From the NCBI GenBank assembly GCA_003140075.1, contig PLIO01000105.1, positions 14,870 to 50,605 on the forward strand: a DNA stretch of 35,736 nt. Reading direction: 5' to 3'. Each line of letters begins with the position of its first letter. The stretch's first letter is position 1. The position numbers were made by a program, and so were the translations under genes. The stretch comes from Acidobacteriaceae bacterium. GTDB taxonomy: Bacteria > Acidobacteriota > Terriglobia > Terriglobales > Acidobacteriaceae. This document shows, one piece after another, positions 1-35,736 of the stretch. Under the pieces are notes generated by a model. It ran no database searches and had not been told where the DNA came from. It saw only the letters and a list, made by a program, of their open reading frames with translations.

Positions 1-225
1 GACGAACTAATTCGCGTGCAGGGCAGCGGGCAAACCGCGCTGCAGATGGGCCACATCCCGGTCGAAAATATTTTAGACAAGTTGGCGGGAGTGCGCCGTC
101 CGCGTAAAATATTTCTACACATCAACAACACCAATCCCATGCTGAACGAGGCGAGCCTTCAATATCGCCAGGTGCGGGAGGCGGGCTGGGAAATCGCGGA
201 GGATGGATGGCAGTTCAACCTGTAG
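1..225 (+). CDS. pqqB: PqqB, C-terminal fragment (5' end outside window)
   Basis: This is the last 74 codons of a metallo-beta-lactamase-fold protein of PQQ biosynthesis; the frame is open from base 1, so the true start lies upstream of the window. The visible part reads DELIRVQGSG...MGHIPV, then KIFLHINNTNPML and a tail ending GWEIAEDGWQFNL, which fits the conserved end of PqqB. In the family PqqB is linked to a hydroxylation step on the PqqA-derived Tyr-Glu intermediate. The metal-binding HxHxDH motif is outside the window and cannot be checked. The stop overlaps the start of pqqC by 19 bases, consistent with one transcript and coupled translation. The identification depends mostly on the following pqqC and pqqD genes. 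Confidence 0.88.
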   Translation, partial: DELIRVQGSGQTALQMGHIPVENILDKLAGVRRPRKIFLHINNTNPMLNEASLQYRQVREAGWEIAEDGWQFNL

Positions 226-977
226 ACGCCCACACCACATCGCAAGCCGCCCGCTTGCTTTCTCTCGACGAGTTACGCGCGCAACTGCAGGCCACGGGCG
301 AAGAGCGTTACCATCACAAGCATCCTTTTCATCTTTTGATGCACGAAGGCAAGCTCACCCGCGGACAACTGCAGGCCTGGGCGTTGAATCGCTACTACTA
401 TCAAAGCATCATCCCCATCAAAGACTCGATCATTCTTTCACGCGGTCCGGACCCGGTATTCCGCCGTGCGTGGCGCAAGCGCGTGATCGATCACGATGGC
501 GACGCCACCAGCGAAGGCGGCATCAAACGCTGGGTAAAGCTGGCGGAAGCCACGGGGCTCGATGGGGCGCAGGTTCGCGCCGGCAAAGGCATTCTTCCCG
601 CAACTCGCTTCGCCGTGAACGAATATCTGAACATCGTTCGCACCCGGTCATTGCTTGAAGCGGTCGCTTCCTCGCTGACGGAATTGTTCTCGACCAAGCT
701 GATCACCTTGCGCGTGGAAAAATTGCGGCAATACTATCCCTGGCTCTCGGGAGGTCTGGATTATTTCGAGGCGAGACTTTATCAGGCGCCGGAGGATTCG
801 CAATTCGCGGTGAACTATGTTTACGACAATGCGAAGACGCGCGCCGAGCAGGAGTTGGCGATTCAGGCCCTGCGCGACAAGTGCGACATTTTATGGGCGC
901 AGCTCGATGCACTCTACTTCGCCTACGTCCAGCCGGGATGGCCGCCTCCCGGCGCGTTCCGCATCGAGGCCAGCTAG
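207..977 (+). CDS. pqqC: Pyrroloquinoline-quinone synthase PqqC
   Basis: PqqC catalyses the last, cofactor-free oxidation and ring closure that gives PQQ. The 256-residue product is close to the usual length (about 240-250). It has the all-helical heme-oxygenase-like fold signature: an HPFHLLMHEGKLT segment near residue 40, NRYYYQSIIPIKDS near residue 60-75, and RKRVIDHDGD near residue 95, which carries the conserved active-site His region. The ATG at 207 is preceded by GGAGG at 198-202; another ATG at 203 is in a different frame. The gene overlaps pqqB by 19 bases. A 135-base gap holding a dispersed repeat separates it from pqqD, so the operon is not as tight downstream. Confidence 0.95.
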   Translation: MAVQPVDAHTTSQAARLLSLDELRAQLQATGEERYHHKHPFHLLMHEGKLTRGQLQAWALNRYYYQSIIPIKDSIILSRGPDPVFRRAWRKRVIDHDGDATSEGGIKRWVKLAEATGLDGAQVRAGKGILPATRFAVNEYLNIVRTRSLLEAVASSLTELFSTKLITLRVEKLRQYYPWLSGGLDYFEARLYQAPEDSQFAVNYVYDNAKTRAEQELAIQALRDKCDILWAQLDALYFAYVQPGWPPPGAFRIEAS

Positions 978-999
978 CATGAGTGAAATCCAAAACTTT

Positions 1000-1047
1000 G
1001 TCATTCCGACCGAAGCGGAGCGAAGCGAGCGAAGTGGAGGAATCTGC
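1000..1047. repeat. Dispersed intergenic repeat of the CATTCCGA...GGAATCTGC type
   Basis: The pqqC-pqqD gap contains GTCATTCCGACCGAAG followed by reiterated CGAAGCG/GAAGTGG units and then GGAATCTGC. Sequences of the form TCATTCCGA-(GAAGCG)n-GGAATCTGC are a recurrent intergenic element in genomes of Acidobacteriota and other environmental bacteria (from memory, not searched). Only one copy is seen in this window. It begins 23 bases after the pqqC stop and carries no credible ORF. Confidence 0.55.
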
Positions 1048-1112
1048 TTTCGCTTGCGGCTCCAGCGCAGCTTGCATTTTCTTATGCTTCAGGCCTCGGA
1101 GTCATTGCACTA

Positions 1113-1400
1113 ATGCCCCCTCCCGAAAACACCAGCCAGCCCCGCCTGGCCACCGGTTGCCGCTGGGGAGCAGAGAGTAAAGCTGGCGCCGAAGAGCGCG
1201 TGGTGCTCTTCCCCGAAGGCGCAATCAAGCTGCAAGGCACCGGACGGCAAGTGCTCGAGCGCTGCGACGGCGAGCGCACCTTCGCCCAGATCATCGCAGA
1301 ATTGCAAGCTCAGTTCGGCGACGCCGATCCCGCCAAGATTCGCGCCGATATCAGCCAGTTTCTGGAGCAATTGCGCCACAAACGGATTGTCGACTACTGA
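1113..1400 (+). CDS. pqqD: PQQ biosynthesis peptide chaperone PqqD
   Basis: PqqD is a small RiPP recognition element protein. It binds the precursor peptide PqqA and presents it to the radical SAM enzyme PqqE. The 95-residue product has the family pattern: PRLATGCRW near residue 10, VVLFPEGAIKLQGTG, then LERCDGERTFAQII and a C-terminal helical half ending RHKRIVDY. The length matches the family (about 90). No strong Shine-Dalgarno is visible before the ATG. Its usual partner pqqE does not follow directly: it starts about 2.5 kb downstream, after a methyltransferase-like gene and oppositely oriented genes. No pqqA is visible in the window; it may lie upstream of pqqB. Confidence 0.93.
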   Translation: MPPPENTSQPRLATGCRWGAESKAGAEERVVLFPEGAIKLQGTGRQVLERCDGERTFAQIIAELQAQFGDADPAKIRADISQFLEQLRHKRIVDY

Positions 1401-1462
1401 ATCGGAACGAGCCAGCTCATCGGCTTCGGCTTGATCTTGGTAAGGAAGGAACGAGGTGCGAG

Positions 1463-2155
1463 ATGAGAGCGACTGATTTTGAGTATCGACATCAAACCTT
1501 GCTTCGCATGCTGGTTGTAGGCCTGGCGCTTCTGACCTACGTAATCGAGCCCGACGATATTGTGTGGGCAGCGGTAAGAAATCACACGACCTATCGAGCG
1601 CTCCTGGAACGGCTGGTTTTTGGAACCGGAGCTTTCCTGATCGTGAGCTCAGCTCTATTCCAGACGTGGGCCAGCGCATACGCCGGGCTTGACGCGGCAA
1701 GCGAGTCACAAGTGCTGGCCTGCGATGGTCCGTACCGATATGTCCAACACCCGCTCTATCTCGGACGAATCTTCTTTGCGCTCGGGATTGGGCTCCTTGC
1801 ACCGGCTTTGGGAACCGTCATTCTCTTGACGGGCGAGATCGTTCTCATCCTCAGGCTGCTCGGTCGCGATTACGTGGGATCTACCGCGGGGGTGTTACGC
1901 CCATATCGGGAGCAGGTGCCCCGCTTTTTGCCGTCGCTTCGTCCGCGTTTTCCGGCTCGCGGGTTTGCAGGCCACTGGAGAGAGGCGTTGCGCAAGGAAG
2001 CTTCCAAGTGGGGGCTTGCCGTGACCATGATTGTTTTTACACTGACTCTCCAGGATAGAATTGCGGAAATTCTCGCAAGTGTCAGTGTTTTGATTTGGTT
2101 CGTGCTGAATATGCCCGATTTCATGCGTTCAAGAGGGAGCAAAAAACAACCCTGA
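1463..2155 (+). CDS. Isoprenylcysteine carboxyl methyltransferase-like membrane protein
   Basis: A 230-residue integral membrane protein of the ICMT/PEMT-like methyltransferase family. Hydrophobic segments lie at roughly residues 13-28, 52-68, 98-135 and 188-215. The family hallmark GPYRYVQHPLYLG is at residues 89-101, followed by a hydrophobic stretch and an LRPYREQVPRFLP segment, which corresponds to the SAM-binding end of the family. Bacterial members are mostly uncharacterised and may methylate lipids or small molecules; the substrate cannot be named. An ACGAGG stretch precedes the ATG. It lies between pqqD and pqqE on the same strand, 62 bases after pqqD, so it could be co-transcribed with the PQQ genes, but no functional link is known. 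Confidence 0.82.
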   Translation: MRATDFEYRHQTLLRMLVVGLALLTYVIEPDDIVWAAVRNHTTYRALLERLVFGTGAFLIVSSALFQTWASAYAGLDAASESQVLACDGPYRYVQHPLYLGRIFFALGIGLLAPALGTVILLTGEIVLILRLLGRDYVGSTAGVLRPYREQVPRFLPSLRPRFPARGFAGHWREALRKEASKWGLAVTMIVFTLTLQDRIAEILASVSVLIWFVLNMPDFMRSRGSKKQP

Positions 2156-2173
2156 GGGGGAACCATCCCCTTT
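2155..2173 (+). terminator. Possible short hairpin terminator
   Basis: AGGGG and CCCCT arms around a short loop lie at the stop codon of the methyltransferase gene and are followed by only three T. It sits between convergent genes, where a terminator is expected. The stem is short and the T-tract poor, so the call is weak. Confidence 0.35.
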
Positions 2174-2242
2174 GCGCCTACCTCCGCCGCAAAGTTCACT
2201 CAGGTAAGTTGGCGCTGCCCCGTGCCTGTGTCTCCGCCTGCA

Positions 2243-2573
2243 TCAGGACTTATACGGAATCTGCACATCAACATAGCTGCCGGGCCTAGCCGCATTTATC
2301 GCCGCCGCAATTTTCGCGACGTGCAATCGAACTAGCGGCCATCGCGGAGTGCTCAGCACCACAATCGCTATTCTGCGGCCAGCAAGATTTTGCTGGTATC
2401 GGATGTTCTTGTCCGCGGTAAGAAAAACCCTCGAACCCAGCACGCTCCGCTTCGGCCAGCAAGTCGCCGTTGGAAAGCCTGTCCCATCCTCGATCCCTTG
2501 CTTTGACGACAGTGTGATCGATCAGATACGGAACCAGTGGGGCCGGTACGCCATGGTCAAAAAGAACGAGCAT
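2243..2573 (-). pseudogene. DUF5615 PIN-like toxin, frameshifted
   Basis: Two overlapping reading frames together give one PIN-like (DUF5615, VapC45-type) toxin of about 109 residues. The first half (MLVLFDHGVPAPL...LLAEAERAGFE) runs from the ATG at 2573; the second half (VFLTADKNIRYQQN...DVQIPYKS) is in the next frame and ends at 2243. Removing one G from the GGG run at 2428-2430 (CCC on the plus strand) joins them exactly where the family has its conserved LTAD motif. The conserved early Asp (FDHGVP) and the TAD aspartate are both present, so only the frameshift breaks it. The start overlaps the end of the DUF433 antitoxin gene by 17 bases, the usual arrangement of this pair. It may be a real inactivation, an indel error or, less likely, programmed frameshifting. 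Confidence 0.8.
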
Positions 2574-2826
2574 CTCGGGAAGACACACTTACCGGTGGTG
2601 AGGGAATCGGCGCTGCAAGGCTGCGTGCGGCGAACTGCAAAACCTCGATCACCTGCTCTTTCGAGATATCAAACCATTCAGTAATCTCATCTACAGTCGC
2701 GCCAGCTTCAAGGTTCTCGAACACGGCAGACACGGGCATGCGCGTATCCCGAAACACCCACGCGCCGCTCAGCCTTCCCGGCACGCTTTCAACCGCAGGG
2801 CATTGCGACCAATCGAGAGTTGCCAT
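2557..2826 (-). CDS. DUF433 antitoxin (VapB45-like)
   Basis: An 89-residue protein of the DUF433 family, usually the antitoxin partner of DUF5615 PIN-like toxins. The central block reads GRLSGAWVFRDTRMPVSAVF then ENLEAGATVDEITEWF, the typical 'prior knowledge of R-T-P-V, then helix-turn-helix' pattern in which the second half (DEITEWFDISKEQVIEVLQF) forms the DNA-binding helices. The frame is open further upstream, but the ATG at 2826 is preceded by a strong AGGAGG, which decides the start. It overlaps the toxin gene that follows. By family analogy it should bind its own promoter and neutralise the toxin. Confidence 0.85.
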   Translation of the reverse strand: MATLDWSQCPAVESVPGRLSGAWVFRDTRMPVSAVFENLEAGATVDEITEWFDISKEQVIEVLQFAARSLAAPIPSPPVSVSSRDARSF

Positions 2827-2894
2827 GTTCGACCTCCTCTTAATCTTAAACCTCTTACCACGGTTTGACGACAGCGTCACGTAAGGAAAGAACC

Positions 2895-3212
2895 CTATGC
2901 CAGTTGCTCCCACCCCACATCAAGCGCGGCTCCCAACTTCTTCCATGTGCTCACAGAGCCGGTTTTTCGCTTGGTCTCAATCGCCGCGATCAGCGCCCGC
3001 GAAACCTTCGACTTCTTCGCAAGCCGCTCCTGGGTAAGTTTCCGGTACTCACGCCAAATGCGGAGCGCGGCCTCTCCCCTCAGCCCGCGCTCGGTGATCT
3101 CCAGCGGTATGAGCTCGTCCTCGCCATCTTCTAGGCGCGCCTTTGCGGCATCGTACGCCTTCACGTCGGCCAGCATTTCCGCGTCTTCCATTAGCTTCCG
3201 CAGATGTTTCAT
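2895..3212 (-). CDS. Xre-family helix-turn-helix regulator, probable orphan antitoxin
   Basis: A 105-residue protein with a charged N-terminal helical half (residues 1-45) and a Cro/C1-type helix-turn-helix in the second half (about residues 52-103: EYRKLTQERLAKKSKVSRAL, then ETKRKTGSVSTWKKLGAAL). This architecture is typical of HigA/MqsA-neighbouring Xre antitoxins paired with RelE/ParE-type toxins. No toxin ORF is visible upstream in the 97 bases to the next gene, nor directly downstream, where the DUF433 gene starts 68 bases later on the same strand. It may be an orphan antitoxin or a third component regulating the DUF433/DUF5615 pair. No strong ribosome binding site is seen before the ATG. 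Confidence 0.8.
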   Translation of the reverse strand: MKHLRKLMEDAEMLADVKAYDAAKARLEDGEDELIPLEITERGLRGEAALRIWREYRKLTQERLAKKSKVSRALIAAIETKRKTGSVSTWKKLGAALDVGWEQLA

Positions 3213-3309
3213 TCGATTTTTGCAGCGGGGCTTCGTTCGTGCCTATAATCTATCACTGCGTCACGTGACCAGGTTCCCGGAAGACGACACGCAGCCAGAG
3301 GCAAATCCA

Positions 3310-3465
3310 ATGAAGCGCATACTAAGAATTACCGTCCTGACATTGGGCTTAGTGGGCACTTACGTGGGGGTGGCTGCCGTGCCGCAGGTTCCCGCACAGG
3401 ACAAAGACTCGATTCCAATTTGTCCCCTGCCACAACCCGTAGGAAACTGCAGGCCATCAATATAA
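3310..3465 (+). CDS. Small putative secreted peptide (51 aa)
   Basis: A 51-residue ORF starting MKRILRITVLTLGLVG, with a basic N-terminus and a hydrophobic core to about residue 24 (GVAAVPQVPA), i.e. a plausible signal peptide. The mature part would be about 20-25 residues with two cysteines in an ICPLPQPVGNCR context. AGAGG lies about 9 bases before the ATG. Small exported peptides ending in a Cys-Pro-rich tail occur in Acidobacteriota, but I cannot name a family. It is divergent from the Xre gene and upstream of pqqE. It does not resemble PqqA, which needs an E-x3-Y core, absent here. Confidence 0.5.
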   Translation: MKRILRITVLTLGLVGTYVGVAAVPQVPAQDKDSIPICPLPQPVGNCRPSI

Positions 3466-3889
3466 CGTGTAAAGAACTTTATAGACCGCGCGTCCCTTGC
3501 ACTTCTTCCTAGGGCGGTGCGTTGGGCTGTCTGCCCGAGAATCCACAAGCTCCTTGTGACATCTGACCTTGCCTTCCACTCAAAATCAAGCCATGATGGT
3601 CAAGGCGAAGCAGTTTAGTTAGCCCGGAGGGCAGTGAGCGCAAGTCCTTTGTTGTCTAGATTTTGCATATAAACCATTTGCAGTCTATTATTTGCACAGA
3701 TTTCGCGCGGGGCAAATGCGCCCTACCCGCATGTTTTGTTGCAGATGCGAAAATATTGTAGGAGGGGGGGCCCCTCCCGACAAACAGCACTTTCGAGCCT
3801 AGAATCCGAACTGTGCAGAGGGCTGAGGCCGCGTCGCTGACGAAATTATTTCAGGCAGAAATCCACAGGATGACTCCACTGCAGCACCG
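3466..3889. other. Intergenic stretch before pqqE
   Basis: These 424 bases contain no convincing gene. They are more AT-rich than the flanks around 3655-3720. An inverted repeat with 7-bp arms (GGAGGGG/CCCCTCC) lies at 3761-3777 around three G; no T-tract follows. A TGTGACATCTGACCTTG motif at 3555-3571 recurs with one mismatch at 30593-30609. The promoter for pqqE presumably lies here, but no consensus is clear. Confidence 0.5.
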
Positions 3890-5023
3890 ATGATTCCCAA
3901 CCCGCTCGCCCTCATCGCCGAGATCACGCATCGCTGCCCGCTGCACTGCGTCTACTGTTCCAATCCCCTGGAGCTGGCCGCGGTAAGCTCCGAGCTTTCC
4001 ACCGCAGAGTGGATCGACGTTCTCCAGCAGTCCGCCAAGTTGGGAATGCTTCACGCGCACTTCACGGGCGGCGAACCTCTGGCGCGTCCGGACCTGACCG
4101 AACTCATCGCCGGAGCGCGCGCTGCGGGGCTCTATACCAACCTCATCACTTCCGGCCTCGGACTTGCCGAAACGCGATTGCAGGCGCTGGTCGAGGCCGG
4201 ACTCGATCACATCCAGGTAAGCTTTCAGGATTCGCGCGAGGACTCGGCCAACTGGATTGCAGGAGCCAAAGCGCACGCCCACAAAATCGAATTGTCGCGC
4301 CTCATCCGCCGTCACAAAATCGCGTTCACCGTGAATCTTGTGATTCACCGGCAGAACATCGATCACCTCGACGAGATGATCGCTTTCATCGAACAGCTTG
4401 CGCCTGAGCGTATGGAGATCGCGCACACCCAGTATTACGGCTGGGCATTAAAGAATCGAGCCGCACTGCTGCCCACGCGGTCCCAGCTCGATAAAGCAGT
4501 CGAGGCCGTAGCCGCTGCGGAACAACGTCTCTCAGGACGCATTCGTGTCGATTTTGTAGTCCCCGACTACTACGCACAATATCCGAAGTCTTGCATGGGG
4601 GGCTGGGGCCGTAGATTGATGCTCATCAATCCTGCGGGCAAGGTTCTTCCCTGCCACGCGGCGGAAGTCATTCCCGGTCTCGAGTTCGAGAACGTTCGGG
4701 AGCAAACGCTGGAGTCGATTTGGCGGGAGTCTTCGTCGTTCCAGCGTTTTCGCGGCGAAGAGTGGATGCCGGAACCATGCCGCAGTTGCGACCGGCGCAA
4801 GGAAGATTTTGGTGGATGCCGCTGTCAGGCTCTCCTTCTCGCCGGCGACGCCACCGCTACCGATCCCGCCTGCTCGCTCGCGCCCGCGCATCACATCGTG
4901 GAAGCGGCGTTGGCCGAGGTGAACTCCGGCGCTGCGGTTGCGCAGCCCGTTGCCGCTGCCTCATTCGTGCAGTTGCAGCATCGGGCCGCAACTCTCTGGA
5001 GCTACCGCACGAATCCCGAGTAG
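3890..5023 (+). CDS. pqqE: PqqA peptide cyclase PqqE (radical SAM)
   Basis: PqqE is a radical SAM/SPASM enzyme that forms the Glu-Tyr carbon-carbon crosslink in the precursor peptide PqqA, the first step of PQQ synthesis. The 377-residue product starts with the typical PLALIAEITHRC; the radical SAM motif CPLHCVYC puts C16, C20 and C23 in CxxxCxxC spacing, and FTGGEPL follows near residue 58. The C-terminal SPASM part has the expected cysteines: KSCMGGWG, VLPCHAAE, and EPCRSCDRRKEDFGGCRCQA. Only a weak AGG-type site precedes the ATG. The position, 2.5 kb after pqqD with unrelated genes between, is unusual for a cluster that is normally contiguous. Confidence 0.95.
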   Translation: MIPNPLALIAEITHRCPLHCVYCSNPLELAAVSSELSTAEWIDVLQQSAKLGMLHAHFTGGEPLARPDLTELIAGARAAGLYTNLITSGLGLAETRLQALVEAGLDHIQVSFQDSREDSANWIAGAKAHAHKIELSRLIRRHKIAFTVNLVIHRQNIDHLDEMIAFIEQLAPERMEIAHTQYYGWALKNRAALLPTRSQLDKAVEAVAAAEQRLSGRIRVDFVVPDYYAQYPKSCMGGWGRRLMLINPAGKVLPCHAAEVIPGLEFENVREQTLESIWRESSSFQRFRGEEWMPEPCRSCDRRKEDFGGCRCQALLLAGDATATDPACSLAPAHHIVEAALAEVNSGAAVAQPVAAASFVQLQHRAATLWSYRTNPE

Positions 5024-5034
5024 CCGGGCCGCCC

Positions 5035-5853
5035 CTACCAGCGAACGCCGATCGTGATAGGCCGCACGTCGGTTGTGACGTTGGAATTTTTCCCGTGCAT
5101 CAGGCGTGCCTCTAAGTAGAGTTCAACGCCGCTCGGCAGCGTGCGCGTGATGCCTGCCCCAAAGTTGTAACCGAATGAGTTCTGATTGGAGTCGACGAAA
5201 TTGCCGCTGACTGGGAGGCTGACACCGCCCGTGCATGAGCCCCACCATGTCCAGAACCCGTTGCACCCTGAACCGGGAGGGAAAGTATCTCCGCTAAGGC
5301 TTCCGGTGCGGTGGTAGAAGCCGCCCCCGAGGAGAAAGTATCCATGGTAAAGCTTGCTCGCCGGAATGTTGATGATGGGGTCAAGCGTGACGGCGTAGAG
5401 ATTGTTGTTATCTCCCGTGGCCTGTGCCAGTTGCAACGTGGAGTCGCGCAGGGGCAGGTTGGCAAAGATGAAATCCGCGCGCAGACCCAAATACTTATTA
5501 GCGTTACGGGCCACGCCGACCGTGCCTACTCCGCCCCCCCCTCTCACGTAGGTCTCAGTCGTGCCGCTATCTAAATTGGCTCCGGCGCCTATGTCGAAGG
5601 TCCAGTTCTTATAGTCCTTGGGCTTCGCTTTTCGCCGCGGAAGTGGTTCCTCGGAGGGTTCCTGCTCAGTAGCCGGCGGTTGCGCTGCAGGTTGTTGGGC
5701 GGGAGGCTGCTGCGGCGAGGGTTGCTGTGCGGCAGGAGTGGGCGCCGCGGCGGGTTGCGCGGGGGGTGCAGCCTGGCCGAACCCTTTCGCTCCCAACAAA
5801 ATGGTCAGAATCAGCAGCGGCAGCGCACTCGCAGTGGCGAACTTTCCAATCAT
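5035..5853 (-). CDS. Outer-membrane beta-barrel protein with Pro/Ala/Gln-rich linker
   Basis: A 272-residue predicted exported protein. Residues 1-25 (MIGKFATASALPLLILTILL...) form a signal peptide. About residues 26-75 are an Ala/Pro/Gln-rich low-complexity linker, followed by a basic PRRKAKPKDYKNW segment. From there the sequence alternates polar/hydrophobic strands rich in Gly and aromatic residues and ends GVRW, a typical barrel C-terminus with a terminal aromatic. The frame is open to an ATG at 5868, but GGAGGAGA lies just before the ATG at 5853, which decides the start. A TATAAT hexamer on the minus strand at 5988-5993 could be a -10 box, without a good -35. Function unknown; specific family not recognised. 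Confidence 0.78.
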   Translation of the reverse strand: MIGKFATASALPLLILTILLGAKGFGQAAPPAQPAAAPTPAAQQPSPQQPPAQQPAAQPPATEQEPSEEPLPRRKAKPKDYKNWTFDIGAGANLDSGTTETYVRGGGGVGTVGVARNANKYLGLRADFIFANLPLRDSTLQLAQATGDNNNLYAVTLDPIINIPASKLYHGYFLLGGGFYHRTGSLSGDTFPPGSGCNGFWTWWGSCTGGVSLPVSGNFVDSNQNSFGYNFGAGITRTLPSGVELYLEARLMHGKNSNVTTDVRPITIGVRW

Positions 5854-6061
5854 CCATTCTCCTCCCATAACCGGGCGTGGTGGCGGACCGTAGCGCTCGG
5901 CATGGAAAGGCGAGAGGCGCCGTCAACAAAGGTTCCGCTTGTGATTCCTCGCAGGAAGGCGGTTTGCCTTGGTTGCGGCGGGATCGCATTATATTACCAA
6001 CTTTGATGCTGATTCTGCCCGACATGCCGCCCGCAGGGCTAACGCGGCAGCACTACGCGCA

Positions 6062-8359
6062 TTACTTGCGGTAACGCTGGGCCAATTGCTGGAAGCGCGG
6101 GTCCGTGCGCAGGGAAGCAAAATACGGGCTGGCATCGAGCGCCGTGAAATCGTTAAAGCCCGCGTCGAATGCTTTTTGCAGCGTGGCAAGAGTTTTCTCT
6201 TTATCGCCCCGAGCTGCATAGGCCGCACTGAGCCAGTAATAGTTGATGCCGACTGGGCGAAGACCCTTTAACAGGGCGGTTAGAGCTTTATCGTAGTCCC
6301 CTTGCGCCAGATAGGTTTGTCCGAGTCCCAGTTGCGCCGCCGTGTTGCCCGGGTCTAGCTTCCGCGACTGCTCGAAGGCGGCAATGGCCTCCGGATAACG
6401 CTGCTGGAGCAAAAGGGCGCGACCAAGATGATAGTAAGTTTGGTAGCTCGCGGGCCGCAAACGCAGGGATTCTCTTGCCGCTCTCTCCGCGGCCTCTGCC
6501 TCTGGCGGCTGTTCATACGCCAGTGTCCAGGAAAGCAGATCCCAGGCATAGGCATTGCCCGGATACAAATCGGTAGCAGTGCGGAACTCTCGCGTCGCCG
6601 TCGCATAGTCATACTTATCCGCGCTGACCATCCCCAGAGCCATGTGGGTCTCGGACAATTGCGGCTCGAGGGCCAGGGCACGCTGGGCGAATTGCTCGGC
6701 ACGTTGCAGATGAGATGGACTCGCGTCGATATTGCGATAGAACTGTCCTTCAATCCATGACAGCCCGGCGAGGGCTGGAGCATAATTCGCGTCGGCCTGA
6801 AGTGCAGCCTCAAAGTATCGCCGTGCAGCTTCCAACTTATCGGCCTGGTCGCCATACTGAATTAACTCTTCTCCTCGCAAGTAGTCGTCGTAAGCTTGAG
6901 GATTCTGGGTGTAACGATGCTGAATGGCCTGCTGCTCTTGAGGACTAAGCTTGAGGTTGAGCGACTCCGCGATCTTCAGGGCAGTTTGCTCTTGCAAGGA
7001 AAAGACGTCCTTCATTTCCCCAGTAAAGTCATCGGCCCACACCTGGAATCCAGTGGTTGCGTCGATTAAATGCACATTGATCCTCACCTGATCACCCGCT
7101 TTCCGCACACTTCCCTCGAGCAGATAGCGGACGCCGAGCGCCTTCCCCATCTCCGCGGCGCTCTTGTCAGTTGCCTTCAGTGCGCTGACGGAAGAATGCG
7201 AAGCCACGTCGATTGCCTGAATCTTCGACAGCTTGGTAGTGATTTCGTCGGTCATTCCATCGCTGAAATAGACGCTGTCGGGTTCGGCGCTCAGGTTTTG
7301 CAGTGGAAGGACGGCCACAGACGGCTTGGCGGCGACGGTCGCGGACTGCGCAGGAGAATGCTTTTCATACCAGGCGATCGCGCCGGCGGCGAACAGTAAA
7401 GCCAGTACCGCAACTCCTGCCAAGGCCCTCCCACGTTTTGATCTTGGACGCGCCTTGGCCTGAATTTCCGCAGCAGAGATTCGTCCCGAGTCGCTGCCAC
7501 GCTGGATGCGCTTCAGGTCCGATCTCAACTCGGCGGCGGACTGGTAGCGCATCTCACGGTCTTTTTCCAGAGACTTTTCCAGGACGTGCTCGAACCCATC
7601 TGGCAGCGCCGGATTCAATCGCAGCGCCGAAGCCGGCGCACGGTTCATAATTCCGTCGAAGATCACGCCGGTGCTCTCTCCACTAAAAGGCAACGCACCC
7701 GTCGCCATTTCGTACAAGACGACTCCGAAGGAGAACAAATCTGTACGGCCGTCAAGTTCTTTGGCTCGCACTTGCTCCGGCGACATGTAAGCAACCGTCC
7801 CCAGAGTAGAACCTGGGCTGGTGAGATGTTGCTCGTCGACAGCGGTCTGCGTGTTCGCGAAGGCAATCTGGCTTGAAGAACTGTTCGCGTGCGCGACTTT
7901 CGCGAGCCCGAAGTCCAAAATCTTGGCGTGTCCGCGCCCAGTGACAAAAATATTGGCAGGCTTGATGTCGCGATGAACGATCCCCTTGGAATGCGCGGCG
8001 TCCAACCCGTCGGCAATTTCAATCGCCAGGGAGACGATGGCTTCGTTCTCTATCGGCTTTCCCGAGACGAGATGCTTCAGAGTCACGCCATCCAGAAACT
8101 CCATGGCAATGAACGATTGCTCACCGTGCTTGCCGATCTCATAGATGGTGCAAATATTGGGATGGTTGAGAGCGGATGCTGCCCGCGCCTCGCGGCGAAA
8201 GCGTTCCAGAGCTTGCGGATCTTTCGACAGTTCATCGGGCAGGAATTTCAGGGCGACAAAGCGGCCAAGCTCGGTGTCCTCAGCCTTGTAGACCACACCC
8301 ATGCCACCGCCTCCGAGCTTTTCGACAATGCGGTAGTGCGAGATAGTTTGGCCGATCAT
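6062..8359 (-). CDS. Transmembrane Ser/Thr protein kinase with TPR sensor/effector region
   Basis: A 765-residue Hanks-type kinase. The N-terminal kinase domain (about 9-285) has the P-loop LGGGGMGVV (15-23), Lys in VALK (K38), the catalytic loop HRDIKPAN (129-136), DFG (149-151) and SPE (193-195), so it should be active. One membrane segment lies at about 311-331 ([20 protein letters not shown]). Then follows a FlgO/CadC-like domain beginning [20 protein letters not shown] (346-), and from about residue 485 to the end a series of TPR repeats. This kinase-TM-TPR build is greatly expanded in Acidobacteriota; substrates are unknown. The ATG at 8359 has no strong Shine-Dalgarno. It is divergent from homoserine dehydrogenase. 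Confidence 0.93.
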
Positions 8360-8505
8360 TATGGAGAGGCGGAGTTTTCGGACGCTTCATCTTACGGAGG
8401 CCACAGCGGCGAGTCAACGAATGAGCCGCGGCCGCCCTGCTCGCCTTCCGCTTCATCAGTCGCCAGTCCCAAGTATGATAAAAATGAGTTTCCTGAGAGC
8501 ATAGT

Positions 8506-9825
8506 TTGGACAAGATTCCGCCAGAGCGTTTATCGGACGCCAACCCAGCACTCGTGCCACGGGGTCCTGCTGCCCCATGTCGCGTCGCGCTGGTGGGCTT
8601 CGGAACCGTGGGCCGCGCCGTGGCCAAGATTCTCTGTGAGCGTACTGATGGCCTGCTCCGCCTGACGCAAATCTGCAATCGCAACTTCGAACGAAAGAAG
8701 CAGCCCTGGGTGCCGAACGACGTCATTTGGACCGAGGACTTCCAAACCATTCTCAACTCCGACGCCGACATCGTCATTGAGCTGATCGGCGGCCTTCATC
8801 CCGCCGAAGATCTGGTGCGTGGCGCCTTGAGCGCAGGCAAGTCGGTGGTGACGGCGAACAAGCAACTCATCGCTCGTCATGGCCCGGACTTGCTGCAGTT
8901 GGCGGGTGCGAAGGGCTGCCAGCTTGAGTTTGGAGCGTCCGTCGCCGGCGGCGTTCCCGTTCTGCCGGCGTTGCGCACCGGTCTCTGTGGCGATCGACTG
9001 CATGGCATCGCCGGCATTCTGAACGGAACCTGCAACTACATTCTCAGCCGCATTGAGACCGCTCGCATCCCCTTCAGCGAAGCTCTCGAAGAGGCGCAGG
9101 CTCGCGGGTATGCCGAAGCCGACGCCAGTGAAGACCTCGACGGCGGCGATGCCCGCGCTAAACTCTCCATTCTCGCGCTGGCAGGATTGCACGTCCGCGT
9201 TTCTCCGCAAGACATTCGCGCCCGCACCATTCGCCCCGTCGACGCGGTCGATTTCGACTATGCTGCCGAACTGGGCTGCACCATCCGGCAAATCTCGCGC
9301 GCCGATTTGAAAGAAAAGACTTTGTTTGCCGACGTCGGCCCCAGCCTCGTTCCGGCTTCGTCGCCCTTCGGGCGTGTGCAGAGGAATCTGAATCTGGTTC
9401 TGACTTCGGGAGAATATGGCGGCGACATGGCCTTCCTGGGCGCCGGCGCGGGAGGAGATCCCACGGCCGTTGCGGTGGTCTCAGACTTGATGTTTGTCGC
9501 GGAAAGTATTTCCGCTGGACCGCGTTCGCACCGCGAGCTGCAACTCGCTTCGCCAACGGTAAGCTGCGATTTTGAGACGCCCTGGTACCTGCGCTTTCTG
9601 GTGAAGGACCAGCCCGGCATCATCGCGGGGCTGGCCGCGATTCTCTCGGCTCATCAACTGAACATCGATGCCGTGCTGCAGAAGCCGGGCTTCGATAAGG
9701 GCGCTTTGCCTTTCGTGATCACGCTGGAACCTTGCCGCGACGCGCAACTGCACCCGGCGCTGCAGGAAATGTCGGCTCTGCCTTTCGCGCTGAAACCCTG
9801 CCTCTGCCTGCCGATCCTGCTTTAG
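8506..9825 (+). CDS. hom: Homoserine dehydrogenase
   Basis: It reduces aspartate semialdehyde to homoserine in the threonine/methionine pathway. The 439-residue product has the NAD(P)-binding GFGTVG (31-36), ELIGG then SVVTANKQLIARHG, the catalytic-domain block GILNGTCNYILSRI, and the EAQARGYAEADASEDLDGGD signature with the conserved catalytic Asp/Lys region (DARAKLSILA). The C-terminus (from about 360) is an ACT domain (FLVKDQPGIIAGLAAIL), the usual site for threonine feedback control. The start is uncertain: TTG at 8506 with a weak GAGAG is used; GTG at codon 17 is an alternative that still leaves the whole Rossmann fold. No thrB or thrC neighbours are present; it appears monocistronic. Confidence 0.94.
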   Translation: MDKIPPERLSDANPALVPRGPAAPCRVALVGFGTVGRAVAKILCERTDGLLRLTQICNRNFERKKQPWVPNDVIWTEDFQTILNSDADIVIELIGGLHPAEDLVRGALSAGKSVVTANKQLIARHGPDLLQLAGAKGCQLEFGASVAGGVPVLPALRTGLCGDRLHGIAGILNGTCNYILSRIETARIPFSEALEEAQARGYAEADASEDLDGGDARAKLSILALAGLHVRVSPQDIRARTIRPVDAVDFDYAAELGCTIRQISRADLKEKTLFADVGPSLVPASSPFGRVQRNLNLVLTSGEYGGDMAFLGAGAGGDPTAVAVVSDLMFVAESISAGPRSHRELQLASPTVSCDFETPWYLRFLVKDQPGIIAGLAAILSAHQLNIDAVLQKPGFDKGALPFVITLEPCRDAQLHPALQEMSALPFALKPCLCLPILL

Positions 9826-9840
9826 CGCATTCTGCGGCTT

Positions 9841-10008
9841 CTACTTCCAGAACGGATTTTTCAGCCCCGCAGGCGCGAGAGCGCTGTTTGTCTTCGTTTC
9901 TGCGCCGGAGTCGTCCGAAATCTTTTCGTCGAGCAGACGGGACGAAGGCGCGTTGAGCTTATCAGCAGGGTAACCGGGTGCCGGGATAGAAGGACAGTCG
10001 GTGTTCAT
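9841..10008 (-). CDS. Hypothetical 55-aa protein with strong ribosome binding site
   Basis: A short ORF in the 395-base gap between homoserine dehydrogenase and the aldo/keto reductase. The ATG (minus strand, 10008) is preceded by a full GGAGGT, 3-4 bases upstream, unusually good for this window. The product starts MNTDCPSIPAPGYPADKLN and ends GLKNPFWK; it is soluble, Pro/Ser/Ala-rich, with a single Cys at residue 5 and no signal peptide. I do not recognise it. It is convergent with homoserine dehydrogenase (15-base gap) and divergent from the aldo/keto reductase. It could be an anti-terminator, an unknown regulator peptide or the 5' relic of a longer gene; codon third positions look typical for the genome (C/G-rich). 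Confidence 0.5.
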   Translation of the reverse strand: MNTDCPSIPAPGYPADKLNAPSSRLLDEKISDDSGAETKTNSALAPAGLKNPFWK

Positions 10009-10220
10009 GGGACCTCCACAGGGGTTAATGATGTAGGTTCATTGGAACACTTGACCAGCAGTCCGGAGGCCGCAAAATATCGATGCGTTGTATCGGAAAA
10101 TCAGCGGGCTTGATAAAACGAGCGATTGCCCCATTTCGAGCATTTCCGATAAAGCTGCTAGGATGTCAGGTTCGCGTCGTGCTTTGAAAAATTATCGCCT
10201 CATACCTAAGGAAGATTCTC

Positions 10221-11192
10221 ATGAAGTACCGCAAGTTGGGCCGAACCGGTTTCGAAGTCAGCGACATTGCTTATGGACTCTGGGGCATGAGCGGTTGGAG
10301 CGGTTCCGACGACCAGCAGTCGCTCGACTCTCTGCAACTCTCGGTCGATTCCGGCTGCAATTTCTTCGATACCGCATGGGCTTATGGCGAGGGCAAGAGC
10401 GACGGTCTGCTTGGCGAAACCATGGCGCGTAACTCTGCGAAGCGACTCTACGCCGCGTCGAAAATTCCTCCCGCCAACGACAAGTGGCCCGCGCTGCCAT
10501 CATACAAATATCACGATGTGTTTTCCCAAGACCACGTGCTCAGGTACGCCGACTCGATCCGCAAGAAGTTGTGCGTCGATTCGATTGACCTGCTGCAGTT
10601 CCACGTGTGGGATGACAGTTGGACGGATAATCCGGAGTTCCGGTCAACGGTGGAGAAATTGAAGGATGGTGGCTGGATTCGCTACTTCGGGCTCAGCCTG
10701 AACCGCTGGGAGCCGGAGAACGGGATCAAGGCCTTGCACACGGGATTAGTCGACGTGGTGCAGGTGATTTACAACATCTTCGATCAGACGCCCGAGGACA
10801 AGCTGTTTCCGCTGTGCCAGGAACTCAACATAGGTGTGATCGCGCGCGTGCCGCTCGACGAAGGCAGCCTCGGCGGCAAGATGACGCTCGAAACCCGCTT
10901 CCCGAAGGACGATTGGCGGGCCCTCTACTTCGGGCCGGAAAATTTGGCGAATACGATTCAACGCGTAGACAAGCTCAAGGAAATCGCACCTACAGGCATG
11001 ACGCTGCCGGAGATGTCTCTGCGCTTCATCCTTTCTCATCCCGCGGTCAGCACGACAATCGTAGGCATGCGCGACCCGAAACATGTGCGCCAGAACATTG
11101 CCGCCAGCGACGCCGGCCCGCTCGATTCCGGCTTGCTCACCGAATTGAAAAAACATCGCTGGGACCGCAAGCCGCAGCGCTGGTCGGACTAA
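10221..11192 (+). CDS. Aldo/keto reductase
   Basis: A 323-residue TIM-barrel NADPH-dependent oxidoreductase of the aldo/keto reductase superfamily. The catalytic tetrad is visible: D50 and Y55 in NFFDTAWAYGEGKSD, K81 in LYAASKI, and H128 in LLQFHVW. The usual N-terminal KYRKLGRTGFEVSDIAYG opens the barrel, and the C-terminal SLRFILSHPAVSTTIVGMRDP block is the cofactor-binding end. AAGGA lies about 8 bases before the ATG. The substrate cannot be inferred from the sequence. The last bases overlap the 3' end of a convergent membrane-protein gene by 4. Confidence 0.93.
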   Translation: MKYRKLGRTGFEVSDIAYGLWGMSGWSGSDDQQSLDSLQLSVDSGCNFFDTAWAYGEGKSDGLLGETMARNSAKRLYAASKIPPANDKWPALPSYKYHDVFSQDHVLRYADSIRKKLCVDSIDLLQFHVWDDSWTDNPEFRSTVEKLKDGGWIRYFGLSLNRWEPENGIKALHTGLVDVVQVIYNIFDQTPEDKLFPLCQELNIGVIARVPLDEGSLGGKMTLETRFPKDDWRALYFGPENLANTIQRVDKLKEIAPTGMTLPEMSLRFILSHPAVSTTIVGMRDPKHVRQNIAASDAGPLDSGLLTELKKHRWDRKPQRWSD

Positions 11193-11590
11193 GCTCGTAC
11201 ACTGCCGTCCATTATCTGAGTCAGTTTCGCACGAGCCCGCTTCAACCGATACAGCTCATGCAGGAGTGGCAAGAGAACAGCCACCACGATAGCAACCCGG
11301 TAAGGATGCTGATATCTGTTCATGGTTGTTGCCACCATGCCGCCTCCCTCTAAATGTTCCAAGACGGTGTTTCTGGGCCAGGGCATAGACATACACCCGA
11401 AGAAACCAGCCAGAAAGCCAAACGATCCCAGAAAGGCGTCCCTTACGATCCCTTGTTGGCCGCACTTCGTTGCGAACGAAACTAACCATCCGCCGAACGC
11501 ACCAATCGCCATCCCGGCGAGCGCGTACAGAATGAAAGCGATGACGACGATAACGGGAGCAACGGGAAACATGCTGGTATGGTAATGCAT
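11189..11590 (-). CDS. Small hypothetical membrane protein
   Basis: A 133-residue protein with membrane segments at about residues 10-38 (APVIVVIAFILYALAGMAIG...), 48-68 (AFLGSFGFLAGFFGC) and 96-113 (VAIVVAVLLPLLHELYRL), ending in a basic tail. A polar stretch (NTVLEHLEGGGMVATTMNRY) lies before the last helix. The ATG at 11590 is chosen because upstream sequence in the frame is Arg/Gln-rich and looks non-coding; an ATG at 11572 is also possible. No function recognised. The pattern resembles small conserved membrane proteins of Acidobacteriota, from memory only. It is convergent with the aldo/keto reductase (4-base overlap) and divergent from the TonB-receptor-like gene. Confidence 0.6.
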   Translation of the reverse strand: MHYHTSMFPVAPVIVVIAFILYALAGMAIGAFGGWLVSFATKCGQQGIVRDAFLGSFGFLAGFFGCMSMPWPRNTVLEHLEGGGMVATTMNRYQHPYRVAIVVAVLLPLLHELYRLKRARAKLTQIMDGSVRA

Positions 11591-11697
11591 CGCGCGACGA
11601 TCAATCTCCCAATCGAGATACTCCCGCCCTACGATCTGTGGTAGTAGCTCGCAACGCGGTCTAGTCTGTTTGTTTCGCCCCCCGGCTGCTTGCAACC

Positions 11698-14600
11698 ATG
11701 AAGACAGATTCGCGCCAAACCGTGTTCGCGGTAGTCCTCTTCACCCTGCTGCTCACGGCAGCCCTCCATGCCCAGAACCCGCGCGGATCGTTGCGCGGCA
11801 CGGTGCAGGATGCCACCGGTGCCCGCATCGCCTCCGCCAAAATCGTTGCGCAACTATCCGGCTCCTCCATTCAACGTGAGGCCCTCAGCGAAGACCGGGG
11901 CGAGTTTCGTCTCGATGACCTCCAGCCCGGCAACTACCGCATCACCATCAGTGCCGCAGGTTTTGCTCCGGCGCAGGCAGAGGTCTGGATCGCAGTCGCC
12001 ACTGTCCGCGACATTAACGTCACGATGAAGCCGTCGTCCGTCCAGCAGACCGTCAATGTGCAGGGAAGTTCTTCCTCGATTACTACCGAAACGATTGACA
12101 CCTCGAGCGCGGTGCGCGGAGGCGTAGTGGGCAGCCAGGACCTGGAAACTCTGCCGCTTCCGGCACGAAGTTTCGCCAACATTGCCTATCTCGTGCCCGG
12201 AACCGAGCCGGTCGAGCCTTCCGACCCCACCAAGGCGCGCATCACCGCGGTCTCGACCGGGGGCAGTTCCGGCTTGAACAACGAGTTATCGGTGGATGGC
12301 GCGGAAAACTCCGACGACTGGATCGGCGGCTTCCTGCAAAACTTCTCGCCCGATGGCGTTCAGGAATTTGCGGTGCGCACCTCGAACGAAGACGCCGACA
12401 CGGGTTGGACCACGGCCGGGTCGGTGGTGATCACAACCAAGCGCGGAAGCAACCAATGGCACGGAAGCGGAGCGTTCTATGACCGCCAGGCCGCGCTGAA
12501 CGCGCGCTTCCCCATCGAGAACCCGGCGCCGAATCCGAAGCAGCCGTTCTCCCGCCAGAACTACGTTGGAACTTTCGGGGGTCCGGTCGCGAAGGACAAG
12601 GTGTGGTTTTTCACCTCATTCGAAAACGTCCACGAGAACGCGAGCATCGCCTACAGCCCCGCCAGCACGACTCAGTTCGATGCGCTGGCGCAGTTGGCGT
12701 CGGAAGGATTGATCACCGGCATTCCTTCCATCCCGGTTCCCGCCACCGTTCCGATTCCTTTTCGCGACTATCTGAGTTCGTTGCGTTTCGACTGGGCCCA
12801 GTCGTCGAAATCGACCTGGTTCCTACGCGCATCGTCAGACAGCTACCTCACGCATAACGCATTGGTGCAGCAGGCTACGCTGCCCTCTACCGGTCTGACC
12901 ACGCACAACAATTACTGGAACGTGGCGCTCAGCAATACCTATACTTTCAGTTCAAACTGGCTGGGCAATCTGGTGCTTGACGCCAGCCTGTTGCATCTGA
13001 CGCAGACGCGGAATTCGGACCTCGGCTTCGCCATACAGTTTCCCTTCAGCGTGACAGCGCTGACCGTCTCCGGCTTCGAGACATTCGGCGACAATCAGTT
13101 TGCCACTCCCATCACTCTTTTCCCCGCCTTGCGCAATCAGGACAAATACCAGTTCCGCTACGATCTGAGCCACGTTGTGCGTGACCATGCGTTCAAGTTC
13201 GGAGTCGACTTCATTCACGAACCGGTGCTCAGCGGCGCGTTCGCTGCGACGGCGGAGCAGTTCACCACCTATCCCTCCAATCCCGATTGCTACATCAATC
13301 CGCCCGGCCCCGATTGCGGCGGCATCACGGCTGCTTTGCCGTTTTACTACACGCCTCCCAGCGCGATGTGTGATCCAGAACCTCCGACGGGCAGCGGCAT
13401 TAACTGCAAATTTACCCCCGCCGGCGACGGCAGCTTTTCGCAGAACGTTCAACGTCTCGCCTTCTACGCCGAGGATTCATGGCGCGTCTCGCACCAACTC
13501 ACCCTCAACTACGGCTTGCGTTATCAGACGACCTGGGGGCTCTTCATAGGTTCGGGACGAAACGAAGCCGAGAACGCCGCGTATGTGACGCTGCAAGCGC
13601 TGCAGATTCCAATCGTGCCCAGCGTACCCAGTGACTATCGCAAGCAAGTCGCGCCTCGCCTTGGGCTCGCTTACTCACCCGGTAGCAGCGGGAAGACGGT
13701 GATTCGTGCCGGTTTTGGCCTCTACTATGACGATCTGGCACAAAACGGATGGGCGACTGCGTTTCAGGGGGTCAACGACTCGAACTTCACCACCGGGACG
13801 TGCAGCCTTATGGGAGGCCCGGGCACTTACGCGCTCTCCGGTTCAGGCTGCCTGACGGGCGGCGCAGGCGCCACCGGCAATCTGGTCGGCTCTCCTTATA
13901 AAACGCCTTACGCCATTCATACCACCGGCGGCGTGCAGCACGCGTTCAACGAGCATTGGCTGGCCAGTGCCGATTACGTACACGAGCAGGGCAATCACGG
14001 ATACCGCGGCTTCCCCTATACCAGCGGCTCCAGCCTATTCACTCCGCTCATTTCCACATCAGAGCCTCCCACGGAATACGCTGCCGATCAGCAGGCTGTC
14101 GTGCCGAATGTGAATGTGTTCGAGTCCGACAACCGTTCCAGCTACAACGGACTGCTGTTACACCTGCAAGGCAACATGCGCCGCTTCAATCTGGTCGCGA
14201 ACTACCAACTCTCCAAGGCGCAGACCTGGGGATGCTTGCTCGGCGAACTGTTCGACTATGTGGATGGCGTCTGCCCACAACAGCCGAATCAGCCGAATCC
14301 CGGCTTCCTGAACGCTTTCGGACCAGGCGACTACGGACCCTCTGGCGAAGACGTTCGCCATCGCTTCGTGCTGGCCGGCACAGTGCACCTCCCCGGCGGC
14401 TTCGAGTTGAGCACCATTAATCAGTTTGAGAGCGCCCGCCCCATCACCATCACGAACGCCGACAACACCGACCGCATTTATGTAAATGGTGCGTACACCA
14501 GCCTCGACGAATTTCGCGGAACGCCTTATATTCAGTCAGACCTGCGCGTCACGCGTCCTTTCAAAATCAACGAGCGCTGGCAGGTCGACCCGTTCATCGA

Positions 14601-14874
14601 ATTCTTCAACCTGTTCAACCGCAACAATCCCGGCGCCAACTTCGCGGTCAACGTGGCCCAACTCCCGGTGCCGCAGCTCCAGATGCAACCCAACGCACAG
14701 GGCATCACCAATGTCACCAGCATTTGCTCGAATCCGAGTTGCACCCAAACCGCCGCCATCACCAGCCTGAAGCAGCTTGAGATCCCCGAGGGCGCGCTGG
14801 GAGATTTCTTCGGTCCAGGCACAACCGTCGGCATTCCTTTTGCCGCACAATTGGGCGTGCGGATCACGTTCTAG
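11698..14874 (+). CDS. TonB-dependent receptor-like protein with carboxypeptidase-regulatory domain
   Basis: A 1058-residue outer-membrane protein of the Oar/TonB-receptor-like type. Residues 1-26 are a signal peptide (ending LHAQ). About residues 29-112 form a carboxypeptidase-regulatory-like beta-sandwich (GSLRGTVQDATGARI...). The plug region follows with LNNELSVDGAENSDDW and GSVVITTKRGSNQWHGSGAF, then a long barrel ending in QLGVRITF, a terminal Phe. These proteins are extremely numerous in Acidobacteriota and are thought to import or bind polysaccharide or other large ligands; no ligand can be assigned. A second ATG is not obvious; the start gives a clean signal peptide. It ends 112 bases before the convergent GloVer gene, with a palindrome between. 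Confidence 0.92.
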   Translation: MKTDSRQTVFAVVLFTLLLTAALHAQNPRGSLRGTVQDATGARIASAKIVAQLSGSSIQREALSEDRGEFRLDDLQPGNYRITISAAGFAPAQAEVWIAVATVRDINVTMKPSSVQQTVNVQGSSSSITTETIDTSSAVRGGVVGSQDLETLPLPARSFANIAYLVPGTEPVEPSDPTKARITAVSTGGSSGLNNELSVDGAENSDDWIGGFLQNFSPDGVQEFAVRTSNEDADTGWTTAGSVVITTKRGSNQWHGSGAFYDRQAALNARFPIENPAPNPKQPFSRQNYVGTFGGPVAKDKVWFFTSFENVHENASIAYSPASTTQFDALAQLASEGLITGIPSIPVPATVPIPFRDYLSSLRFDWAQSSKSTWFLRASSDSYLTHNALVQQATLPSTGLTTHNNYWNVALSNTYTFSSNWLGNLVLDASLLHLTQTRNSDLGFAIQFPFSVTALTVSGFETFGDNQFATPITLFPALRNQDKYQFRYDLSHVVRDHAFKFGVDFIHEPVLSGAFAATAEQFTTYPSNPDCYINPPGPDCGGITAALPFYYTPPSAMCDPEPPTGSGINCKFTPAGDGSFSQNVQRLAFYAEDSWRVSHQLTLNYGLRYQTTWGLFIGSGRNEAENAAYVTLQALQIPIVPSVPSDYRKQVAPRLGLAYSPGSSGKTVIRAGFGLYYDDLAQNGWATAFQGVNDSNFTTGTCSLMGGPGTYALSGSGCLTGGAGATGNLVGSPYKTPYAIHTTGGVQHAFNEHWLASADYVHEQGNHGYRGFPYTSGSSLFTPLISTSEPPTEYAADQQAVVPNVNVFESDNRSSYNGLLLHLQGNMRRFNLVANYQLSKAQTWGCLLGELFDYVDGVCPQQPNQPNPGFLNAFGPGDYGPSGEDVRHRFVLAGTVHLPGGFELSTINQFESARPITITNADNTDRIYVNGAYTSLDEFRGTPYIQSDLRVTRPFKINERWQVDPFIEFFNLFNRNNPGANFAVNVAQLPVPQLQMQPNAQGITNVTSICSNPSCTQTAAITSLKQLEIPEGALGDFFGPGTTVGIPFAAQLGVRITF

Positions 14875-14921
14875 CTTCCAAAGTATCGGGAGGCCACCCC
14901 TCGCGGGCACAGCCAATTGGG

Positions 14922-14949
14922 TGAGAACCGCTCGGCCGAGCGGTTCTCA
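14922..14949. terminator. Perfect 28-bp palindrome, probable bidirectional terminator
   Basis: TGAGAACCGCTCGG is followed immediately by its exact reverse complement, giving a 14-bp stem with no spacer. It lies between the convergent TonB-receptor-like and GloVer-repeat genes, where a shared terminator is expected. Neither side has a long T-tract. It could alternatively be a protein-binding site. Confidence 0.6.
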
Positions 14950-14986
14950 TCAACCCTCTTAATGACGAAGGGCCTCGAATCGCCCT

Positions 14987-16376
14987 CTATGGCTTGATCG
15001 CAAACACGGTCCCGCAGGTCGCCACCGGGTCGTCATTGTAGTTCAGACACGTTCCGCTCCCGCCGTCTAACGTTGTGCCATAGATGCGGCCAGCGCTATC
15101 GATCGCCAGACCGCCGACAGGATTGGCCCCGTCAGTAGCGATATCCCCAAAGTTTTCCAGCAGCGTCTCGGTCCACGTTCCCCCTGTGGAAGGCGTCAAC
15201 TCGAAGACGACACCGCAGCTTAGGGGGCCGCACGCTGAGTCTCCATTCCCACCCCATGTCGTCGTGCCATAGAGATTGCCGGACGAGTCGAAGACCACGC
15301 CCCCTTGGGGAGCATCTCCGTCCGTACAACACGTGAAGTAATGCAACTGGGTCAAGGTCCAGGTCCCTCCTGGCGTTAGCTCGAACACTGAGCCTTCGTT
15401 TTGGCCCCCGCCATACACCGTCGTGCCGTAGAGATTGCCAGGGCCGTCCATCGTGAGTCCGCCCGCCGGATTCGCTCCGTCCAGGTAGTCAAAATCGTGC
15501 ACCACCGCTTCCGTCCAGCCACCGCCGCTAGAAGGCTTAACTTCGAACACAGCGCCGTAATCATTCGCACCGCCCCAGTCCGTCACTCCATAGAGATTTC
15601 CCGAGCTATCACGCGCGAGCGTCGCGCCCGTGTACAAAAGCCCACCGAGAGTGGTCTTGTCGGAATAGTACCCATCGACGCCGTCATCGTTGAAACTGTG
15701 CACGATTGACTCGGTCCATCCCCCACCGGCAACGGGCTTGAATTCGAACACTGTCCCATAGCCATAGAGGCCGCCACCGAACGTCGTGCCGTAGAGGTTG
15801 CCCTCGGAATCGATGGTCACACTGCCCTCGGGATAGTTGCCATCCGCGGCGGTCGAGCGGAAATTATGCACGATCTTATTAGGTCCAGCCCTCGCCCGCC
15901 TTCGGGCTCAACTCAAATATGGTTCCGCAGCCCGTCTGCGAGAAAATGTTGTTGCACAGCCCGGTGCCCCCGTAGACCGTCGTCCCATAGAGATTTCCAC
16001 TGGCATCGAGCGTCAGTGCAGCCGCGGGATTGTATCCGTCCTCCCCGGTGTAGGTAAAGTTATGCAGGATCTTATAACTCAATCCTCCGCCAGTTTTAGG
16101 ACTTAGCTCAAACACCGCCCCGCAGCCCACGACGATGCTGCCGTCGATAGTGCACAGCCCAGTGCCGCCGCCGTTTGTCATGCCATAGATACTGCCGGAG
16201 GCGTCCACGACGACCCCGCCATAGGGAGAGGCTGCGTCCTTTACGGGACCCAGATAGTTGAAGTTATGCAGCACCTTTTCTGTCTGCGCCGCCGCGCGCG
16301 TGGCCGTCATCAGCGTGGCCATGGCAGACAAGGCCAGCACTACCGTGAATCCGATCGAAAGTCTTCTGCTCCTCAT
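14987..16376 (-). pseudogene. GloVer (Gloeo/Verruco) tandem-repeat exported protein, frameshifted
   Basis: Two adjacent frames together encode one exported repeat protein of about 462 residues. It starts at ATG 16376 with a strong AAGGAGG before it and a signal peptide (MRSRRLSIGFTVVLALSAM... to AAAQ). Seven repeats carry the SGNLYGTT-x-x-GG core followed by GTVFEL-type strands, the Gloeo_Verruco (TIGR03803-like) pattern, probably a beta-propeller. The frame breaks after GEGWT: removing one base at about 15881 turns ACC-TAA-TAA into ACC-AAT-AAG and continues as NKIVHNF, exactly the repeat consensus (compare KILHNF and SIVHSF). The second frame ends naturally with GTVFAIKP. Thus either the gene is recently inactivated or one base is a sequence error. 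The role is probably extracytoplasmic; unknown. Confidence 0.82.
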
Positions 16377-16622
16377 GGATAGTCCTCCTTAGTCGCGATG
16401 CGACGAGTATGCTCAGGTATTGCTAAGGGGCCCGTGGTCTCGAAGAGTTAGGGAAAGAACAGAACTCTTACTCAGGGGAGGACATCAACCTACACCCGTT
16501 CCCGAATCCAGTCAACCGAGGTCCGATTGACACTGTAGAATAACTGTCATTATCTTTTGCGAGTCCGGAGAGCTGGAATCTAAAATTCTATTTCTAACTG
16601 ATGTTCCGAAAGGAGAACTCTT

Positions 16623-17879
16623 ATGAGCGACGAGACCAGGAAAGACCTATTTTCGCGGCGCGGATTCATGGAAATGGGATCGGCGGCTTTAGCGGCCGCT
16701 GGGATGCTCTCGGCGACGGATGCGGCGGCGCAAGATCAGAAACCGTACCCGACCAAGAATGATCGCAGCGCCAGCGCTCCTGGGCCGGGGAATCCGCCGC
16801 TGGATGCCCAGAATCCGGATTCTTTCCTGCCGCCACCCAGCGACGCAGGCGGCGTGCAGACATTCAAATATCCTTTCGGACTTGCTCACAAGCGCATGCA
16901 AGAGGGCGGATGGTCGCGCGAGGTCACGGTGCGCGAACTGGCGGTCTCAAAATCGATTGCCGGCGTAGATATGCGCCTGACGGCAGGAGGCATAAGAGAA
17001 CTGCACTGGCACACCGCTGCCGAGTGGGCCTTGATGTTGTACGGCAATGCCCGGATCACGGGGCTTGATGCGGATGGCAAGAGCTTCGTCGCCGACGTGA
17101 CGAAAGGAGATCTCTGGTACTTCCCAACTGGAATTCCGCATTCCATTCAAGGGCTGAATCCTGATGGCTGTGAATTCCTGCTGGTGTTCGACGACGGCAA
17201 CTTCTCGGAATACGAAACCGTGCTGCTCACCGACTGGATGGCGCATACGCCCCACGACATCTTATCGAAAAACTTCGGGGTCAGTGAGCAGGCCATGGAG
17301 AAAATGCCGAGGCGGGAGAAGTTTATTTTCCAGGCTGCGGTTCCCGGCCCGCTGTCTGCGGATCAAAAGGCAACCGCTGGCTCGCTTGGCATGTCACCGC
17401 AGGATTTCGCCTTCCGCACCACGCAGCAAGCAGTTTCGAAGCGCACCAAGGGCGGCGAGGTACGAATCGTCGATTCGAGTACTTTCAAAATTTCCACTAT
17501 GATCGCGGCGGCAATCGTGACCGTTCATCCCGGAGGGATACGAGAACTGCACTGGCATCCCAACGCCGACGAATGGCAGTACTTCATCAGCGGTACGGGA
17601 AGGATGACCGTGTTCGCTACCGGAGGCCGCGCCCGCACCATGGACTTTCAAGCCGGAGACGTTGGCTATATTCAGAAGACGCTGCCCCACTACGTGCAGA
17701 ACACAGGCGACACCGACCTGAAGTTCCTGGAGATGTTCAAGAGCAGCTCTTATCAGGATCTCGCGCTCTCGGAATGGCTCACGCACACGCCACCGGAACT
17801 TGTGATGGCCCATTTGGGCATCGATAAGGCGACACTCGACGCCATGCCTAAGGAAGAAGTCGTGGTGATGCCGAAGTAG
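16623..17879 (+). CDS. Oxalate decarboxylase-like bicupin with Tat signal
   Basis: A 418-residue two-cupin protein resembling oxalate decarboxylase (oxalate to formate and CO2, Mn-dependent). The N-terminus has a twin-arginine motif SRRGFM (11-16) followed by a hydrophobic Ala-rich stretch, so export by Tat is likely. Mn ligands are visible in both domains: H128, H130, E134, H173 and H310, H312, E317, H356. The active-site lid, which is SENST in the Bacillus enzyme, reads SEYET here (195-199): the essential Glu is kept but Asn is Tyr. AAGGAG lies about 6 bases before the ATG. It is divergent from the GloVer gene. Assignment to the family is firm; activity as decarboxylase rather than another bicupin reaction is inferred. 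Confidence 0.9.
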   Translation: MSDETRKDLFSRRGFMEMGSAALAAAGMLSATDAAAQDQKPYPTKNDRSASAPGPGNPPLDAQNPDSFLPPPSDAGGVQTFKYPFGLAHKRMQEGGWSREVTVRELAVSKSIAGVDMRLTAGGIRELHWHTAAEWALMLYGNARITGLDADGKSFVADVTKGDLWYFPTGIPHSIQGLNPDGCEFLLVFDDGNFSEYETVLLTDWMAHTPHDILSKNFGVSEQAMEKMPRREKFIFQAAVPGPLSADQKATAGSLGMSPQDFAFRTTQQAVSKRTKGGEVRIVDSSTFKISTMIAAAIVTVHPGGIRELHWHPNADEWQYFISGTGRMTVFATGGRARTMDFQAGDVGYIQKTLPHYVQNTGDTDLKFLEMFKSSSYQDLALSEWLTHTPPELVMAHLGIDKATLDAMPKEEVVVMPK

Positions 17880-17899
17880 CCTGCGGCGTTGAAGGCTCT

Positions 17900-18865
17900 C
17901 TACCGCACCAGCCACTCCGTAGCCGCGTGCACGCGGACGAGCAGCTGGCCGTAAGTCACGGCCATGGTGGCGAGAACCGCCACAGCCGCGCACAGCGTAT
18001 ATACCGACGAATATTTTTTCGCCGGAGTTTGCCGCCGCTCCGTCCACGCGATCAAGCGCTCTACGCGGGCGTTCACTGACTCCGCCGGGCTGTGCACCAG
18101 CGCCGTGGTCAGCTCTGCAGGCAGCTCCAGCGGAGCCAGCCGCGACAACTTGATCACCGCCGCAGCGAGATCCAGAGCTTCGGAAGCGCTCGAGACGGCG
18201 GCATCATCGGCGGCCATTTCACTCGCTTCGCGCCACGCACTTTCCAACTCTGCCATTGCCGGAAATGCAACGAAACGCAAAATCAACTTTCTCAGATTAT
18301 CGCAACGCCGCACGTGCACGACTTCATGCCGCAGGGCCGTCCGCAGCTCCCGCTCGGTCAGCACAAACTCCGCCGCGACTGACAACCACACGCTGGGCCG
18401 AAGAATTCCCGCTGCGGTGAGCGGTGGAGCAGCCGCCGAAATCCGCAGCACAGCCGTCGAATCCCCGAAATCGGCAGCACTCGATCCGACCACGCTTGCT
18501 GCGCTCGACCACTGTGCGATAGTTCGCGAAGCCCGCACCAACGCCACTGCGGCCTTCCACATTCCCGCCAGCATCACCGCCATGCCGCACAAGCCCAGTG
18601 CTACCGGCATAACACCCATGGATTCATTCACAGTGCGGGGTTCGAGCAGCAGGAACGAGGGCACAGCCAAGACCAGAGTGATTCCAATCGCAAACACGAA
18701 CGGAACCATCCGTAAGGCGAAGAGCAGGTCCGCGCACCGTCTCGCGGAGCCTTGCTGGCCATACAGCCATAGCCTTCGCCACACCGACAAAACCGCCACC
18801 GACAGGGCAATGTATAGCACGGCAAAAATCGAAAACCAGACCGCGATCCCGCGCACCGCGAACAT
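17900..18865 (-). CDS. M56-family membrane metallopeptidase (BlaR1/MecR1-like)
   Basis: A 321-residue membrane protein of the M56 family, which acts with a BlaI-type repressor in signal-induced proteolysis. Membrane segments lie at about residues 6-28, 50-75, 85-108 and 288-308. The zinc motif HEVVH is at 180-184 in the LRHEVVHVRRCDNL context, with a downstream acidic EASEMAADDAAV that fits the third ligand. There is no penicillin-binding sensor domain after the last helix, as in many non-beta-lactam members. The ATG at 18865 overlaps the BlaI stop by one base (TGATG) and has AAGGAG 8 bases upstream; a GTG one codon earlier is less likely. The gene pair is translationally coupled. Confidence 0.88.
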   Translation of the reverse strand: MFAVRGIAVWFSIFAVLYIALSVAVLSVWRRLWLYGQQGSARRCADLLFALRMVPFVFAIGITLVLAVPSFLLLEPRTVNESMGVMPVALGLCGMAVMLAGMWKAAVALVRASRTIAQWSSAASVVGSSAADFGDSTAVLRISAAAPPLTAAGILRPSVWLSVAAEFVLTERELRTALRHEVVHVRRCDNLRKLILRFVAFPAMAELESAWREASEMAADDAAVSSASEALDLAAAVIKLSRLAPLELPAELTTALVHSPAESVNARVERLIAWTERRQTPAKKYSSVYTLCAAVAVLATMAVTYGQLLVRVHAATEWLVR

Positions 18866-19320
18866 CACTTTGTCTCCTTAGAACCGGGGATGCGCAACTC
18901 CAATTCTCGTCGACCCAGCTCGCGGCGCTTAGTCTCCACCAGCTTGCGCAAATCGTCGAGCAACTGCGCGTCACGCTCGCCCAGAATTTCGACCAGGAAT
19001 GAAAGCGGCAAAGACGAAGCTGGACTAGCGTCCAGCAGTTGCCGGAAAGCAAAGCCTGCCGCCTCCCGATGCATCTCCTCCCGGCTGAAGCGCGGAGCGT
19101 AGCGGAACGCTCTACCCTCCTCCGATCGCGTGAGCAGCCCCTTCTTGAATAAACGATCGAGGGTGGTCATCACGGTGGTGTATGCCAACTCCCGGCAGTC
19201 CTCTTCGACCAACTCACGGACGGTCGCGCTGCGCCTTGCCCACAGGCCATCGAGCATCCTCTGCTCCAGAGGTCCAAGCTGCCGCGAAGCGCTGCGAAAG
19301 GGATGGAAAATGCGGTTCAT
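18865..19320 (-). CDS. BlaI/MecI-family transcriptional repressor
   Basis: A 151-residue winged-helix repressor. The family pattern is clear: LGPLEQRMLDGLWARRSATV, then VEEDCRELAYTTVMTTLDRL, KKGLLTRSEEGRAFRYAP, and a helical dimerisation tail. Regulators of this group are normally cleaved by the partner M56 peptidase, which is encoded directly downstream with a one-base overlap. The frame is open upstream to 19419, but that region is Arg-rich and not family-like; ATG 19320 gives the expected length. What signal it responds to is unknown, and no beta-lactamase is nearby. Confidence 0.88.
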   Translation of the reverse strand: MNRIFHPFRSASRQLGPLEQRMLDGLWARRSATVRELVEEDCRELAYTTVMTTLDRLFKKGLLTRSEEGRAFRYAPRFSREEMHREAAGFAFRQLLDASPASSLPLSFLVEILGERDAQLLDDLRKLVETKRRELGRRELELRIPGSKETK

Positions 19321-19390
19321 TCTCGAATTCCGCATTCTACCGCGAATACGGAGCCCATAACAGGAGCATTTCTTCCATGGTAAAGACCGC

Positions 19391-19410
19391 CCGCCAAGCC
19401 TGGCGGTTTT
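19391..19410. terminator. Short hairpin downstream of the CheB-CheR gene
   Basis: CCGCCA-AGCC-TGGCGG forms a 6-bp perfect stem followed by TTTT on the plus strand. It lies 25 bases beyond the CheB-CheR stop (minus strand) and before the BlaI gene. The T-tract favours plus-strand termination, whereas both neighbours are transcribed from the minus strand, so the role is uncertain. Confidence 0.35.
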
Positions 19411-19434
19411 CCCCCGCACAGCCTCTAATGCGGG

Positions 19435-22419
19435 TTACGCCGCTCCTTCCCTGCTCTTATCCGTCACATCCTCAATGGCCAGCAGAATAAAAGGATTGCC
19501 CTTTTGCATTTCCACCCGGCTGGCGTTGAGCAGCATGTCTCGTGGTCCGAGGCCGGGAAAATCATGGCTCATGGCGAAATCGTCCACGCGGGAATTGCGC
19601 GGGACAATCTCCTCCAGCAATTGGCGCAGGCGCGGGATGTTCCATTGTCTATTGCCCAGTTCGAAGATCAGCCGGTTCTCAGTTTGCTCGCGAGACACGC
19701 CGAAAGCACGGTAGAAAGCCGGGTTCGCGACGGTAACACGCAGATCGCCGTCCAATACCAGCGTCGGTATTCTGGCATTCTCGATCACCGCGTCGGCGTA
19801 CTCGCGGGTCTGGATCACCAACCGTTTCAAGGCGTCAATGTTTTGCAGGCTGATCACCGCACCTTCGATCTTGTGGTCCCAGGTTTCGTAGGGCCGCACA
19901 TGCAATATGTGCCACGCTCCTTCTTTCGTACGGACTTCGCGTTGCTGAGCGGTCGAGCGTTCGATGACTTCGCGAACTATCGGCTCCATGTCCTGCAGGT
20001 CCAGGTTCGGCCGGATCTGGCCCAGACGCCGGCCCACATCGCTGGGCAGCAGGTTCAGGATTTTTTGCGCAGGAGGCGAGAAGCGGCGAACGCACAAGTC
20101 GCGGCTCACCATCACCACCGGAACGTCGACCTGGCTCAGGAGGTTGAGCAGATCGTTGTTGGCCGAACTCAATTCCGCGTTGCGGTTCTGCACTTCCTCG
20201 TTGAGGGTGGTGAGTTCTTCGTTGGTGGATTGCAGCTCTTCCTTGGCCGTCTCCAGTTCTTCATTGGTGCTCTGCAATTCTTCGTTGGCCGATAAAACTT
20301 CCTCGTTGACCGATTTGAATTCTTCCAGAGTGGTCTCGTGGTCTTCGAGCAGCGACCCCAATTGCGCCCGCAGTTGCGCCATCTCACGTTTCAAGTTGGC
20401 GTTCTCCCGCGCCGTGGGGTGATCTGGCTTCGTTTTGTCACTCTTGCCCTTCGCTGCTGCCCGGGCGGGCGGCTGGATCTTCTCCCGGAAAACGACTACG
20501 TAATAGCGTTCCTGCGAGGAATGCCGGCGCAGGGGAAGCACTTCCAGGTCAACTTCCCGCACCTTCCCCTCCGACTGAATTTGCACGCCCTCCTTTCGCA
20601 CCGGCTCGTTGGTTTTCTTAGCTGCGGCCAAGCCCGTGCGTAGATCCACCATCAGGCCTTCGCGAGCCATCTTGGACAAGTTAAAAGTGGGATGCCCGGC
20701 GGCCGGCTCCAGGTAAGGTCCGGTTTTCCCCTGGAACTGCACAATATCCATCTGATCGTTGACCACGATGCTGGCCGGGACAAAGCGGTTGATGAGCAGT
20801 TGCTCTACTTCATTTTCCACGGTAAACGGAGCGGGCAAAAGCTTGCCGGTCCTGGCGTCTTCGATTCTGCGCGGGGAATAATCCGTACTCGCGAAATACG
20901 TGGTCAGCCGCGCCGTGGTCTTCCGCTTTTGATAGATCTTGTCTTTCTTATCCACCAGGGCGAAGTGGTCGGCGAACCCCCCCAGACTCTCCGCTTCTCC
21001 CAGCACCAGGTAGCCGCTGGGCTTCAGGGAGTAATGCAGAGTAGGGATGACGCGACGTTGCAAAACCGGGCCCAGATAGATGAGCAGGTTGCGGCAGCTC
21101 ACCAAATCGAGATTGGAAAAAGGCGGATCTTTCACCAGGTTTTGCTTGGCGAAAATGCACATGTCGCGAACCGATTTGTTGACCTGATACCCACCCTCCT
21201 GGCGCACAAAAAATCTTTTCAAGCGCTCGGCCGAGATTTCCGCCACGGAGGCTTCCGGGTACAGGCCGGCGCGAGCGCGATCCAGCGCCGTTTCGCTGAT
21301 GTCGGTGGCAAAAATCTGGATGGCCATGGCGGCCTGCGAGATGTTCCGGGTGTGAGTCCAAAGATATTCCAGCAGAGTAATGGCAATGGAGTAGGCTTCC
21401 TCGCCGGTGGAGCAGGCGGCAACCCAAACCCGGATGGGATTATCCGGCTTGCGGCCTTCAAACAGAGCGGGATAAACATGTTTGCGCAAGGCCACGAACG
21501 CTTCCGGCTCGCGGAAAAACCCGGTGACGTGGATCAGCAAGTCCTGGTAAAGCTCGTCGAGTTCTTCCGGCTTCTTCCCGATCAGGCGAAGATAGTCCTT
21601 CAGCTTTTCGATCTTGTGCACAACCATGCGGCGCCGGATGCGGCGCTGCAAGGTGGTGTGCTTGTAATTGGTGAAGTCCACGCCCGTCGAGTCGCGCAGA
21701 AGGCCGAAGAGCGCATCCAGGTCGGCGCCAACCATCCCGCGGAATTCATCCTTCCCATCAGACAAGACCCGGGTCACATAAGGATGCTGGCTGATTCCGC
21801 CCAACTCGCGGGCAATGTCCTTCGGAGTCAGGATGAAGTCGATGACGCCGGCGTCGACGGCACTGCGCGGCATGCCGTCGTACTTGGCGGATTCCTCATT
21901 CTGAGCGAAAGTGATCCCTCCGGCTGTCTTGATGGCGCGGCAGCCTTCGGTTCCGTCCGAAGCCGTGCCTGATAGGACTACGCCGATGGCCCGCTGTCCG
22001 ATTCTTTCCGCCAGGGAACGAAGGAAATTGTCGATGGGCATGTGTTGCCCGTGCACCAGCACCCGCGGCCCCAACTGCAGCGAGCCTTCTTTAATGAGCA
22101 GGTTCGTATTGGCTGGGATTACATAGACGTGGTCCGGTTGCAACTTTTCGTCCTGGGTGACCTCTGTGACGGGGAGTTTGGTGGTTCGCGCCAGAATCTC
22201 CGGCAGCCCGCTCGTATGTTTGGGATCGAGGTGCTGCACCAGCACGTAGGCCATGCCGGTTTTTTCCGGCAGGTTGCGTAATAGCTCGGAGAAAGCTTCC
22301 AATCCGCCAGCCGACGCCCCAATGCCAACGACTGGGAACGACGCGAGAAGGGTCTTAGCCTCGTTCCCGGCTCCGGCTTTTCGGATTGATTGGACCTGCT
22401 TGCGTGGAGAACTCCTCAT
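19435..22419 (-). CDS. CheB-CheR-PAS fusion protein
   Basis: A 994-residue signalling protein. Residues 28-210 are a CheB methylesterase domain with the catalytic triad S36 (GIGASAGG), H63 (VQHLDPKH) and D155 (SGTASDGTEG). Residues about 225-500 form a CheR methyltransferase with the SAM motif ACSTGEEAYS (335-344). A PAS-like region near 540-660 is followed by a long coiled coil (about 680-770) with NEEL/STNEEL heptads and two further PAS domains to the end. No histidine-kinase or receiver domain is present, although many relatives end in a kinase. AAGGAGG precedes the ATG. No chemotaxis genes are nearby; it may modify non-chemotaxis receptors or act through a separate kinase. Confidence 0.93.
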   Translation of the reverse strand: MRSSPRKQVQSIRKAGAGNEAKTLLASFPVVGIGASAGGLEAFSELLRNLPEKTGMAYVLVQHLDPKHTSGLPEILARTTKLPVTEVTQDEKLQPDHVYVIPANTNLLIKEGSLQLGPRVLVHGQHMPIDNFLRSLAERIGQRAIGVVLSGTASDGTEGCRAIKTAGGITFAQNEESAKYDGMPRSAVDAGVIDFILTPKDIARELGGISQHPYVTRVLSDGKDEFRGMVGADLDALFGLLRDSTGVDFTNYKHTTLQRRIRRRMVVHKIEKLKDYLRLIGKKPEELDELYQDLLIHVTGFFREPEAFVALRKHVYPALFEGRKPDNPIRVWVAACSTGEEAYSIAITLLEYLWTHTRNISQAAMAIQIFATDISETALDRARAGLYPEASVAEISAERLKRFFVRQEGGYQVNKSVRDMCIFAKQNLVKDPPFSNLDLVSCRNLLIYLGPVLQRRVIPTLHYSLKPSGYLVLGEAESLGGFADHFALVDKKDKIYQKRKTTARLTTYFASTDYSPRRIEDARTGKLLPAPFTVENEVEQLLINRFVPASIVVNDQMDIVQFQGKTGPYLEPAAGHPTFNLSKMAREGLMVDLRTGLAAAKKTNEPVRKEGVQIQSEGKVREVDLEVLPLRRHSSQERYYVVVFREKIQPPARAAAKGKSDKTKPDHPTARENANLKREMAQLRAQLGSLLEDHETTLEEFKSVNEEVLSANEELQSTNEELETAKEELQSTNEELTTLNEEVQNRNAELSSANNDLLNLLSQVDVPVVMVSRDLCVRRFSPPAQKILNLLPSDVGRRLGQIRPNLDLQDMEPIVREVIERSTAQQREVRTKEGAWHILHVRPYETWDHKIEGAVISLQNIDALKRLVIQTREYADAVIENARIPTLVLDGDLRVTVANPAFYRAFGVSREQTENRLIFELGNRQWNIPRLRQLLEEIVPRNSRVDDFAMSHDFPGLGPRDMLLNASRVEMQKGNPFILLAIEDVTDKSREGAA

Positions 22420-22697
22420 GGAGACTCCTCCTTAAACTGAAGACTTCCTAAGGAGCCCTGGGTTCGTAAATCTGCTTCCGCTCCAGGCCGCGGCGGCGGC
22501 CGTTGCAGGGCGCAAGTGCCCCCGCGGGAGGGTTTCATGGCGAATTGTAGTTCCTGCGTGGAGCGATGGTCAACGCGACTACTCGGGAAAGGCGGGCCCT
22601 GCTGTTTGTGTTCCCGATATGGGACGGAGGGGCGCTGCGAAGCGCCTCACTCGGCTTCAGAGACCTTAGGAGACGAGGAGCCCCACAGGAAAAATTC
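22420..22697. other. Upstream region of the CheB-CheR gene
   Basis: No gene is supported here. A perfect GGCGCT-GCGA-AGCGCC hairpin with a GNRA-type loop lies at 22631-22646. The frames that are open through this stretch are by-products of the tRNA on the other strand. The promoter of the CheB-CheR gene presumably lies here. Confidence 0.45.
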
Positions 22698-22774
22698 TGG
22701 GGTGGGAAACGGGAATCGAACCCGCAACCGTCGGAGCCACAGTCCGGTGCTCTGCCAGTTGAGCTATTCCCACC
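22698..22774 (-). tRNA. tRNA-His (GTG)
   Basis: Read on the minus strand, the sequence folds as a full cloverleaf: acceptor stem GTGGGAA/TTCCCAC, D-arm AGCTCAACTGGCAGAGC, anticodon arm CCGGA-CTGTGGC-TCCGA with anticodon GTG, and T-arm GCGGGTTCGATTCCCGT. A G at position -1 faces C73, the tRNA-His identity pair, and the 3' CCA is encoded (22698-22700). It stands alone between the CheB-CheR gene and the UDP-glucose-dehydrogenase-like gene. Confidence 0.97.
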
Positions 22775-23110
22775 GCCGGCATTATTATAGCAACTTCGAT
22801 GATACAACCGCGCTGGGGAGATGTCAGGAACCGAAACCCAGCCCCTCGGCGGAAGTTATCACTCCTCAGCTAAAAGCCGGCTCCATAAGGAGCCGAGCAG
22901 GTGAGTCAGGCTGGAAAACGATAAGCAGAAAAAGAGAAACGAGAAACTATCGAGAGCGGCGGAGACCAAAACGGAGAGGCGGGAGAGCAGCGGCGCGCGC
23001 GCGGCCTGCTGTGTCGGATTGGCAAATTCTTCGCTCACAAATCCTGGGAAATTTCGTCTGCCTGCAAACCTAATTTGTTCCGTCAGGCCGGGAAGGCCAA
23101 TGGACGACAC
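22775..23110. other. Intergenic, purine-biased stretch
   Basis: No gene is supported in these 336 bases. The plus strand from about 22920 to 22990 is strongly purine-rich (AGAAAAAGAGAAACGAGAAAC and following), and a short alternating GCGCGCGCGC run follows near 22993. Open frames here lack starts with ribosome binding sites and resemble no family I know. Confidence 0.45.
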
Positions 23111-24379
23111 CTACCCGCGCCCCACTCCGACGTATTCAAATCCCATGGCGCGCAGTCGTGCCGAGTCCAGCAAGTTCTTCGTGTCTACGATGATCGGTTT
23201 CTTGAGCAGATGCTTGATGCGGTCAAAATCGAGTGCGCGAAATTCCGGCCAGCCCGTGCCCACCACCAGCGCGTCCATACCTTCCGCGGCCGCGTATGCC
23301 GAATCGCAATAGCGTACCGATCCATTTAAACGCGTCTTGGCATCGGTAAGCGCCACCGGGTCATAAGCTCGTACCCGCGCGCCTTTGGCGACCAGCGTTT
23401 CGGCCAAGCGTATGGCAGATGAACCCGCCACTGAATTCGTATTGGGTTTGAAAGCCAGACCAAGAATTCCCACATCCTTGTTTTCTACCGAATTCAACGC
23501 CATGGCGATCTTATCGACCAGTCGATCCGCCAGAGTGAGGTTAACGTCCCGGGCCGCGGTCAGCACTTTCAGAGAGACACCGTTGGCCTTCGCCAACTCC
23601 GCCAGCGAATCCATGTCGGACTCGGCAAACACACCGCCCATGCCCGCTCCCGGCTGCAGGCAGCGCGGAGCGATTTTCTTATCCAAGCCCAGAGCCAGCG
23701 CCAGGTTCACTGCATCCGCGCCCACCCGCTCACACAGCGCGGCGACCTCATTGATGAAGGAAATCTTTGTCGCCACGAATGCTGTCGCCGATTCCCGCAC
23801 CAACTCGGCCGTAGCCTGGTTAGTCACAATCACCGGCACACCGCGCATCACCAGCGGATGAAAAATCTGCTTCAGAATATGCACCGCTTCGCTGGAGGTC
23901 GACCCCAGAATCAGGCGGTCCGGCCAGTTGAAGTCTTCCACCGCGCAACCGTCGGTAAAGAACATAGGCTGGGAGACGATGGTTCCTTCCAGTCCCGCAT
24001 CCTTCAAACTTTTTTCTAAAGCTGAAGCTGTGCCCACCGCCACCGGCGTAACAATCGTCAAAATTGGCGGCTTCGGGGCCAGCCGCGCGATACGCATCAC
24101 CACGTCGGCCAGGTGGTCCGCGCTGTCTTCCGCCAGGAAGATGACTTGTGTCTTGCGCGCAAACGATTCGATATCGGTGGAATACGCCAGCCGCCCGGCC
24201 CGCACATTGCGGCGGATGATCTCCTTCAGATTCTTCTCGAAGAAGGGAATGTTGCCCTGAGCCATCTCAACCATGCGCGTCCGGTCGGGATGACAGCAAG
24301 AAACGGGAGTGCCAAAATCCGCCAGGCAGGCCGAAATCACTGTTCCCAGAAAACCCGAACCGTAGACCCCGATCTGCAT
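23111..24379 (-). CDS. UDP-glucose/GDP-mannose dehydrogenase-family protein lacking catalytic residues
   Basis: A 422-residue protein with the full three-part fold of nucleotide-sugar dehydrogenases: NAD-binding GSGFLGTVISACLADFG (7-23), IPFFEKNLKEII (44-55), the central dimer helix with FVATKISFINEVAALCERVG (201-220), and the C-terminal domain with ILGLAFKPNTNSV. Several catalytic positions are changed. The Cys motif GFGGSCFPKD is GMGGVFAESD (246-255), putting Phe251 at the nucleophile; the PEF glutamate is Met139; the AELxK lysine is Arg195 and the following Asn is Thr199. Only the Asp (D255) is kept. It therefore probably does not carry out the two-step oxidation to a uronate; it may bind or reduce a sugar nucleotide, or serve another role. 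AGGAGA precedes the ATG. Single gene. Confidence 0.85.
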   Translation of the reverse strand: MQIGVYGSGFLGTVISACLADFGTPVSCCHPDRTRMVEMAQGNIPFFEKNLKEIIRRNVRAGRLAYSTDIESFARKTQVIFLAEDSADHLADVVMRIARLAPKPPILTIVTPVAVGTASALEKSLKDAGLEGTIVSQPMFFTDGCAVEDFNWPDRLILGSTSSEAVHILKQIFHPLVMRGVPVIVTNQATAELVRESATAFVATKISFINEVAALCERVGADAVNLALALGLDKKIAPRCLQPGAGMGGVFAESDMDSLAELAKANGVSLKVLTAARDVNLTLADRLVDKIAMALNSVENKDVGILGLAFKPNTNSVAGSSAIRLAETLVAKGARVRAYDPVALTDAKTRLNGSVRYCDSAYAAAEGMDALVVGTGWPEFRALDFDRIKHLLKKPIIVDTKNLLDSARLRAMGFEYVGVGRG

Positions 24380-24560
24380 CCTCTATCTCCTGTCTTTCCC
24401 GAAACGCGCGCCTGAAGCGGCTCCCAGCGCGGATTACACACAGTTCCCTCTCTTTCTGTTTACAGCGCACGCACCGGCGGCGCAATGCACGGGAGTGAAA
24501 TGTACCAGGGGCCATGCTGGCGTGGCGGGGGTAACATAATGAAAGGTAATCGAGCGGAGG

Positions 24561-25106
24561 TTACGGCAAAACCAGGGTCCCGCCGAGGGATACTGGGGCC
24601 AGGTCAACCCAGCAGTTTTGCGCGTCTTCCCGCACAAAGGTGAGTTGGTCGAGCAGGATGCGGCGGCTTCCTGAATACTGCTGCCAGCGCTCGCGGGCAA
24701 TTTCCAAAGCTTGGCTCGCCGCTTGTTCCGTCGGCATTTTCACGACCGTCAAGTGAGGGATGTACGGCCACTCTTCGGCAAAGGCCAGCGCTTGCGCGTT
24801 CAGTTGGTTGTGTAACTCACAAAGACGAGATGCGGCATGGGCTACACGGATATAAACCGTAGGCGTGGTGGGAACAAAGCTTTCCATGTCGCCCAAAGTC
24901 ACTTCGAAGGGCTCGGCCTGGCCGCAGATCCCGGCCAGCAACTGCAGCGCCGCATTTTCCGTTCCCTGCAGAGGCCGCGGCGGCAGAAAGGTAAGATGAG
25001 CCGCCAGATGAGGCAAGTCGGGATGCAGTTCCCGCCGGAGGTTCTCCACGAACTCTCCCACCGGACTTTTCACGTACGCAACTAACGCATACCGCAGGCT
25101 CGCCAT
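24561..25106 (-). CDS. 2H phosphoesterase / 2'-5' RNA ligase-family protein
   Basis: A 181-residue protein with the two HxT motifs of the 2H phosphoesterase superfamily: HLT at 37-39 (AAHLTFLPPRP) and HLT at 117-119 (YIPHLTVVK), the expected spacing of about 80 residues. Family members hydrolyse or ligate 2',5'-phosphodiester or cyclic phosphate bonds in RNA or nucleotides; the substrate here is unknown. It starts at 25106 and is divergent from tRNA-Pro 84 bases away. The adjacency to a tRNA and to a HEPN-like gene is noted but may be chance. Confidence 0.85.
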   Translation of the reverse strand: MASLRYALVAYVKSPVGEFVENLRRELHPDLPHLAAHLTFLPPRPLQGTENAALQLLAGICGQAEPFEVTLGDMESFVPTTPTVYIRVAHAASRLCELHNQLNAQALAFAEEWPYIPHLTVVKMPTEQAASQALEIARERWQQYSGSRRILLDQLTFVREDAQNCWVDLAPVSLGGTLVLP

Positions 25107-25189
25107 GTCAGCTAAAAATTATAGCGCGCTTCTGTCGTTTATAATTGCAGCAGACGTTGATTCAGAAGAATCGTTGATGTCGATAAAGT

Positions 25190-25266
25190 CGGGGCGTAGC
25201 GCAGCCTGGTAGCGCACCTGCCTTGGGCGCAGGGGGTCCGCGGTTCAAATCCGCGCGCCCCGACCA
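25190..25266 (+). tRNA. tRNA-Pro (TGG)
   Basis: A complete cloverleaf: acceptor CGGGGCG/CGCCCCG, D-arm GCGCAGCCTGGTAGCGC, anticodon arm CCTGC-CTTGGGC-GCAGG with anticodon TGG, T-arm CGCGGTTCAAATCCGCG, and encoded CCA (25264-25266). Its 3' part is repeated perfectly at 26001-26056, so this gene is the attachment site of an inserted segment. Confidence 0.97.
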
Positions 25267-25267
25267 A
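25212..25267 (+). repeat. Left copy of 56-bp direct repeat (tRNA-Pro 3' part; att-like)
   Basis: Bases from the D-arm (GCGCACCTGCC...) to one base past the encoded CCA are identical, 56 of 56, to 26001-26056. The left copy is part of the intact tRNA. The layout is that of integration into a tRNA 3' end. Confidence 0.9.
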
Positions 25268-25357
25268 AAACAAAACGCAGTAGTTACGCGGCTTTCACTC
25301 CGGGAGTTCCAAGGCAGGGGTCGATTTTGGCAACTGTATCGATTCCCGTTTGCCCCC

Positions 25358-25948
25358 ATGGACAAACCAAAAATTAGAAGGGCGCGTGTCCAACAGAAGA
25401 GGGAGGTGCGAATCCACTCTGAGCTGTGGCATACGGCTAACTGTCTGCTTGAGGCGGGTCAGAAGGACATCAAAGGATCGACGCACCAATTCAGGGCTAG
25501 TCTGGTTTTCCGGGCGTTCTTCCTCGAGGCCTTTTTGAATTGGCTAGGGCAGCTCATTGTTCCCCACTGGAGCTATCTGGAGCGGTTGAAGCCAAAAGAA
25601 AAACTGGACTTATTGAATGGTCTAATCCACGTGACACCCGATTACGGCTCGCGTCCGTGGCAGATTGTGAAGGAGCTTTTCGCCTTCAGAAATGACCTCG
25701 CTCACGGTAAACCCGAGATACTACTCGCGGAAAGCGTGGAGGACGTGGACGGCCTTCTGGATGGAAAGTTAGGTCACATACCCGAGACCGAATGGGAGAA
25801 ATTCAGCACCGAAGAGAACGCTGTGAGGGCCAAGAAAGATGTTGAGGCGATCGCGAACCTTCTCTACAAGCAGTCGCACGTGGAGCACGATGGTATACAG
25901 AATCCATTCTCCTTTGGATCTAAGATCAACTCCGCGACGTTGGAATGA
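25358..25948 (+). CDS. HEPN-like protein, sole gene of the tRNA-Pro insert
   Basis: A 196-residue, largely helical protein with an Arg-x4-His motif at 111-116 (FAFRNDLAHGKPE), the active-site signature of HEPN ribonuclease domains. N-terminal to it are amphipathic helices (SELWHTANCLLEAGQKD at 21-37 and SLVFRAFFLEAFLNWLGQLI at 48-67) and an YLERLKPKEKLDLLNG segment, matching from memory a widespread uncharacterised family with the FRNxxxHG core. HEPN proteins act in toxin-antitoxin, abortive infection and other defence systems; no antitoxin or nucleotidyltransferase partner is present. The frame is open upstream through the tRNA; ATG 25358 is the first sensible start, without a strong ribosome binding site. 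Base composition is lower in GC than in its neighbours, consistent with acquisition. Confidence 0.75.
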   Translation: MDKPKIRRARVQQKREVRIHSELWHTANCLLEAGQKDIKGSTHQFRASLVFRAFFLEAFLNWLGQLIVPHWSYLERLKPKEKLDLLNGLIHVTPDYGSRPWQIVKELFAFRNDLAHGKPEILLAESVEDVDGLLDGKLGHIPETEWEKFSTEENAVRAKKDVEAIANLLYKQSHVEHDGIQNPFSFGSKINSATLE

Positions 25949-26000
25949 AGCACTCGCCACACTCAGAACATTTGACCCCCTCAAAGTCAAATCGCCGTAT

Positions 26001-26056
26001 GCGCACCTGCCTTGGGCGCAGGGGGTCCGCGGTTCAAATCCGCGCGCCCCGACCAA
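26001..26056 (+). repeat. Right copy of 56-bp direct repeat (partial tRNA-Pro; att-like)
   Basis: An exact copy of the tRNA-Pro 3' part that lacks the acceptor 5' strand and most of the D-arm, so it cannot fold as a tRNA. It marks the distal end of the insert; the sequence beyond it (ATTTCACCCAG...) should be the original downstream flank of the tRNA. Confidence 0.9.
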
Positions 26057-26089
26057 TTTCACCCAGATTCCCGCCTCGGAAGACGGACC

Positions 26090-26190
26090 ATGTCCGAAAA
26101 GAGTGCCCTGGTAGCCGGAGCCAACGGCGGCCTCGGAACTCATGTCACAGAAGCCTAGCTGGATGCGGGGTTCACGCGGACTTTAGCAGT
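26090..26190 (+). pseudogene. Relic of a short-chain dehydrogenase/reductase gene (5' end)
   Basis: An ATG at 26090 opens MSEKSALVAGANGGLGTHVT, the N-terminal nucleotide-binding strand and GxxGGxG loop of an SDR protein. After EA a TAG stop (26156-26158) interrupts it; the same frame continues as LDAGFTRT, again typical of SDR proteins, before the similarity ends near 26190. The rest of the gene is missing. It sits 33 bases beyond the right att-like repeat. Confidence 0.65.
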
Positions 26191-26298
26191 TTTTGGCCCC
26201 TTTTGGTAACTACCGTAACTCCCTCACTGCACAAATTTTGTTGCATGTTAACATTCCTGAAATGTCCTGCAGCTAGGATGAAAGCAGGAGGGCGCCCC

Positions 26299-26820
26299 AT
26301 GGGTTCGCCGCGCATTGCGAAGTCTCTGCCGCTGCAAGTGGCCGCGATCTGTTACCGCAGGCGGGGGACGGTGGTGGAATTTCTGCTGGTGAACACCAAC
26401 GGCGGAAACAAGTGGACCTTCCCCAAAGGATCGCCGGAAGCGCGCCTCTCGCACAGCCAGGCCGCCGAGCGCGAGGCCGCGGAAGAAGCCGGCGCTCTGG
26501 GCACGATTGAACCGCGCCACTTTCATCTCTACATTCACTCCAAGGGCGTGTTCTGGCAGCCCGGCGGCGTGCAGGAATTCGTAGTCAAAGCTTTCCTGAT
26601 GGAAATCCACGAATTGCGCCGGCCCGATGAGCCGATGCGTCATCCCACCTGGTTCAGCCCGGAAGCTGCCCGGCAGCGCCTCGCCAAAGGGCGTGAAGTA
26701 AAGTACGCGCATGAACTGGAAGCCGTGATCGATCGCGCCCTCGATCGCATTCACTTCCACAGCGAGCTGTGGGGCAAGTATCCGGAAAGCCGCAACGGGC
26801 GCGCCGCCGCGCACTCGTAA
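26299..26820 (+). CDS. Nudix hydrolase
   Basis: A 173-residue Nudix-fold protein that should hydrolyse a nucleoside diphosphate linked to another moiety. WTFPKGSPEARLSHSQAA leads into REAAEEAG (58-65), the core of the Nudix box with the metal-binding glutamates; the first Glu of the classical GX5E is not conserved at its usual place (Leu/Arg there). The C-terminus has RHPTWFSPEAARQRL and an HELEAVIDRAL helix, as in DIPP-like members. The frame is open far upstream, but GGAGGG at 26287-26292 decides for the ATG at 26299. It is followed by a short hypothetical gene. Confidence 0.88.
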   Translation: MGSPRIAKSLPLQVAAICYRRRGTVVEFLLVNTNGGNKWTFPKGSPEARLSHSQAAEREAAEEAGALGTIEPRHFHLYIHSKGVFWQPGGVQEFVVKAFLMEIHELRRPDEPMRHPTWFSPEAARQRLAKGREVKYAHELEAVIDRALDRIHFHSELWGKYPESRNGRAAAHS

Positions 26821-26870
26821 CCCGCCTGCGAAGTTAACCTCGACCGGACGAGGTGTAGGATGTTTCCGAT

Positions 26871-27185
26871 ATGCCGTGGCACCCCCAAGCTCCTCCCAAG
26901 AAATTGCCGATTGATCTGGCCGTAGTTGACACTGCCGACGGCCGATGGCTTGTTGCGATCGAGACGATCACTGAAACGGGGGGAACTGCGAACTTGCTCC
27001 TCGGAATAATACTGGAGCAAAGTATCGACAACGAAAGAATTCGTATGCGAAAGCTCAGCATGATAGTGAATGCACACGAGGCCCATGAACCTGACAGGGG
27101 CCCAAATCTGCTGGCTCGGATTCGAACGTGGATTGAAGCAACCCAGGGAGACGGCTTCCTTGACTTAACTCAACGATCCTCTTAA
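26871..27185 (+). CDS. Hypothetical protein (104 aa)
   Basis: An ORF of 104 codons, beginning MPWHPQAPPKKLPIDLAVV and ending FLDLTQRSS. It has an alternating strand pattern (DLAVVDTADGRWLVAIETIT) and no membrane segment or signal peptide. AGGATG lies 9 bases before the ATG. It is lower in GC than its neighbours. I do not recognise it; it may be a small conserved soluble protein or spurious. An ORF of similar length on the other strand overlaps it, so the strand choice rests on the better start context and on co-orientation with the Nudix and ABC-F genes. Confidence 0.42.
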   Translation: MPWHPQAPPKKLPIDLAVVDTADGRWLVAIETITETGGTANLLLGIILEQSIDNERIRMRKLSMIVNAHEAHEPDRGPNLLARIRTWIEATQGDGFLDLTQRSS

Positions 27186-27215
27186 GGCCGCTTTATGAGA
27201 CGATGAATCCAGCCC

Positions 27216-29192
27216 ATGATCCAGCTTTCCGGCGCCGGAAAACGTTTCGGCCACAAACTTCTTTTCGAAAACACCGACTGGTTGATCACGTCCCGCGACC
27301 GCGTGGGTCTGGTGGGCGCGAACGGCACCGGCAAATCCACGCTGATGAAAGTTCTCGCCGGCCTGGATACGTTCGACTACGGCTCGCTCATCGTCGCCAA
27401 GGGAACCACGGCAGGATATTTGCCGCAGGACGGCCTCTCGCTCTCGGGCCGCACCGTGTTTGCCGAATGCATGGCCGTGTTCACCGAACTCCACGCTATG
27501 GAGCGGGAACTGGAAACGCTCACGCATCAGATCTCCGAACTCGACCATACCAGCCCCGAATATGCCGACGTGGCCGACCGCTATCACAGCCTGGAACACG
27601 AATTCCGCACTCGCGATGGCTACTCGATTGAGGCCGAAGTCGGACGCGTTTTGATGGGCCTGGGCTTTCGCAAGGAAGACTGGGAGCGGCAGACCGATGA
27701 ATTCTCCGGCGGCTGGCAGATGCGCCTGGCGCTGGCCAAGTTGCTGCTGCAAAAACCGAATCTCTTGTTACTCGACGAGCCCACCAACCACCTTGACCTG
27801 GAAGCTCGCAACTGGCTGGAAGAATATCTGCACGATTATCCGTACGCGCTAGTGCTCATTTCGCACGACCGTTATTTTCTCGATGTGACGGTCAGCAAGA
27901 TCGCGGAAATCTGGAACAGGCGCTTCTGGTTCTACACCGGCAACTACGACAAATTTCTGGTGCAGAAAACTCAGCGCAACGAGCAACTGCAGGCCGCATA
28001 CCGCAATCAGCGCGACCGCATTGAGCAGTTGGAAGTGTTCATCAACCGCTTTCGCTACCAGGCCACCAAAGCCAAGCAGGTGCAAAGCCGTATTAAAGAA
28101 CTGGAGAAGATTGAGCGCATCGAGATTCCGCCGGAAGAAAAGACGATTCATTTCTCGTTTCCGCAGCCCAAGCCGAGCGGCCGCATCGTGGCCGAATTCG
28201 TCGGAGTGGCGAAGACTTATCCGGTCAAGGCTGGGATCAACGGCCGCGAAAAGGAAGTCTTCCGCGACGTCAGTTTCATGATCGAGAAGGGCGACCGCAT
28301 TGCGCTGGTGGGAGTCAACGGCGCCGGCAAATCCACTCTGATCAAACTGCTGGCAGGCGCGGAGCTACCGACCCAGGGCGAATTCAAACTCGGCCACAAC
28401 GTGGAAGCCGATTATTTCGCCCAGGATCAGTACAAAGAACTCGATGCCGACGCACGCATGATTGACGATCTTGGCGAAGCGTCGCCACGCTCGACGCAAA
28501 CGGAACTGCGCAGCCTGCTCGGTTGTTTTCTGTTTTCCGAAGACGATGTATTCAAGAAGATCGGAGTGCTTTCCGGCGGCGAACGCGGGCGCTACGCCCT
28601 GCTGCGTCTGCTGCTGCATCCAGCGAACTTCCTTCTGCTCGACGAGCCCACCAACCACCTCGACCTGCGCGCCAAAGACGTTCTGCTCGATGCGCTGATG
28701 GAATACACAGGCACCGTTGTCTTCGTTTCCCATGATCGCTACTTCATCGACAAGCTGGCCACGCGGGTTTTCGAGATCGGCGACGGCAAAGTAGAAGTCT
28801 ATCCCGGCAATTACGAAGATTATCTCTGGCGCAAGCAGGGCGGCAGCGTGAAGCAGAACGAGGCTATCCGCGAACAATTGAAACAAGTTGAGCCTCCGCC
28901 GGAAGCACCTTCTAACGGCGACCGGCCCTCACACGCGGCCGAGACCGCCGTCAAGGCGAAGCGTCTGAATCCCATCAAACGCAAGAAGATGGAAGATCGC
29001 ATTCACGAACTGGAGGCGGAAATCAGCCGGGCCGAGGCCGTTATCGCGCAGTGTGAAACCGCCTTGCAGGACTTCGTCAGCGCCGAAGAGAGCCAGCGCC
29101 AGTCTGAAGAACTCGAACGGCGCAAAGCCGCGCATGCTGCCTTTATCAAGGAATGGGAAGATCTCAGCCAGTCTCTGCAGGAAGCCGACTGA
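27216..29192 (+). CDS. ABC-F family ATPase (Uup/EttA-like)
   Basis: A 658-residue cytosolic protein with two ABC ATPase domains and no membrane segments. Domain 1 has Walker A GANGTGKST (34-42), signature FSGGWQMRLA and LLLLDEPTNHLDL; domain 2 has GVNGAGKST, LSGGERGRYA and LLLDEPTNHLDL. The linker between them is the charged, helical P-site tRNA interaction region (IEQLEVFINRFRYQATKAKQ). The C-terminus (about 585-658) is a coiled coil as in Uup. ABC-F proteins act on the ribosome in translation control or antibiotic protection; which is unclear. No strong ribosome binding site precedes the ATG. It is followed by bactofilin after 168 bases. Confidence 0.93.
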   Translation: MIQLSGAGKRFGHKLLFENTDWLITSRDRVGLVGANGTGKSTLMKVLAGLDTFDYGSLIVAKGTTAGYLPQDGLSLSGRTVFAECMAVFTELHAMERELETLTHQISELDHTSPEYADVADRYHSLEHEFRTRDGYSIEAEVGRVLMGLGFRKEDWERQTDEFSGGWQMRLALAKLLLQKPNLLLLDEPTNHLDLEARNWLEEYLHDYPYALVLISHDRYFLDVTVSKIAEIWNRRFWFYTGNYDKFLVQKTQRNEQLQAAYRNQRDRIEQLEVFINRFRYQATKAKQVQSRIKELEKIERIEIPPEEKTIHFSFPQPKPSGRIVAEFVGVAKTYPVKAGINGREKEVFRDVSFMIEKGDRIALVGVNGAGKSTLIKLLAGAELPTQGEFKLGHNVEADYFAQDQYKELDADARMIDDLGEASPRSTQTELRSLLGCFLFSEDDVFKKIGVLSGGERGRYALLRLLLHPANFLLLDEPTNHLDLRAKDVLLDALMEYTGTVVFVSHDRYFIDKLATRVFEIGDGKVEVYPGNYEDYLWRKQGGSVKQNEAIREQLKQVEPPPEAPSNGDRPSHAAETAVKAKRLNPIKRKKMEDRIHELEAEISRAEAVIAQCETALQDFVSAEESQRQSEELERRKAAHAAFIKEWEDLSQSLQEAD

Positions 29193-29360
29193 TGACTCTT
29201 GCGCAATCGGACAGCCTCTTCCGTAATCTCGGAGGATTACTTACTTCTGTGCGATAGTCGGATTGGCCAAAAGGAAACGAACCGACCAAAGGCCCAAGAT
29301 TCAAGACCCCACCGCAGGAACGGCGACAAAGCCTGCCGCGCGGTCATCAAGGAAGGTCGC

Positions 29361-29885
29361 ATGCTCCAGTCCTCAGAGTACTCGTACGGCGGCAAGTCGA
29401 GTTCGCCAGTCTCCAACCCTAACCCTAACCCCAATCCGGTCAAAACGACCAGCGTGCCCATTGAGCAGGCCACCATCGGCCGTACGCTCGTCATCAAGGG
29501 CGAAATTAGCGGCGCGGAAGCGCTTTATGTCGATGGCCGCATCGAAGGCAAGATCAGCCTGCCGGACCATCGCGTCACCGTTGGCCGGAACGGCACAGTG
29601 GACGCCAACATCACCGCCCGTGAGGTTGTGGTCATGGGCAAGGTGAGCGGAAACATTGAATGCAGCGACCGCGTAGATATCCGCAGCGAAGGCTCGGTCA
29701 CGGGAGACGTTTCCACCGTACGCATCATCGTGGAAGACGGGGCCGTGCTCAAGGGCGGCATCGAAGTGCGGAGCGGTGAACGCAAGCAGCAGAATCAGGC
29801 GCAGTCTCAAGCGAAGCCGGCGGAAGCACCGAAGCCTTCCGTGGCCGAACCACCGAAGACTATGGCCGCAACCGCCAACGCGTAA
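29361..29885 (+). CDS. Bactofilin (DUF583)
   Basis: A 174-residue cytoskeletal protein. The central right-handed beta-helix (about residues 35-140) has the regular hydrophobic-glycine pattern: GRTLVIKGEISGAEALYVDG, EGKISLPDHRVTVGRNGTVD, EVVVMGKVSGNIECSDRVDI. The flanks are disordered: an N-terminal Ser/Asn/Pro-rich tail with NPNPNPNP and a C-terminal Gln/Pro/Ala-rich tail. Bactofilins polymerise into filaments that scaffold envelope synthesis and other processes. AGGAAGG precedes ATG 29361; the open frame upstream of it is not family-like. The NPNPNP stretch is encoded by CCCTAA/ACCCTA repeats. Confidence 0.92.
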   Translation: MLQSSEYSYGGKSSSPVSNPNPNPNPVKTTSVPIEQATIGRTLVIKGEISGAEALYVDGRIEGKISLPDHRVTVGRNGTVDANITAREVVVMGKVSGNIECSDRVDIRSEGSVTGDVSTVRIIVEDGAVLKGGIEVRSGERKQQNQAQSQAKPAEAPKPSVAEPPKTMAATANA

Positions 29886-29887
29886 GC

Positions 29888-29989
29888 AGGGATCAGGGGT
29901 CAGGGGTCAGGGTTTAGGGTTCCAAGGGTCAGGATTCAGTGGCCAGTGGTCCATGACCTGACCCCTAAGCCCTGCCCCCTAAACCCTGG
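29888..29989. repeat. GGGTCAG/TTTAGGG-rich imperfect inverted repeat
   Basis: Tandem GGGGTCAGGGGTCAGGG followed by TTTAGGG runs on one side, and CCTGACCCCTAAGCCC, CCCCCTAAACCC on the other, about 30 bases apart. The arms can pair as a long imperfect hairpin between bactofilin and the convergent msrB. Such GGTCAG-type intergenic repeats are common in Acidobacteriota (from memory). Confidence 0.6.
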
Positions 29990-29991
29990 CC

Positions 29992-30393
29992 TCACTTCTC
30001 CTTCGGCTTCAAATCCAGCGCCGCGGAATTCATACAATAGCGCAGCCCGGTCGGCGCGGGGCCATCCTCGAACACGTGCCCCAGGTGAGCACCACAGCTC
30101 GAGCAACGGGCCTCGGTGCGGACCATCCCATAGCTGGAATCCTTGTGCTCCTCGACTTTGCTCGCGTCGGCCGGCTTGTAGAAACTCGGCCAACCCGTTC
30201 CTGAATCGAATTTCGTCGAAGAATCGAACAGAGGCTCCCCGCAGCAAACACAATGGTAGGTCCCGGCGTCCTTTGTTTTCCAGTACTTACCGGTGAAGGC
30301 CGGCTCTGTTCCCGCCTCGCGGGTCACGTGATACTGCTCCGGCGTAAGCTGCTGTTTCCACTCTGACTCTTTCTTTGCCACTTTTTCTGCCAT
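29992..30393 (-). CDS. msrB: Peptide-methionine (R)-S-oxide reductase MsrB
   Basis: It reduces methionine-R-sulfoxide in proteins. The 133-residue product has the complete MsrB pattern: SGTGWPSF, the zinc-binding CVCCGEP and [10 protein letters not shown] cysteine pairs, and the catalytic RYCMNSAAL. The frame is open to 30600, but that extension runs through an inverted repeat and is not conserved in the family; ATG 30393 gives the normal length. No signal peptide is present, so it is cytosolic. It is convergent with bactofilin. Confidence 0.94.
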
Positions 30394-30435
30394 CAATTTG
30401 CACCCCAGGTCGAAAAATGCTTTGCCACAACCCCA

Positions 30436-30486
30436 GTGGTCAGTGACCAGTACGGACTGCAGCACAAAATCCTGGTCACTGACCAC
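30436..30486. repeat. 15-bp perfect inverted repeat (GGTCAGTGACCAG type)
   Basis: GTGGTCAGTGACCAG at 30436-30450 and its exact complement CTGGTCACTGACCAC at 30472-30486 are separated by 21 bases. Further CCGACCACTGGCCACT follows. It lies just upstream of msrB and may form a hairpin in the leader, or be a dispersed repeat. Confidence 0.6.
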
Positions 30487-30570
30487 CGACCACTGGCCAC
30501 TAATTTCGTTAGATGTTCCGCAACCGCAAAAGTGGCGAACCGCGGCTCGCCTCGGTGCTTTGCTTTGTAT

Positions 30571-30609
30571 GTGACATCCGTCACAACCATACTGTGACAT
30601 CTAACCTTG
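30571..30609. promoter_or_regulatory. TGTGACATC direct/inverted motif upstream of msrB
   Basis: GTGAC-ATCC-GTCAC (30571-30584) is a small inverted repeat, followed by TGTGACATCTAACCTTG (30593-30609), so TGTGACATC occurs twice, 23 bases apart. The latter 17-mer recurs with one mismatch at 3555-3571. It could be an operator or part of a dispersed repeat. Confidence 0.35.
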
Positions 30610-30660
30610 TTATCCACAGGCCCGTTGGGCAAAGATGGCTAAACGTCTGCGAGTCCCTCG

Positions 30661-30693
30661 GGCCCGGCATCCCCCCTCAGGAGGCGCCGGGCC
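30661..30693. terminator. Strong GC-rich hairpin
   Basis: GGCCCGGC and GCCGGGCC, 8 bp, around a 17-base loop, followed by TTT on the plus strand. It starts 11 bases beyond the stop of the flavin reductase gene (minus strand). It probably terminates transcription there, though the T-run is short and points the other way. Confidence 0.5.
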
Positions 30694-30703
30694 TTTAAAG
30701 CAT

Positions 30704-31204
30704 TCAGCCCGCCAATTCCTGCCCTATCTTCCGATATTTGCCCCGGAAAAATAGTAGAGGTTCGCCCTCGCGCACCACCACCTCCTCCACTTCCGCAATA
30801 AAGATGGTGTGGTCGCCGGCTACCTGCGCTGACTGCAGCCGGCACTCCAGGTAGGCTAACGCTCCATGCAAAATCGGGGTCCCGTGCGCGGTGCGGTCAA
30901 AGCGTGCGCCAGCTTCCTCATCCGCGCGTTCATGGGTGTGGACCAGGCGCGCATAGTATTCGGAAATCCGCCGCTGATTCTCCGCTAAAATATTGATCCC
31001 AAAGCGCTTCCTGGCATGCAGATGAGCGTGGGTCTGCGCGCTGTGGTCGACGCATACCAGCAGAAGCGGGGGATCGAGCGAGACGGACGAGAATGCGTTG
31101 GCCGTCATGCCATGGACTTCGCCTTCCAAATCGACAGTAATAATGGTCACGCCGGTGGCGAAGCATCCCATCGCCTTGCGGAATTCAGTCGGACTCAGGC
31201 TCAT
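30704..31204 (-). CDS. Flavin reductase-like (FMN-binding split barrel) protein
   Basis: A 166-residue protein of the flavin reductase-like family. Conserved blocks are MGCFATGVTIITV near residue 12, GEVHGMTANAFSSVSLDPPL (about 28-47), LLLVCVDHSAQTH, FGINILAENQ and DHTIFIAEVEEV. Members reduce FMN/FAD for a partner monooxygenase or bind flavin; no monooxygenase is adjacent. AGG precedes the ATG at short distance. The neighbouring F420 operon suggests, but does not prove, a deazaflavin link. Confidence 0.88.
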   Translation of the reverse strand: MSLSPTEFRKAMGCFATGVTIITVDLEGEVHGMTANAFSSVSLDPPLLLVCVDHSAQTHAHLHARKRFGINILAENQRRISEYYARLVHTHERADEEAGARFDRTAHGTPILHGALAYLECRLQSAQVAGDHTIFIAEVEEVVVREGEPLLFFRGKYRKIGQELAG

Positions 31205-31330
31205 GTCGTACCTGGAATTTTACCTGCCTCGACTGCCTACATTAGCATGGTCGTGGCGCGCCAGGGTCGATGGTGTAATCGCCTGTTCTCAACACCTATA
31301 ATGGCTGCCGGTAAAATGGGACGGTTATCC

Positions 31331-31548
31331 ATGCCTGATTGGTACTCGCACTATATTTACTTGATACTCGGGATATTCTTTTTTCCGGCGCCGTGGTTTC
31401 GACGTGCATAGGAAAAACGTCGGCACGCACTGGTTGTTGGATCTATCGCGCTGAAGAACCGAGCACGTTTTGGTGGGTAGTCGCAATGTATTACCTCGGT
31501 GCCGTTCTCTTCCTTGGAACTTACTTGCATCAGACGGGCGCGATCTGA
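31331..31548 (+). pseudogene. Small membrane protein, frameshifted
   Basis: Two frames together give a 72-residue membrane protein: MPDWYSHYIYLILGIFFF from ATG 31331, then SGAVVSTCIGKTSARTGCW, IYRAEEPSTFWWVVAMYYLG and a hydrophobic end LFLGTYLHQ. The join needs one extra T in the T6 run at 31379-31384. The pattern (two helices around a G-K-x-x-A/S-R...W-x-Y-R-x-E-x-P-x-x-FWW motif) is that of a common small bacterial membrane family of unknown function. A homopolymer indel makes sequence error plausible. It lies 108 bases before cofG, on the same strand. Confidence 0.6.
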
Positions 31549-31656
31549 AAGTGCTTCGCGCCAATCGGGGAGATTCTCCGATAAGCGAGAACCCGTCAAA
31601 CCGTTGCGATGACGATTGGCGTAGTATCCCCATTACACTCATTCCCCTGACGACTG

Positions 31657-32910
31657 TTGTATGATTCGGCACATCCGCAGGTCGCGGAACCAACTGTCGT
31701 GACTACAAGCGCACTCAGGCCGGCTGCCCTTGACCACGCCTCATCATGCGCGTTAGAACTCGCCTACCTACAGCCCGGCTTACCCATCTCAGGCGACGTG
31801 GCTCTGCGCCTGATCCGTTGCAGCGGCGAAGATCTTCCCGCGCTGCTCGCCGCCGCCCGCGCGGCAAAAGAAAACTTCAAACCCGGCGTCATCACCTACT
31901 CGCGCAAGGTTTTTCTGCCGCTCACCAATCTTTGCCGCGATTACTGCGGCTACTGCACTTTCCGCCGCGATCCCGGCCAGCCCGGCGCGCACACCATGAC
32001 CCCGGAAGAAGTTCTTGCCGTCGCCCGCGCCGGCGAAAGGCTCGGCTGTACCGAAGCGCTCTTCAGTTTAGGCGATAAGCCGGAAGTGCTCTTCCCCGAG
32101 ATGCGCGCCACCCTGCACCACCTGGGGTATAAGTCCACGCTGCACTATCTGGAAGCGATGTGCGAACTCATTCTGCGCGAGACCAGCTTGCTGCCGCACC
32201 CGAATCCTGGTCTGCTCAGCGCCGAATGGATTGAACGCCTTGCCGCCGTCTCGCCCAGCATGGGCCTCATGCTCGAAACCACCAACCGCGCTCTGCTCGC
32301 TCCCGGCGCGGCACATGACAACGCTCCCGACAAAGTGCCGGCCAAGCGTCTGCGCACGATCGAGGAGGCGGGAAAGCAGCGAGTTCCCTTTACCACCGGC
32401 CTGCTGATTGGCATCGGTGAAACCCCGGAAGACCGCATCGACACTCTGCTCGCCATTCGCGACTTGCACGACCGCTACGGCCACATTCAGGAAGTGATCA
32501 TCCAGAACTTTAGGGCCAAACCTACCATCCCTATGGCGCATGTGCCCGAACCCAGCGCGGGCGAGATGCTCCGCACGGTGGCAGTAGCTCGCTTGTTAAT
32601 GCCCAACGTCAATATTCAAGTACCTCCCAACCTCAATGCGCCGTATTATGAAGGATTGTTGGATGCTGGCATCAACGACTGGGGAGGGATTTCGCCACTG
32701 ACGCCCGATTACATCAATCCTGAGAAGCCCTGGCCGCATCTCGAACAACTCCGCCTGCGCACCGAGAGCAAGGGATTGCAGTTGCGCCAGCGCCTGCCCG
32801 TCTATCCCGAGTTCCTGCCCGCAGTCACGTCGAAACCCGGACTGCTTTCGGAGAAACTTCAAGCCGCCCGCGACAGTGACGGCCTAGCGAAAAGCGAGAG
32901 GCCCGCATGA
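31657..32910 (+). CDS. cofG: FO synthase subunit CofG (7,8-didemethyl-8-hydroxy-5-deazariboflavin synthase)
   Basis: CofG is a radical SAM enzyme that, with CofH, builds the deazaflavin core FO of coenzyme F420 from tyrosine and 5-amino-6-ribitylaminouracil. The 417-residue product has the CxxxCxxC cluster motif in LCRDYCGYCTF (C93, C97, C100) preceded by ITYSRKVFLPLTN, and the family blocks LFSLGDKPE, MGLMLETTN, TTGLLIGIGETPEDR and DWGGISPLTPDYINPEKPWP. The start is uncertain: TTG 31657 is the frame's first start codon without a ribosome binding site, GTG 31699 is an alternative. It is first in an operon with four-base ATGA overlap into cofD. Confidence 0.95.
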   Translation: MYDSAHPQVAEPTVVTTSALRPAALDHASSCALELAYLQPGLPISGDVALRLIRCSGEDLPALLAAARAAKENFKPGVITYSRKVFLPLTNLCRDYCGYCTFRRDPGQPGAHTMTPEEVLAVARAGERLGCTEALFSLGDKPEVLFPEMRATLHHLGYKSTLHYLEAMCELILRETSLLPHPNPGLLSAEWIERLAAVSPSMGLMLETTNRALLAPGAAHDNAPDKVPAKRLRTIEEAGKQRVPFTTGLLIGIGETPEDRIDTLLAIRDLHDRYGHIQEVIIQNFRAKPTIPMAHVPEPSAGEMLRTVAVARLLMPNVNIQVPPNLNAPYYEGLLDAGINDWGGISPLTPDYINPEKPWPHLEQLRLRTESKGLQLRQRLPVYPEFLPAVTSKPGLLSEKLQAARDSDGLAKSERPA

Positions 32911-33908
32911 TCTGTGTGCTCACAGGCGGCACAGGTGGGGCTAAATTCGTGGATGGTTTGCGGCAAGTCATGCCGCCGGAAGAAATCACGATTGTCGTGA
33001 ACACCGGCGATGATTTGCTCTGGTGGGGTCTCTATGTCTCGCCTGATATCGATTCCATCACCTACGTTCTCTCCGGCCTGCTCAGCCGCGAGCGTGGCTG
33101 GGGTGTGAAGGGCGATACCTTTTTGTGCCTGCAAGCGATGGGGCAACTCGGCGAGCCCACTTGGTTTCACACTGGCGACCGCGACCTCGCCATGCACCTG
33201 CTGCGCTCGCGCCACTTGGCGGAGGGTAAAACGCTTTCCGCGGCTACGTCGATCATCTGCGACAAGTTGGGCGTGAAAGCGCGCATCCTTCCCATGAGCG
33301 ATTCGCGGGTCGAGACGCGTGTAGATACGCCCTCCGGTGAGCTGAGTTTCGAAGAGTATTTCGTGCAGCGCTGGTATCAGGATCCCGTGAACTCGGTGCG
33401 TTTCGCCGGGGCGTCTGACGCGGAACCTGCGCCGGGAGTGATTGAAGCCATCGAAGCCGCCGACGCCGTGCTCATCGCTCCCAGCAATCCCAGCACCAGT
33501 ATCGGCCCGATTCTCTCTGTGCCCGGTATTCGCGAGGCTCTGCGCGGTGCACGGGGCAAAGTTGCGGCGGTGAGCCCAATTGTGGGGAATGCTCCCGTTG
33601 CCGGACCCGCAGGAATTCTGATGGCCGCGCAGGGGCTGCCGTGCTCGATTGCAGGGGTTGCCAAGGCTTACGAAGACTTTCTTGACATCCTCATTTGCGA
33701 TACGCGCGACGCCCGCGCTGCCGAGGCGCTTCGCGGAAACGGTTTGCGGGTTGAGTGCACGCAAACCATCATGCGCTCCGCCGAAGACAAGGCCGCGCTG
33801 GCGCGAACCGTCCTCTCATTCGCAAAAAGCGGAGAGTTGGCCACAAAAACTATTTCTGACGAGCCTGCTCTCGAAAAATCGACGGCCAGTGCCACTGACC
33901 AGCTGTGA
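32907..33908 (+). CDS. cofD: 2-phospho-L-lactate/PEP transferase CofD
   Basis: CofD transfers the phospholactyl (or phosphoenolpyruvyl) group from the guanylylated precursor to FO, giving F420-0 or its dehydro form. The 333-residue product has the N-terminal GGTGGAKF (7-14), VVNTGDDLLWWGLYVSPDID, and later blocks DTFLCLQAM, LIAPSNPSTSIGPIL and VSPIVGNAPVAGPAG, matching the family throughout. The start ATG overlaps the cofG stop (ATGA), and its own stop overlaps the GTG of cofC by four bases, so the operon is tightly coupled. The C-terminal 30 residues are Ser/Thr-rich and variable. Confidence 0.96.
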   Translation: MICVLTGGTGGAKFVDGLRQVMPPEEITIVVNTGDDLLWWGLYVSPDIDSITYVLSGLLSRERGWGVKGDTFLCLQAMGQLGEPTWFHTGDRDLAMHLLRSRHLAEGKTLSAATSIICDKLGVKARILPMSDSRVETRVDTPSGELSFEEYFVQRWYQDPVNSVRFAGASDAEPAPGVIEAIEAADAVLIAPSNPSTSIGPILSVPGIREALRGARGKVAAVSPIVGNAPVAGPAGILMAAQGLPCSIAGVAKAYEDFLDILICDTRDARAAEALRGNGLRVECTQTIMRSAEDKAALARTVLSFAKSGELATKTISDEPALEKSTASATDQL

Positions 33909-34564
33909 TCCTCATCCCGGTAAAGAATCTGTCGGCGGCGAAGCAGCGCCTCGCCGCCGTAATGGATCAGGCTTCACGAACGGAATTGGCGCAAGCCATG
34001 TTGCACGACGTTGTAGCAACGCTGGCTGCGTGGCCGCGCCGTGGTGATTGCGCACTTGTCACCAGCGACCCATTGGCGTTCGAACTTGCAGAGCAGTACG
34101 ATTTTGAAATCATTCGCGATCGCGTGAATCCCGGCGAAACCGGCGCCATTGAGATGGCTACGGCGTTATGCGTGGCCCGCGGCATCGATAGCACGCTCGT
34201 CATCCCCGGCGACATTCCGCTGGTTCAAACCAGTGAACTCGACCAAATTTTCGCGCATGCACCCGACGAAGGCACAGTGCTGGCTCCCGCGGCCGACGGA
34301 CGCGGCACCAACGCAGCCTTCCGCCGCCCTGCGAATCTGTTCCCCCTGCGCTTCGGCAACGACAGCTTCAAGCCGCATCTCGCGGCGGCCCGGGCCACGG
34401 GCAAACCTTGCGTTGTGCTCCAGCTTCCCGGCATCGCGCTCGATGTGGACAATCCCGATGACTTGCGGCAGCTTCTCGCGCGCCCCGGCGAGACCCGCAC
34501 TCAGAGCCTGCTTCGCCGATGGGCGCTCGCAGGCCATTTCCCTGCGACAGGGACGGAGGGCTAG
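33905..34564 (+). CDS. cofC: 2-phospho-L-lactate (or PEP) guanylyltransferase CofC/FbiD
   Basis: It makes the activated GDP-lactyl or GDP-enolpyruvyl phosphate donor used by CofD. The 219-residue product is a nucleotidyltransferase-fold protein with LIPVKNLSAAKQRLA at the N-terminus, RVNPGETGAIEMA, STLVIPGDIPLV, the GTNAAFRRP strand and FGNDSF. The start GTG overlaps the cofD TGA. In bacteria the homologous FbiD uses phosphoenolpyruvate; which substrate is used here cannot be read from the sequence. It ends one base into the GTG of cofE. Confidence 0.92.
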   Translation: MILIPVKNLSAAKQRLAAVMDQASRTELAQAMLHDVVATLAAWPRRGDCALVTSDPLAFELAEQYDFEIIRDRVNPGETGAIEMATALCVARGIDSTLVIPGDIPLVQTSELDQIFAHAPDEGTVLAPAADGRGTNAAFRRPANLFPLRFGNDSFKPHLAAARATGKPCVVLQLPGIALDVDNPDDLRQLLARPGETRTQSLLRRWALAGHFPATGTEG

Positions 34565-35379
34565 TGACCGAGTCTCGAGCCTCGACAAGCAAACCGGCCG
34601 CGAAGCCGCGGAAGAAACAAACCTCGTCCGCCAGCCTGCAAATTATCCCGATCCCTCTCTCTGATGAAATCAACCCCGGCGATTCGCCGGCCGAGAAACT
34701 GCTGCAATCGTTGGTCAAACACAACTTGGCATTCGAGCCCGGCGATATTCTCATCGTCAAACACAAGATCGTTTCCAAAGCGGAGGGCCGTATCGTCGAT
34801 CTGGCAACCATCAAACCGTCCGCCGAGTCCGCCGCCTGGGCGAAGCAATACAACCTGGACGCTCGCGTCATCGAACTCGCCCTGCGCGAGAGCCGCACGG
34901 TTATCCGCCGAAAAAATGGCGTGTTGATCACCGAGACCCGCCACGGTTTTATCTGCGCCAACAGCGGCGTGGATGTCTCCAATGTTGATGGTGGGAGCCA
35001 CGCCGTGCTCTTGCCCACTGATCCCGATCGATCCGCGCGCAAACTTCATCGCGAACTCAAAAAGCACATCTCGCTCGTCATTCCGGTTCTCATCACGGAC
35101 AGCTTCGGCCGGCCCTGGCGCGAGGGTCTGGTCGATTTCTGCATCGGCATCGCCGGCATGAAGCCGCTGCGTGACGACCGCGGCCGCCGCGACCCGCACG
35201 GCTACACTCTGCACGCCAGCCTTGAAGCCGTGGCTGACGAACTGGCCGCTGCCGCCGGACTCGTCTGTGGCAAACTCAACCGCACCCCCGCCTGCATCAT
35301 TCGCGGATTCCCCTACGAATTAGCCCGCGGCCGCACGCGTGACCTGCTTCGCCCCGCAGCCAAGGACCTATTCCGCTAG
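34564..35379 (+). CDS. cofE: Coenzyme F420:L-glutamate ligase CofE
   Basis: CofE adds glutamates to F420-0 with GTP. The 271-residue product has a basic, Ser/Lys-rich N-terminal extension of about 22 residues and then the family sequence: NPGDSPAEKLL, GDILIVKHKIVSKAEGRIVD, ANSGVDVSNVDGG, LITDSFGRPWREGLVDFCIG and a C-terminal DELAAAAGLVCGKLNRTP. The start GTG at 34564 overlaps the cofC TAG by one base, with GGAGG five bases before; the ORF is open earlier but only inside cofC. No C-terminal FbiB-type nitroreductase domain is fused, so the reduction/maturation step, if the dehydro route is used, must be encoded elsewhere. Confidence 0.94.
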   Translation: MTESRASTSKPAAKPRKKQTSSASLQIIPIPLSDEINPGDSPAEKLLQSLVKHNLAFEPGDILIVKHKIVSKAEGRIVDLATIKPSAESAAWAKQYNLDARVIELALRESRTVIRRKNGVLITETRHGFICANSGVDVSNVDGGSHAVLLPTDPDRSARKLHRELKKHISLVIPVLITDSFGRPWREGLVDFCIGIAGMKPLRDDRGRRDPHGYTLHASLEAVADELAAAAGLVCGKLNRTPACIIRGFPYELARGRTRDLLRPAAKDLFR

Positions 35380-35416
35380 CCTCTCGCCAAAAAGCAGTCT
35401 CTAGGAGTAATTTGGA

Positions 35417-35736
35417 ATGCGAGCAAGTTTGGAGAATCTTGTGCCCCGCCATCTTTCAACATCCGAACTGGAAGACTTCCCTTCCCTCGACTGGCCAGAC
35501 ATAGCGTCCGCCGTCGCGCCCGCGTTGCGCGCATCTCTCGAAAAAATTCTCGAAACTCAGCATGGCGATTCCATTTCACAGGAACAAGCTTACGCGCTCG
35601 CTCACTCCGAAGGCGATGACCTGCTCGGACTGCTTGCCGCCGCCAACCTGCTGCGCGCCGAACTCGCCGGGAATCTCGTCACCTACGTGGTGAATCGCAA
35701 CATCAACTTCACCAACATTTGTTTCGTGGGATGCAA
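35417..35736 (+). CDS. cofH: FO synthase subunit CofH, N-terminal part (cut by window end)
   Basis: The second radical SAM subunit of FO synthase, which attacks tyrosine and couples it to the pyrimidine. The visible 106 residues begin MRASLENLVPRHLST and reach YVVNRNINFTNICFVGC, which carries the first two cysteines (C102, C106) of the CxxxCxxC motif; the third falls beyond the window. The NINFTN-I-C-x-x-x-C context is typical of CofH. AGGAG at 35403-35407 supports the ATG at 35417. It follows cofE by 37 bases, the last visible gene of the operon. Confidence 0.92.
   Translation, partial: MRASLENLVPRHLSTSELEDFPSLDWPDIASAVAPALRASLEKILETQHGDSISQEQAYALAHSEGDDLLGLLAAANLLRAELAGNLVTYVVNRNINFTNICFVGC

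What the first reader, a model, noticed from the sequence alone, without database searches (positions are those of the whole stretch)
25190..26056. Single-gene HEPN insert bounded by a 56-bp tRNA-Pro duplication
Seen directly: an intact tRNA-Pro, 733 bases holding one ORF, then an exact 56-bp copy of the tRNA 3' part. The ORF has the R-x4-H motif of HEPN ribonucleases (R111-H116). Known: tyrosine-recombinase elements leave this geometry, and HEPN proteins are common effectors of defence and toxin systems. Inferred: this is a minimal defence cargo, either a satellite element moved by an integrase in trans or the remnant of a bigger island. A 0.79-kb element with no recombinase would be unusually small.
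Basis: partly seen in the sequence, partly recalled or inferred. Interest (0 to 1): 0.8.

Follow-up and report, generated by a model that had tools for sequence, protein, structure and literature searches.

The report
One-gene tRNA-Pro insert, likely defence remnant
A 789-base insert holding a single gene sits against a proline tRNA gene in what is likely an acidobacterial genome, bounded by an exact 56-base copy of the tRNA end; it is likely what remains of a larger mobile island, and its gene is predicted to make an RNA-cutting (HEPN) protein that would protect against phages.

Summary
Observation confirmed: intact tRNA-Pro(TGG), 733 bases with one 196-aa ORF, then an exact 56-bp copy of the tRNA 3' part. 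G253, a close relative, has the empty site (short flank match). The locus is an insertion hotspot in this genus: sister genomes hold integrase islands of 6-12 kb, a decayed 2.3-kb form and 92-94-bp leftovers at tRNA-Pro genes. In sister genome G298 a 69%-identical copy of the same gene lies 9-10 kb from a tRNA-Pro with an adjacent integrase, next to a second copy of the tRNA 3' end (across an assembly gap). So the insert is best read as a reduced, integrase-less island. The small integrase that sits beside tRNA-Pro in sister species is absent from the window's own genome (0 matches), so movement in trans is less supported. The protein is confidently modelled (pLDDT 92) and its best structural neighbours are HEPN domains; R111 and H116 are kept in 24-36% identical relatives, among them an integron-like cassette, prophage genes and a gene beside a terminase. 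RNase activity and phage defence are untested. Ordinary mechanism, unusually small insert, protein family without a curated model in four libraries.

The parts
25190..25266 (+). intact tRNA-Pro (TGG), target gene; attL side
   Evidence: ARAGORN; Rfam RF00005 64.6 bits
25212..25267 (+). first copy of the 56-bp direct repeat (tRNA positions 23-78), attL-like
25268..25357 (+). 90-bp left non-coding part of the insert; no sigma-70-type promoter match
   Evidence: no likeness by eye to the ends of sister islands printed
25358..25948 (+). single gene, 196 aa, predicted HEPN-fold protein with R111-x4-H116
25949..26000 (+). 52-bp right non-coding part of the insert
26001..26056 (+). second, exact copy of tRNA positions 23-78, attR-like; not a complete tRNA
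   Evidence: Rfam 22.4 bits, below the cut-off of 29
26057..26075 (+). native flank; its likeness is joined directly to a single tRNA-Pro in G253 and to the complete tRNA-Pro in G306
24564..25106 (-). backbone gene upstream, 2'-5' RNA ligase family (PF13563)
   Evidence: within 0.25 kb of a complete tRNA-Pro in 19 of 37 fetched stretches of genus relatives, some of which were fetched for the NUDIX side only
26293..26817 (+). backbone gene downstream, NUDIX (PF00293)

Best explanation
The 789-bp insert is likely the remnant of an island that a tyrosine integrase put into tRNA-Pro, now without any integrase and reduced to one gene for a protein predicted to be a HEPN ribonuclease that would act in phage defence. 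Steps: (1) shown: the tRNA is intact, its 3' 56 bp are repeated after the insert, and a close relative has the same locus with a single tRNA end joined to a matching flank. (2) inferred: an integrase recombined an attP identical to tRNA positions 23-78 with the tRNA, so the element's copy completed the tRNA and the native 3' part was pushed to the far end. (3) inferred: internal deletion removed integrase and other genes; the reading frame is intact, and dN/dS is about 0.21 against the G298 relative, so the gene was likely kept by selection. (4) predicted, untested: the protein dimerises, R111/H116 cleave RNA, and a phage component or the infection state switches it on.
Confidence: 0.62

Rival explanations
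1. A minimal non-autonomous element: the 789-bp unit itself moves when an integrase encoded elsewhere acts on its two 56-bp sites.
For: Perfect 56-bp repeats are what such a unit would need; the geometry matches autonomous islands in G307 and G216; the distant homologue in G614 looks like a single-gene integron cassette, a kind that moves by a recombinase in trans.
Against: The small integrase found beside tRNA-Pro in seven of its eight best matches has no match in the own genome (E<=1e-15); the G298-type integrase has only two matches there, 33% and 34% identical. No second copy of the gene and no further partial copy of tRNA-Pro(TGG) listed in the own genome. The own genome has 19 PF00589 matches that were not tested for tRNA-Pro sites.
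Confidence: 0.2
2. An old partial tRNA duplication with an unrelated gene between the copies, no site-specific integration.
For: Two short leftovers of the same kind in G319 and G316 are too short for a gene.
Against: Empty site in G253; copies still 100% identical over 56 bp; integrase islands with a like repeat geometry at tRNA-Pro in sister species; lower GC than the rest of the window.
Confidence: 0.06
3. The insert is a remnant as above, but the protein is not an RNase: a catalytically silent HEPN domain or a regulator.
For: HEPN domains also serve as non-enzymatic binding domains (recalled); one homologue has FKNSIAH in place of FRNxxAH (P0106).
Against: R111, N112 and H116 lie in the most conserved block and survive at 24-36% identity on different platforms.
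Confidence: 0.2
4. Assembly chimera at the repeated tRNA.
For: The genome is a fragmented assembly of 276 contigs with 5.8% contamination.
Against: A chimera would need the same insert flanked by tRNA 3' sequence on both sides somewhere; a 99%-identical protein cluster has 9 member sequences and two contigs up to 5.9 kb (contexts not seen, sources not named, may include the window's own record); the flank after copy 2 matches the native one of relatives.
Confidence: 0.05

Closest known systems
CIME (cis-mobilizable element), the decayed form of an integrative element
   Same: Lost integration and transfer genes but kept attL and attR (definition seen as passages in PMC5704250).
   Different: Only one gene, 0.79 kb; origin from an ICE or IME not shown; in the G298 stretch four proteins were scanned (integrase, Prim-Pol, two without a family) and none is a transfer gene.
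Tha, tail-activated HEPN anti-phage system of S. aureus prophages (abstract and one section read, PMC11087260)
   Same: Single HEPN protein carried on mobile DNA, R-x4-H motif with H270 needed for defence, predicted dimer.
   Different: Tha-1 is 301 aa with the HEPN domain at 184-296 and is inhibited by a small overlapping antisense gene; the window protein is 196 aa and HEPN-like over 15-182.
HepS of Salmonella prophage Gifsy-1 (PDB 9oik, 9oij titles)
   Different: No sequence comparison made; lower Z than many other HEPN domains; function known only from the entry titles and recall.
ssrA-specific genomic islands of Dehalococcoides (abstract and one section read, PMC3146451)
   Same: Hotspot at one small-RNA gene with tandem islands bounded by direct repeats of its 3' end; 16 of 31 islands have the integration module.
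   Different: Serine recombinase and ssrA instead of tyrosine recombinase and tRNA-Pro; larger cargo.

Membership tests
HEPN superfamily | R-x4-6-H motif | tested here: met
   R111-x4-H116; FR[NS]xxAH in 107 of 116 homologues, fragments included; invariant in 10 of 10
HEPN superfamily | HEPN helical fold | tested here: met
HEPN superfamily | RNase activity | not testable with these tools
   needs an assay
Pfam HEPN_MAE_28990 / HEPN_RiboL-PSP | score above the curated cut-off | tested here: not met
   0 families for the window protein; 16 and 15 of 55 relatives match at E<=0.1, best E 0.0053 and 0.004; the two prophage homologues score 13-16 bits against cut-offs of 26.8 and 28.4
Known anti-phage systems (PADLOC) | match to a PADLOC model | tested here: not met
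   0 families at E<=10
Tyrosine-recombinase tRNA insertion | direct repeat of the tRNA 3' part at both ends | tested here: met
   56 bp, 100%
Tyrosine-recombinase tRNA insertion | empty site in a relative | tested here: met
   G253, short flank match
CIME-like remnant | no integrase or transfer gene inside, att sites kept | tested here: met
   one gene in the 733 bp
CIME-like remnant | derived from an ICE or IME | tested here: inconclusive
   nearest fuller relative (G298) has integrase and Prim-Pol; only four of its proteins scanned
Satellite moved in trans | cognate integrase in the same genome | tested here: inconclusive
   tRNA-Pro-type integrase has no match, G298 type only at 33-34% identity; 19 PF00589 matches untested for target
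Tha | about 300 aa with a C-terminal HEPN domain | tested here: not met
   196 aa, HEPN-like over residues 15-182

The most novel reading that the evidence does not exclude
A stand-alone HEPN defence ribonuclease family that spreads as a one-gene unit across unrelated mobile platforms: a tRNA-Pro att-bounded 0.79-kb unit moved in trans, a chromosomal integron cassette, an integrase/Prim-Pol island and a gene between neck and head-protease genes of prophages. The window would then hold an extremely small tyrosine-recombinase satellite whose whole cargo is one defence gene.
Probability: 0.15. Interest if true: 0.75.

Novelty: new member of a known kind. Interest (0 to 1): 0.48.

Why it matters
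It offers a clean, very small test case for how integrative islands erode while keeping a gene that is likely defensive, and it exposes a HEPN-like family without a curated model in the four libraries tested, which recurs on an integron-like array, prophages and an island. A single-gene effector without an evident antitoxin raises a testable question: what keeps it silent and what triggers it.

Tried and rejected
Family libraries for the window protein gave nothing useful (Pfam, PADLOC, PHROGs no family; NCBIfam one chance hit, E 0.17, 10.5 bits against a cut-off of 700). The Pfam scan of 55 relatives gave weak HEPN hits and scattered single matches that I take as chance. tblastn against 50,697 phage records found nothing for the window protein (E<=0.01) or a prophage homologue (E<=0.001); plasmids gave 5 weak records of 24-32% identity, not followed. 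Foldseek against PDB and BFVD gave no E of 0.001 or less. The first idea that homologues would generally sit at tRNAs failed: ARAGORN found no tRNA in the 12 other loci nor in the five stretches; the G298 tRNA lies outside the loci and was found by the DNA search, its second fragment by reading the flank. Relatives of G030 gave only neighbours of 55% identity or less, so no empty-site test was made there; none was made for G001 or G237 either. No promoter match (0, against 0.6 in shuffles) and one terminator-like match inside the gene (against 1.8 in shuffles). That the insert is an integron cassette: no attC-like flank seen by eye. Four paper searches showed, in the 35 rows listed (titles and abstract starts only, of 58, 180, 2,268 and 7 papers found), nothing on this family or locus; only PMC open-licence papers are held.

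Full report
1. What is there. The tRNA-Pro(TGG) is at 25190-25266. An exact 56-bp copy of its positions 23-78 lies at 26001-26056. Between them are 733 bases with one ORF, 25358-25948, 196 aa, containing FRNDLAH. The insert has GC 0.518, below all 701 sliding windows of the same size. The gene occurs once in its genome.

2. The locus in relatives. The window is G000:C60:14870-50605. The backbone is a 2'-5' RNA ligase family gene, tRNA-Pro, and further on a NUDIX gene. I searched 45 genomes of the genus, the own one included, with each neighbour and with the tRNA (the row lists are truncated) and fetched 37 stretches, some for the NUDIX side only. In 19 of the 37 the ligase gene lies within 0.25 kb of a complete tRNA-Pro; two of these 19 (G319, G316) show a 3' partial copy, starting 94 and 92 bp after the tRNA. 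Stretches differ in length and some end soon after the tRNA, so the other 17 are not all proven empty. In the listed rows, 3' partial copies that start at tRNA position 33 or before occur in at least six other genomes (G216, G267, G313, G316, G312, G319), and 5' partial copies ending near position 37-44 in at least eight (G321, G245, G280, G314, G203, G216, G286, G306); some may be cut by contig ends. What follows the tRNA mostly differs from genome to genome. I call this a hotspot.

3. Empty site. G253, whose ligase protein is 91% identical, has one tRNA-Pro followed by TTTACCCAGTTCCC; the window after its second copy reads TTTCACCCAGATTCCC. G306 has the same flank after its complete tRNA. 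Scored from the junction, these two reach 10; the other 23 of 25 relatives scored reach at most 6; 0.04% of about 20,000 random places reach 10. The match is short, so I call it good, not overwhelming.

4. Integrase islands at tRNA-Pro. G216:C127: tRNA-Pro, a PF00589 integrase at once after it, and a copy of tRNA positions 17-78 12.2 kb further, which ARAGORN also calls a tRNA. That the far copy holds the native 3' part is inferred: its 3' half equals the window's tRNA, that of the near copy does not. G307:C414: tRNA-Pro(GGG) and a 61-bp copy of positions 20-80 6.1 kb on, integrase beside the second copy. G286:C83: two complete-looking copies 2.3 kb apart with an integrase whose catalytic domain stops at profile position 99 of 172. 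The G216-type integrase has matches in 7 of 45 genus genomes, one of them only 32% identical, and none in G000. Of its eight best matches (E<=3.1e-66) seven lie beside a whole, partial or decayed tRNA-Pro of one of three anticodons; the eighth is cut by a contig end. The G298-type integrase is broader: of the 10 loci returned, seven have a tRNA beside it: one Pro, one Val, four Ser, one Lys.

5. The same gene in a fuller setting. In G298:C123 (L162) the order is tRNA-Pro(TGG), integrase, Prim-Pol/AAA protein, several unassigned ORFs, the homologue, a 22-N gap, and the last 22 bp of tRNA-Pro. The homologue is 69% identical over 186 residues. The gap hides the start of the gene and any more of the tRNA copy, and the gene points towards the tRNA, opposite to the window. 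So this supports 'cargo of tRNA-Pro islands', not a direct parent.

6. The family. phmmer found 116 relatives, 49-99% identical; the three with an organism name are two Terriglobales bacteria and one Candidatus Angelobacter. It is patchy: 6 of 300 genomes sampled in the family, 5 of 397 in the order, 2 of 396 in the phylum, own genome included each time. Eleven loci were looked at in context (seven genomes, four IMG/VR contigs). Eight are in mobile settings: G000 itself; G298; a cassette between two attC-like repeats in an array with a PF00589 integrase (G614; integron type judged by eye and recall); a gene beside a terminase (G160); three prophage-like contigs L011-L013; and L014, with an integrase 2.9 kb away. 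In L013 PHROGs places the homologue between the tail completion/Neck1 gene and the head maturation protease, with terminase, portal and tail sheath around; L012 has the same upstream gene (PF05069) and a major head protein downstream; L011 shares the upstream ORF by eye, its downstream side was not assigned. 'Mu-like' is my label from recall. The four viral ones come from a viral collection, so they do not show a preference. Three are unresolved: G237 (next to a weak DUF5677-like ORF, E 0.054), G001 (next to a HEPN_AbiU2 gene, E 8.3e-17), G030.

8. Mechanism. Shown: geometry, empty site, hotspot, integrases at tRNA-Pro, fold prediction, motif conservation. Inferred: integration through tRNA positions 23-78, loss of the integrase and other genes, retention of the gene. 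Predicted: RNase. Untested: defence and its trigger. Tail-activated HEPN proteins of prophages such as Tha (abstract and one section read, PMC11087260) are the best model for how a lone HEPN protein can be carried safely.

9. Known kinds. The insert works like a CIME (passages in PMC5704250), at the small end. The gene is a new family inside the HEPN superfamily as far as the four libraries tested here go. The rows listed in the searches hold no paper on this locus.

Noticed in passing
window 26090-26175: Stub of a short-chain dehydrogenase gene just after the insert (81% to G306); relatives G286, G161 and G267 keep an ORF of 229-232 aa, so this side of the hotspot also lost genes.
   Followed up: partly
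L105 689-725 and 13694-13771: G306 has a 5' tRNA-Pro fragment (1-37) beside the ligase gene and a complete tRNA-Pro with another upstream sequence 13 kb on: a rearrangement that replaced the 5' side of the tRNA.
   Followed up: partly
L108 1763-1979, L135 24-239: Leftovers of 94 and 92 bp between tRNA-Pro and a 3' partial copy starting in the anticodon loop, containing a repeat that looks palindromic.
   Followed up: no
L204 3703-12305: An integron-like array of small ORFs between attC-like repeats with a tyrosine integrase, in a genome of the same phylum but another family (G614); one cassette is a HEPN homologue.
   Followed up: partly
L174, L175, L176, L177, L178, L179, L181: A small tyrosine integrase subfamily that sits beside tRNA-Pro genes of three different anticodons in this genus.
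   Followed up: partly
L004 5703-6398: A HEPN_AbiU2 gene lies next to the homologue in G001, convergent.
   Followed up: no
window 25769-26143, - strand: An antisense ORF of 124 aa overlaps the 3' part of the gene and the second tRNA copy; Tha is controlled by an overlapping antisense gene, but this ORF was not tested and may be chance.
   Followed up: no
window 26871-27185: Small ORF after the NUDIX gene with a weak Death_3 match (E 0.042, below cut-off).
   Followed up: no
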